A model generated the notes under the pieces. It was not told the origin of the DNA and made no database searches. It worked only from the letters and a program-made list of their open reading frames with translations. DNA of 55,524 bases from Hyphomicrobiales bacterium. GTDB taxonomy: Bacteria; Pseudomonadota; Alphaproteobacteria; Rhizobiales; Hyphomicrobiaceae. Location of the stretch: positions 1 to 55,524 of the forward strand of contig JANXRM010000477.1 in assembly GCA_025353015.1 (NCBI GenBank), read 5' to 3'. Shown here one piece after another: positions 1-55,524 of this stretch. Positions within the stretch are counted from its first letter, which is position 1, and each line of letters opens with the position of its first letter. The translations under genes and the position numbers were made by a program.

Positions 1-90
1 CCTCGAGCTGGCCGGCCTCGTAGCTGATGTGCAGGCAGTTTTCGTCGGAGCTATAGGGCTTGGCCACCGACGCCTTGACGGGGATTTTTT
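1..90 (-). pseudogene. argG: argininosuccinate synthase fragment (argG-like), truncated at the junction near 84-96 and at the window edge
   Basis: Reverse complement of 1-90 reads [29 protein letters not shown], matching the ArgG motif PYS.DEN..HISYE.G.LE; an in-frame TAA lies just upstream on the minus strand. Confidence 0.65.
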
Positions 91-93
91 TCT

Positions 94-528
94 GTTATCT
101 ACGTCGCCGACCGCGAGAACCACCGCATCCAGGTGTTCAACGGTAAAGGCAGTTACGAAACGCAGTGGAACAACCTGCACCGGCCGAGCGGGCTGTTCAT
201 GACTCCGGGCAAATGCCCGATCTGCTATATCGGCGAGATCGGCCCGCATCTGCCCGTCAATCGCGGCGCGCCGGGTCTCGGGCCGCGCGTTTCGATCGTC
301 GACAACCACGGCAAGCTACTGGCGCGCATCGCGCGCGTGCCGTCACTCGGCACGGCACCGGGGCAATTCATTTCGCCGCATGGGCTGGCGGTCGATTCAC
401 GCGGCGATCTCTATGTCGGCGAGGTGGCGCAAACGTCCTGGCCGTCCAGCAATCCGGGAATACCGCATCCGCCGGGCCTACGTGCCCTGCAGAAGTTCAC
501 GAAAATCCCGGCTGTTGCGAAAGCCTGA
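94..528 (+). CDS. NHL-repeat beta-propeller protein, 5'-truncated
   Basis: In-frame [25 protein letters not shown]...[22 protein letters not shown] is NHL-repeat-like; the N-terminal part is missing upstream of about 94. Confidence 0.75.
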
Positions 529-552
529 CCATCGCTCCTGGAGCCGAACGAC

Positions 553-1461
553 ATGAGCCTTTTCCCGCCGCCCGTCACCGTCAAAGCCGAAATCTTCGCC
601 CGCGTGCCGGACAAGTTCCGCCGAAAAATCCGCACGTCCTGGGCCGATTACAACAAGGCGGGTGTGCCGGCCGACTGCTTCCTCGAAGGGCCGAGCTTCG
701 ACCGTGCCGGCAACCTGTTCGTCACCGACATCCCGCACGGCCGCATCTTCAAGGTTTCGCCCTCGGGCGACTGGTCGTTGATCACGGAATATGACGGCTG
801 GCCGAACGGGCTCAAGTTCCACAAGGACGGCCGCGGTTTCATCACCGACTACAAGCGTGGGATCATGACGCTCGATGTGGCGACCGGCAAAGTTGCGCCG
901 CTGATTGAAACCATCCGCTCGGAGAGCTTCAAGGGCGTCAATGATCTGCACTTTACCATGAACGGCGATCTCTACTTCACCGACCAGGGCCAGACCGGCC
1001 TCCACGATCCGACGGGCCGGGTCTACCGCTACACGGCAGCGGGTCAGCTCACCTGCCTCGTCAACACGGTGCCGAGCCCGAATGGTCTGGTGCTCGACCT
1101 CCACGAGAAGGTGCTTTATGTGGCCGTCACACGCGCCAATGCGGTGTGGCGCTTGCCGATCATGATTGACGGCGCGGTATCGAAAGTGGGCATCGCCATT
1201 CAGCTTTCGGGCGGCCTGTCGGGTCCTGACGGCCTAGCGCTCGATGAGGAGGGCGGCATCATCGTCGCGCACGCCGGGCTCGGCTGTTGGCGCTTCGACC
1301 GGCTCGGACGGCCGACACACTTCATCGATCCCGTGGTCGGCCTGTCGCTGACCAACGTCGCGTTCCAAGGCCGCCGCCTCTACATGACGGAATCGGAGTC
1401 CGGCCACATCCTCACGGTCGATCTGCCGGCGGCAGGCCGAATGATGTACGGGCTGAGCTGA
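553..1461 (+). CDS. SMP-30/gluconolactonase/LRE-family protein
   Basis: 302-aa ORF; FLEGPSFDRAGNLFVTDIPHGRIFKV, NGLKFHKDGRGFITDYKRGIM, GPDGLALDEEGGIIVAH. Confidence 0.85.
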   Translation: MSLFPPPVTVKAEIFARVPDKFRRKIRTSWADYNKAGVPADCFLEGPSFDRAGNLFVTDIPHGRIFKVSPSGDWSLITEYDGWPNGLKFHKDGRGFITDYKRGIMTLDVATGKVAPLIETIRSESFKGVNDLHFTMNGDLYFTDQGQTGLHDPTGRVYRYTAAGQLTCLVNTVPSPNGLVLDLHEKVLYVAVTRANAVWRLPIMIDGAVSKVGIAIQLSGGLSGPDGLALDEEGGIIVAHAGLGCWRFDRLGRPTHFIDPVVGLSLTNVAFQGRRLYMTESESGHILTVDLPAAGRMMYGLS

Positions 1462-1550
1462 GTACGGCCTCAGTTGAACGTGGTCGATCGCGTTTTGCTT
1501 AGGTGATCGGCATCAACAATTGAATCGCAAATGCATCCAAATCCCGCGGC

Positions 1551-1694
1551 GGTTCCCCGGACGAGCATGCGCCGGTGGCGCATCAGCGAGATCCGGGGGC
1601 TTTCCCGGCTGCGTTGATCTCGGAGCATCGCAACGAGCGGGAAGGACCCTGGATCGCCGACGCCGGCCTGTGGCCGGCTGGCGTCCGGGGAACC
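1551..1694. repeat. MITE-like element of 144 bp with perfect 13-bp terminal inverted repeats
   Basis: GGTTCCCCGGACG (1551-1563) and CGTCCGGGGAACC (1682-1694); internal hairpins TGCGCCGGTGGCGCA and GACGCCGGCCTGTGGCCGGCTGGCGTC; lies between convergent genes. Confidence 0.65.
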
Positions 1695-1726
1695 CACCAA
1701 GCTATCGTTGCAATTCTGCTCGAGCT

Positions 1727-2734
1727 TTAATCGCCCTGCAACGCATGCGCTTCCTCGAAGAACAGGTCTTTCCACGACTGGGCCTTGGTCTTGATCATGC
1801 CGGTGCGGTGCATGAAATCGACGAACTTGCCGATTTTCTTCGGCGTCCGCGTGTACTCGAACCCAGGCTCGCTCATCAGCGCCAGCACTTCGTCCTCGCT
1901 GAGTTGTTTTTCCCGCGTCAGCTCGATGAAGAGTTTGGCCGTGCGCCGCTTGTCGGCGTTGATCCAGACCATCGCCTCTTCATGCGCCGAGATCACGGCC
2001 GCAAAGACCTTGGGATTGGCGGCACGGAACGGCTCCGTCGACACCAGAATATTCGACGCGGCCGTGCCCCCCAACAGATCGTAGCCGTTCATGATTGTCT
2101 TCAGGCCGCCTTTGACCTCAGCGGCATGGAACGGCTGCGTCGCGATGTGCGCATTGACTTCGTGGGAGGGATTGAGCACGGCGATCATGCCGTCCGGGTT
2201 CGGGAGTGCAATCACGAGATGATCGAGCCGCGTCTGCTGGCCCAGCCCCCACTCGCGTTCGGCCGCCATCTGCAGCAGCACGGCCTGCATCGAGGACTTG
2301 GCTGAGGGCACAGCAATGCGGTCCTTCTCCGTGAAGTCCTTCAGCGACATGATCGTGGAGCTGCGGACGTTCAGCCAGAAATTGCCGGAACAGTTGCCGG
2401 AGACACCTTTGACGCCGATGCCGCCTTTCGTGCGATCCCAGAGCAGTGCAAGGGACGGCACCCCCTGCAACGAGAAATGGACGCTACCCGATAGCAGCGC
2501 GTCGTTGATCGCACTCGGGCCGCCAAGCTTCGACCACGCCACCGTGAGGTCGGGGAGCCCAGCCTTGGCCGCATGCTTCTCGATCAGCTTCTGCGATTCC
2601 ATGACCATGAACGGCACGAACGTCGCGCCGAACTGCTGCACGAGTTTGACCTCCGCCACCTCGGCTAAGGCCGTGCCGACAGGTGCGGCGGCCAGTGCCA
2701 GCAACAACAGGATTATCTTCAAACGGCCTATCAT
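1727..2734 (-). CDS. ABC transporter substrate-binding protein (SsuA/NMT1-like), secreted
   Basis: Signal peptide MIGRLKIILLLLALAAAPVGTALA; NMT1/THI5-like body FVPFMVMESQKLIEKHAAKAGLPDLTVAWSKLGGPSAINDALLSGSVHF; start chosen at 2734 rather than 2791. Confidence 0.8.
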   Translation of the reverse strand: MIGRLKIILLLLALAAAPVGTALAEVAEVKLVQQFGATFVPFMVMESQKLIEKHAAKAGLPDLTVAWSKLGGPSAINDALLSGSVHFSLQGVPSLALLWDRTKGGIGVKGVSGNCSGNFWLNVRSSTIMSLKDFTEKDRIAVPSAKSSMQAVLLQMAAEREWGLGQQTRLDHLVIALPNPDGMIAVLNPSHEVNAHIATQPFHAAEVKGGLKTIMNGYDLLGGTAASNILVSTEPFRAANPKVFAAVISAHEEAMVWINADKRRTAKLFIELTREKQLSEDEVLALMSEPGFEYTRTPKKIGKFVDFMHRTGMIKTKAQSWKDLFFEEAHALQGD

Positions 2735-2827
2735 GGTCAGCCCTCCCCAGGTCTTCACATTAATTGGGGTGAGCATAGCCACGATAGCCACAGATCACCA
2801 AATCGGCTGGCGACAGCAGGTGCCAGA

Positions 2828-3290
2828 TCAGCCCCGGCCGCGATAGGGATGGACGCCCTGGTCCGGCAACCAGACGCCTGAGGGCAGCGTACCTGTTTGC
2901 CAGAACACGTCGATCGGCATGCCGCCGCGGGGATACCAATAGCCGCCGATGCGCAGGAAATGCGGCTCCAGCAGCTCCGCCAGTCGCTTGCCGATGGCAA
3001 CCGTACAATCCTCGTGGAAAGCGCCGTGGTTGCGGAACGACCCGAGGTAAAGCTTCAGCGACTTCGATTCGACGAGCCATGCCTTCGGAACGTAGTCGAT
3101 CACGACGTGGGCGAAGTCGGGCTGGCCGGTGACCGGGCAGAGCGAGGTGAACTCGGGCGCGGTAAACCGTGCGACATAGTGAGTGTCGGCCTGCGGATTG
3201 GCCACACGCTCCAAGACGGCCTTATCGGGGCTGTCGGGGAGGGCCACGTGCTGGCCAAGCTGGGTCGTCTGAGATGTTTTGCGTTTCATG
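2828..3290 (-). CDS. queF: NADPH-dependent 7-cyano-7-deazaguanine reductase
   Basis: [19 protein letters not shown]...[22 protein letters not shown]...[19 protein letters not shown]; catalytic Cys in [10 protein letters not shown]. Confidence 0.93.
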
Positions 3291-3483
3291 GCGGCCTTAT
3301 CGCTGCCTGTCCTGGCGATGTCCAGGAATGTCGCCTGGTCGATTTCGTTGGCGGGCAGTGAGGTCGTGGTGCAGAGGCGATATGTGCGCCAATCTTTTGC
3401 AGATGACCGCCGGTGCGGAATCCGGCAGTTTGGTCGCACTCGAATGCCACAGCGGAACATTGGACCACGGGACGGGAGGCAGA

Positions 3484-4194
3484 ATGGCACCGGCAGCGCG
3501 CCAATATAAATACTACGACTTCGTGATGGTGGCCTTTGTCGTTGTTCTGCTGTGCTCGAATTTCATCGGCGCGGCGAAGCAGGCGCAGATCGACCTGCCG
3601 ATCCTCGGGCCGACCCCCTTCGGCGCCGGCGTTCTGTTTTTCCCGATTTCCTATATCTTCGGCGACATTCTGACGGAAGTTTATGGCTACGGGCGTGATC
3701 GCCGCGTGGTGTGGGCCGGTTTTGCAGCGCTCATCTTTGCTTCGTTCATGGCCTGGGTCGTCGTCAGTCTGCCGCCAGGTCCGTCCGACTATATGAAAAG
3801 CTATCAGCCGGCGCTCGAATCCGTTTTCGGCAATGCCTGGCGGATCGCCGCCGGCTCGATCATCGCATTCTGGTGCGGCAGCTTCGCCAACGCGTTCGTG
3901 CTCGCCAAGATGAAGATCATGACCAACGGCCGGCACCTGTGGTCACGCACGATCGGGTCGACCATCATTGGCGAAGCGATCGATTCCGGTCTTTTCTATT
4001 TCATCGCCTTCTACGGAATCTGGGCGACCGGGGATATTATCAAGGTGGCGATGGCGCAGTATCTGCTCAAGACCGGATGGGAAATCGTGATGACGCCGGT
4101 CACCTATAAAATCGTGAATTTCCTGAAGCGCGTCGAAAACGAGGACTATTACGATCGTGACACCGACTTCAGCCCGTTCCACATCGACAAGTGA
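3484..4194 (+). CDS. yhhQ: queuosine precursor transporter, YhhQ/QPTR family
   Basis: Polytopic membrane protein; [57 protein letters not shown]. Confidence 0.9.
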
Positions 4195-4205
4195 GAATAA
4201 GAATT

Positions 4206-4231
4206 GGGGGCAGACCAATGGGTCTGCCCCC
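4206..4231. terminator. perfect 11-bp palindrome between convergent genes, candidate bidirectional terminator or REP-like unit
   Basis: GGGGGCAGACC-AATG-GGTCTGCCCCC immediately 3' of yhhQ. Confidence 0.5.
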
Positions 4232-4253
4232 ATAACAAGGGTGATCCCATGCC

Positions 4254-4490
4254 TTAACGGCTGCGGCCGCCGCTCTGCCAGATGGAATAGCCGACCGTCA
4301 CGAGCGCCGTCAGGATCATGGTGCCGAGGATGTCCGGGCGCTGGACCAGTTGCAGCCATAGATTGAAGCCTTGCCAGTAGCCGCCGCGCGAGGTCAGGAA
4401 GCTGTTGGTGACGACGATGATCAGCACGACGGCCATGGTCAGGCCGACAGCGATGGCGACATCGGTAAGCTTCTTCGTGAACTGGGGCAT
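4254..4490 (-). CDS. small membrane protein of unknown function
   Basis: MPQFTKKLTDVAIAVGLTMAVVLIIVVTNSFLTSRGGYWQGFNLWLQLVQRPDILGTMILTALVTVGYSIWQSGGRSR; two predicted TM segments. Confidence 0.6.
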   Translation of the reverse strand: MPQFTKKLTDVAIAVGLTMAVVLIIVVTNSFLTSRGGYWQGFNLWLQLVQRPDILGTMILTALVTVGYSIWQSGGRSR

Positions 4491-4647
4491 GGGCACTGTT
4501 CCTTCGATATCTAAAATGCCGCACCCATCCTCGAGTGCGACTAAACAGTGCATTTACCTGATTCGCGATTCGTTGACGTGCCGATACACGTCGAACGCGC
4601 AATAGCCTCGGCACGGCTGTCCACAAGCCAAGCACGCGCGTCGATAT

Positions 4648-4926
4648 TCAGTAGGTCAGCGCGGCCTTGATGGTGATGAGCTCGCTACGGCCGTTGGCAT
4701 ATTCCTCGTAGGCATGGCCGGAGCGGCGATACCAATAGCGGCTGTTACTTTCGTCCGGCTCGAGCTTGTGCAAGCAGGCGTGAATCCAGCATGCGGTCGC
4801 ATGACCTTCATGCACCTGCACGATGCCGTGCGCACCCTCCCAATCGCCTGAAAGAGCCAGTTCAACAGCGCGGATCAGCTCTTGCTGGATTTGGCTTTGT
4901 GGAATTTGCCCGGGTCCGCTTTCCAT
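4648..4926 (-). CDS. conserved small hypothetical protein (92 aa) overlapping the 3' end of queC
   Basis: [92 protein letters not shown]; only the C-terminal part of the 259-aa track ORF looks real. Confidence 0.75.
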
Positions 4927-5609
4927 TCGTTCCATCCCTTGATGCGCAAGTCGCACGACGGGCAGGTGCCGCAGCCGTAGCCCCAAGCGTGCCGCTGGCC
5001 GCGCTGACCTTGATAGCACGTCACCGTATCCTCGATAATGAGCCTGACCAACGCTGACCCACCCAACGTCTCGGCGAGTTCCCACGTCTCCGCCTTGGTG
5101 CGCCACATCAGCGGCGTTTCGATCGCGAAACGGCGGTCCATGCCTTGCGAGAGCGCCTTGGCCAGCGTTTGCAATGTGTCGTTGCGGCAGTCGGGGTAGC
5201 CGGAGAAATCGGTCTCGCACATGCCGCCGACGAGCGTGAGGATGCCGCGCCGCCAGGCCACGGCCGCGGCGTAAGTGAAAAACAAGAGGTTCCGTCCGGG
5301 CACGAACGTGTTTGGCAGGCCCGATTGCGCGACGTCGAATGCGACGTCGCGGGTGAGGCTCGTTTCGCTGATGGCCCCGAGCGTCGGCAGCGGCAGCAGG
5401 TGATCGGCGCCGAGACGGCCGTGCCAAGCGGGTTTCATGGCGGCGAGCAACGGCCGGATTTCGGTCCGCTGCGTCAACTCCAACCGGTGCCGCTGGCCGT
5501 AGTCGAAGCCGATCGTCTCGACCGCGTCAAAGCGCTCCAGCGCCCAGGCGAGGCAAACGGTTGAATCCTGCCCACCGGAAAAGAGGACGAGCGCCTTGGT
5601 TGGCGGCAT
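4875..5609 (-). CDS. queC: 7-cyano-7-deazaguanine synthase
   Basis: [54 protein letters not shown] zinc site. Confidence 0.95.
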
Positions 5610-5642
5610 GGGGGTCTCGCGATTCGCTATTGGATCGATTGG

Positions 5643-6800
5643 CTACTGGATCAAAGACCGGTCGCGCCAGTCCTCCGCGGCCTTCTCGGCTTTGAGCTTT
5701 TCCGCCTTGGGCAGCTTCTTGTAGACCTCGGCCAGGACGTCGTCATCCAGGCCGTTCGCTTTCGCAATGAGATACCACTTGGAGGCTTCAGCGGGGTCGA
5801 GCGCGACGCCCTTGCCATACGCGTAGCACCGCCCGAGCCGGTTTTGCGCGAGGGGCAGGCCCTTCTCGGCAGCTGATCGGAAGAACTTGGCGCCGAGTTG
5901 CTGATCAGGCGCCGTCCCGAGCCCCGCGAACAGAACGATCGCGTATTGTAACTCAGCCTCAGTGTGGCCCGAGTTGGCGGCTTTCCGCAACCAGCGTGCG
6001 GCTTCCCAGGCATCGTTGGCCGTGCCGGTGCCCGTGGAATAGAGCGATGCCAAGTCGAACTGGGCGGCAACAACGCCGCGCTCGGCGGCATATTCGATGT
6101 GCTTGAAAGCGCGGTGCGGATTTTCGGGCTTGCCCTTGCCACGCAGGAACTGCAGGCCGAGATTGTAGTTGGCAAGCACGTGCCCGGTCGCTGCCGCCTT
6201 CTCGAACAGGCGGCCAGCTTCGTTGAAGTCTTGGCTCACGCCTTTGCCTTCGGCATAGAAAAGGCCCAGCCCAAACGCTGCTTCGACATCGCCGAGTTCG
6301 ATGCCCCGGGCGTACCACGTCGCGGCGGTTTTGGGCGACTGCGGAACGCCGAGACCTTCTGCATGGATGCGCGCGATCAGCGTGTGCGCCTGTGGGTCGC
6401 CGGCTTTCGCCGCTTGTTCTGCCAGCTGCAACGCGGTGAGATACTGACCCTGATCGAAGGCTTCGTAGGCAGGATCGCCGCCAGCAGCACCCTTGGCGTG
6501 CGCGCTTCCGGCGGGAGCAGTCGCGGGCCCGAGTGGCGTGGCGAAACTGGGTTTCAGGCTCGGCGTGGTGGCCGCGCCGGGAATGGCCTGCGTCGGTGCC
6601 GCCTTGGGATCGATCGCCTGGCTCTTGACCGTCGGCCCTGCCGGCGGGGCTTTCTTCGGTGTGTCCCGTTTTGTCACGCCATCGGGCTCGATGCGCTGTT
6701 GCCAGGCGCTCGTCTCGGCTCGGGCCGTGCCAGCTATTGCAAACGTCGCAACGGCTGTCAGCACATGGGCACGCCGTCTCAGGGATCGCGAGGAATTCAT
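5643..6800 (-). CDS. Sel1-like (TPR) repeat secreted protein
   Basis: N-terminal signal; repeated A..WY..G...G...A...LG..Y..G.GV units. Confidence 0.85.
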   Translation of the reverse strand: MNSSRSLRRRAHVLTAVATFAIAGTARAETSAWQQRIEPDGVTKRDTPKKAPPAGPTVKSQAIDPKAAPTQAIPGAATTPSLKPSFATPLGPATAPAGSAHAKGAAGGDPAYEAFDQGQYLTALQLAEQAAKAGDPQAHTLIARIHAEGLGVPQSPKTAATWYARGIELGDVEAAFGLGLFYAEGKGVSQDFNEAGRLFEKAAATGHVLANYNLGLQFLRGKGKPENPHRAFKHIEYAAERGVVAAQFDLASLYSTGTGTANDAWEAARWLRKAANSGHTEAELQYAIVLFAGLGTAPDQQLGAKFFRSAAEKGLPLAQNRLGRCYAYGKGVALDPAEASKWYLIAKANGLDDDVLAEVYKKLPKAEKLKAEKAAEDWRDRSLIQ

Positions 6801-6830
6801 GTTGCAGTCCTCCTCAACTGTTCGCGGGGC

Positions 6831-7484
6831 TCAACTGTTTGCAGGCGCCCGCGCGGCCGCAATCGCTGCCGACATCGCCGCCATCACCTCGCGAACGCTG
6901 GCGGGCGACGCGCCGGCTGCCACGTGCACGGCGATGAAATCGGCACCCGCTTCCGTCAAGGCTTGGGCCTCGTCCGCGGTTTCGACATCGAATGCCACGC
7001 AGGGCACTTCGAAAATCTCCGCCCACCACGCGATCAGCTCCAATCGTTCCGCCCGGGCGGACTCCCGATCGACAGATGCCGAAGCCAAACTGAAACCAAC
7101 GTAGTCGGCGCCGGCCTCGCCTGCCGTCATCGCGTCGTGCCGGGAATTGCCCGCGTCGACGCCGACGATGAAGCGCTGGCTGATCAGCTCGCGCGCGGCG
7201 TTGTAGGCCTCCTCGAGGTTTTCGCTGACCGGCAGATGCACGCCATCCGCCTTGAGCGTGCGCGCGAGGCGGGCATCGCCTGACATGAGCACGGCAGCGC
7301 CAGCTTTTTGCGCCGACGCAACAAGGGGCGCGGCGGATGCGGCGTCCAGGGGCTTGCCTGTCATCGGCCGGACCACGACCGAGGCCACGGCGGCGGCGTC
7401 CAATGCAGCCGCCAGGCGCTGCGACGCGCCGTCGGCGGCATCGAGTACCAGCATCAGGCGGGTTGGTTCAGTGGATCGGCTCAA
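6831..7484 (-). CDS. thiE: thiamine phosphate synthase
   Basis: DGVHLPVSENLEEAYNAAR...VGVDAGNSRHDAMTAGEAGADYVGFS; ThiE-like TIM barrel. Confidence 0.75.
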   Translation of the reverse strand: MSRSTEPTRLMLVLDAADGASQRLAAALDAAAVASVVVRPMTGKPLDAASAAPLVASAQKAGAAVLMSGDARLARTLKADGVHLPVSENLEEAYNAARELISQRFIVGVDAGNSRHDAMTAGEAGADYVGFSLASASVDRESARAERLELIAWWAEIFEVPCVAFDVETADEAQALTEAGADFIAVHVAAGASPASVREVMAAMSAAIAAARAPANS

Positions 7485-7586
7485 GGCTTATTCTTTCTGG
7501 CAAGGTCGGAGCGGTTGATTTCGAAAGCGGGGACGAACGGCGCAACCGCTGGATTACGGACGCTCTTCGGCAGGAATGGGGCGAAA

Positions 7587-9395
7587 TCAAGATGCTGGCC
7601 CGAACCATTCGTCGCGCATGGCGAGAACTGGGTCGTCGGGCGACAGCAAAGGCTCGAGCAACTGCCGGTAGCGCGGCAGATTGCGCTCGAAAACAAAAGT
7701 GCAGGTCTGCAGCAATCCCAGTCGGAAATCCAGCTCCGGTCCGGGTTCGCTTGGGCAGGACGCTGCCGCCTCAACTGCCTGCGCAAGCCAGATCCAGGCA
7801 AACGTGATGGTCCCGAAGAGGTCCATGTACATGCTGGCCTTGGCGAGGCTCGCGCGCGGGCCGTCCGTCCGCCGCACCCCGGCCAGATGCTTGGTGATGC
7901 TGCCAAGCGCCACGCAGGCAGCGTCGAGCGCTGCACTCTGGCTGGCCAATTGCGGGTGCTGGCTCGCCCGGTTGGACGTCCGCTCGATCTCGGCCAGAAG
8001 TAATTCAAGGCCCCGTCCCTCCGCCATGCCGACTTTGCGGCCCAGCAGATCGATGGCCTGGATGCCGTTGGTGCCCTCGTGGATCGGGTTCAGGCGGTTG
8101 TCGCGATAGTGTTGCTCGACCGGGTGGTCGCGCGTGTAGCCGGCACCGCCCAGGACCTGCATGGCGTTCGAGTTGGCGGTGAGGCACTCCTCCGACATCC
8201 AGGCCTTGAACACGGGCGTCAGCAGGTCGAGCAGCAAACCGGCATCGTTGCGCTCCCCGGGAGTTGCCGCTGCCTTCTTCAGGTCGGCGAGCTTGGCGAG
8301 GTAGAGCGCCAGCGCGATGCCGCCCTCGGCCGCTGCCTTCTGCAGCAGCAGCATGCGCCTGACGTCGGCATGCGCGATTAATGCCACCTGCGGGCTCGCC
8401 GGGTCTTTGTTGTCGGGATGGCGGCCCTGTAGCCGCTCTCGCGCGTAGCCAAGCGCATGCTGATAAGCGGCGCTGGCGTGCGCGACCGCGCCCATGGAGA
8501 CGCCGATGCGGGCCTCGTTCATCATCGTGAACATGCAGGCGAGACCTTGGCCAGGCGCGCCCACGATTTCGCCGATCGTTTCGCCACCCTCGCCAAGGCT
8601 AAGCGCCGTGTTGACCGTGCCGCGCTGGCCCATCTTGTGATTGAGGCTGGTCAGCGTCACGTTGTTCCAAATGGTCAGCTTGTCCTCCTCGTCCAGCCGT
8701 TTGCGGGGCACGATGAAGAGCGAGATGCCTTTGGTCCCGGACGGCGCACCCTCGATGCGGGCGAGCATCAGATGCACGATATTCTCGCCCATGTCGTGCT
8801 CGCCGCCCGAGATCCACATCTTGGCGCCGCGGATGGCGTAGCGGCCATCGCTCAACGGCTTTGCCGTGGTCGTGATATCGCCGAGCGACGAGCCCGCATG
8901 TGGCTCGGACAGCGCCATGGTGCCGAGAAAGCGGCCCTCGACCAGCGGCAACAGATACCGCTGCATTTGTGCCGGCGTTGCGTGCTGGGCCAGCAATTCG
9001 GCAGCGCTTTGCGTCAGCATGGCGTAGTTGGCGATGGATATGTTGGCGGCCTGGAACCACAGGAACGCCGCATTGGCGATCAGGCGCGGCAGCCCCAAGC
9101 CGCCATGTTCGGCGTCCGCCGCCATGCGGAAGAAGCCCTGCTCGCGGAAGGCGTTTAACGCCCGGCCGATCTCGGCCGGCAGCGCCACGCGGCCGTTTTC
9201 CATGCGTGCGTCATCGGCGTCCAGTAACTGGTAGCTTGGCAGAAACTCAGTGATGGCGAGCTTTTCCGCTGCATCCAGGATTTGCTCCACGCTGTCGCGG
9301 TCGAAGGTCGCGAACGCCGGAAGTTGGAGGATGCTCTTGGCGTCGAGCACCTCGTCCAGAACGAACGATAGGTGTCGGCGATCGATCAGGGGCAT
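7587..9395 (-). CDS. acyl-CoA dehydrogenase
   Basis: MPLIDRRHLSFVLDEVLDAKSIL...GTMALSEPHAGSSLGDI...KMWISGGEHDM...NEARIGVSMGAVAHASAAYQHALGYARERLQGR...MQVLGGAGYTRDHPVEQHYRDNR; the longer 708-aa track ORF has a spurious N-terminus. Confidence 0.9.
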   Translation of the reverse strand: MPLIDRRHLSFVLDEVLDAKSILQLPAFATFDRDSVEQILDAAEKLAITEFLPSYQLLDADDARMENGRVALPAEIGRALNAFREQGFFRMAADAEHGGLGLPRLIANAAFLWFQAANISIANYAMLTQSAAELLAQHATPAQMQRYLLPLVEGRFLGTMALSEPHAGSSLGDITTTAKPLSDGRYAIRGAKMWISGGEHDMGENIVHLMLARIEGAPSGTKGISLFIVPRKRLDEEDKLTIWNNVTLTSLNHKMGQRGTVNTALSLGEGGETIGEIVGAPGQGLACMFTMMNEARIGVSMGAVAHASAAYQHALGYARERLQGRHPDNKDPASPQVALIAHADVRRMLLLQKAAAEGGIALALYLAKLADLKKAAATPGERNDAGLLLDLLTPVFKAWMSEECLTANSNAMQVLGGAGYTRDHPVEQHYRDNRLNPIHEGTNGIQAIDLLGRKVGMAEGRGLELLLAEIERTSNRASQHPQLASQSAALDAACVALGSITKHLAGVRRTDGPRASLAKASMYMDLFGTITFAWIWLAQAVEAAASCPSEPGPELDFRLGLLQTCTFVFERNLPRYRQLLEPLLSPDDPVLAMRDEWFGPAS

Positions 9396-9399
9396 GCGA

Positions 9400-10398
9400 T
9401 CAAACCCCCTCGGCCACCGGGCCCTCGCGCAAATGGCAGGCGGCAAACTGCTTCGGTCCGACCTGGCGCATGGCCGGCCGTTCACTGCGGCAGCGGGCCT
9501 CGGCATAGGGACAACGCGTGTGGAAATGGCAACCGGAAGGCGGCCGCATGGGACTTGGCACGTCGCCCTGCAGAATGAGCCGCTGCGGAGTGACCGTCGG
9601 GTCGGGAACCGGTACCGCCGAGAGCAAGGCCTGCGTGTAAGGATGCTGCGGGCTCGCATAAAGCACATCCTTGTCCGCAATCTCGACGATGCGGCCGAGA
9701 TACATGACGGCAACGCGGTGCGATATATGCTCGACGACGGCCAGATCGTGCGCGATGAAAAGATAGGCGAGGCCGAAATCCTTCTGCAGATCGATCAGCA
9801 AATTGATCACCTGCGCCTGCACCGAGACATCGAGCGCGGAGACGGGTTCGTCGCAAACGATCAGCTTCGGCTTTAAAGCGAGGGCGCGGGCGATGACGAG
9901 GCGCTGGCGCTGGCCACCGGAAAATTCGTGTGGATAGCGCGTCAGCTGATCGGCGCGCAGGCCGACTTTCTCGAACAGCTCCGCCACGCGCCGTTCGATC
10001 TCGGCATTATCAAGCACCTCGAAATTGCGCAATGGCTCGGCCACCAGATCGAGCGCGCGCATACGCGGATTAAGCGAGGAGAACGGGTCCTGGAACACCA
10101 CCTGCAACTGGCGCCGGAAAGGTTGCATGGCGCGCCGGTTCAAGCCGTCGATACGCGTGCCGCTGACGCGGATTTCGCCGGTCGTCGGCTCGATCAGGCG
10201 CAAGATCAGTTTGCCGGCCGTCGATTTTCCGCAGCCCGATTCGCCCACGAGCCCCAGCGTTTCCGCCTCGCCGATGGAAAAACTGATGCCGTCGACGGCG
10301 CGCACGGTCGCAACTTCGCGCGCCAGTAGACCTTTTCGGATGGGGAAATGCTTGCTGAGATTGCGAACGTCGAGCGCGGGTGGCGTTGGAGCGGTCAT
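9400..10398 (-). CDS. dppF: dipeptide/oligopeptide ABC transporter ATP-binding protein (DppF/OppF type)
   Basis: [17 protein letters not shown] Walker [16 protein letters not shown] signature, C-terminal oligopeptide/dipeptide Cys-rich [11 protein letters not shown]. Confidence 0.9.
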
Positions 10399-10424
10399 GG
10401 CAGCGCGCCTCTTTCGGCAGCGGC

Positions 10425-10607
10425 GTAGGTTGGGTCAAGCCCCGCTCCTTCTGCGGGCCGCGACCCAACAGAAAAGCGAGCGAAGCAACATTTGCTTTGC
10501 TTCATTGCAAAACTTCGAACAGGAGGAAACGAAGGACAAGCGGAGCGCTGCGCGCACATTTTTCTGTTGGGTCGCGCCGCTCCTTGCGCTCGCTTGACCC
10601 AACCTAC
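10425..10607. repeat. BIME/MITE-like nested inverted repeat, copy 1
   Basis: GTAGGTTGGGTCAAGC ... GCTTGACCCAACCTAC outer arms and GCGACCCAACAGAAAA ... TTTTTCTGTTGGGTCGCG inner arms; copy 2 at 19587-19673. Confidence 0.8.
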
Positions 10608-10624
10608 GGCAAGAGCAGCGGCAT

Positions 10625-11635
<1,011 letters not shown>

Positions 11636-11638
11636 CGA

Positions 11639-12577
11639 TTACAGCCTCTTCGCCATGCGGGGGTCGACGGCGTCGCGCAGGCCATCGCCGAGCAAATTGA
11701 CGGCGAGGACGGTCAGCGAAAGAAAGACGGCGGGGAAAAAGATGATGTAGGGCTTCACCTGCCAGAGCGTGCGGCCATCCGCCATGATGTTCCCCCAGGA
11801 CGGCGCGATGGTCGGCGGGACACCGGCGCCGATGAACGACAGGATCGCCTCGGTGATCATCGCTGAGGCGCAGATGTAGGTCGCCTGCACGGTCAGCGGT
11901 GCAATTGTGTTCGGCAGGATGTGGCGCAGAATGATGCGTGGCGTCGATGTTCCACAGGCGATGGCCGCGTCGACGTAAGGTTGCTCGCGCAACGATAGCA
12001 CGACGCCGCGAACGAGGCGCGAGACGCGCGGGATTTCGGCTATCGTGATGGCCAGCACCACATTCTCCACGCTCGCCCGCGTCAACGCCATCAGCGCGAC
12101 GGCCAGCAGGATCGGTGGGATCGACATCAGGCCGTCCATGACGCGCATGATCAGGCCGTCGGCCCAGCGGATGAAACCCGACACGAGGCCGATGCCAAGG
12201 CCGATGGCGGACGACAGGATGGCGACGGCAAAGCCGACGATCAGCGAAATCCGGGCGCCGTAAATGACGCGGGTGTAGATGTCCTTGCCGTAGGCGTCGG
12301 TGCCAAACCAGTTCTCGGCCGAGGGTGGGCGGTTGCGTTTTGCAGGCGCGATCGCGCTTGGATCACCGGTGCCGAGAAACGGCGCCAGCAGCGCCATCGC
12401 GACCAGTAGCAGCAGCATGCCGCCGCCAACCGCCATTGTTGGATGCCGGTAGGCAAAGCCCGCAAGGCCGTGGCGCACTTTGACCGGCGGCACGATGTCG
12501 GGAAGCTCGACGGCTGCCCGGCCTGATGGCGCCTGTGTCTGCCGTGCCAGCGCTGGCGATGTGATCTCGGGCGTCAA
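11639..12577 (-). CDS. dppC: dipeptide ABC transporter permease (DppC type)
   Basis: GTDAYGKDIYTRVIYGARISL, EQPYVDAAIACGTSTPRIILRHILPNTIAPLTV. Confidence 0.9.
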   Translation of the reverse strand: MTPEITSPALARQTQAPSGRAAVELPDIVPPVKVRHGLAGFAYRHPTMAVGGGMLLLLVAMALLAPFLGTGDPSAIAPAKRNRPPSAENWFGTDAYGKDIYTRVIYGARISLIVGFAVAILSSAIGLGIGLVSGFIRWADGLIMRVMDGLMSIPPILLAVALMALTRASVENVVLAITIAEIPRVSRLVRGVVLSLREQPYVDAAIACGTSTPRIILRHILPNTIAPLTVQATYICASAMITEAILSFIGAGVPPTIAPSWGNIMADGRTLWQVKPYIIFFPAVFLSLTVLAVNLLGDGLRDAVDPRMAKRL

Positions 12578-13515
12578 TACTGGATCCTCGGGTCGAGCGC
12601 CGTATAGATGAGATCGACGGCGAGATTGACGAGCACGTAGATGAAGCTGAACATCAGCACGATGCCCTGGATGACGGGATAATCGCGCCGCACGATGGCG
12701 TCAATCGTCAGGCGGCCGAGACCGGGAATGGCAAACACGCTTTCGGTGACGACGGCGCCGCCGATCAGAAGCGCGACGCCGATGCCGATGACCGTGACGA
12801 TGGGAACGGCGGCGTTCTTCAGGGCATGCAGAAATAATATGCTGCCCTGGCCGAGACCCTTGGCGCGGGCGGTGCGCACATAATCCTGGCTCAAGACCTC
12901 GAGCATGGTGGCGCGCGTGATACGGGCGATGAGGGCGATGTAGATGAAGCCGAGGGCGATGGCGGGGAGGATCAAGTTTTCGAGCCAAGGCCAAAAGCCC
13001 CGCGCGATCGGCGTATAGCCCTGCACGGGCAGCCATTCCAGCTGCAGGGCAAAAACATAGGCCAGCAAGTATCCGACGACAAAGACGGGGACGGAGAAGC
13101 CAGCGACCGCAAACGCCATCAACAAGCGATCGATCCAGCTGCCGGCTTTGGCAGCCGCGATGACGCCCATGGGTACAGCGAACAGGATGGCGAGGAAGAG
13201 GGTCAGCACCATCAGCGACAGTGTCGGCTCCAGGCGCTGGCGAATGAGTTCGGTGACCGGCAGGCCGGTGAACATCGACGTGCCGAGATCGCCCTGCACG
13301 AGCCGGAACGACCATTCGCCGAAGCGGACAAGGAACGGCCGGTCCAGGCCAAGATTGGTGCGGATTTTCTCGATGTCGGCCTGGCTCGCCTGATCGCCAG
13401 CGATGACGGCGGCGGGATCGCCCGGCGCGATATAAAGCAGGCTGAACACAAACAACGCGACGATCGCCATGACGGGGATCGTCGCCAAAATTCGTCGGAC
13501 GATATAGGCGAGCAT
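12574..13515 (-). CDS. dppB: dipeptide ABC transporter permease (DppB type)
   Basis: MLAYIVRRILATIPVMAIVALFVFSLLYIAPGDPAAVIAG; SQDYVRTARAKGLGQGSILFLHALKNAAVPIVTVIG; 4-nt overlap with dppC. Confidence 0.92.
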   Translation of the reverse strand: MLAYIVRRILATIPVMAIVALFVFSLLYIAPGDPAAVIAGDQASQADIEKIRTNLGLDRPFLVRFGEWSFRLVQGDLGTSMFTGLPVTELIRQRLEPTLSLMVLTLFLAILFAVPMGVIAAAKAGSWIDRLLMAFAVAGFSVPVFVVGYLLAYVFALQLEWLPVQGYTPIARGFWPWLENLILPAIALGFIYIALIARITRATMLEVLSQDYVRTARAKGLGQGSILFLHALKNAAVPIVTVIGIGVALLIGGAVVTESVFAIPGLGRLTIDAIVRRDYPVIQGIVLMFSFIYVLVNLAVDLIYTALDPRIQY

Positions 13516-13559
13516 GGACTACTCGGGCTGAAAATGCTTCTGATGCGGCTGCCTCATCC

Positions 13560-13925
13560 CGACTTCTCGATGAGCGTAGCTAGGTAGAGCCGACGATCTG
13601 GGGCAACGCCCATGCTTTCCTTGAGGTCTTTTGCAGAGGCTTCGTCCAACGCTTTGTGAATTTCCAACGGGGAATGTGTTTTGGCATTTTACAGAATTCC
13701 ACAAATCGCGTCATATTCCATATTGTTCGCCACAACTATTTCATAGTTCTCAGCGATCCGCCGCCTGCAAGTTGACCAGAAACTCAGTACTTCTCCGACA
13801 AGCTCATCTCCATGTAGCGGTATTGGATTGCAAACTTCCCCACAGAGTGGAGTCATATTCGCGATTGCACTGACCTTTGCTCTGTGCAACCGCCACTGCT
13901 TCATCCAGCCGATCATGAGTTTCAA
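13560..13925 (-). pseudogene. low-GC insert with broken coding-like frames (possible decayed gene)
   Basis: One minus-strand frame reads ...GDELVGEVLSFWSTCRRRIAENYEIVVANNMEYDAICGIL*NAKTHSPLEIHKALDEASAKDLKESMGVAPDRRLYLATLIEKSG*, two stretches separated by one TAA; a second frame reads ASNLLTIETHDRLDEAVAVAQSKGQCNREYDSTLWGSLQ. Confidence 0.35.
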
Positions 13926-13945
13926 TTGTCAGAAGATTTGATGCG

Positions 13946-13986
13946 AACAAAAATGGCCCAGCGATCGATACGCGACAAGCTGGGCC
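13946..13986 (-). terminator. Rho-independent terminator downstream of dppA
   Basis: On the minus strand GGCCCAGC-(16 nt)-GCTGGGCC-ATTTTTGTTC directly after the dppA stop. Confidence 0.75.
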
Positions 13987-13997
13987 GTTGACGAGTG

Positions 13998-15602
13998 TTA
14001 CCCTTTCTTCACGCCCCAGAACCACGGCAACGGGCCGCTGGCGATACCGGTGAGGTTGCTGCGCCAGGCCTGATACCCGAGGAAAAATCCGGTCGGGATG
14101 TAGGTCACGTGCTCCATGCCGAGCTTGTTGACCCGGCCGATGATCGCCTTTTCCTCGTCGAGCGTTTTGGCGTCGTACCAGGCGCCGATTTCCTTCTCGA
14201 TCTCGGCGTTGTCGGGCCAGCCGAACCAGGCCTTGTCGCCATTGGTCCGGATCGCGATGTTGCCGACGGGGCTCGCGGTATCGGAGCCCGCGTGCCACGT
14301 GTGGAACATGCCCCAGCCGCCCTGGCCCGGAGGGCTTTTCGAGGCACGACGCTGGCCGACGGTACCCCAGTCGGTCGCCACGAAATCGACCGTCATGCCG
14401 ATCTTTTTCAAGAGGTCAGCGGTGATTTCGCCGAACGCTTTGGTGATCGGCTGGTCCTGGGCCACGACGCAGGTGACGGGCTGGCCGGCGTAGCCGCCTT
14501 CCTTGAGCAGTGCCTTGGCCTTTTCGATGTCGCGCTTACCTTTCAGGGGTTCGCCGCCATCTTCGGTATAGAGGGGCGTTCCTGGCGTGAAGAAACTCGG
14601 GCACGATTTCCAGAGCCTCTCGTCGGTTCCGACCAGCGCCTGCATGTAGTCCTGCTGGCTGAGCGCGATCTGGACAGCCTGCCGGACCTTGAGGTTGTTG
14701 AACGGCGGATGCATGTGGTTGAGGCGGAACGAGCCGATATTGCCGAGTGGATCGGCGATGTCGACCATCACGTTCTTGTTCTTCTTCAACAGGGGCACGA
14801 GATCGACCACGGGATTTTCCCACCAGTCGATTTCACCGCTTTGCAGCGCCGCCGACGCGGTTGCGGGGTCAGGCATGATGATCCATTCGATACGGTCGAA
14901 ATTGATGACCTTGCCGCCGGACCACCATTCGCCGGGCTCACTCCTCGGCACGTAGTCCTTATTGAGTTCGAACGCGGCGAGCGCGCCCGGCTTCCAATCG
15001 GCTTTCACGAACTTCATCGGGCCGGAGCCGACGTATTCCTCGATCTGCTTGAAGGGATCGGTCTTGGCAATCCGCTCGGGCATGATGAAGCAGCAGGGTG
15101 TGCCGACCTTGCCGAGCGCCAGCAACATTTTCGGGTAGGGCTTCGAGAGCACCCATTTGAAAGTCTTGTCGTCGACGGCGGTCAACTCTTTCTGGATGGC
15201 CTTGAGCATTAATCCCATGGCGTCGCGGGCAGCCCACCGGTCGATCGAGGCGACACAATCCTTGGCGGTGACGGGGGCGCCGTCGTGCCATTTCAAGCCT
15301 GACCGCAGCTTGAACGTCCAGGTCAGACCATCGGCCGAGACCTCCTCGCCCTCGACCATCTGCCGCTTCGCCTGCAGCTTGCTGTCCATGCCGTAGAGCG
15401 TGTCCCAGACAAGCTGTGACGCATTGCGGACGACGTATTGCGTGCCCCAGATCGGATCGAAATTGGCGAGGTTCGCTTGCGGTACGAACTTGAGAACCCG
15501 GGCAGCCTGTGCGATTGCGGGCGCTGCAAGGCTGCTGGCTGCCGTGACGGCGCTGGCGCTGACGGAGGTCTTAATGAAGGTTCTTCGATCCATGGCGTAC
15601 AA
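13998..15602 (-). CDS. ABC transporter substrate-binding protein, SBP family 5 (DppA type), Tat-like signal
   Basis: MDRRTFIKTSVSASAVTAASSLAAPAIAQA; FKLRSGLKWHDGAPVTAKDCVASIDRW. Confidence 0.9.
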   Translation of the reverse strand: MYAMDRRTFIKTSVSASAVTAASSLAAPAIAQAARVLKFVPQANLANFDPIWGTQYVVRNASQLVWDTLYGMDSKLQAKRQMVEGEEVSADGLTWTFKLRSGLKWHDGAPVTAKDCVASIDRWAARDAMGLMLKAIQKELTAVDDKTFKWVLSKPYPKMLLALGKVGTPCCFIMPERIAKTDPFKQIEEYVGSGPMKFVKADWKPGALAAFELNKDYVPRSEPGEWWSGGKVINFDRIEWIIMPDPATASAALQSGEIDWWENPVVDLVPLLKKNKNVMVDIADPLGNIGSFRLNHMHPPFNNLKVRQAVQIALSQQDYMQALVGTDERLWKSCPSFFTPGTPLYTEDGGEPLKGKRDIEKAKALLKEGGYAGQPVTCVVAQDQPITKAFGEITADLLKKIGMTVDFVATDWGTVGQRRASKSPPGQGGWGMFHTWHAGSDTASPVGNIAIRTNGDKAWFGWPDNAEIEKEIGAWYDAKTLDEEKAIIGRVNKLGMEHVTYIPTGFFLGYQAWRSNLTGIASGPLPWFWGVKKG

Positions 15603-15823
15603 TCACTCCCGTTCGAGGCCTCTGATGGACCTCCAGCTGCCGGCTTGTTGGATAAGTCCGGCTCCCACGATGACCTATTTACTTCGACCTGGGCTCTGAG
15701 CCGCTGTCAAGACGGGAACGCAGGCAAAATGCCTGGCAAATCGGCAATGAAGCTGGCTTGCTCAGGACATAATCATTTGCAGATCCGCGCGGCCTGTAAG
15801 CATTCGACCTAACGATCCATCGA

Positions 15824-16660
15824 TCAGTCGAGCTTGAAGCCCTTGGCGCGGACAAAGGCGCCGAAATCGGCCCGTTCGGGCACGGCGTAGTGGCGGGCTT
15901 TCTCCTCGCTCCAGCCGTAGTCCGCGCTGGTGCCAAATTTGGCGACGTTGCGCTGGCTTCGGTAGGGGAAAATCGCATTGCGGCGCTTGTCATAGCCCGC
16001 CACGGCCTCCCGCGTGCAGTCCTGGAAACGGTTCCGGTGCAGCGTCACGGCGAGTGGCAACCGGGCACTGATGTTGGCGGGCACATCAGGCCAGCCAAAC
16101 CCCATGCCGGCGACTGGAAAGACGTGGTCGGGCAGGCCGAGCAACTGGCTGACCTCGGTCGCGTGATTGCGAATGACGCTGACCGGGCAGCAGCCGGCGC
16201 CGGCCGCTTCGGCCGCCGTCACGAACGCGGAGAGCGCAATGCCGGCATCGACGGCGGCATTGAAGAACGCATCCAGGTGGTCGTTGGCGAACGGGTGCCC
16301 GCGCCAGTCGTGGACCTGGCGCTGACGGCGATTGTTGCCGAGGAAAATGATGAAATGCGGGGCTTTTGGAATCCAGTCCTGATCGGCGAGAAGCGTGTCG
16401 ATGCGGGCACGGATGGCCGGATCGTCGACGATGAGGACGTCGCGGCCTTGCAGGTCGCTCTTGCTTGGCGACGACAGCGCCACCGCACAGAGCGTCTCCA
16501 CCAAGGCTTGCGGCAGCCGTTCCGGCTTGAATCGCCTGACGACGCCTCGGCTGGCCATGCGCTTGAGCGTGGCGTTATCCGCGATCTCGGGCCCTGGGGC
16601 GGCGCCGAAATCGCCGAACCGGTGTTGCAATATGCCGGTCAACGTTTTTGTGTCAGCCAT
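15824..16660 (-). CDS. nitroreductase family protein
   Basis: RGVVRRFKPERLPQALVETLCAVALSSPSKSDLQG...AAEAAGAGCCPVSVIRNHATEVSQLLGLPDHVFPVAGMGFGWP. Confidence 0.85.
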   Translation of the reverse strand: MADTKTLTGILQHRFGDFGAAPGPEIADNATLKRMASRGVVRRFKPERLPQALVETLCAVALSSPSKSDLQGRDVLIVDDPAIRARIDTLLADQDWIPKAPHFIIFLGNNRRQRQVHDWRGHPFANDHLDAFFNAAVDAGIALSAFVTAAEAAGAGCCPVSVIRNHATEVSQLLGLPDHVFPVAGMGFGWPDVPANISARLPLAVTLHRNRFQDCTREAVAGYDKRRNAIFPYRSQRNVAKFGTSADYGWSEEKARHYAVPERADFGAFVRAKGFKLD

Positions 16661-16687
16661 TGGTGACGTCCTTGCTACGTGCCTGCG

Positions 16688-17686
16688 CTACCCGTGAGCG
16701 CTACCCGTGAGCGCTGCCTTGATCGCCAGAAGATCGCGCCAAGCCTGCCGTTTGGCGGCAGGCGTGCGCAAAAGGTAGGCGGGATGCAATGACGGCATGA
16801 CGCGGATTTTGGCCTCGCCTGCCACCACCTCGCGCCACTTGCCGCGCACCTTTAGAATGCCCTCGGACTGGCCGAGGATCGCGGCTGTCGCAGGACCGCC
16901 GAGCGTCAGGATGACGCTTGGCTCAACCAGCGCGATCTGGCGATCCAGGAACGGCCGGCAGACCAGGGTTTCCTGCGGCGTCGGCGTGCGATTGCCGGGC
17001 GGGCGCCAATAGACGGTGTTCGTGATGTGCACGTCGGCTTCACCGAGACCGATGGCGGCCAGCATTTTATCGAGCAGCTGTCCCGAACGGCCAACGAAGG
17101 GTTTGCCGGCCCGGTCCTCGTCGCTGCCGGGCGCCTCGCCGATGATCATCAGGCGAGCCTGTGGACTGCCGCGATAAAAGCAGAGGCTCTTGGCCGTCGC
17201 CTTCAGGCTGCAGCCGTCGAAAGCGTTGAGTGTCGCCTCCAAGGCCTCGAGGGTCGCGGCCCGGCCTGCGGCCTCGCGTGCGGCCATGCTCGCAGCGTCG
17301 GGCGGCGTCGACGGGTAGAACCGTGACGCGGCCGGGGAATCGGTTTCAGGCGCATGCCGCGGCGTCGAAGCCACGAGCGTCGGGCGGGCTGTCGGGATCG
17401 CAGATGCCGCCAGCGGGGCAATTGCCGGGCGGCGGACCTCCGGGCGCCGCGGCTCCGTTGGCGCGCTGCCGGCCCTGGGCGATGACACGCCCGAGGGGGC
17501 TTGGGGCGTGGCGCTGCCCGCAGGCGTTTTCGCCGGCCACTCGAAACCGGCCCCGGGTGCCTCGCTCCGCGCGGTCCAGTCGATCGGCGTCTCGGTTAAC
17601 GCCACATCGACGCCCGCCACGCGCCACCAGGCGAGCAGCGCCAACAGGTCGTCTTGAGTTTCGATGTCGTCCATGAGAGCCGTCAT
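16688..17686 (-). CDS. uracil-DNA glycosylase family protein (family 4-like)
   Basis: RLMIIGEAPGSDEDRAGKPFVGRSGQLLDKML, HITNTVYWRPPGNRTPTPQE, MPSLHPAYLLRTPAAKRQAW; start MTALMDD at 17686 preferred. Confidence 0.9.
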   Translation of the reverse strand: MTALMDDIETQDDLLALLAWWRVAGVDVALTETPIDWTARSEAPGAGFEWPAKTPAGSATPQAPSGVSSPRAGSAPTEPRRPEVRRPAIAPLAASAIPTARPTLVASTPRHAPETDSPAASRFYPSTPPDAASMAAREAAGRAATLEALEATLNAFDGCSLKATAKSLCFYRGSPQARLMIIGEAPGSDEDRAGKPFVGRSGQLLDKMLAAIGLGEADVHITNTVYWRPPGNRTPTPQETLVCRPFLDRQIALVEPSVILTLGGPATAAILGQSEGILKVRGKWREVVAGEAKIRVMPSLHPAYLLRTPAAKRQAWRDLLAIKAALTGSAHG

Positions 17687-17871
17687 TATTGCAGCATATC
17701 GGGAGGATCGCGAGATGCCAGCGCCTAATCGCAATTCGACACTATCCATCCGAGTCGCGAGCCGGGCCTGGGTTGTCGAGAGGGGGCTATGCGCTCACAA
17801 GGGTTGACGGTCCAGCCGCTTCGGACCTAATCGAACTGTGAAAAGAGGCTGCGGGATAGGGATCGAACAAG

Positions 17872-19554
17872 ATGGCACAGGACGGGGCGGATCTGCCACC
17901 ACGCGAGGCAATGGAATTCGACGTGGTCATCGTCGGTGCGGGCCCGGCGGGCCTGGCGACCGCGATCCGTCTGAAACAACTCGCCACCGAGCAGGGCCAC
18001 GATCTCTCGGTCGTATTGCTGGAAAAGGGCTCCGAGGTCGGCGCGCACATCCTCTCGGGCGCTGTGATCGATCCGATCGGGCTCGATACCTTGATCCCGG
18101 CCTGGCGTGACAAGGGCTGCCCGCTCGACACGCAGGTTATCGAGGACAAGTTCATCCTCCTCGGGCCGGCGGGCGACATGCGATTGCCGAACGTCGGCAT
18201 GCCGCCGCTGATGAACAACCATGGCAACTACATCGGCAGCCTCGGCAACGTCTGCCGCTGGCTCGGCGAGCAGGCGGCCGAACTCGGCGTCGAGATCTAT
18301 CCGGGGTTTGCCGCCGCCGAAGTCCTCTACGACGACAACGGCGCGGTGACTGGCGTCGCGACCGGCGACATGGGGCTCGGCAAGGATGGCCAACCGAAGG
18401 ATAGCTTTACGCGCGGCATGGAGCTGAAGGGCCGCTACACGGTGATCGCCGAAGGCGTGCGCGGTTCGCTCGCCAAGCAGTTGATCGCGAAGTTCGAGCT
18501 CGCCAAGGGCCATTGCCCGCAGAAGTTCGGCATCGGCATCAAGGAGCTTTGGGAGGTCAAACCTGAGAACCACAAGCGCGGGCTCGTGCAGCATACGCTC
18601 GGCTGGCCGCTCGACAACCGGACCGCCGGCGGGTCGTTTCTCTACCACTACGGCGAAAACCTCGTTTCGGTCGGGTTCGTGGTCAATCTCAATTACGAGA
18701 ACCCCTATCTCTCGCCGTTCGAGGAATTCCAGCGCTACAAAACGCACCCGGCTATTCGCGGCGTGTTCGAGGGCGGCAAACGCATCGCCTATGGCGCGCG
18801 CGCAATCAACGAAGGCGGCTGGCAGTCGATCCCCGACCTGGTGTTCCCGGGCGGCGTGCTGGCTGGCTGCTCGGCGGGCTTCGTCAACGTGCCGCGCATC
18901 AAGGGCAGCCACAACGCGATCCTCTCAGGGATACATGCGGCGGATGCGATCTTTGCCGCGGTCAAAGCCGGCCGCGCACACGACCGGCTCGACGATTACG
19001 AGGCGGCCGTTCGTTCAGGTCCGATCGCGCGCGACTTGAAGCCGGTGCGCAACGCCAAGCCGCTGCTGACGCGCTTCGGCACGATCCTCGGCACCGCGTT
19101 TTCGGCCGTCGATATGTGGCTCAACACCATCATTCCAGGCATCGGGCTCGGCTACACGCTGAAGCACGGCAAGGCCGACTATGCGGCCACTAAACGCGCC
19201 TCGACCGCCCAACCCATCGATTACCCGAAGCCGGATGGCGTCCTAACGTTCGACCGGCTGACCAGTGTCTCGTTCTCGGCGACCAACCACGAGGAAGACC
19301 AGCCGGTTCACCTCAAATTGAAAGATCCCAACATTCCGGTGGCGATCAACCTGCCGGAATTCGCCGAGCCCGCGCAGCGCTATTGCCCGGCAGGCGTCTA
19401 CGAGATCCTGACGGGCGACGATGGGCGTCCGCGCTTCCAGATCAACGCGCAGAACTGCGTCCATTGCAAAACGTGCGACATCAAAGACCCAAGCCAGAAC
19501 ATCACCTGGGCAGTCCCCGAAGGCGGCGGCGGCCCGAACTATCCGGGCATGTGA
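17872..19554 (+). CDS. electron-transfer flavoprotein:ubiquinone oxidoreductase
   Basis: FDVVIVGAGPAGLATAIRLKQ, GNYIGSLGNVCRWLGEQAAELGVEIYPG, C-terminal 4Fe-4S region INAQNCVHCKTCDIKDPSQNITWAVPEGGGGPNYPGM. Confidence 0.95.
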   Translation: MAQDGADLPPREAMEFDVVIVGAGPAGLATAIRLKQLATEQGHDLSVVLLEKGSEVGAHILSGAVIDPIGLDTLIPAWRDKGCPLDTQVIEDKFILLGPAGDMRLPNVGMPPLMNNHGNYIGSLGNVCRWLGEQAAELGVEIYPGFAAAEVLYDDNGAVTGVATGDMGLGKDGQPKDSFTRGMELKGRYTVIAEGVRGSLAKQLIAKFELAKGHCPQKFGIGIKELWEVKPENHKRGLVQHTLGWPLDNRTAGGSFLYHYGENLVSVGFVVNLNYENPYLSPFEEFQRYKTHPAIRGVFEGGKRIAYGARAINEGGWQSIPDLVFPGGVLAGCSAGFVNVPRIKGSHNAILSGIHAADAIFAAVKAGRAHDRLDDYEAAVRSGPIARDLKPVRNAKPLLTRFGTILGTAFSAVDMWLNTIIPGIGLGYTLKHGKADYAATKRASTAQPIDYPKPDGVLTFDRLTSVSFSATNHEEDQPVHLKLKDPNIPVAINLPEFAEPAQRYCPAGVYEILTGDDGRPRFQINAQNCVHCKTCDIKDPSQNITWAVPEGGGGPNYPGM

Positions 19555-19586
19555 GTGTGGGGTTTCCGAGTGGGCGCGTGAGCCAA

Positions 19587-19673
19587 GTAGGTTGGGTCAA
19601 ACCCTGCGCTTGTGCGACCCAACAACCGTGGAGCAAGCCATGTTGGATCGCGCAAGGGCTTGACCCAACCTAC
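19587..19673. repeat. BIME/MITE-like nested inverted repeat, copy 2
   Basis: GTAGGTTGGGTCAA...TGCGACCCAACA ... TGTTGGATCGCGC...TTGACCCAACCTAC; same arms as 10425-10607. Confidence 0.8.
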
Positions 19674-19699
19674 AATTTGCCGTTGTCCGTCCGCCCCCC

Positions 19700-20011
19700 T
19701 CAATGCCCCTTCGGCTTGGCCGTCTCGAAAGCGGCCTGCTGCTCGGGCGTGGCGGCTTTCTGGTTTTTCGCCTGCCAATCCTTATAGGGCATGCCGTAGA
19801 CAATCTCGCGGGCGTCGTCCTTGGAGAGCGCCATGCCCTTCTGGCCGGCGGCATCCTGGAACCAGTTGGCGAGGCAGTTACGGCAGAAACCGGCGAGGTT
19901 CATCAGGTCGATGTTCTGCACATCCGGACGGCCGCGCAGATGCTCGACCAGGCGGCGATAGGCAGCGGCTTCCAGTTCGATTTGCGTTTTCGCGTCGATG
20001 GTCTGGCTCAT
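19700..20011 (-). CDS. DUF1244 domain protein
   Basis: EAAAYRRLVEHLRGRPDVQNIDLMNLAGFCRNCLANWFQDAAGQKG...AREIVYGMPYKDWQAKNQ. Confidence 0.9.
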   Translation of the reverse strand: MSQTIDAKTQIELEAAAYRRLVEHLRGRPDVQNIDLMNLAGFCRNCLANWFQDAAGQKGMALSKDDAREIVYGMPYKDWQAKNQKAATPEQQAAFETAKPKGH

Positions 20012-20025
20012 CTGATGGCCTTTCG

Positions 20026-20856
20026 TCAGGAGTTGCGATTGCGGCGCTGCGAGGCTTGTAACTTCAGATTGGGCGCGTCGAAGATGCTGTCAAGGACCGC
20101 GATGGTCCGGTCCGCCCAGGCTGCCTGACCCGCCGCGTCGCGGATAAGATCCTGGCGGTATTCGATGAGGGCGTTGGGCAGGCCGCGCGAGGTGGCGTGC
20201 TGCCAGAGGCAATCACCTTCGAGGCTACCCTTGTAAGGTTGGTTGTCGCCGACGATCAGTTGTCCGTCCGCGGCGAAGGCCTCGATCATCGGGCGCGCTA
20301 AGCGGTCGTCCCGGTCCCAGAGCAGACCGACGTGCCACGGTCTTGGCACGCCTTTCCAGCTCTCGGTGAAGCTGTGGATCGACATGATCAGCGGCTGCAC
20401 GCCCGAGGCCAAGCAAGCATCGATCACGCCATCGATTGCTGTGTGATAGGGCTCATAATAAAGGCGCGTGCGCTTCTCCCGTTCGACGTCGTCGAGGTCG
20501 CGGTTGCCGGGGACGACGGCACCGTCGGAGAGGCGCATGATGAGCGTCGGGTCGTCCATGCCGCGGTTTGGGTCGATCAGCAGCCTGGAATACCGCGTCA
20601 TGACCGCGGGCGCTTCGAACGCCTCGGCAATGCGGCGCGTGACGGCGGCAGCGCCGATGTCGTAGGCGATGTGGCGTTCAAGTTCGCGGGCGCAGAGGCC
20701 GAGCGTGCCATAGCCCTCCGGAAAGGCATTGCTGGCGTGGTCGCAGAGCACCATCAGGCCGGCGTCGGCGCGCCCCGGCAGTACGACGAAACTCTCGGCC
20801 TCAGCGGCGGCGATGTGGCCAGTGGTGGCATCATGGCCGTTTGTCGTATCGCGCAT
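20026..20856 (-). CDS. N-formylglutamate amidohydrolase family protein
   Basis: LMVLCDHASNAFPEGYGTLGL, TRYSRLLIDPNRG, SIHSFTESWKGVPRPWHVGLLWD, DNQPYKGSLEGDCLWQHA; start MRDTTNG. Confidence 0.88.
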   Translation of the reverse strand: MRDTTNGHDATTGHIAAAEAESFVVLPGRADAGLMVLCDHASNAFPEGYGTLGLCARELERHIAYDIGAAAVTRRIAEAFEAPAVMTRYSRLLIDPNRGMDDPTLIMRLSDGAVVPGNRDLDDVEREKRTRLYYEPYHTAIDGVIDACLASGVQPLIMSIHSFTESWKGVPRPWHVGLLWDRDDRLARPMIEAFAADGQLIVGDNQPYKGSLEGDCLWQHATSRGLPNALIEYRQDLIRDAAGQAAWADRTIAVLDSIFDAPNLKLQASQRRNRNS

Positions 20857-20857
20857 G

Positions 20858-22546
20858 CTACATTCCGATCGCGCAGTGGACGTTGAGCAAGGCCTGCCGG
20901 CCGCCGCGCACGGCGGCGATGGCGTCCACCAGGGCACGCTCCAGTTCTGCCGGCGTCTCGACACGCAGGCCAAGCCCGCCGCTCGCCTCGATGACTTTCT
21001 CGAAGGCCGGCGATGGCGCAAGGCTCGACAGCGGCATGTCGTTGGAGGCGGCGGCATGCCCCTTCGGATAGACGGCGCGGGTCGATTTCCTGACCGCGTT
21101 CCAGACCTCGTTGTTGAAGACGATGGTCAGGATCGGCAGGTTGAGCGCGGCCGCGGTCTGGTGGCACGCCACCGGGTTGGCAAACATGTAGGAGCCATCA
21201 CCGACGCAGGCGATGACAAGGCGGTCGGGCAGCGCGAGCTTGGCGCCGAGCGCCGCCGGCACGCCCCAGCCGAGCCCGCCGGCGATGGGGTGGCCGAAAT
21301 AGCTGTCGGCGCGCATGAATGTCATGGCCGAGGCATCGCAGCCAAGCTCGGCGAAGACGATGGCGTCGTCACCCTTGTGGCGGTCGATGCAGCGGCTGAC
21401 CCAGGCGTTGGTGCAGAGCCCTGACGGCGGTTGATCGAGCGCGGCGTTCCGGCGCTGGCGTTCGGCTGCAAGTTCGGCCGTGATGGTTTTCTTGCGCTGG
21501 GCCGATGCCGCCGGTAACGCCCCACCCAATTGCTCAAGTGCTGCGCCGACATTCGAGCGGATAACGACGTCGCCCGGAAACGACCGGAACGGCACGCGCG
21601 CGAACGAGGGATCGGGGCCGATCTGGATGACACGGCAGCCCTGCGCCAGCTTATGCCGCACCGGCAGCCACGGCACCATGACGTCGAGCACCAGGACTGC
21701 ATCGGCGTTTGCGATGCGGGGGGCCACATCGAAGCCCGCGTGCATGGGGTGACCAGTGGCGAGCGCCAGCCGCCGCGGCCAGAAGTGGATGACCGGTATG
21801 GCCGTCTTGTCGACGAAAGGAGCAAGCGCTGCGAATGCCGAGGTGTCGTTGCCGCCGACGATGATCAGTGGCTGCTTGGCGCCGCGTAGAATGGCGGCGG
21901 CTTCAGCAATGGCAGCCGGGTCTGGATACGTCATGCTTGCCGGTTTCAGCGTCGGTGTCGGCGAGATCGGCCCGCCAGTCCACGGTTCGGCCAACACTTC
22001 ACGCGGCAGTGACAGGTAAGCCGGTCCACGCGGCTCGCTCATGGCTGATGACAACGCGCGATCGATGGCGGGTTCGATCTGCACGCCGTCGCGCAGCTCG
22101 TAATCCCACTTCACGAATTCGCGCAACATGCTGCCCTGGTCGAACATCTCTTGGCCCCAGTGGATCGGCAGATCGCGCGAGCCGAGTTGGCCCTGTTCCG
22201 TCAGCGGCGTGCGGCCGGACGCGAACAGCATCGGCACCTGATCGCGCGAGGCGTTGATGATGCCCATCAGCGCGTTGGCCATGCCCACATTGACGTGCAC
22301 CATCACCGCCTGCGGGCGGCCGGTGACGAGATAAAAACCATGCGCCATGGCGACGGCAGTTGTTTCATGGGCGATGGCCACGGCCTCGGGCATGGGGATA
22401 CCCACCTTGCGGCCGCGCACGAGCCCCTCGATCACCGGCGCGAAATCGGTGCCGGCATTGGCGAACAGCCAGTCGATGCCGCGGCTTTTCAGCAGCGCGA
22501 GATAGGCCTCCGCCGTTGTTTCGAGTTTGGCGCTGCGCTCTGTCAT
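20858..22546 (-). CDS. thiamine diphosphate-dependent enzyme (acetolactate synthase/benzoylformate decarboxylase-like), paralogue 1
   Basis: TPP-binding GDGSYMFANPVACHQTAAALNLPILTIVFNNEVW; N-terminal E in GIPMPEAVAIAHE. Confidence 0.88.
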   Translation of the reverse strand: MTERSAKLETTAEAYLALLKSRGIDWLFANAGTDFAPVIEGLVRGRKVGIPMPEAVAIAHETTAVAMAHGFYLVTGRPQAVMVHVNVGMANALMGIINASRDQVPMLFASGRTPLTEQGQLGSRDLPIHWGQEMFDQGSMLREFVKWDYELRDGVQIEPAIDRALSSAMSEPRGPAYLSLPREVLAEPWTGGPISPTPTLKPASMTYPDPAAIAEAAAILRGAKQPLIIVGGNDTSAFAALAPFVDKTAIPVIHFWPRRLALATGHPMHAGFDVAPRIANADAVLVLDVMVPWLPVRHKLAQGCRVIQIGPDPSFARVPFRSFPGDVVIRSNVGAALEQLGGALPAASAQRKKTITAELAAERQRRNAALDQPPSGLCTNAWVSRCIDRHKGDDAIVFAELGCDASAMTFMRADSYFGHPIAGGLGWGVPAALGAKLALPDRLVIACVGDGSYMFANPVACHQTAAALNLPILTIVFNNEVWNAVRKSTRAVYPKGHAAASNDMPLSSLAPSPAFEKVIEASGGLGLRVETPAELERALVDAIAAVRGGRQALLNVHCAIGM

Positions 22547-22564
22547 TCCAGGTTCTCCCAGCGA

Positions 22565-23758
22565 TTATTCGGCTGCGGCCTGCTTTTGGGATGGGGCCGG
22601 GTTGAGCTCGCGCAGGCGCGGCATCACCTCCCGGCCGAACAGGCGGATATTCTCCAGCGTGTCCTTGTGGTCGAGATGGCCGCCCTGACCGAAGAACAGT
22701 AAATGTCCAATGCCGCCGACGCGGTCGTTCAGCGCCTTGATCTGGGTGTAGACGTCGTCGGGGGAACCGGCGAACACGGTGCCAGCATCCATGAACTGCT
22801 CGAGCGTCGCTGTGCGCTGATCGACGGGGTTGCCCAGCCGGTCCTTGACGAAGCCCTTGGAGCCGCCCTTCATCATCGCCACGTTGGCGTTGACGGAGTT
22901 GTAGCCCGGCGGGTTGGTGAAGGGTTCGGCGACGACGACCGACGTGCGCACGTATTCGGCGATGATGTCGGCCCGGCGATAGCCCTCGGCCCGCGTCGCG
23001 CCGACACCGACGCACGCGGCATAGGCGAACCGGTCGGTTCCAGCGGTGCGGCCAAGCTCAGCCGAGCGTTTGCGATAGGCTGAAAACATCGGGCCGGCGG
23101 CGCTGCCCGACAGCAGCGTGCCAATGACGTGACCGCGCTCGGCCGCCATGATGCCGCTTTCAACGCTGAGGCCGGTCATCCAGATGGGTGGCGTCGGCTG
23201 CTGGATCGGCCGCGGCCAGATGTTGACGTTTCGGTAGTGGAAATACTCGCCTTCCCAGTTGAAGGGGCCGTCCGTCGTCGACAGCGCCTTGACGATCAGG
23301 TCGTGCGCCTCCCAATAGCGCCGCATCAGGCGCGCGGGGTTGCTGTTGGCGGGATGGATCTCATAGGGCGCGCCCTTGACGAGGCCCATTTCCAGGCGGC
23401 CACCCGAGAGCACGTCGAGCCAGGCCATTTCCTCGGCAACGCGCACGGGGTCCGGCCGGTTGGCGATCGGGTTGCCGAGCGAAAGGAGCCGCGATGTCTT
23501 GGTTTCCCGCGCAATGATCGCCAGCGCCATAGGCACGGACACGGTCATGCAGGTGGCGGTCGAGTGATGCTCGTTGACCATGATGTCCAGGCCCGCCTCG
23601 TCGCAGGCGCGGAATTCGTCGAGGTAGCGGTGCAGGAGTTTGTGCGCTTCGTGGGGATCGACCGCCTTGTTCGGGAAATTGACGCGCAGCGAGCCGGTTT
23701 TCAGGCCCTTTTCCCAGGACGGATGGTAGGCCATTTCAGAAAAATACCAGACGCGCAT
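22565..23758 (-). CDS. LLM-class flavin-dependent oxidoreductase (luciferase-like)
   Basis: MRVWYFSEMAYHPSWEKG...GLDIMVNEHHSTATCMTVSVPMALAIIARETKTSRLLSLGNPIANRPDPVRVAEEMAWLDVLSGGRLEMGLVKG. Confidence 0.92.
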   Translation of the reverse strand: MRVWYFSEMAYHPSWEKGLKTGSLRVNFPNKAVDPHEAHKLLHRYLDEFRACDEAGLDIMVNEHHSTATCMTVSVPMALAIIARETKTSRLLSLGNPIANRPDPVRVAEEMAWLDVLSGGRLEMGLVKGAPYEIHPANSNPARLMRRYWEAHDLIVKALSTTDGPFNWEGEYFHYRNVNIWPRPIQQPTPPIWMTGLSVESGIMAAERGHVIGTLLSGSAAGPMFSAYRKRSAELGRTAGTDRFAYAACVGVGATRAEGYRRADIIAEYVRTSVVVAEPFTNPPGYNSVNANVAMMKGGSKGFVKDRLGNPVDQRTATLEQFMDAGTVFAGSPDDVYTQIKALNDRVGGIGHLLFFGQGGHLDHKDTLENIRLFGREVMPRLRELNPAPSQKQAAAE

Positions 23759-23813
23759 GGCGGATCTCCTGGCTTTGGAAACTCAGACTTGATGTGTCGC
23801 CTGACGGTTGGGA

Positions 23814-24581
23814 TCAGGCCGCGAACCCGGCAATGTGTTCGGCGAACGCGGTGGGCTGCTCCCAGGCGGGATAATGGCCGCAATCCTTGATGACTTCGAG
23901 CCGGGCGCTCTTGATTTCAGAAACGAAGCCCTGGCCGTAGGCCGGCGTCACGATGCGGTCGTGATCCCCCCAGAGCAGCAGCGTCGGCTTGTCGATGCGG
24001 TGCAGCCAACGCTTCAGGCGCGGGTTGTGCATGTAGGGTTTCCAGCCGAACAGGGCCAGACTCTCGCGCCCGCGCGCGATTTGCGCCAGTTCCGCATCGC
24101 TGAATCTCGCGGCGTCGAAATGGCCCTTGGTAGGGTCGGCCCAGGCACGTGCCACAACCTCCTCGCGGCTCAACGAATGCATGTCGGCGATATCGCGATC
24201 GGTGTGGCTGCCGTTCTTGATCCCGAGGGGCGCTGCCAGCACGATGTTGCTGAATGCGGCCGTGTTGCGCACCGCCATCTCGGCCGCGATCCAGCCGCCG
24301 AAGCTGGCGCCAACCAGCACGGCGTCCTTCAGCTCCAGCTTGGCCGCGAGATCGAGATAGAGGTAGGCCAGATCTTCGACGGTGCCGATCCAGTCGGGCA
24401 GCGCTGAGCCGCCAAAGCCTGGATGTGCCGGCGCGATCACCCGGAATTTCTGGGCGAGGCGTTCAAGCCAGGGCCTGTCTGCGCCGAGCCCTTCACCAGC
24501 GTGCAGGAACAGCAGCGGCCGCCCCTTGCCCCGTTCCTCGAGTTCGAGGTCAACGCCGGATACCTTGCACGTCTTGGGCAT
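23814..24581 (-). CDS. alpha/beta hydrolase
   Basis: PLLFLHAGEGLGADRPWLERLAQKFRVIAPAHPGFGGS...AVLVGASFGGWIAAEMA nucleophile elbow; PTLLLWGDHDRIV. Confidence 0.9.
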   Translation of the reverse strand: MPKTCKVSGVDLELEERGKGRPLLFLHAGEGLGADRPWLERLAQKFRVIAPAHPGFGGSALPDWIGTVEDLAYLYLDLAAKLELKDAVLVGASFGGWIAAEMAVRNTAAFSNIVLAAPLGIKNGSHTDRDIADMHSLSREEVVARAWADPTKGHFDAARFSDAELAQIARGRESLALFGWKPYMHNPRLKRWLHRIDKPTLLLWGDHDRIVTPAYGQGFVSEIKSARLEVIKDCGHYPAWEQPTAFAEHIAGFAA

Positions 24582-24587
24582 CAGTGT

Positions 24588-26246
24588 TTACCCCTTCTTA
24601 CCGGCGGCACGGATGTCGGAGAGTGTCTGGCGCGGCGTCAGCGCTTCCGGATCGATCTTGAGTTCGATGATGGAGGGCTTGCCCGCATCGAGTGCGCGTT
24701 GGAAGGCGGCCTTGAAATCGGCCGTGCGGTCGACCTTTTCGCCGTGGCAGCCGAAGGCCCGCGCATACGCCGCGAAATCCGGGTTGACCAGCGTCGTACC
24801 GACGACGCGTTCCGGGTACTGGCGCTCCTGATGGGCACGAATGGTGCCGTACATGCCGTTGTTGGCGACGATGGTGACCACGTTCAAACCGTATTGCGCG
24901 GCCGTGGCCAGTTCCTGGCCGGTCATCAGGAAGCAGCCGTCGCCGGCGAAGTTGACGACGGTGCGCGTCGGATCGGCAAGCTTAGCAGCGATGGCGGCCG
25001 GAAGCCCATAGCCCATGGAGCCCGATGTCGGCGCGAGGCAACTGCGATAGCCTTTATACTGCATGTACTTGTGCACGAAGCCCGCGTAGTTGCCGGCGCC
25101 GTTGGTGACGATGCCATTTTCAGGCATCATGTCGGAAACGGTGCGCACGACCTCCGCCATCTGCACAGAGCCGGGCGTTGCAATCGGCTTCAACGAGGCC
25201 AGGTAGATGTCGTTCAGTTCCTTCCGCGTCGCGCTCCAGGGCGTCGACGCCGGTTTCGGCAGGCTTGTCAGGAAATCGGCGAAGGTGGCGGCGGTGGCAT
25301 TCACTGGCAGATCGGCGCGATAGACCGAGCCCAACTCGTTACCCGAAGGGTGCACGTGCACCAGCGTTTGACGAGGATTGGGAATGTCGATCAGCGTATA
25401 GCCCGAGGTCGTCATCTCGCCGAGGCGGGCACCGATGACGATCAGCAGGTCGGAATTGCGGATCGCTGCGGCCAGTTTCGGATCGAGGCCGATGCCGGCG
25501 TGGCCGGCGTAGCAACGATGCCGGTTGTCGATGTAGTCCTGGAAGCGGAAGGCGGCGGCGACCGGCATGTCGAAGCGCTCGGCGAAGGCCTCGATCTGCT
25601 TTTGTATTTTTTTGCTCCAGCCGGGGCCGCCGATCATCATCAGCGGGCGCTTCGCGCCGGCCAGCAGCTTCGTGAATGTCGCCTGGTCCGAGGTGCTCGG
25701 CGAGGGTTCGGCGAAGCGGGCGGCTTTCGCGTCCGGCGCTTCGCCCTTGGCCGACAGCATATCCTCCGGCAATCCAAGGACCACCGGGCCCGGCCGGCCG
25801 TTCATCGATGTGTGATAGGCGCGGCTGACATATTCGGGAATCCGCGACGTCGAGCGGATGACGGCGGCCCACTTCACGAACGAGCCGAACAGCGACTTGG
25901 TCTCGATCTCCTGGAAGGCCTCGCGATCCTCGTGCTGCTCGCCGGGCAGCCCCAGAAACATAATCATAGGCGTCGAATCCTGCTGCGCGATGTGCAGGCC
26001 CGCCATGGCGTTGGCCGCACCCGGTCCGCGCGTCACGAAGCAGATGCCGGGCTCGCCCGTGACCTTACCCCAGGCTTCCGCCATCATGGCCGCACCCCCT
26101 TCCTGGCGGCAGATCACGGTTTTGATGCGGTTTGAATCGTGCAGTCCATCGAGCGCCGCGAGGAAGCTTTCGCCGGGAACCGTGAACGCGGCGCTGGCGC
26201 CCTGGGTTTCGAGCTGGTCGATCAGGATTTTGCCGCCGTGCCGCAT
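24588..26246 (-). CDS. thiamine diphosphate-dependent enzyme (acetolactate synthase-like), paralogue 2
   Basis: MRHGGKILIDQLETQGASAAFTVPGESFLAALDGLHDS; FAGDGCFLMTGQELATAAQYGLNVVTIVANNGMYGTIRAHQE; start 26246 chosen over 26501. Confidence 0.9.
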   Translation of the reverse strand: MRHGGKILIDQLETQGASAAFTVPGESFLAALDGLHDSNRIKTVICRQEGGAAMMAEAWGKVTGEPGICFVTRGPGAANAMAGLHIAQQDSTPMIMFLGLPGEQHEDREAFQEIETKSLFGSFVKWAAVIRSTSRIPEYVSRAYHTSMNGRPGPVVLGLPEDMLSAKGEAPDAKAARFAEPSPSTSDQATFTKLLAGAKRPLMMIGGPGWSKKIQKQIEAFAERFDMPVAAAFRFQDYIDNRHRCYAGHAGIGLDPKLAAAIRNSDLLIVIGARLGEMTTSGYTLIDIPNPRQTLVHVHPSGNELGSVYRADLPVNATAATFADFLTSLPKPASTPWSATRKELNDIYLASLKPIATPGSVQMAEVVRTVSDMMPENGIVTNGAGNYAGFVHKYMQYKGYRSCLAPTSGSMGYGLPAAIAAKLADPTRTVVNFAGDGCFLMTGQELATAAQYGLNVVTIVANNGMYGTIRAHQERQYPERVVGTTLVNPDFAAYARAFGCHGEKVDRTADFKAAFQRALDAGKPSIIELKIDPEALTPRQTLSDIRAAGKKG

Positions 26247-26951
26247 GGGGTGTCCTTTTTTGGTTGCGCCTTCAGATGCCCACAGAGCATCCGGCGCGTG
26301 TTCGCACTGGGTGGGGTAAAAAACTCTCCCAGGCGTTTTAGGCTGCAATGGCGGGGCCGTGTAGGGGAAAGTTACAGGCGCTGTCGTTTCATCGCGCGCG
26401 GGCGTCCCTTCGTCCACGGGCATCCCGCGCTGGACATCAAATAAAGTACGGCGGTCAACCAAACATGCGGTCAACCAAAACAAAAAGGGGCTGAACCCCA
26501 TATCAGCTAAGATTGCTGGGCCGCCCCTCGATACAACGCAGATACTACAACCCCGGAACCCAGCACCGGTGTTGCCCGGTTACCGTCAGCTCTGGCCGCG
26601 TCAGCTTTCGGCACTGTCGCGGTCAGAAACTTTCCGTCGCTTTGCCCGGCTTTCTAGAGTGAACCAGGTCCGAATCGAGTCTCCCCAGACTCGGGCATCA
26701 TGTGATCGCGGACGCGAACCTGACCCCTTTTTGCAGAACGCCGCACAATATACAAGCCGCGGCAGCTTGTCAGCAATCTTGTCACGTTTTCGTCATCAAG
26801 GCGTTTACGCGGCGATCGCGGCTGCGTGCAACCGGCCGGCAGGCGTTGCCAGTGCACCTGGAAATGGCTATGAGCGCGAAGCTCCCGCTGCGGGGGGAGA
26901 ATCGCCGGCCCGGTCTCGAGGGTCCGCCCACCAAATTCAGGATCGGATTTC

Positions 26952-28301
26952 ATGCGCCTCTCCCGCTACTTCCTGCCTGTTCTCAAGGAAACGCCGAAGG
27001 AAGCCGAGATTGTCTCGCATCAGCTGATGCTGCGCGCTGGCCTGATCCGGCAGGAAAGCTCGGGGATTTATGCCTGGCTCCCGCTAGGGTTGCGGGTGCT
27101 CAAGAAGGTCAACCAGATCATCCGCGAGGAGCAGGACCGGACTGGCGCCCTCGAACTTTTAATGCCGACCATCCAGTCCGCCGAACTCTGGCGTGAATCC
27201 GGGCGTTACGAGGCCTATGGCAAGGAGATGCTGCGTATCGCCGACCGGCATGACCGCGAGATGCTGTTTGGGCCGACAAACGAGGAGATGGTGACGTCCA
27301 TTTTCCGCACGCATGCCAAGAGCTACCGCGATCTGCCGCTCAATCTCTATCATATCCAGTGGAAGTTTCGCGACGAGGTGCGCCCCCGCTTCGGCGTCAT
27401 GCGCAGCCGCGAATTCCTGATGAAAGACGCCTATTCCTTCGATCTCGACAAGGCCGCGGCCCGGCATTCGTACAACAAGATGTTCGTCTCGTATCTCAGG
27501 ACCTTCGCCCGGCTTGGGCTGAAATCGATCCCGATGCAGGCCGATACCGGACCGATCGGTGGCGATCTCAGCCACGAATTCATCATTCTGGCCGACACCG
27601 GCGAGAGCGAGGTGTTCTGCCACAAGGACTACCTGGATTTCACACCGCCGCCAATCACCACCAACTTCGACGACGTCGCGGGGTTGCAGGCAACGGTCGA
27701 TCGCTGGACGTCGCTTTATGCAGCGACATCGGAAAAGCACGATGCCGCAGCCTATGACGCCATTGCCACCGATAAGCGCGTTTCGGCGCGGGGGATCGAA
27801 GTCGGCCACATTTTCTACTTCGGCACCAAGTATTCCGACCCCATGAAAGCACAGGTCCAAGGCCCCGACGGCAAGCCGGTCACAGTCCATATGGGCAGCT
27901 ACGGCATTGGTCCGTCGCGCGTGGTGGCGGGCATTATCGAAGCTAGCCACGACAAGGATGGAATCGTCTGGCCCGTGACCGTCGCTCCGTTCGAGGCAGC
28001 GGTGGTCAATCTCAAGGTTGGGGACCCAGATACCGACAAGGTCTGCGCCGAAATGGTTGGCAAGCTCGAGGCGGCCGGCATCGATGTCCTTTATGACGAT
28101 CGGGATGAGCGGGCCGGCGCCAAATTCGCCACGATGGATCTGATCGGCATCCCCTATCAGCTCATCGTCGGCCCCAAGGGCGTCAAGTCCGGCGAGGCCG
28201 AAATCAAGGTTCGCCGCGGCGGCGATAGGCGCACACGACCACTGGACACGGTTGCCGACGAGGTCATCGTGCTGGTCACGCAGGCGCGGAAACTGGCGTG
28301 A
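26952..28301 (+). CDS. proS: prolyl-tRNA synthetase (short form without INS editing domain)
   Basis: [87 protein letters not shown]. Confidence 0.95.
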
Positions 28302-28358
28302 GTGTTGGGCGTCCAAAACAAGATCGAGATGCGGACGGCGATTTCTGGAGCAACGCAC

Positions 28359-29624
28359 ATGGCGTCGAGTGACACCAAGCCTTTCGCGCCGTTCGAGTGG
28401 CTGATTGCGCGGCGCTATCTGCGGGCGCGGCGCAAGGAAGGCTTCATCTCGGTCATCGCGGGTTTCTCGTTTCTGGGCGTCATGCTCGGCGTGGCGACGC
28501 TGATCATCGTCATGGCCGTCATGAACGGTTTCCGGCATGAGTTGTTTCAAAAGATCCTCGGCATCAACGGCCACATTCTGGTGCACAAGATCCAGGTGCC
28601 GTTCGACGATTACGACGCCTCCGCCAAGCTTCTGGGCGCCGTGCCGGGCGTGAAAAGCGCGATCCCGCTGATCGAAGGTCAGGCGATGATCTCGTCTGAC
28701 GTCAATACGCTTGGCTCGCTCGTCCGCGGCATGCCGGAGTCGGGCATCAAGCAGTTGCCGCTGGTCATGAAGAACATCCAGGACGGCACGTTCGACGGTT
28801 TTGACAGCTCGGAAGGCGTGGCGCTGGGCATCCGGCTCGCCAACAGTCTCAGGGTCGGTGTCGGCGACAGCATCTCGCTGGTTTCGCCGAAGGGGGCCTG
28901 CACGCCGCTCGGCTGCATGCCGCGCATCAAGCGCTACAAGGTCGTCGTGACGTTCGAACTCGGCATGTCCGAGTATGACAAGACCATGGTCTTCATGCCG
29001 TTGCGGGAAGCGCAGCGCTATTTCTCGCGCGGCGATCAGGTGGATGTGCTTGAAGTGATCGTCGAGCAACCCGACCGTATCCTGGACTACACGAACGCCT
29101 TGCGGCTGGCGGGTGGGCCATCACTGCATTTCACGGATTGGCGCAAGCGCAACGAGACGTTCTTCACGGTGCTCGAAGTCGAGCGCACCGTCATGTTCAT
29201 TATTCTGTCGCTGATCGTGCTGGTGGCGGCGCTGAATATCGTCTCCGGCCTGATGATGCTGGTGAAGGACAAGGGCCGCGACATCGGTATTCTGCGCACC
29301 ATGGGGGCGACCCAAGGCTCGATCATGCGCGTGTTCCTTATTACGGGCGCATCAATCGGCGTTGTCGGCACCATCGCCGGGCTCATCATCGGTATCATTT
29401 TCTGCTGGAACATCGAGCTGATCCGCCAGTTCGTACAGAAGGTCACGGGAACGCCGTTGATGGATCCAGCCGTCTACTATCTGACGAAGCTGCCAGCCGT
29501 CATCGACCCGCGGGAAACAACGGCGATTGTTCTCATGGCGCTGGCGCTGTCTGTGCTGGCGACGCTTTACCCATCGTGGCGGGCCTCGCGGCTCGATCCG
29601 GTGGAAGCTCTGCGTTACGAGTGA
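28359..29624 (+). CDS. lolC: lipoprotein-releasing ABC transporter permease
   Basis: FEWLIARRYLRARRKEGFISVIAGFSFLGVMLGVATLIIVMAVMNGFRHEL; DKGRDIGILRTMGATQGSIMRVF. Confidence 0.92.
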   Translation: MASSDTKPFAPFEWLIARRYLRARRKEGFISVIAGFSFLGVMLGVATLIIVMAVMNGFRHELFQKILGINGHILVHKIQVPFDDYDASAKLLGAVPGVKSAIPLIEGQAMISSDVNTLGSLVRGMPESGIKQLPLVMKNIQDGTFDGFDSSEGVALGIRLANSLRVGVGDSISLVSPKGACTPLGCMPRIKRYKVVVTFELGMSEYDKTMVFMPLREAQRYFSRGDQVDVLEVIVEQPDRILDYTNALRLAGGPSLHFTDWRKRNETFFTVLEVERTVMFIILSLIVLVAALNIVSGLMMLVKDKGRDIGILRTMGATQGSIMRVFLITGASIGVVGTIAGLIIGIIFCWNIELIRQFVQKVTGTPLMDPAVYYLTKLPAVIDPRETTAIVLMALALSVLATLYPSWRASRLDPVEALRYE

Positions 29625-29666
29625 CGCGTTACAATTTCCGTCCGACGCACCCGATAAGGATATCCC

Positions 29667-30383
29667 TTGCAAGACGCGTCCACCCCACCGCCCGCGGTGC
29701 TCGATCTCGTCGAGCTTCGCCGTAGCTTTCGGCAAGCGGGCCGCGAAATCCACGTGCTCGATGGCGCGTCGGCGACCTTGCGCGGCGGTCAAGCCGTGGC
29801 GCTCGTCGGGCCGTCAGGTGCTGGCAAATCGACGCTGCTGCATATCGCGGGCCTGCTCGAGACGCCGGATAACGGCCGGGTCATCGTCAACGGTCAGGAT
29901 TGTGCGGGCATGGACGATGCCGGCCGGACGCGTGTCCGGCGCTCCGAAATGGGCTTCGTCTACCAGTTCCACCAGCTGCTGCCGGAGTTCTCGGCGATCG
30001 AAAACGTCGTGCTGCCGCAGCTGATTCAGGGCCGGTCCCGGGCTGCAGCAGATGAGCGCGCCAAGGACTTGCTGGATGGGCTCGGCCTCGGCCAGCGCCT
30101 CGATCACCGGCCGGCTGAATTGTCCGGCGGCGAGCAGCAACGGACGGCCATCGCTCGCGCGCTCGCAAACGCGCCCAAGCTACTGCTGGCCGACGAGCCG
30201 ACCGGCAATCTCGATCCTAAGACGTCGGAGCACGTGTTCGCGGAGCTGGTGGCGATGATTGAACGAACGGGCGTTGCGGCGCTGATTGCCACGCACAACA
30301 TGGATCTCGCGCGCCGCATGCACCGTGTCCTCAGGATGGATGCGGGCAAGCTCGTCGAGATCACGCCCTCCAGCGTGCGGTAA
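29667..30383 (+). CDS. lolD: lipoprotein-releasing ABC transporter ATP-binding protein
   Basis: [55 protein letters not shown] start. Confidence 0.92.
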
Positions 30384-30428
30384 CGGCGAGCGTGCGGCAA
30401 ACAATCGGATGTCCTCACCCGGTTACTG

Positions 30429-31643
30429 TTACCCCGCCACCGCCGACGTGCGTGGACGCTTCTGGAAGCGCAGCCACAGCATGGTCAGCAGAATGATGGC
30501 CATCAGCGGCAAGGTTGCGAGGTTGATGATGTTCCAGCCCGCCTGCTGCTGCAGAAAACCGGCCAGCGCTGCCGCCGTCGCCGTCGTCGCATAAACAGTG
30601 AAATCGTGGCTGGCCTGAACTTTCGCGCGCTCGGATGGCTGATAGGTCGTCGTCAGCAGCGTCGAGCCGCCGACGAACGTGAAGTTCCAGCCGAGGCCGA
30701 CCAGCGCATTGGCGATCAGGAAATTATGGAACTCGATGCCGGCCAGATTGACGGTCGCACAGCCGGCCTGGATGATGGCACCCGCGGCGATGATCGTCAT
30801 GACGCCGAAACGCTGGATGAGGTGGCCGGTGAAGAATGACGGCAGGAACATCGCGATGATGTGGGCCTGGATGACAGTGGCACTGTCGTGGAATTTGAAG
30901 CCGCACGCTAACATGGCCAGCGGCGTCGCCGACATGACGAGCGTCATCACACCGTAGCCGAGCATCGACGAGATCAGCGCTGCGATATAGGCGGGTTGGC
31001 GCACGATGACGCTGAGCGGCCGCCCGCCATCGGCCTTTTCGGCGATGGTCGGCTTGGGAATGCTCAAGGCCTGCATCAACAGCAAACTGATCAGGCCGAC
31101 GATCGCAATCGAAACGTAGACGCCCATGAATGTGACCGGCGCGAACCAATCGACCGTACGCTTGGCGATTTCGGGGCCGATGAAGCCGGCCGCGATGCCC
31201 CCGGCCATGACGTAGGAAATGGCTTTCGGTTTGAAATTCGACGGCGAGGCGTCGGCGGCGGCGAACCTGTAGTACCAGGCAAAGGCTGCGGCCGAGCCCT
31301 GCATCAGCGCCGAGAAACACAGCAGCTCGAAGCTCCGGATATGAATGGCGTAGGTGGCCAGCAGCCCGAACACCACAGCCAGCACTGCACCAATGGAAAA
31401 ACCGGCGCGGCGGCCGATCCGTCCCATCAACAACGACGCTGGAATGGTGGTCAGCATGATGCCGGCATGCGTCAGAAAGATCGGCAGCGTGGCGAGGGAT
31501 TTGTCGGCGCCGAGCAGGGAATGGCCGGCCAATGGCGTCGTCGAAATGCCCATCGACTGGGTTGTCATGAACAGCGCCTGGGCCACGGCCAGAATGGTCA
31601 CGTTGCGGCGGTACGGCGGTGATGTCTCGGACGGCGCGGTCAT
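30429..31643 (-). CDS. MFS transporter
   Basis: About 12 hydrophobic segments; TIPASLLMGRIGRRAGFSIGAVLAVVFG motif A-like. Confidence 0.88.
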   Translation of the reverse strand: MTAPSETSPPYRRNVTILAVAQALFMTTQSMGISTTPLAGHSLLGADKSLATLPIFLTHAGIMLTTIPASLLMGRIGRRAGFSIGAVLAVVFGLLATYAIHIRSFELLCFSALMQGSAAAFAWYYRFAAADASPSNFKPKAISYVMAGGIAAGFIGPEIAKRTVDWFAPVTFMGVYVSIAIVGLISLLLMQALSIPKPTIAEKADGGRPLSVIVRQPAYIAALISSMLGYGVMTLVMSATPLAMLACGFKFHDSATVIQAHIIAMFLPSFFTGHLIQRFGVMTIIAAGAIIQAGCATVNLAGIEFHNFLIANALVGLGWNFTFVGGSTLLTTTYQPSERAKVQASHDFTVYATTATAAALAGFLQQQAGWNIINLATLPLMAIILLTMLWLRFQKRPRTSAVAG

Positions 31644-31805
31644 TATCAGGCTTCCTTGCATAATTCCCAAGCATTAGACGACGGCCTCGGCCTAATCCCA
31701 AATCATATCGACCTGATGGGACACCACGCCCCATGAACCATTTTTCCGGACTGGCCAGCAGTCCGGGATAGGCTTGGGTATGCTTGGTCGTCAGGCCGAC
31801 GGAAG

Positions 31806-33086
31806 ATGTCTGGCAACAACGGCTCGATTTTGGAGAGCACGATGCCGGCATTGCCCGGGCCGACCGACTGGCCCAAGGACTGGGGACGTCTGCGCCGCCG
31901 CGTTTACGAGGTGATCGAAATCGGCCGTGGCGAGGACCGCGCCAGCCGGGTTTTCGATGCGTTTCTCGTTGGCTTGATCATCGCCAATATCCTGGCCTTC
32001 TGCGCCGAGACGGTGCCGCATCTGGAGGCGCTTTACGGGCCCTGGTTCCATGCGTTCGAAATCTTCTCCGTAACGGTCTTCACGATCGAGTACGTGTTGC
32101 GTATCTGGACCGCCGTAGAAGTGCCGTTTCTGTCGCAGATGGCGCCCTGGCAAGCCCGTTTCAGATACGCCCGCCGTCCCATCCAGGTCATCGATCTCCT
32201 GGCCATCCTGCCGTTTTTCCTCGGACATCTGTTCGGGCTGGATCTGCGCGTCCTCAGGGCGCTGCGACTGCTCCGATTTTTCAAGCTCTCGCGCTATTCC
32301 CCGGCCCTGCACACGCTGGTGCGCGTGATCGGCAACGAGCGCCGCGCCTTGACGGGCGCCTTCATGTTGTTGATGGCCGTTCTGTTGTTCAGTTCCACGG
32401 GCATGTATTTCATCGAAGGCCATGCCCAGCCCGACAAATTCGGGAGCGTGCCCCTGGCTGCCTACTGGGCCATGACGACCTTGACCACGGTCGGCTACGG
32501 CGATGTCGTGCCGATTACGCCGCTCGGCAAGTTTTGGGCGATGCTGACGATGCTGTTCGGACTTTGTATCCTGGCGTTGCCGGTGGCGATCCTGTCGACG
32601 GCTTTCGCGCAGGAGGTCGGCCGCCGCGATTTTGTCGTGACGTGGTCGCTGATGGCGCGCATTCCGCTGCTCGCAAGCCTTGACGCCCAGCATGTCGCCG
32701 AAGTCCTCCCGCTGCTGCACGCGAACAATCTTCCGCCCAATGTCGAGGTCATTGCACCGGGAAGCCCGGGCACAGCCATGTACTTCATCGCCTCCGGTCG
32801 CGTGCGGCTCACCACACCCGACGGCGACATCGACTATGCGACGGGCGATTTTTTTGGCGTCGTCGCGCTACTCGACAACGACGTCAATCCCGGTCGCTTC
32901 CAAACCCTGACGCGCAGCCGATTGCTGAAGCTCTATCGCGAGGACTTCCATCGGCTGGAAGCTGGCAATCAAGCCGTCGGCCGCCACATCCGCAAGGTTG
33001 CCGCGGAACGCCGCGCCGCCCGGCATTTGCATACGCGTGAGGCGCCGCGGGGCCCGTCCAAGAATGAGCATGAAAATGAGCCTTGA
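31806..33086 (+). CDS. voltage-gated-type K+ channel (6TM) with C-terminal cyclic-nucleotide-binding-like domain
   Basis: S4-like RVLRALRLLRFFKLSRY; selectivity filter MTTLTTVGYGDVVP; CNBD-like IAPGSPGTAMYFIASGRVRLTTPDGDIDYATGDFFGVVALLD. Confidence 0.93.
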   Translation: MSGNNGSILESTMPALPGPTDWPKDWGRLRRRVYEVIEIGRGEDRASRVFDAFLVGLIIANILAFCAETVPHLEALYGPWFHAFEIFSVTVFTIEYVLRIWTAVEVPFLSQMAPWQARFRYARRPIQVIDLLAILPFFLGHLFGLDLRVLRALRLLRFFKLSRYSPALHTLVRVIGNERRALTGAFMLLMAVLLFSSTGMYFIEGHAQPDKFGSVPLAAYWAMTTLTTVGYGDVVPITPLGKFWAMLTMLFGLCILALPVAILSTAFAQEVGRRDFVVTWSLMARIPLLASLDAQHVAEVLPLLHANNLPPNVEVIAPGSPGTAMYFIASGRVRLTTPDGDIDYATGDFFGVVALLDNDVNPGRFQTLTRSRLLKLYREDFHRLEAGNQAVGRHIRKVAAERRAARHLHTREAPRGPSKNEHENEP

Positions 33087-33152
33087 GTGCATCAGGGAAG
33101 GCTGCCAATCATGGGCGCCGATGTCCACGCAAGCTCAGCCAAGGAAACGACA

Positions 33153-33536
33153 ATGGATCGAAAACTCTGGGAAACCGGCCTCGCTGCACGTAAGAAGACG
33201 CTCGGCGCCGACTACGTCGAAAAGAGCCTTTCGACGGCCGACGAGTTCAATTCCGAGTTCCAGGACATGCTCAACGAGTTCTGCTGGGGCAAGGTCTGGG
33301 GCGACGACCGCATTCAGCCGAAAATCCGCTCGATGATGAACTTGACGATGCTGGCAGCCCTCGGGCGCATGCACGAGTGGGAACTGCATCTGAACGGCGC
33401 CCTCAACAACGGCGTGACCAAAGACGAGTTGAAGGCGATCCTGCACCAGATTGCGATCTACGCGGGCTTCCCGGCTGGCGTCGAATGCTTCCGCATCGCC
33501 CGCAAAGTGCTGGCCGAGCGCGAAGCGAAGAAGTAG
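33153..33536 (+). CDS. carboxymuconolactone decarboxylase family protein
   Basis: MDRKLWETGLAARKKTLGADYVEKS...NEFCWGKVWGDDRIQPKIRSMMNLTMLAALGRMHEWELHLNGALNNGVTKDELKAILHQIAIYAGFPAGVE. Confidence 0.93.
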   Translation: MDRKLWETGLAARKKTLGADYVEKSLSTADEFNSEFQDMLNEFCWGKVWGDDRIQPKIRSMMNLTMLAALGRMHEWELHLNGALNNGVTKDELKAILHQIAIYAGFPAGVECFRIARKVLAEREAKK

Positions 33537-33588
33537 GCGCTGGTTGCATGGCTGGCCCCGGCGCGAGTTGCCCGGGTCAACACTCAAC

Positions 33589-34494
33589 TCACTTGAACGC
33601 CTCGGCCAGAATACGCCGCACTTCGTCGATGGATGCGGCGCGGGCCTTCGGGTCCGTGCCGATCTTCGCTGTGCCATTTGGTGTCAACCCGAGGCCCGTC
33701 AACGTTCTGAGGGGCGAATTTGGCGCGTCGAACGCATGCACGGCGCCGGGATAGGTGACGAGGCGGATCGAGGGATGCTTCGCCGCCAGCGTTCGGCAGG
33801 TCTCGGGTGGAGTCCAATCGTCGGCATCGCCGATCAGGATCGTGACGGGTACGCGCGGCACCCATTTCTGGCTTTCCGAGGGCACGCAGCAGCCGGGATA
33901 GAAGGCGATCGCCGCTTTCATTTCGGTAGCCTCGAAATTAAGTCGTTGGTCGGCGGCCCAGAGCACCGACGAGCCGCCGTGCGACCAGCCGATTAAGGCG
34001 ATTTTGTCCTTCTCGATAGCGGGATTGGCCGCCAACCAGGCGAAGGCTGCGGCTGCATCGCGCGCCCGGTCGAAGGGCCGCACCTGGCGCTCGCTGGCCT
34101 TCAGGCGGCAGACGCTACGAAAACCGCGCGAGTTGAAGCTATCGACGAGCAGCACCGCGTAGCCGAGGCCATTGAGGCGGTCCACCCAATCGATCTCGCG
34201 CGCCGTCAACGTGCCGCGCGGTGTGAACAGCCCACCGCAGCCGTGCAACGCGACGAGGGCTGGAGATTTCGCAACACCCGAGGGCCGTTTCAGATAGCCC
34301 GTCACCACGGCGCGATCGGCCGCCTTGGAAGCAATTGCGACTGTTTCATAGCCGGCGGGGACCGTCGGTGCTGGCGATGCTGCTGGCGCCGCTGGAGCCG
34401 CGAATTCCGGATCAGGCGCTTGCGCTGAAACCAGGCCGAGCGCCACCAGCGCCGCAGCGATCCGAGCACTACAGTTCAAATGATCAATGGGCAT
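33589..34494 (-). CDS. dienelactone hydrolase family alpha/beta hydrolase, secreted
   Basis: Signal-like N-terminus; PALVALHGCGGLFTPRGTL; KIALIGWSHGGSSVLWA; IGDADDWTPPETC. Confidence 0.88.
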   Translation of the reverse strand: MPIDHLNCSARIAAALVALGLVSAQAPDPEFAAPAAPAASPAPTVPAGYETVAIASKAADRAVVTGYLKRPSGVAKSPALVALHGCGGLFTPRGTLTAREIDWVDRLNGLGYAVLLVDSFNSRGFRSVCRLKASERQVRPFDRARDAAAAFAWLAANPAIEKDKIALIGWSHGGSSVLWAADQRLNFEATEMKAAIAFYPGCCVPSESQKWVPRVPVTILIGDADDWTPPETCRTLAAKHPSIRLVTYPGAVHAFDAPNSPLRTLTGLGLTPNGTAKIGTDPKARAASIDEVRRILAEAFK

Positions 34495-34504
34495 CGACGC
34501 CACC

Positions 34505-35371
34505 TCACGCCGGCCAGTATCGGAGCGCCACCAGCAGGCTGGAATTATAGAGCGCGTGACAGAAAAGTGCTGGCCAAAGGCTGCCTGTGCGCCAGAGCAG
34601 CCACGAGAAATAGAGGCCGATGCACGCCACTTCGGTGAGCCCCACCCACGAATAGGCGAAATGCAGCGCAGTCCAGGCGAGTGTGGCCAGGATCGCCGCC
34701 CGCACATAGCCAAGTGCCGTCGCGGAGAGTGCTGTCAGCAGGAAGCCCCGGAACAGCAGTTCCTCTGACAGCGGCGCGCCGACGCCGATGGCGAGTGCGG
34801 TAGTGACAAATTGGTCGCCACGCGCGATGTCGTTGAAGAATTTGAAATCAGTGAAGAGTTCTTTTGGCGCGACGAGGTAGCTGAACCCGTTGATCAGGCC
34901 CAGCACCGGCAGCATCGCCGCGATTGCGAACACGTACAGGCGCCAACCATTGTTCGGTGCGGGCGGTCCGAGCCGGAGCGTGGTCGAAAGGTCCCGGTGC
35001 CGGGCGGCGATCAGCGTCATGATGACGACGATGATCTGGGACAATAGCGTCAGGCCCATCAGCCGGCCTGAGGTCGGGTTCCATTCCAGCTTTGCCATAA
35101 TATCATTCGATTGCCCGACCGAGGCCGCCGGCTGGACTGCCATCACGTGCTCAAGCAAGCTGGGCAAGAGGTAGAGGCCGACTGCCAAGAACTGTGCCGA
35201 AATAACGATCGCAGCCGTCGCCATTGCCGCAATCCAAGGCTGCATCGGCGCGTCGATGGGCCGGTACGCAGGCACCCCCATCAGGAATTCGCGAAACGTA
35301 AAGGGGAACAGCCCCGGGCCCAATGGCGAATTCGGGCCTTCGCCAAGTCGGCCAACATGCGGGGTCTGCAT
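34505..35371 (-). CDS. CPBP-family intramembrane glutamic endopeptidase
   Basis: APLSEELLFRGFLLTAL (EExxxR) and ATLAWTALHFAYSW; multiple TM segments. Confidence 0.88.
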   Translation of the reverse strand: MQTPHVGRLGEGPNSPLGPGLFPFTFREFLMGVPAYRPIDAPMQPWIAAMATAAIVISAQFLAVGLYLLPSLLEHVMAVQPAASVGQSNDIMAKLEWNPTSGRLMGLTLLSQIIVVIMTLIAARHRDLSTTLRLGPPAPNNGWRLYVFAIAAMLPVLGLINGFSYLVAPKELFTDFKFFNDIARGDQFVTTALAIGVGAPLSEELLFRGFLLTALSATALGYVRAAILATLAWTALHFAYSWVGLTEVACIGLYFSWLLWRTGSLWPALFCHALYNSSLLVALRYWPA

Positions 35372-35457
35372 CAGGTACCTGTGATGTTCGAGCCGGCATA
35401 AACCGGCCCATTGAAAGCAACCTTTCAATTGTCGCCCATCCATCCTATATTAGGTTT

Positions 35458-35539
35458 GCCGGATTCGTCCGGCTATGGCGATAAATGGACGTCGTAATAA
35501 ACTTTTCGGACCCGGGGGCGGTACCCGGCGCCTCCACCA
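35458..35539 (+). ncRNA. ssrA: tmRNA acceptor piece of a circularly permuted two-piece ssrA gene (5' end approximate)
   Basis: T arm CCGGG-GGCGGTA-CCCGG followed by CGCCTCCACCA; CGCCTCC pairs over 7 bp with GGGGGCG at 35634-35640. Confidence 0.85.
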
Positions 35540-35540
35540 A

Positions 35541-35633
35541 TTCAGGGATCAGGAGCCAGGGATCAGGAATCAGGGACTTGCGGTTGCAACGATCGCCCCT
35601 GATCCCTAGTCCCCGATCCCTGGTCCCTCCTGA
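35541..35633. repeat. heptad-repeat inverted element inside the tmRNA spacer between pieces
   Basis: AGGGATC AGGAGCC AGGGATC AGGAATC AGGGAC... and ...CCCTGAT CCCTAGT CCCCGAT CCCTGGT CCCTCCT. Confidence 0.8.
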
Positions 35634-35845
35634 GGGGGCGAAATAGGATCGACGAGGGTGTAAAGGACTATCTTTTGCCCGGCATGATACCGCCGTTATC
35701 GGGTCACCAGAATAGTTGCAAATGACAACTATGCTGAGGCTGCTCTTGCCGCGTAATGCGGTCGGATTAGCCTAAACTTGAAGCCCTGGCGGCTAGCCCC
35801 GTCAGGCGCGGTTCGGAGGGCACCGGGCAACAGAAGCCCTCCATT
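35634..35845 (+). ncRNA. ssrA: tmRNA coding piece, tag reading frame 35718-35756 encoding ANDNYAEAALAA* (3' end approximate)
   Basis: GGGGGCGAAATAGGATCGACGAGGG 5' end; GCA AAT GAC AAC TAT GCT GAG GCT GCT CTT GCC GCG TAA; 3' hairpin GGAGGGC...GCCCTCC. Confidence 0.9.
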
Positions 35846-35850
35846 TCATC

Positions 35851-35875
35851 CAGCCTCGATGGTTCATCGGGGCTG
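35851..35875 (+). terminator. stem-loop after the tmRNA coding piece, possible terminator
   Basis: CAGCCTCGATG-GTT-CATCGGGGCTG; no strong T-run follows. Confidence 0.35.
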
Positions 35876-35881
35876 CCCGCT

Positions 35882-35926
35882 TGTAATCCGGGTGTGTGTA
35901 ATCTGGGTGCGTGTGATCTGGGAGTT
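35882..35926. repeat. three imperfect 15-bp tandem repeats upstream of sspB
   Basis: TGTAATCCGGGTGTG / TGTAATCTGGGTGCG / TGTGATCTGGGAGTT. Confidence 0.8.
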
Positions 35927-35950
35927 GCGGGGCGAAGGGGTCGGGCCTAA

Positions 35951-36697
35951 ATGACGGCAGGGCAACACATTGACTATGAGGCTCTGCAGCAGGAGGCAAT
36001 GCGCAGCGTCGTGCGCGCCGTGCTGATCAAGGTTGCCGAAACCGGCCTCGTTGGCGATCATCATTTTTATATTGCGTTCAATACCCAGGCACCGGGCGCC
36101 AACATTTCGAAACGGCTGAAGGAAAAGTACCCGCACGAGATGACGATCGTGCTGCAGCACCGCTTTTGGGATCTGGAAGTCGGCGAAGAGCGTTTCGAGG
36201 TGAAGTTGACGTTTGATGGCATCCCCGAACGTCTCGTGGTGCCCTTCCAGGCCGTGAAAGTCTTCTACGACCCGAGCGTGCCGTATGGCCTGCAGTTTGA
36301 AGAATCCGAGCTGATGGCGGACCAGTCGCGCCGGTCGCCGGGAATGCGCCGCCCCGACGACGGGCTGGGCGATAGCGACACCGAAGGCCCCAATGGGCTC
36401 GACAACGCGCAGCGCCTCAACATGCGTCCAGGCAATGCTGACCGGAGCGACAAGCGCCGCCCGCCGCGCCGCCCCCGGACCGACAGGCCAGACGAATCGA
36501 GGCCAGTTACAGGACCGGTGGAAGTCAAACCGGCGGCCACCCGCATGGATGGCGATGCCAAGCCGACGCCGCTGCCGATACCGGCGTTGAGCCCGGCCGG
36601 CAAGCCGCAGTTGACCGAGGTGAAATCGGACGACCCGCCACGGGGGGATTCCGGCGGCGCCAAGGTGGTCGATCTCAGCAAATTCCGGAAGAAATAG
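35951..36697 (+). CDS. sspB: SspB-family ClpXP adaptor (alphaproteobacterial type)
   Basis: IDYEALQQEAMRSVVRAVLIKVAETGLVGDHHFYIAFNTQAPGANISKRLKEKYPHEMTIVLQHRFWDLEV; C-terminal VVDLSKFRKK tail. Confidence 0.92.
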   Translation: MTAGQHIDYEALQQEAMRSVVRAVLIKVAETGLVGDHHFYIAFNTQAPGANISKRLKEKYPHEMTIVLQHRFWDLEVGEERFEVKLTFDGIPERLVVPFQAVKVFYDPSVPYGLQFEESELMADQSRRSPGMRRPDDGLGDSDTEGPNGLDNAQRLNMRPGNADRSDKRRPPRRPRTDRPDESRPVTGPVEVKPAATRMDGDAKPTPLPIPALSPAGKPQLTEVKSDDPPRGDSGGAKVVDLSKFRKK

Positions 36698-36776
36698 GTA
36701 GCCGGCCGAGCCTGCGCCCTGCCCGCTGGCGGGCCAGACGCCCCGCTCGCGACAAACCCAGATCAAAGGACGTTCC

Positions 36777-37547
36777 ATGCAGCCGATCGGTTTGTTCAAA
36801 GGCGAGCGCGCGCTCGTCACGGGATCTGCCTCCAATATCGGCCGTGCCATCGCCGAGGCGCTGGCCAAAGAAGGCGCGGCAGTCATCCTGGCCGACGTCG
36901 ATCCCGCCCGTAATGCAGCAACGCTGGAAGCGGTGAAGGCGGCGGGCGGCCAGGGCACTGCCCTCGCGTGCGATCTCTCGACCAAGGACGGCTGGAAGGC
37001 GCTGGTCGACGAGCTTGGCGCTGAGCCTGTGGACATTTTCGTGCATTCTGCAGCACCTCCCCGCAAGGAGGTCGATCATGCCATGGATGTCAGCGAGGAT
37101 GTTTTCGACGGCATGCTCAACGTCAATCTGCGGTCCGGGTTCTTTTTGGCCCGGGAAATGGGCCGCCGGATGCAGAAGGGCAGCATCAAGGGCCGGATGC
37201 TGTTCATCACGTCGCTGCATGCGGAGACGCCACGCAACTTACCGCATTACTCCTCGGCCAAAGCCGGGCAGACGATGATCGTCAAGGAACTGGCGCGGGC
37301 CTTGGGGCCGTCGGGCATCCGCGTCAACGCCATGGCACCGGGCGCAATTCCCGGCGGCGGCTTCAACGCCGGCGCCTACGATTTCTCAGGCAAGATCCCG
37401 CTCGGCCGTCTCGGCAACGCCGAAGACCTGGCCGGGCCGGCCGTAGCGCTGCTGACCGACCGGTTCACCCGCTACGTCACGGGCACGACATTGGTGGTCG
37501 ATGGCGGTATTGCCCTTTTCAACTGGATCAAGCCGGTCGAAGGCTGA
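36777..37547 (+). CDS. SDR-family oxidoreductase
   Basis: GERALVTGSASNIGRAIAEALAKEGAAVILAD; HYSSAKAGQTMIVKELARAL. Confidence 0.92.
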   Translation: MQPIGLFKGERALVTGSASNIGRAIAEALAKEGAAVILADVDPARNAATLEAVKAAGGQGTALACDLSTKDGWKALVDELGAEPVDIFVHSAAPPRKEVDHAMDVSEDVFDGMLNVNLRSGFFLAREMGRRMQKGSIKGRMLFITSLHAETPRNLPHYSSAKAGQTMIVKELARALGPSGIRVNAMAPGAIPGGGFNAGAYDFSGKIPLGRLGNAEDLAGPAVALLTDRFTRYVTGTTLVVDGGIALFNWIKPVEG

Positions 37548-37684
37548 AGTGGCGAGGCTTGAGGGGCCGACGGGTCAATCGGCTGACCTTGAAGGGTTTA
37601 CGTTATCTTGGCAGGCGGGTAGACCTCGGGTAGGGGTTTCCCGCCAAATTTTATGTGTTCGAGGGGCCAAGGGGCTTACGCTGG

Positions 37685-39703
37685 ATGTTCAAGAAGATCC
37701 TGATCGCCAATCGCGGCGAGATCGCCTGCCGTATCATCAAGACCGCCCGCAAGATGGGCATCAATACGGTGGCTGTCTATTCCGACGCCGACCGTGCGGC
37801 GCTCCACGTCCAGATGGCCGACGAGGCGGTCCACATCGGGCCGCCGGCAGCGTCCGAATCCTACCTCGTCATCGATAAGATCATCGCCGCCTGCAAAGCC
37901 ACAGGCGCGGAAGCCGTGCACCCGGGGTATGGATTTCTCTCTGAGCGGGAAGCGTTCCCCGTGGCGCTGGCCAAGGCTGGCATCGTGTTCATCGGCCCGA
38001 ACCCCAAGGCCATCGCGGCCATGGGTGACAAGATCGAATCCAAGAAGGCCGCTGCCCGCGCCAAAGTCTCGACTGTACCCGGTCATCTCGGTGAAATCGC
38101 CGACGCCAAGCAGGCGGTCATTATCGCGGGCGAAGTCGGCTATCCTGTGATGATCAAAGCGTCGGCGGGCGGTGGCGGCAAAGGCATGCGCGTCGCCTAT
38201 AACGCGGCCGAATGCGAGGAAGGGTTTGCCCTCGCCCGCTCCGAGGCCAAGTCCTCGTTCGGCGACGACCGCATCTTCATCGAGAAATTCATTGAAAATC
38301 CGCGCCATATCGAGATCCAGGTGCTGGGCGACAAACACGGCAACGTCGTCTATCTCGGCGAGCGCGAATGCTCGATCCAGCGCCGCAACCAGAAGGTGAT
38401 CGAGGAAGCGCCCTCGCCGCTCTTGGACGAGAAGACCCGGCGCGCCATGGGCGAGCAGGCGGTGGCGCTTTCCAAGGCCGTTGGCTACGACAGCGCCGGC
38501 ACTGTCGAATTCGTGGCGGGCCAGGATCGCTCGTTCTTCTTCCTGGAAATGAATACGCGCCTGCAGGTGGAACATCCGGTGACGGAGCTCATCACCGGCG
38601 TCGATCTCGTCGAGCAGATGATCCGCGTCGCGGCCGGCGAGAAACTGCCGTTCAAGCAGGCCGACATCAAGCTCAATGGCTGGGCGGTCGAGAGCCGCAT
38701 CTATGCCGAAGATCCCTACCGCAATTTCCTGCCCTCCATCGGTCGGTTGGTGAAATACCGGCCACCTCGCGAAGGCTCGGCCGGCGGTCTGACGGTGCGC
38801 AACGACACCGGCGTCACCGAAGGCGGCGAGATCTCGATGTTCTACGATCCGATGATCGCCAAGCTCGTCACGCACGCGCCGACGCGGGCAGAGGCCATCG
38901 CATTGCAAGCCGACGCGCTCGATGCGTTCCATATCGACGGCATCCAGCACAACATCCCGTTTCTGACCTCGGTGATGCAGCATCCGCGCTGGAAGAAGGG
39001 CGCGATTTCCACGGGCTTCATCAAGGAAGAGTATCCGGATGGGTTCATTGCCCGCCGGGCCGAAGGCGACGAGATCGATACGTTGGCAGCCGTCGCCGGG
39101 GTGATCGACCATCAGCACAACGTCCGCCGCCGGCACATCACGCAACAGATGAGCGGCGATGCTGTCCGTTTTGCCAAGCGCCGCGTCGTCAGGCTCGGCA
39201 AGGAAGAGCGCCGCCTGGATGTTTCAGGCGACGGCGGCGTGCCGTTCTATGTGACGTTTGCGGGCCAGGATGGGCAACGCGGCGAGACGATCGAGGTCGT
39301 ATCCACCTGGCAGCCGGGCGATCCTGTCTGGACGGGCAAGGTGGGCGACCGCGAGGTCTCGGTGCAAGTGAAGCCCATGCTCAACGGCGCGGCGCTGTCA
39401 TGGCGCGGCATCACCGTTCCCGCTCGCGTCTACACCGAGCGCGAGGCAGAACTGGCGGCGCTGATGCCGGAGAAGGCGGCGGCCGATACCTCGAAGCTAT
39501 TGCTCTGTCCGATGCCGGGTCTGGTCAAGTCGATCAGCGTTGCGGTCGGGCAAGCGGTCAAAGCCGGCGACACGCTGGCCGTGGTCGAGGCCATGAAAAT
39601 GGAGAACGTGCTGCGCGCCGAACGCGACGGCACCGTGCAGAAGATCAACGCCAAGGCCGGCGACAGTCTTGCGGTCGACGCGGTCATCATGGAGTTCGCG
39701 TAA
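37685..39703 (+). CDS. biotin carboxylase/biotin carboxyl carrier subunit (acetyl/propionyl-CoA carboxylase alpha type)
   Basis: MFKKILIANRGEIACRIIKTARKMGI; KASAGGGGKGMRV; FLEMNTRLQVEHPVTE; biotinylation motif VVEAMKMEN. Confidence 0.94.
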   Translation: MFKKILIANRGEIACRIIKTARKMGINTVAVYSDADRAALHVQMADEAVHIGPPAASESYLVIDKIIAACKATGAEAVHPGYGFLSEREAFPVALAKAGIVFIGPNPKAIAAMGDKIESKKAAARAKVSTVPGHLGEIADAKQAVIIAGEVGYPVMIKASAGGGGKGMRVAYNAAECEEGFALARSEAKSSFGDDRIFIEKFIENPRHIEIQVLGDKHGNVVYLGERECSIQRRNQKVIEEAPSPLLDEKTRRAMGEQAVALSKAVGYDSAGTVEFVAGQDRSFFFLEMNTRLQVEHPVTELITGVDLVEQMIRVAAGEKLPFKQADIKLNGWAVESRIYAEDPYRNFLPSIGRLVKYRPPREGSAGGLTVRNDTGVTEGGEISMFYDPMIAKLVTHAPTRAEAIALQADALDAFHIDGIQHNIPFLTSVMQHPRWKKGAISTGFIKEEYPDGFIARRAEGDEIDTLAAVAGVIDHQHNVRRRHITQQMSGDAVRFAKRRVVRLGKEERRLDVSGDGGVPFYVTFAGQDGQRGETIEVVSTWQPGDPVWTGKVGDREVSVQVKPMLNGAALSWRGITVPARVYTEREAELAALMPEKAAADTSKLLLCPMPGLVKSISVAVGQAVKAGDTLAVVEAMKMENVLRAERDGTVQKINAKAGDSLAVDAVIMEFA

Positions 39704-39828
39704 GCCGGGCGCGGAGCGGGGAAACAGGAAGGGTATTTGTCCGGCTCTTGTCTGTCCGGACAGGTGGCGTATGCTCGGGGTTGAAGCCGTTGTTCGCAAC
39801 GAACTGCAGCCCTCGAGGAGATGCCCCG

Positions 39829-40902
39829 ATGAGTGAGAAAGCCCCCGCCAACAAGCGTTGGAAGCACCGTCCCGAGAATTCGACGTGGGGCGACTACGGG
39901 CCTGACGATCAGCTTGGCCGCTTGAACGAGATCACGGCTGAGAAAGTCCGCCAGGGCATCGCCGAGGTCAAAACCGGGCAGACATTCAACTTGTGCATGC
40001 CGCTCGATTATCCGGGTGGCGCAGTCCTCAATCCGCGCCGGCATCCGCCGCAGATCCGCCCGACGCTGCGCGGCGACAAGCCCAACTGGGGCTATCGCGC
40101 CGAGTGGGATCACCCTGGTATGACCGACGTCATCAACGACGACATGGTTTTGCTGCATCTGCAGTACTCGACACAGTGGGATACCCTCGCCCACGTCGGC
40201 GCGCTGTTCGATGCCGACGGCGACGGCAAGGCCGAGGCCGTTTTCTACAACGGCTATCGCCTTGGCCATGAGATCGTCGGCCCGACCGATCCGAAACAGG
40301 CCGGCGGCGTCCCCGGCACATTGGTTCCAGCCATCGGCACGTCAGCGGCCAATGCGCTCGGTGTCGAGAACATGGCTAACAAGTGCATCCAGGGCCGCGC
40401 CGTTATGGTCGATCTGGAAGCGCATTTCGGCAAGGCGAAGAAGGCCGTTGGCTACGACGACCTGATGCGCATTTTCGCCGCTGATGGCATCAAGATCCTG
40501 CCCGGCGATCTCATATGTTTCCGCACGGGCTTCGACGAGGTGATCTTCGATGGCAAGAAAAAGCCTGATGAGCACAAGCTGCATCACTCCTGCTGCGGTC
40601 TCGACGGCTCTGACCAGAAACTGCTGCAATGGGTGACGGAGTCGAAGTGCGCGGCGCTGATTTCAGACAACTACGCGGTGGAAGTCCACAACGCGCCGAT
40701 CAAACCGGGCCAGTGCGTGATGCTGCCATTGCACCAGCACGCGCTGTTCAAGACCGGCGTCAATCTCGGTGAGATCTGGCGGCTGTCGGAGCTCGCGAAC
40801 TGGCTACGCAAGAACAACCGCTCGAGCTTCCTGCTCACCGCGCCACCGCTGAACCTCCCCGGCGCAGTCGGCTCACCGGCAAATGCGATCGCGACGGTGT
40901 AA
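39829..40902 (+). CDS. cyclase family protein (kynurenine formamidase-like)
   Basis: STQWDTLAHVGALFDADGDG...YNGYRL; GIKILPGDLICFRTGF; ALISDNYAVEV. Confidence 0.88.
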   Translation: MSEKAPANKRWKHRPENSTWGDYGPDDQLGRLNEITAEKVRQGIAEVKTGQTFNLCMPLDYPGGAVLNPRRHPPQIRPTLRGDKPNWGYRAEWDHPGMTDVINDDMVLLHLQYSTQWDTLAHVGALFDADGDGKAEAVFYNGYRLGHEIVGPTDPKQAGGVPGTLVPAIGTSAANALGVENMANKCIQGRAVMVDLEAHFGKAKKAVGYDDLMRIFAADGIKILPGDLICFRTGFDEVIFDGKKKPDEHKLHHSCCGLDGSDQKLLQWVTESKCAALISDNYAVEVHNAPIKPGQCVMLPLHQHALFKTGVNLGEIWRLSELANWLRKNNRSSFLLTAPPLNLPGAVGSPANAIATV

Positions 40903-40970
40903 CCTAATTTCACCATCACGGGCTCTCCAATGAGGCGAAGCGAATACTCGTTGATCTCGGCCCAACAAAA

Positions 40971-41000
40971 ACGTCATCCCCGCGAAGGCGGGGAAGACGT
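40971..41000. repeat. REP-like palindrome
   Basis: ACGTCATCCCCGCGAAGGCGGGGAAGACGT. Confidence 0.7.
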
Positions 41001-41048
41001 TGAATAGGACCGCAAGAGCAAAAAGATCAGACCGTGAAAGAAAGAACT

Positions 41049-43145
41049 ATGTCCACAACCTCCCTCGCATCTTTCCTCTCCCCGAAATCCGTCGCGATCA
41101 TTGGTGCCTCGAACGAGGTCAACAAGGTTGGCGGGCGGCCGCTGCATTACCTGCAGAGCTACGGCTTCAAGGGCAAGATTTTCCCGATCAATCCCAGTCG
41201 CAAAGAAGTGCAGGGATTGGCCGCGTTTCCAGATCTCGCGTCCTTGCCCGAGGTGCCAGAATTGGCCGTCGTCGTGGTGCCGGGAGACCTCGCGGTTGCG
41301 GCCGTCAAGGATTGCGCCAAGCGCGGGGTCAAGGCCGCGATCTGCATCACGTCGGGCTTCGGCGAAACCGGTGATCCCACAGGCGTTGCCAAGCAAAACG
41401 AGATGGTCGCGGCGGCGCGCGCCGGCGGTATGCGCATGGTCGGCCCGAATACGCAGGGCCTCGCCAACTTCGCCAACGGCTGCGTTGCGAGCTTTTCGAC
41501 GTTCTTCACCACCATCCGGCCGAAGGACGCGCCCATCGCCGTGGTCAGCCAATCCGGCGCCATGAGCGCGATCCCGATCGGCTTGTTGAACGAACGTGGG
41601 CTTGGTGCCCGCTATTCGCTAGCGACGGGCAACGATGCCGACGTCAACGTGCTTGAGATGGCGACGGCGGCGGTCAGCGATCCCGACATCAAGCTGTTGC
41701 TGCTCTATCTCGAAGGCATCCCGCGGCCCGATTTCCTGACGACACTGGCGGAAACCGCGCACAAGAACGGCGTTGCGATCGTGGCGCTCAAGTCCGGCCG
41801 CACGGACGCCGGTCAACGCGCGGCGCAGTCGCATACGGGGGCGCTGGCCAACGAGGATCGCGTCGTCGATGCGGCGTTGAAGCGGGTCGGCATCTGGCGC
41901 GTGCAGGATATCGCCGGCATGATCTCGGCGGCGGAATTGTACCTCAAGGGCTGGAAGCCCTCCGGCCGCCGTTTCGTGACGATTTCAGGCTCGGGTGCGA
42001 CCGGTGTCATGAGCGCGGACGCAGCGACCTTCGCCGGCCTCGAGGTCGTCAAGTTCGATCCAACCACACGCGCGCAACTGGATAAGATTTTGCCGAGCTT
42101 TGCCTCGGCGGCGAACCCAATTGATCTGACTGCGGCGTTGCTCTCGAACAACGGCCTGCTCGGGCAGATCCTTCCCGTCATCGCCACGGCCGACGCCGCG
42201 GATTTGTTCAAGGTGGACATGCCCGTCGGCGGGCCCGGATATGACATGCCGCAATTTGCCCGCGATATCGCAGGCTTCAGCAAAGCCACCGGCAAGCCGG
42301 TTGTGGTGGCGGGATGGCAGGGCGATATTCCGGCCACGTTCCGCGCCGAAGGCGTGCCCGTGTTCCCACTCGAAGCCGAGGCCATATCGGCGCTGGCGCA
42401 GTTCGTCGCGCACGATGAGTTGGTGACTGCAGCCAAGGCGCGCGCGATGCCGCAATGGAAGCCGCACGATGCGATCAGCGATGCCAAGAAAACCCGAACG
42501 CTGAACGAGGCGGAAAGCCTGGCACTGTTGAGCAAAGCCGGATTGAGTGTGGTGCCGCACCGGCTTTGCCGCTCGGCGCAGGACGCGGCGGCCGCCTGGC
42601 GCAATCTCGGTGGACCCGTGGTCGTCAAAGGTTGCTCGGCAGACCTGCCGCACAAATCCGAATACGGTCTCGTCCGCCTCGGTCTCGACGACGAGGACGC
42701 GATCGAGGCTGCCTACCGCGAGATGGAAGCGGCCATCGTCAAAGCGAAAGCCCGGTTCGACGGCGTCATCGTCGCGCGCATGGCGAAAGGTCGCCGCGAG
42801 ATGATGATCGGCGCGCATCGTGATGTGTTCTTCGGCCCGGTCGTCGTCGTTGGCGATGGCGGCAAGTACGTGGAGGCGATGCCCGATGTGGCGCTGCTGA
42901 TGCCGCCCTTTACACGCGAGGACGCGGTGCGGGGATTGAAACAATTGCGCTGTGTGCCGGTTCTTGGCGGTGTTCGCGGCGAGCCGCCGATGGATCAGGA
43001 TGCCATGGGCGAGGCGGCCGTGCGGGTGGCGGCGCTCATGGCGAAGGATCCGTCCATTCTGTCGATGGACATGAACCCGCTGATGCTGTTCGACGCCGGC
43101 AAAGGCTATTCCATCGTCGATGCGGTGATCGAAGTCGCGGCGTAG
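41049..43145 (+). CDS. acetate--CoA ligase family / acyl-CoA synthetase (NDP-forming)
   Basis: LASFLSPKSVAIIGASNEVNKVGGRPLHYLQ; GMRMVGPNTQGLANFANG; AVVSQSGAMSAIPIGLLNERGLG; ATP-grasp C-terminus. Confidence 0.93.
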   Translation: MSTTSLASFLSPKSVAIIGASNEVNKVGGRPLHYLQSYGFKGKIFPINPSRKEVQGLAAFPDLASLPEVPELAVVVVPGDLAVAAVKDCAKRGVKAAICITSGFGETGDPTGVAKQNEMVAAARAGGMRMVGPNTQGLANFANGCVASFSTFFTTIRPKDAPIAVVSQSGAMSAIPIGLLNERGLGARYSLATGNDADVNVLEMATAAVSDPDIKLLLLYLEGIPRPDFLTTLAETAHKNGVAIVALKSGRTDAGQRAAQSHTGALANEDRVVDAALKRVGIWRVQDIAGMISAAELYLKGWKPSGRRFVTISGSGATGVMSADAATFAGLEVVKFDPTTRAQLDKILPSFASAANPIDLTAALLSNNGLLGQILPVIATADAADLFKVDMPVGGPGYDMPQFARDIAGFSKATGKPVVVAGWQGDIPATFRAEGVPVFPLEAEAISALAQFVAHDELVTAAKARAMPQWKPHDAISDAKKTRTLNEAESLALLSKAGLSVVPHRLCRSAQDAAAAWRNLGGPVVVKGCSADLPHKSEYGLVRLGLDDEDAIEAAYREMEAAIVKAKARFDGVIVARMAKGRREMMIGAHRDVFFGPVVVVGDGGKYVEAMPDVALLMPPFTREDAVRGLKQLRCVPVLGGVRGEPPMDQDAMGEAAVRVAALMAKDPSILSMDMNPLMLFDAGKGYSIVDAVIEVAA

Positions 43146-43336
43146 TTTTATCATGCGGCATGATGGTGCGGTGCCGGTGTGTCGCAATGCGACGCCCCGC
43201 CGCGAATGATTAACAACTGCCTGTGCGAGGCATCGTTTCTGGACGGATATGCAGTGTACGATATTTAAACGTTTGATTGTTAAAGTACCTCTCGATTGCG
43301 AACCAAATCTGCAGTTTTTCGGAGGTACTGAAGGTC

Positions 43337-43843
43337 ATGAGTACGGCAACAGCAGCTGAAAGCCATCTCGCAGTGTTTGCAGACGGGGTCGATCCGGAAG
43401 CAGGGCAACTCATTGGCGCATCGAATGCCGCGGCGCCGTTGGTGATCGGCTTGGTTCTCCCGATCCTGCTCTTCCTGCTCATCGATCCGCTGGCGCTGCT
43501 GCACGCGCCGTTCATCCTGTCGACAATCCTGTTGCCGATGCTGATGTTTTCCGTGGCCGTTTACGCCTACTGCGTTCTCAATCCCGGAAATGTGGTCGGC
43601 GTTGTCGCCGAACGGGGTGCGCGTGCGCTCATCATCGTGCAAGCCAACTTTTTTGCAACGCGACGCACCACGATCGAGCGCGACGAGATCGTCACCCTTC
43701 AAATGGGTCCTGCCCAAGACAAATATGGCGTGGTGGAACCAAGGGCGATCCTGGTCCTGCAATCGGGCCAGCAAATCGGTCTGCCCGTCGTGACCGCGGA
43801 CAGCGAAGTGCGTGCGCTAAAGTCGATCATTGGGCTCCAATGA
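43337..43843 (+). CDS. membrane protein of unknown function
   Basis: GGAGGT 11 nt upstream of ATG; two hydrophobic segments APLVIGLVLPILLFLLIDPLALL and FILSTILLPMLMFSVAVYAYCVL. Confidence 0.7.
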   Translation: MSTATAAESHLAVFADGVDPEAGQLIGASNAAAPLVIGLVLPILLFLLIDPLALLHAPFILSTILLPMLMFSVAVYAYCVLNPGNVVGVVAERGARALIIVQANFFATRRTTIERDEIVTLQMGPAQDKYGVVEPRAILVLQSGQQIGLPVVTADSEVRALKSIIGLQ

Positions 43844-43875
43844 TCGCCATCGGAGCGGCGGGCGCGGACGGCCCG

Positions 43876-44466
43876 TCAGCCGAGAAGGGGTAGCTTCGCA
43901 AGCAACGTGAAACCGTTCAACATGAGCAATGAGCCCATGCTGGCCAGTGCGAAGCTGAAATAAAGAAGCATATTCGCTTCTGCAATCAATGCCACCGACG
44001 CTAGCACGATAGCAATCTGCAGAAGGGCTTGCGCCATATCGAAATAGGGGTCGCGGCGGAACGCGACTTCGCGTTCTTTACCGATCTCCTGGCCCTTGGC
44101 CCATAACTCGTCCAGGCCTTCGTTCTTCTCCTTGTCGCTGCTGAGCAAGGCAATCCGCGCCTTGTTGGCCTTGATCCGCTCCTCGATGGCGGCGCGGGAA
44201 TCCGCCGACAGCGAGGGTTGCGCCTTGAGGAACAATTCGAGGTCGGCAGTCGAGACGATGTAAAGCTCCCGGCGCGTATTTTTGGCCTGGAAGAAATTCC
44301 ACAGGTTCGTGGCGTCGATGTTGGCGCGGGTGGCGTCCTTCGTCGCATTGCCGCCGCCGAGCGTGCAGATCGCGAGCAGCGTTGCGAGGATGCCGACATA
44401 AATGCCGATCCAACGCGACCGGTGATCCTCGGCGCGCTTCGTCTCGGTGATTTCACTCATAGCCAT
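43876..44466 (-). CDS. DUF4337-like membrane protein
   Basis: MAMSEITETKRAEDHRSRWIGIYVGILATLLAICTLGGGNATKDATRANIDATNLWNFFQAKNTRRELY; helix-rich centre and TM C-terminus. Confidence 0.75.
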   Translation of the reverse strand: MAMSEITETKRAEDHRSRWIGIYVGILATLLAICTLGGGNATKDATRANIDATNLWNFFQAKNTRRELYIVSTADLELFLKAQPSLSADSRAAIEERIKANKARIALLSSDKEKNEGLDELWAKGQEIGKEREVAFRRDPYFDMAQALLQIAIVLASVALIAEANMLLYFSFALASMGSLLMLNGFTLLAKLPLLG

Positions 44467-44495
44467 CGTGTTGGTCTCCGCAGCGTTACAAGATG

Positions 44496-45116
44496 TCAGG
44501 CGATCAGATCCTTGCGGGACATGACCGAACCATCGCCGTTCAAGCGATAGACGATGGGAACGCCGGTCCCGAGCTCGCGTTTCAGGATCTCCTCGCCGGT
44601 CAAGCCTTCGAGTTTCATGATGAGGGCGCGCAACGAGTTGCCATGCGCCGCCACAATGACGTTCTTGCCCGCCTTCACCGCCGGCCAGATTTTCGCCTCG
44701 TAGTAGGGCAGCACGCGCTCCAGCGTATCCTTCAAGCTCTCGCCACCGGGGGGCGGCACGTCGTAGCTGCGGCGCCAGATGAGCACCTGCTCTTCGCCCC
44801 ACCGCTTTCGCGCATCATCCTTGTTCAACCCGGAGAGATCGCCGTAGTCGCGCTCGTTCAGCTTCTGGTCGCGCAAGGTTTCGAGGCTCTGCTGTCCAAG
44901 GCCGTCCAAGATCAGCTTCAACGTGTGCTGGGCACGAGTGAGATCGCTGGTGAAGGCGATGTCGAACTTGAGCCTTTGGGCCTTCAGGAGCACGGCTGCC
45001 GTCTTCGCCTCGGCGACGCCCTTTTCCGTGAGATCGGGGTCTTTCCAGCCGGTGAAAAGATTGAGCTTGTTCCACTCGCTTTCGCCATGGCGAACGAGCA
45101 CCAGTACATTGTCCAT
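44496..45116 (-). CDS. gpmA: 2,3-bisphosphoglycerate-dependent phosphoglycerate mutase
   Basis: [66 protein letters not shown]. Confidence 0.95.
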
Positions 45117-45202
45117 AGGTCTCTCCCGTGTGCGATGGCCGCCCATACCCAAGCGGCGTCACGAAGCGTTCTGCGGCGGCGTGTGATGCCGGCAACGCGC
45201 AA

Positions 45203-46009
45203 CTACATTCCCAAGACATCCGCCATCGAGAAAAGGCCCGGCCCTTTGCCGCGGCCCCAGAGGGCCGCCTTGATGGCACCGCGCGCGAAGATGCCCCGGT
45301 CGGTGGCGATGTGCGTGATGACGATGCGCTCGCCGTCGGCGGCGAAAACGACACTGTGCTCGCCGACGACGTTGCCGCCGCGAAGAGTGGCAAATCCGAT
45401 GTCGCCACGGTTGCGGGCGCCGGTATGGCCGTCGCGAACGCGGACGCTGCGGTCCGCCAACTTGATCTTTCGGCCTTCGGCGGCGGCTTGGCCGAGCATC
45501 AGAGCCGTGCCTGAGGGCGCATCGATCTTGTGGCGGTGGTGCATTTCCAGGACTTCGATGTCGAAATCCTCGTCCAGCGCTTCGGCAACCTTGCGCGTCA
45601 CCGCGGTCAAGAGATTGACGCCAAGGCTCATGTTGCCGGCCTTGACGATGGTGGCGTGGCGGGCGGCCGCGCCGAGCTTGGCCATTTCGGCCTCGTTCAA
45701 GCCGGTCGTGCCGATGACGTGGACGATGCGAGCATTCGCGGCCAACCCGGCGAACTCGACGGTCGCCTTGGGAATGGTGAAATCCAGAATGCCGTCGACC
45801 TTGGCGACCATCTCGAGCGGGTCATCGGTTATCAGGACGCCGGTGGCGCCGATACCCGCGAGGACACCGATATCCTGGCCGATGGATTTCGATCCCTTGG
45901 GTTCGATCGCGCCGGTGATCGTGCAGCCGTCGATGCATTGAGCGGCGCGCATCAGTTCCTGGCCCATACGGCCGGCGGCGCCCATGATGGCGAGTTTCAT
46001 TTCGGACAT
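45203..46009 (-). CDS. dapB: 4-hydroxy-tetrahydrodipicolinate reductase
   Basis: [49 protein letters not shown]. Confidence 0.96.
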
Positions 46010-46149
46010 GTTCGCTCCCTCGGCTTGTCACCTGTTCCAGCCGTGCGTTCGCGGTATAGCAATGGGCAGGACTGGGTGGAAGGGTGATGCGGCGTGTTGA
46101 TTTATAGGTAGCCGCGCCGGCACTGCTGGCGGCGGAGACGACCGGTGGA

Positions 46150-46686
46150 TCAGCCCGGGTGAGCGCGGGCACGCTCGATGGCTTCGGTGATGAAGCGCCG
46201 CGCTTCATCCGCGTCGCCCCAGTGCTTGATCTTGACCCATTTACCAGGTTCCAGATCCTTGTAGTGCTCGAAGAAGTGCTGGATTTGGCGGACCGTGATT
46301 TCGGGTAGATCGGTATGATTTTTCACGCGGTCATAGCGCTGGGTGATCTTCGAGGAGGGCACCGCGATCACCTTCTCGTCGCCGCCGCCGTCGTCTTCCA
46401 TGACCAGTACGCCGATGGGCCGGCAATTCATGACCGCGCCGGGGGCGATCGCGCGGGTATTACAGACCAGCACGTCCAAGGGGTCGCCATCGGCGGAGAG
46501 GGTATGCGGCACGAAACCGTAATTTCCGGGATAGCGCATGGGCGTATAAAGGAAGCGGTCGACGACGAGCGTACCGGACGCCTTGTCCAGTTCGTATTTG
46601 ATCGGTTCCCCGCCGACCGGAACCTCGATGATGACGTTGATGTCGTTCGGCGGGTTTTGGCCGATCGCTATGGCATCGATGCGCAT
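46150..46686 (-). CDS. ppa: inorganic pyrophosphatase
   Basis: [57 protein letters not shown]. Confidence 0.96.
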
Positions 46687-46814
46687 GGGGTGCTCCTCTT
46701 TCCCGTGCTGTCTAAAGTCCGCACCGGGTGCCGTCCAGTTGCATCGCGTTGCGGCGGAATTGCCACATTGTGTCCGCAGGTGTCAGTTATGCTCCGCCTG
46801 GGAAGGCGAGGACA

Positions 46815-47405
46815 ATGGCGATGAATCGAGCGCGTGCAGGCGTTTTGGCCACCATTTTATACATTGGAGCATGGGCTTGTGCCCACCCCGCCAACGCCAA
46901 TCCGCTGAAAAGCCTCTACACGACGCTGGAGCTTGCGTCCTGCCGGCGCGTTGAACAGCATGCTGACGGCCATTCCTGGATCTGTGCCGGGCTCGATGGT
47001 TACCCGGTTCGGGTGGCGGAGGGCGATCAACGCACCTTCGTCAGCGTGGGCGACGAAGCGGGCCGGCATCGGGCGGCGGAGCAGACACTCGCATCCTTCA
47101 ATTCGATCTTTGATGCCAAACATGCCCGCGCGACACTGGAATGGCGCATTGTCCGCCAGAACGGGCGCCCGGTGCCGTTTGCCACGATCTTGCGCTATTT
47201 CACGTTAGCCGGCGGGCGACAGGGCGAAGTTCTCGTCGTCACGCGGGTGGCCTCGGGCCAGTCCTGCCATGTCGCCCATATCGACGCGCTGGCCAATCCC
47301 GATGCGATCGCCATCGCGCGCCAGATCGCCGATACAACAGCGCGCAGGTTCGATTGCAAATCCGCGCCCGACGTCCGCGGGCGACGGAGCAAGAGCCCAA
47401 GGTAG
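46815..47405 (+). CDS. secreted hypothetical protein
   Basis: Signal peptide MAMNRARAGVLATILYIGAWACAHPANANP; no confident domain. Confidence 0.7.
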   Translation: MAMNRARAGVLATILYIGAWACAHPANANPLKSLYTTLELASCRRVEQHADGHSWICAGLDGYPVRVAEGDQRTFVSVGDEAGRHRAAEQTLASFNSIFDAKHARATLEWRIVRQNGRPVPFATILRYFTLAGGRQGEVLVVTRVASGQSCHVAHIDALANPDAIAIARQIADTTARRFDCKSAPDVRGRRSKSPR

Positions 47406-47475
47406 GTGGGAGCTTGGCGTCGGGAGAAGACCGCCCGCCAGTGGTTCACACGGCCGGATACGTAGGGCCCAGCTT

Positions 47476-47985
47476 TCACTGCCACGTATAGGCGATCTTC
47501 TCGAGCTTGGTGCCGCCGACCGTGTCCATGAGCTTGGCCGTCGGGCGACCGCCGCGGCGCCAATAGAAGCTCGCAGCGCCGGTATTTTCAGCCAAGGCCC
47601 AGACGATCAAGCCGTTGAGGCGGCGCTCGTCGAGAGCATGGCGGGCGGCCTCGAACAGGTGCTCACCGAAGCCCAGACCCTGATGATCCGGCGCCAGATA
47701 TATTTCGTAGATCTCGCCTTGGACCTTGCCGCGGCCGCGCGATCGCCCGAAGGTGGCGTAACCCGCAATCTGGCCGGCAACCTCCAGAACCAGCAGGCCG
47801 TCGGATCCTTTGGCCGCATTCTGCCACCAGCGTTTGTCGCGCCGCCGGATCATACTCTCCAGATGGAGATGGGGGATGATGCCGCGATAGGCGACCTCCC
47901 ACGACTGCCTGAACAAATCCGCCAGGACTGCCGCATCACGCGACATCCCCTTGCGAACGCGAACCTCGGTACGAGACTGGAGCAT
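47476..47985 (-). CDS. GNAT-family N-acetyltransferase
   Basis: EIYEIYLAPDHQGLGFGEHLFEAARHALDERRLNGLIVWALAENTGAASFYWRRGG. Confidence 0.9.
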   Translation of the reverse strand: MLQSRTEVRVRKGMSRDAAVLADLFRQSWEVAYRGIIPHLHLESMIRRRDKRWWQNAAKGSDGLLVLEVAGQIAGYATFGRSRGRGKVQGEIYEIYLAPDHQGLGFGEHLFEAARHALDERRLNGLIVWALAENTGAASFYWRRGGRPTAKLMDTVGGTKLEKIAYTWQ

Positions 47986-48174
47986 GCAACGATTATAGAC
48001 AGGCTTTCGGGCGTGCGGGAAGTGGGTTCGTTTTGGGTTGCAGCGACGCGTCGAAGGTCTTGGTGAGCGCGGGTGCCGGCAGCCCTGCCCGAACGGACGG
48101 TTTGCTGTTTGAATTCACGGCTGTCTCCAGTATCAACGGGGCAAGATCTCTCGCACGATCAGGCACCGACACCC

Positions 48175-49287
48175 ATGTCCCAAACTGTGAACGGCCCCCG
48201 CCCGCAACCCGGCATTCTCGATATCCAGGCCTATGTGCCCGGCGATAGCACCGTGCCCGGCGGCATGAAGCCCATCAAACTCTCGTCGAATGAGACGCCG
48301 CTCGGCGCCAGCCCGAAAGCGATGGCGGCCTACCGGGCCGAGGCCGATCATATCGAGCGTTACCCGGATGGATCGGCGACGGCGTTGCGCAACGCGATCG
48401 GCGCTGCCTATGGGCTCAATCCCGCGCGCATCGTCTGCGGCTGCGGCTCGGACGAGTTGCTCAACCTCTTGGCACACGCTTATCTGGGCCAGGGCGACGA
48501 GGTGGTTTTTTCCGAGCACGGTTTTCTGGTCTACAAGATCGTGACGCTTGGCAACGGCGCCAAGCCCGTGATCACCAAAGCAAAAAATCTAGCAGCCGAT
48601 ATCGATGCGATGATTGCGGCGCTGACGCCGCGCACGAAGATCGTGTTTCTCGATAATCCGAATAATCCCACAGGCACATACCGGCCGTTCGCCGACGTTC
48701 GCCGGCTGCACGCGGCACTGCGCCCGGACACGCTGCTTGTGCTTGATTCAGCCTACGCCGAATATGTCCGCCGCAACGATTACGAGGCCGGCATCGAACT
48801 GGTGGCCACGTCGGAAAATTGCGTGATGACGCGCACCTTCTCGAAAATTTATGGGCTCGCGGGCTTGCGCCTCGGCTGGGCCTATTGTCCGCAGGCCATC
48901 GCCGACGTGCTCAACCGGATCCGCGGGCCGTTCAACGTAACGTCGGCTGCGATCGCGGCCGGCGTGGCGGCGGTTGCCGACAAGGCGCACGTCGAGACGT
49001 CGATCGCGCACAACGACCAATGGTTGCCTTGGGTGACTGCGGAGATCGAGAAACTCGGCCTGAAGGTGACGCCAAGTGTCGGCAACTTCGTGCTCATTCA
49101 TTTTCCAGCCGACCAAGCGCGGGGCGTCGAGGCTGCCGATGTGTTCCTCAAGTCGCGCGCCATCATCGTGCGGCGTGTGGCCGGCTATGGCTTGCCGAAT
49201 TGCCTGCGCATGACCATCGGCACGGCCGACGATAACCGGGCCGTCGTCGCGGCACTCGCCGATTTTCTCAAGGCGGGCCGCGCATGA
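48175..49287 (+). CDS. hisC: histidinol-phosphate aminotransferase
   Basis: [52 protein letters not shown]. Confidence 0.93.
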
Positions 49288-50264
49288 GCAAAAGCCGCTC
49301 AAAGATCGGCCAGAAGAAAACAGTCGCACCAGTAGGGCCGATGTTCAAGCGGATCGCGCTGATCGGTATCGGGCTGATCGGGTCGTCGATCAGTCACGCT
49401 GCACGGCGGGCGGGGCTGGCGGGCGAGATCGTCGGCGCCGCGAAAACGGAGGCGACGCGGGCGACGGCAATCAAGCTCGGCCTGATCGCCAAAGGCTATG
49501 CGGATGCCCGCGAGGCTGTGCGCGGCGCTGATCTCGTCATTCTCTGCGTGCCCGTTGGCGCTTGCGGAAAGATTGCCGCCGAAATCGGACCGCATCTGGA
49601 ACCAGGCACCATTCTCACTGACGTCGGATCGGTGAAGGGCGCCATCGTCCGCGATGTCGGCCCGCATGTGCCCGCAGGCGTGCATTTCATTCCGGGACAT
49701 CCGATCGCCGGAACGGAGCATTCGGGGCCGGAGGCTGGCTTTGCAGAGCTCTACGACAATCGCTGGTGCATTCTGACGCCATTGCCGGGTGCAGATGCGG
49801 TTCACGTGACGCGGCTGCGCACGTTCTGGGAAAAGCTCGGCTCCAACGTCGAGATCATGGACGCCGATCACCACGACCTCGTGCTCGGTATCACCAGCCA
49901 CGTGCCGCATTTGATTGCGTTCAACATCGTCAATACGGCTGCCCATCTCGAACGGGTGACCGACAGTGAGGTGATCAAGTTTTCGGCCGGCGGTTTCCGT
50001 GATTTCACGCGGATCGCGGCCTCTGATCCCACTATGTGGCGCGACGTGTTCCTGAACAACCGAGAGGCGGTTTTGGAAATGCTCGGACGGTTTACGGAGG
50101 ATCTCATCCATTTGCAGCGGGCCATCCGCTACGGCGATGGCGACACGCTGTTCGATCTTTTCACCGAGGCCAGATCCATCCGCCGCGGCATCATCAAGGC
50201 GGGTCAGGATACGGCGGCGCCGGATTTCGGGCGCCCGCATGGCGCGCAGACGGAGAAGAAGTGA
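49284..50264 (+). CDS. prephenate/arogenate dehydrogenase
   Basis: [62 protein letters not shown] overlap with hisC. Confidence 0.93.
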
Positions 50265-50267
50265 TCT

Positions 50268-50344
50268 AGGGATCAGGGATCAGGGATCAGGGATCAGGGA
50301 TCAGGGATCAGGGGCCGGGGATTAGGGGCCGGGGATCAGGGACA
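50268..50344. repeat. heptanucleotide tandem array (11 units, six perfect AGGGATC)
   Basis: AGGGATCx6 AGGGGCC GGGGATT AGGGGCC GGGGATC AGGGACA, starting 3 nt after the tyrA stop. Confidence 0.95.
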
Positions 50345-50436
50345 AAAAGGGAAAAAAAGACAAAATGGCAGATGGTTTGCGGGACTTCCGGAATCGAGAA
50401 TGCACTTTCATCGTCCTTTACTCGTCCCCAATTCTT

Positions 50437-50478
50437 TAGTTGTCCCTTGTCCCTCACTGATCCCTGGTTCCTGATCCT
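50437..50478. repeat. opposite arm of the heptad-repeat element, ending at the chaC start
   Basis: TTAGTTGTCCCTTGTCCCTCACTGATCCCTGGTTCCTGATCC; 50457-50477 is the reverse complement of 35546-35566 with one mismatch. Confidence 0.8.
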
Positions 50479-51198
50479 TTGCACCCAGCATCCGACATTT
50501 GGATCTTCGGCTACGGCTCGCTTATGTGGCGGCCCGACTTCCCGTTCGTGGAGCGGGCGCGGGCAACCGTCGATGGCTACCATCGGTCGTTCTGCATCCG
50601 CTCGACGCATCATCGGGGCACGAACGCACGGCCCGGACTGGTGCTGGGCCTCGATCGCGGGCGGACCTGCACCGGTATCGCCTACCGGATCGCGGCCGAG
50701 CATGCAGCGTCCGTGATCGGCTATCTTCGAGAACGAGAGCTGATCTATGGAGTCTATCGCGAGACGTCGGTGATCGTGCGGCTCGATAATCAAGGTCAGG
50801 GAGATGCGGCCGGCGCCGGCTCGGGAACCGGTGGTCACGCTCACGTCCGGGCGCTGGCCTACGTGGTCGAGCGCAGCCATCCGAGCTATGCCGGCCGCCT
50901 GCCATTGGACAAGCAAGCTCGCATCATCCGCGCGGCCCGTGGTTCTGCGGGCGATAATCTCGACTACCTGTTCAATACGGTGTTTCTGCTCGCCGAACTC
51001 GGTATCCGAGAACCCGATCTGGTGCGGCTGCTGGGGATCGCTGGTCCGATCGCGGCACGCGGGGCCAAGCAAGTGCTGCAGCGGCCGGGTGTTGCCGCGC
51101 TGAGAGGATCATTGGCGCAACGGGCGTCTGCGCTGCCGCCACTTCCAGCAACGGATTTGCGTCGGTTCGGTTATCGATTGCGCGGTTCGGCAGACTAA
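50479..51198 (+). CDS. ChaC-like glutathione-specific gamma-glutamylcyclotransferase
   Basis: DIWIFGYGSLMWRPDFPFVERARATVDGYHRSFCIRSTHHRGT; RELIYGVYRETSVIVRL; TTG start. Confidence 0.9.
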   Translation: MHPASDIWIFGYGSLMWRPDFPFVERARATVDGYHRSFCIRSTHHRGTNARPGLVLGLDRGRTCTGIAYRIAAEHAASVIGYLRERELIYGVYRETSVIVRLDNQGQGDAAGAGSGTGGHAHVRALAYVVERSHPSYAGRLPLDKQARIIRAARGSAGDNLDYLFNTVFLLAELGIREPDLVRLLGIAGPIAARGAKQVLQRPGVAALRGSLAQRASALPPLPATDLRRFGYRLRGSAD

Positions 51199-51247
51199 AG
51201 ATCTAGAGATCTCGCGCCGCAGATCTTAATAGGGAGCCGGATAAAAG

Positions 51248-51301
51248 GATGCGGCCCGCCAGCGCCGGGTGGGGAGGGACATGGGCGCTGGGGGCCGCAT
51301 C
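51248..51301. other. long GC-rich hairpin (candidate structured RNA or regulatory element)
   Basis: GATGCGGCCC-GC-CAGCGCC / GGCGCTG-G-GGGCCGCATC with a 17-nt loop. Confidence 0.5.
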
Positions 51302-51732
51302 ACCGCTCAATGCCACGTTGCCACGTCGGGGGGGGAGGAGTGGCGGCACTGGCGGAAACTGGTGCTTGAAAATGGTCAAGCTGAGCGTTGGTTCGGAACC
51401 AGAAGGCTGCAATTTCGGCGATTTCGTGCGGCCGGGTCGAGGGGACCAAGTATCGGCGCATCGCTGCTGGTTTCAGGGCGCCTTCGGAAAAATATTACGC
51501 ATACTCATGAACTCCAATTTCGAGGACCTCACCTCCAAGTCAACAGAGTTGGAGGCCGATCCGTTCTCATCTAACGTTCACTGTTTATATGTCGTCATCG
51601 TTAATAATTACCCCACTCTACCGACAACTGTTAGTCTGTCAAATCACAAATGCGAATGCAGCCATAAGAAAAGCTGTGTCTGTCAATAGACAGAGAGCAC
51701 AGGAGCTGCTCGCGGCGGCACAGCGATCGAAC

Positions 51733-52584
51733 TCAGCCGGTTTCGATCGGCAGGTCCGTCCGGGCCCCCCATTCCGACCAGGACCCATCGTAGACCGCCG
51801 CGTCGGCTTGCCCGAGTTGGCCGAGCGCAAAGGCAATGACGCCGGCCGTTACACCGGAGCCGCAGCTGGCGACCACAGGCCGGGCGGGATCGACGCCGGC
51901 GGCTTTGAACACGGCGCCGAGGGCTGCTTTGTCCTTCAACGTGCCGTCGGCATTCAACAACGTCGTGAACGGCAGGCTTTTCGACGATGGGATATGGCCA
52001 GACCGGAGGCCGGCGCGGGGCTCGGGAACCGAACCGGCAAAACGGGCTGCCGCGCGGGCATCGACGACTTGTACGCGCGCATCGCCGATCAAGGCTTTCA
52101 CGGCGGCGGCATCCCTGACGCGGGCGGCGTTGAATTTCGGCGTGAACGAGCGGACGGGATGGCGTGCCGAAGGTTCGTCGGTGACCGGGCGTCCCTCGGC
52201 CTTCCATTTCTTCAAGCCACCATTGAGAACCGCGACGTTCTCGTGACCCATGGTGCGCAGCATCCACCAGACGCGGCCCGCGGAATAAAGACCTTCGCTG
52301 TCATAGACGACGATGCGCGTGTCATCGCCGATGCCCATTTTGCCGACTTGCGCGGCGAATTGCTCCGGGCGCGGCAGCATGTGCGGCAGGGAATTGGATT
52401 TGTCCGCGATCTCGTCGATGTCGAAGTAGTGGGCACCCGGAATATGCGCGGCTTCATATTCCTTGCGCGCGTTGCGACCCGACGTCGGCAGGTGCATGGA
52501 GCCGTCGAGCAGGACAAGATTTGGGCTGCCGAGAGCGGCTGCCAGTGCAGCGGTCTCGATGATCCATTGGGTCGCATTGGCCAT
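51733..52584 (-). CDS. sseA: 3-mercaptopyruvate sulfurtransferase (rhodanese family)
   Basis: LVLLDGSMHLPTSGRNARKEYEAAHIPGAHYFDIDEIADKSNSLPHMLP; VVASCGSGVTAGVIAFAL active site. Confidence 0.93.
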   Translation of the reverse strand: MANATQWIIETAALAAALGSPNLVLLDGSMHLPTSGRNARKEYEAAHIPGAHYFDIDEIADKSNSLPHMLPRPEQFAAQVGKMGIGDDTRIVVYDSEGLYSAGRVWWMLRTMGHENVAVLNGGLKKWKAEGRPVTDEPSARHPVRSFTPKFNAARVRDAAAVKALIGDARVQVVDARAAARFAGSVPEPRAGLRSGHIPSSKSLPFTTLLNADGTLKDKAALGAVFKAAGVDPARPVVASCGSGVTAGVIAFALGQLGQADAAVYDGSWSEWGARTDLPIETG

Positions 52585-52619
52585 GGGTTACTCCGGGTCG
52601 GTGGGATGGTCGTAGCAGT

Positions 52620-53339
52620 TCAGGCAAAGGCAACGCGGACACGCCGGTTGAGCTTGCCCTTCTTTTCGATCTTGGTGACGGCAACGGTGCCGATCTCGTT
52701 GGTGTTGCGCACGTGGGTTCCGCCGCAGGGCTGCATGTCGACAGCACCTTTGTCGCCAATCAGCACGAGGCGAACCTTGCCCGAGCCCATGGGTGGTTTG
52801 ACGGCCATGGTGCGCACGAGGCCTGGATTGGCCTCGAGCTCGGCGTCGGTGATCCAGCGCTCGGTGACAGCGTGACCGGCTGATATCAACGCATTCAAGG
52901 CGGCTGTGAGTGTGTCTTTGTCGATGGCCGAGGCATCCTCGATGTCGAAGTCGAGCCGGCCTTCCTCCGCGCCGATCTGGCCGCCGGTGACTGGGAACTT
53001 GACCAGGCTGCACAGCAAGTGCAGTGCGGTGTGCATCCGCATATGCTTGTGCCGCTGCTCCCAATCCAGCGCGATCGTCACGGGTTCGCCGACGACTGGC
53101 AGCGTCGCGCCCTCGGCTGCGACGTGCACGATCGTCGTTTTGTCCGCGTCATAGACCGTCGTTGCGATCAGGCATGAGCCGCCACCGAACCGAATGACGC
53201 CGCGGTCGCCGGGTTGGCCGCCGGCCGAGGCATAAAAGGGAGTCTTATCGAGCACGATGCCGCCGCGTTCGGTCAGGCCCAAGACCTTGGCCGTGGCTTC
53301 GCGAAGATAGGCATCGGCGCGGTAAAGTTGCTCGGTCAT
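52620..53339 (-). CDS. alanyl-tRNA editing protein (AlaX type)
   Basis: MTEQLYRADAYLREATAKVLGL; DKTPFYASAGGQPGDRG; MRMHTALHLLCSLV (HxxxH); QPCGGTHVRNTNEIG. Confidence 0.93.
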   Translation of the reverse strand: MTEQLYRADAYLREATAKVLGLTERGGIVLDKTPFYASAGGQPGDRGVIRFGGGSCLIATTVYDADKTTIVHVAAEGATLPVVGEPVTIALDWEQRHKHMRMHTALHLLCSLVKFPVTGGQIGAEEGRLDFDIEDASAIDKDTLTAALNALISAGHAVTERWITDAELEANPGLVRTMAVKPPMGSGKVRLVLIGDKGAVDMQPCGGTHVRNTNEIGTVAVTKIEKKGKLNRRVRVAFA

Positions 53340-53359
53340 TGTCGTCAAGCCTTGGGGCA

Positions 53360-54409
53360 TCAAGCCTTCTCTGCGTCGAGGAAAACGGCCGGTGGCGCCT
53401 TGTTCTTCGTGGCTAGCCACGGCGGGACCGGCAAGTTCTTCGAACGCAGAAATTCCGGGTTGAAGAGTTTCGACTGATAGCGCGTGCCGTAGTCGCAGAG
53501 GATCGTCACGATCGTCTTACCAGGCCCGAGATCACGCGCAAGCCGGATGGCGCCGGCCACGTTGACGCCCGACGATGAGCCGAGGCAAAGCCCCTCGTGC
53601 TGCAGCAACTGGAACACGATCTCCACGCCCTCGGCATCGGGGATGAGGTAGGAGCGGTCGATGACGGCGCCCTCCAGGTTCTTGGTGATACGGCCCTGGC
53701 CGATGCCCTCGGTGATCGAGGAGCCTTCGGATTTGAGCTCGCCCGTCGTGTAGTAAGCATGCAGTGCTGCGCCCGGCGGGTCTGCCAACGCAATCTGGAT
53801 ATCGCGGCGTCTGGCCTTCAGCCCCATGGAAACGCCAGCCAGCGTTCCGCCCGAGCCCACTGCTGAAACAAAGCCGTCGATGCGGCCTTGCGTTTCCGAC
53901 CAGATCTCCTCGGCTGTCGTGACGATATGGGCCTCGCGGTTGGCGACATTGTCGAACTGGTTGGCCCAGACCGCGCCATTAGGTTCGGTTTTCGCCAGTG
54001 CCTCTGCCAGCCGCGCCGAATATTTCACGTAGTTGTTCGGATTTTTGTACGGGACAGCCGGCACCTCCACCAGCTCGGCGCCGAGCAAGCGAAGCGTGTC
54101 CTTCTTCTCCTGGCTTTGCGTTTCCGGAATGACGATCACCGTGCGGAAGCCGAGTGCATTGCCGATGACGGCAAGGCCAATGCCGGTATTGCCCGCCGTG
54201 CCCTCCACGATCGTGCCGCCAGGTCGAAGCGTACCCAATTTGACCGCGTCCCGGATCATGTACAACGCAGCCCGGTCCTTGACCGATTGGCCGGGGTTCA
54301 TGAACTCCGCCTTGCCGAGGATCGTGCAACCGGTGATCTCGGAAGCGTGCTTCAATTTGATCAGCGGCGTGTTGCCGACGGCGGCGACAACGCCATCCTT
54401 GATGGTCAC
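53360..54409 (-). CDS. cysK: cysteine synthase A
   Basis: GNTPLIKLKHASEITGCTILGKAEFMNPGQSVKDRAALYMI; VEGTAGNTGIGLAVIG; probable GTG start at 54409 (VTIKDGVVAAVGNTP). Confidence 0.92.
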   Translation of the reverse strand: MTIKDGVVAAVGNTPLIKLKHASEITGCTILGKAEFMNPGQSVKDRAALYMIRDAVKLGTLRPGGTIVEGTAGNTGIGLAVIGNALGFRTVIVIPETQSQEKKDTLRLLGAELVEVPAVPYKNPNNYVKYSARLAEALAKTEPNGAVWANQFDNVANREAHIVTTAEEIWSETQGRIDGFVSAVGSGGTLAGVSMGLKARRRDIQIALADPPGAALHAYYTTGELKSEGSSITEGIGQGRITKNLEGAVIDRSYLIPDAEGVEIVFQLLQHEGLCLGSSSGVNVAGAIRLARDLGPGKTIVTILCDYGTRYQSKLFNPEFLRSKNLPVPPWLATKNKAPPAVFLDAEKA

Positions 54410-54675
54410 GGGAGGGACTCCTCGGGCTTCGGCACGGGTCGATTGTAGTGGGCCGGTGACATGCGATGGCCCCAACCTAGTGCGTTGGGCGCGGGAAGTG
54501 AAGCCGCAGGTGCCAGCCGGAGGAGCCGGTGGCACTTCCGCTCCGGTTATGGCGATCCGGGCCGTCCAATTTCGGCATTCATTCCGGCTGGACACCCGCG
54601 CGGCTGCGGCCTACCCATAAGCGATCCAATTTTCCAACTCTCAAATTCACACGACACAACCAGGAGCGAAACCTC

Positions 54676-55524
54676 ATGAAGCTTGTCCGTTTTGGCGCGC
54701 CCGGCGCCGAGAAGCCCGGCCTTGTTGAATCGACCGGCACTATTCGTGACCTCTCGGGTCACGTCAAAGACATCAATGGCGACGTGCTGTCGCCGGCGTC
54801 ACTCGCGCACCTGAAAACCATCGATCCCAAGAGCCTGCCGGAAGCGCCCAAAGGCGTGCGCCTCGGCTGTCCGGTCGGCAACGTGCGCAACTTCATGGCC
54901 ATTGGCCTCAACTATGCCGATCACGCGGCCGAAGCCGGCATGCCCATTCCGACCGAGCCGATCATTTTCTACAAGCTGACCAACTGCCTCTCGGGACCCA
55001 ACGACGATGTCATGATCCCGCGCGGCTCGACCAAGCTCGATTGGGAATTGGAGATCGCCTTCGTCGTCGGGAAGCGCTCCCGCTATGTCGAGTTGAAGGA
55101 CGCCGCCAGCCACATCGCCGGCTACACAATCTGCAACGACGTCTCGGAGCGGAATTTCCAGATCGAGCGCGGCGGCCAATGGATGAAGGGCAAATGCGCG
55201 GAAACGTTCGGTCCGGTCGGCCCCTGGCTCGTGACGTCGGACGAGGTCATGGACGTCAACAATCTGCCGATGCACCTTGATCTCAACGGAAAGCGCATGC
55301 AGACCGGCTCGACCAAGACAATGATCTTCAAGTGCGATTTCATTCTGCACTACGTCTCGCAGTTCATGGTGCTGGAGCCCGGCGACATCGTCACCACGGG
55401 AACGCCTCCGGGCGTCGGTCTCGGCATGAAGCCGCAGCCGATGTTCCTGAAAGCTGGCGATGTGATGACGCTCTCGATCGAAGGCCTCGGCAGCCAGAGC
55501 CAGAAGGTCGTGCCGTTCAAGCTT
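54676..55524 (+). CDS. fumarylacetoacetate hydrolase family protein, truncated by window end
   Basis: MKLVRFGAPGAEKPGLVESTGTIRDLSGHV...NFMAIGLNYADHAAEAGMPIPTEPIIFYKLTNCLSGPNDDVMIPRGSTKLDWELEIAFVVGK; open to the last base. Confidence 0.93.
   Translation, partial: MKLVRFGAPGAEKPGLVESTGTIRDLSGHVKDINGDVLSPASLAHLKTIDPKSLPEAPKGVRLGCPVGNVRNFMAIGLNYADHAAEAGMPIPTEPIIFYKLTNCLSGPNDDVMIPRGSTKLDWELEIAFVVGKRSRYVELKDAASHIAGYTICNDVSERNFQIERGGQWMKGKCAETFGPVGPWLVTSDEVMDVNNLPMHLDLNGKRMQTGSTKTMIFKCDFILHYVSQFMVLEPGDIVTTGTPPGVGLGMKPQPMFLKAGDVMTLSIEGLGSQSQKVVPFKL

Follow-up and report, generated by a model that had tools for sequence, protein, structure and literature searches.

The ssrA gene and its spacer

We analysed a 55,524 nt stretch of the genome of a Hyphomicrobiales bacterium (Hyphomicrobiaceae; assembly GCA_025353015.1, contig JANXRM010000477.1; hereafter the window), which carries a two-piece alphaproteobacterial tmRNA gene, ssrA, on the forward strand at 35419–35847. 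The gene matched the full RF01849 model with 304.8 bits (35419–35845) in the permuted layout of acceptor piece, spacer, coding piece and tag reading frame, and ARAGORN likewise called a tmRNA with the tag ANDNYAEAALAA. Reading of the sequence placed the CCA end of the acceptor piece at 35539 and the start of the coding piece, with GGGGGCGAAAT, at 35634. The tmRNA pieces of Sinorhizobium meliloti have been mapped at 82 and 214 nt (PMC2873474), and the ends in the window fit these sizes: the predicted mature acceptor (tRNA-like) piece would occupy 35458–35539, its 5′ end being placed by the 82 nt length borrowed from S. meliloti, and the predicted mature coding piece (35634–35847) has the same 214 nt length as its S. 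meliloti counterpart. Directly 3′ of ssrA, and outside the element described below, lies an sspB-like adaptor gene on the same strand (35951–36697; PF04386, 5.5e-45). SspB is the adaptor that hands ssrA-tagged proteins to ClpXP. We also noted an imperfect 15 nt tandem repeat, TGTAATCTGGGTGCG, present in 2.7 copies between ssrA and sspB (35882–35922).

According to its sequence, inverted repeat, Tandem Repeats Finder (TRF) output and fold, the predicted excised spacer of 94 nt (35540–35633, forward strand) is mostly a heptad hairpin. On the 5′ side is an array of AGGGATC, AGGAGCC, AGGGATC, AGGAATC and AGGGAC (35542–35576, forward strand; TRF period 7, 5.0 copies), and on the 3′ side an array of inverted heptads, CCCTGAT, CCCTAGT, CCCCGAT, CCCTGGT and CCCT (35597–35628, reverse strand; TRF period 7, 4.6 copies), with TRF periods in the spacer of 7 and 14 overall. 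Between the arrays is a 20 nt apical loop (35577–35596) that forms a small hairpin of its own, and the 3′ edge of the spacer, TCCTGA (35628–35633), is similar to the edge in congeners. The two arms of 32 nt are mutually inverted, making up the complementary ends of a long stem, and the predicted fold of the spacer RNA has −48.5 kcal/mol (z = −4.6), a stability that 0 of 200 shuffles reached. The original prediction had the entire spacer consisting of heptads facing inverted heptads; the facing arrays are real, but heptads cover only approximately 67 of the 94 nt, and the apical loop is non-heptad.

Copies of the heptad array elsewhere in the genome

The AGGGATC unit was found in at least eight arrays in the genome, on contigs C146, C295, C414, C513, C360 and C46, with two more in the contig of the window. 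Genome-wide, AGGGATCAGGGATCAGG had 35 matches with at most two mismatches compared with 0 in three congeners (G001–G003); this absence is a better control than the reversed pattern, which is a weak one because it is itself a heptad. Most copies consist of direct heptads, a loop and inverted heptads, and lie in apparent intergenic gaps. The ssrA arms are 87–95% identical to the other arrays, with variants such as AGGGACTAGGGATCAGGG in common.

A second copy within the window comprises a direct array of approximately 11 units identified by TRF in an intergenic gap (50263–50342, forward strand), closed by inverted heptads (50440–50480, reverse strand), with a fold of −102.5 kcal/mol. This copy (50263–50480) is missing in all three congeners, where the flanking genes are separated by a short heptad-free gap. 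When arrays were defined by a threshold of 20 identities out of 28 at lag 7, a scan of the window returned two, the ssrA spacer and 50259–50328, and the same scan of 780 kb from 12 relatives returned none. Features of a dispersed palindromic (MITE-like) element are seen in the many copies of the unit in this genome, in the empty sites of relatives at 50263–50480 and at the C513 locus described below and, for ssrA itself, in congener spacers that have no heptads. The central claim of the original prediction, that the predicted excised segment of ssrA houses a palindromic heptad element of dispersed type, is supported both by the element's absence from the three congeners and by dispersal of the unit throughout the genome. 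We found no clear target-site duplication at the copies that were read in this genome, saw no transposition and identified no mobiliser.

ssrA spacers in related genomes

Spacers were compared from 89 ssrA genes of the order and approximately 46 more of the class, approximately 135 in all. A spacer hairpin is usual among the relatives (median z of −2.1 in the order set, against mononucleotide shuffles), with a sequence that varies freely. The three congeners have plain heptad-free hairpins of 59–63 nt with folds of −26 to −37 kcal/mol, compared with −48 kcal/mol in the window. The hairpin had also been taken as a new feature that would bring the two tmRNA pieces together; this part of the prediction was not upheld, as the spacer of almost every relative also forms a hairpin, though its sequence is unrelated.

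Heptads were present in the spacers of two genomes out of approximately 135, a proportion that is not an unbiased frequency because the longest spacers were taken preferentially beyond the first 100 genomes. The two are the window's genome (G000) and G074, which belongs to another family of the order and has an ssrA heptad, TGTCAGGTATCAGG, with 84 occurrences on approximately 35 contigs and 0 for the reversed control. In both genomes the heptad in ssrA is that genome's own dispersed heptad. Given that the hairpin is general in this set, and that heptads occur in two spacers, each time as the genome's own dispersed unit, we conclude that the hairpin is ancestral and that heptads have recently replaced its sequence. 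A conserved tmRNA feature was rejected because heptads are present in only 2 of approximately 135 spacers, and in-place slippage within ssrA because the ssrA unit is identical with the dispersed unit in both genomes. What was found is the reverse of a spacer sequence conserved from an ancestor and without copies elsewhere, the one pattern that the original prediction had named as incompatible with it.

Heptad arrays flank genes for the 23S rRNA intervening-sequence protein

The copy on contig C513 contains an open reading frame between inverted AGGGATC arrays that encodes a 23S rRNA intervening-sequence protein (IVP or S23p, a four-helix bundle). The protein matched PF05635 (E = 5.7e-39) and TIGR02436 (E = 5.6e-38), has relatives with solved structures (2gsc and 2rld) and matched the retroelement protein Avd weakly. 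It is encoded by the sole IVP gene found in this genome. The original prediction made no mention of this protein family. The insert of approximately 460 bp is absent between the same two genes in G001 and G002, where the gap is 48–56 nt compared with approximately 505 nt.

To relate IVP genes to heptads in general, 59 IVP loci were sampled without regard to heptads, 28 from 100 relatives, 17 from a phylum sample and 14 from plasmids, covering Hyphomicrobiaceae, other Pseudomonadota, cyanobacteria and Gemmatimonadota. Arrays of period 7 or 8 were found within approximately 150 nt of the IVP gene at 53 of these 59 loci (24/28, 16/17 and 13/14, respectively), which are not all independent events because some have an inherited site in common. 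Of 98 control segments, 2 scored as highly at lag 7 and 1 at lag 8; hits at lags 4–6 and 9–12 were occasional. The flanking unit varies by genome (GCGAATA, GTGAGTA, GTAGGCA, GGGATTA, GGGAACA and others), the downstream array often repeats the upstream array in inverted form, and IVP copies on cyanobacterial and Gemmatimonadota plasmids have a like architecture. Among Rhizobiales the IVP gene was co-oriented with its neighbours at 26 of 27 loci, the orientation of the neighbours being taken from codon-position GC since the longest open reading frame is unsuited to high-GC DNA with its antisense frames.

No arrays were present in 400 kb away from IVP in six IVP-positive genomes sampled, so IVP is not always accompanied by dispersal, and a genome-wide heptad load that is a simple function of IVP was rejected on the same data. 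G044 has dispersed heptads and no detected IVP, and in G074 the heptad flanking IVP (GCGAATA type) is unlike the ssrA and dispersed heptad. There was no IVP remnant in the loop of the ssrA spacer or in other loops.

Comparison with 23S rRNA intervening sequences and other repeats

Intervening sequences (IVSs) of 23S rRNA genes that carry an S23p/IVP open reading frame (PF05635) are known from Coxiella, Leptospira and Brucella, and many known IVSs have no open reading frame. In our sample, a heptad-flanked IVP open reading frame on Azospirillum lipoferum AZO_p2 interrupts a 23S rRNA gene, with the RF02541 match spanning the frame. The Coxiella IVS has GACAGAT heptamers upstream of its S23p open reading frame and is excised by RNase III, which cleaves where the first repeat begins (PMC4990558). 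It follows from the Azospirillum example and the Coxiella heptamers that classical IVSs, at least these two, are heptad elements.

The ssrA insert resembles these IVSs in its inverted termini, which make a long stem, in end repeats of 7 (or 8) bp, as in the Coxiella GACAGAT heptamers, and in its position in a stable-RNA gene whose transcript is cut and not rejoined; the heptad-flanked Azospirillum IVP is itself an IVS. It differs in lying in tmRNA and not in rRNA, in having no IVP/S23p open reading frame (the C513 copy has one), and in occupying a segment that was already excised before the insert arrived. RNase III excision is published for Coxiella; for the ssrA stem, cleavage by RNase III or RNase E, which the original prediction suggested, is putative. 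Because of its location in ssrA, the insert is better described as working like an IVS than as a 23S IVS.

Several other repeats share part of this description. Rickettsia palindromic elements and REP-type MITEs are short palindromes, dispersed and lacking an autonomous gene, that can occur within genes as well as in intergenic gaps; they are not built of heptads, and REPs go with RAYT transposases and not with IVP. The ssrA insert is alike in being a small dispersed palindrome without a gene and unlike in being heptad-built. Cyanobacterial STRRs are strain-specific tandem heptamer arrays dispersed in intergenic gaps and permissive stable-RNA loops, including rnpB and the tRNA-Leu intron, and cyanobacterial IVP genes are adjoined by similar arrays; the element in the window differs in being alphaproteobacterial, with a different unit and facing inverted arrays, and in lying in a removed tmRNA segment. 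The TAACTGA repeats of Beggiatoaceae (PMC4679880) and the GGGACCG heptads of Geobacter metallireducens (PMC2700814) are likewise tandem heptanucleotides scattered mostly between genes, for which no carrier is known. Both have a different unit, lie outside ssrA and have no reported IVP association.

Origin of the ssrA hairpin

We consider it probable that the ssrA hairpin belongs, as a MITE-like form without an ORF, to the IVS/IVP heptad elements, apparently a widespread class whose members mostly encode an IVP and are known best from rRNA genes, and that it is tolerated because the segment is excised. Its assignment to the class is based on its heptads since it holds no IVP remnant. In its full form such an element would comprise a tandem array of 7 bp (sometimes 8 bp) units, the gene for the 23S rRNA IVP and the same array inverted, and in its RNA the arms would pair into a long stem. 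Elements of this kind would persist where the transcript tolerates or discards the hairpin, namely 23S rRNA (the classical IVS), operon spacers and the ssrA spacer. For tmRNA the insert would be close to neutral, because an ordinary hairpin was there before it and the spacer is predicted to be cut out when the two pieces are made. The stem may offer an RNase III-type cleavage beside normal RNase P and 3′ processing, with RNase III the presumed nuclease, and IVP or the heptad RNA may take part in mobility. The element may have moved into ssrA as a unit, and a replacement instead of a clean insertion is equally possible. Standing against this explanation are the mismatch between the two heptads of G074, the heptads of G044 without a detected IVP, the lack of arrays in the 400 kb sampled from IVP-positive genomes, the absence of an IVP remnant from the ssrA insert, and the lack of a visible target-site duplication or transposition.

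The first two of these observations, together with the many arrays, ssrA included, that have no IVP, are what would be expected if heptad arrays were independent selfish or slippage-grown repeats, like STRRs, seeding by recombination, with IVP merely landing in or near them and the ssrA copy unrelated to IVP. Many genomes have practically no arrays away from IVP (0 in 780 kb), yet arrays stand beside 53 of 59 IVP loci and are often inverted between the two sides; landing in pre-existing arrays would not give this proportion because arrays are so rare, and we regard independent repeats as unlikely. Recruitment of the hairpin for a function, as a stem used in processing or regulation to control how much tmRNA is made or how it matures and not just a tolerated parasite, would account for a stem more stable than those of congeners and is in keeping with the generality of spacer hairpins, which suggests that the stem itself matters, and with RNase III cleavage of the analogous Coxiella IVS stem (PMC4990558). 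The heptads are, however, not conserved, being two unrelated units in two distant genomes with none in approximately 133 others, which makes recruitment distinctly improbable. Least credible is ordinary drift of the spacer hairpin, whereby local slippage produced the 7 nt units with no mobile element involved: spacers are indeed hypervariable hairpins in all relatives, but the ssrA unit is the dispersed unit of its genome down to common variants such as AGGGACTAGGGATCAGGG, the same holds in G074, and heptads are confined to the two spacers.

Beyond the preferred reading of the ssrA hairpin as an IVS/IVP heptad element, we tentatively raise a wider possibility, which we think doubtful as it stands, that the heptad-IVP elements form a single widespread family, so far unrecognised, of mobile elements acting at the level of RNA. 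Their RNA would be marked by the heptad stem, to which the four-helix bundle of the Avd-like IVP would bind, and a reverse transcriptase acting in trans would copy the element into sites that are transcribed. This one system would have given rise to 23S IVSs, to STRR-like arrays and to the ssrA insert alike.

IVSs, S23p, STRRs and other heptamers are already known, each separately. In the openly searchable literature we found no paper linking heptad arrays to IVP genes in general and no description of a heptad or palindromic element in ssrA. The general heptad-IVP link is thus apparently unreported, provisionally so since most subscription literature lay outside the search. It ties together 23S intervening sequences, the unexplained S23p/IVP protein and dispersed heptamers such as STRRs, and tmRNA can now be counted among the stable RNAs that harbour heptad hairpins in segments they discard. 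What S23p does and how IVSs move are questions of long standing (PMC4990558), and both can be tested directly on a heptad-IVP unit that has clean empty sites. That ssrA was colonised twice independently, each time by the genome's own heptad, amounts to a natural experiment in how much the maturation of tmRNA will tolerate.

Other repeats in ssrA spacers and at IVP loci

Four further ssrA spacers contained repeats of other kinds. The 235 nt spacer of G466 (L313) has two copies of a non-heptad unit of approximately 80 nt, AGCGTACTTTTATGTACGTGAGTATT...ACCGGACCGACCGTACAGATGAGCT, and that of G566 (L328) is filled by three tandem copies of a hairpin unit of approximately 30 nt, GACCACCGGCTTTCGGGCCGGCGGTC. 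The spacers of G512 and G160 (L314 and L315) are long and resemble each other in style, both having palindromic sequence like CTACGAGC/CTACGCGAGC...GGCAAGCC, possibly another palindromic element family in ssrA.

At IVP loci, the arrays were of 8 bp instead of 7 bp in L187 and L190 (G148 and G168) and in L263 (a Gemmatirosa plasmid), with the units GTAGGGCA and GGGCAGGA. Two plasmid-borne IVP elements with arrays were located between cas genes, cas6/cas4 in Anabaena sp. 90 (L260) and cas10/cmr3 in Picosynechococcus (L268), and such positions may explain why IVP has been listed among cas-associated genes.
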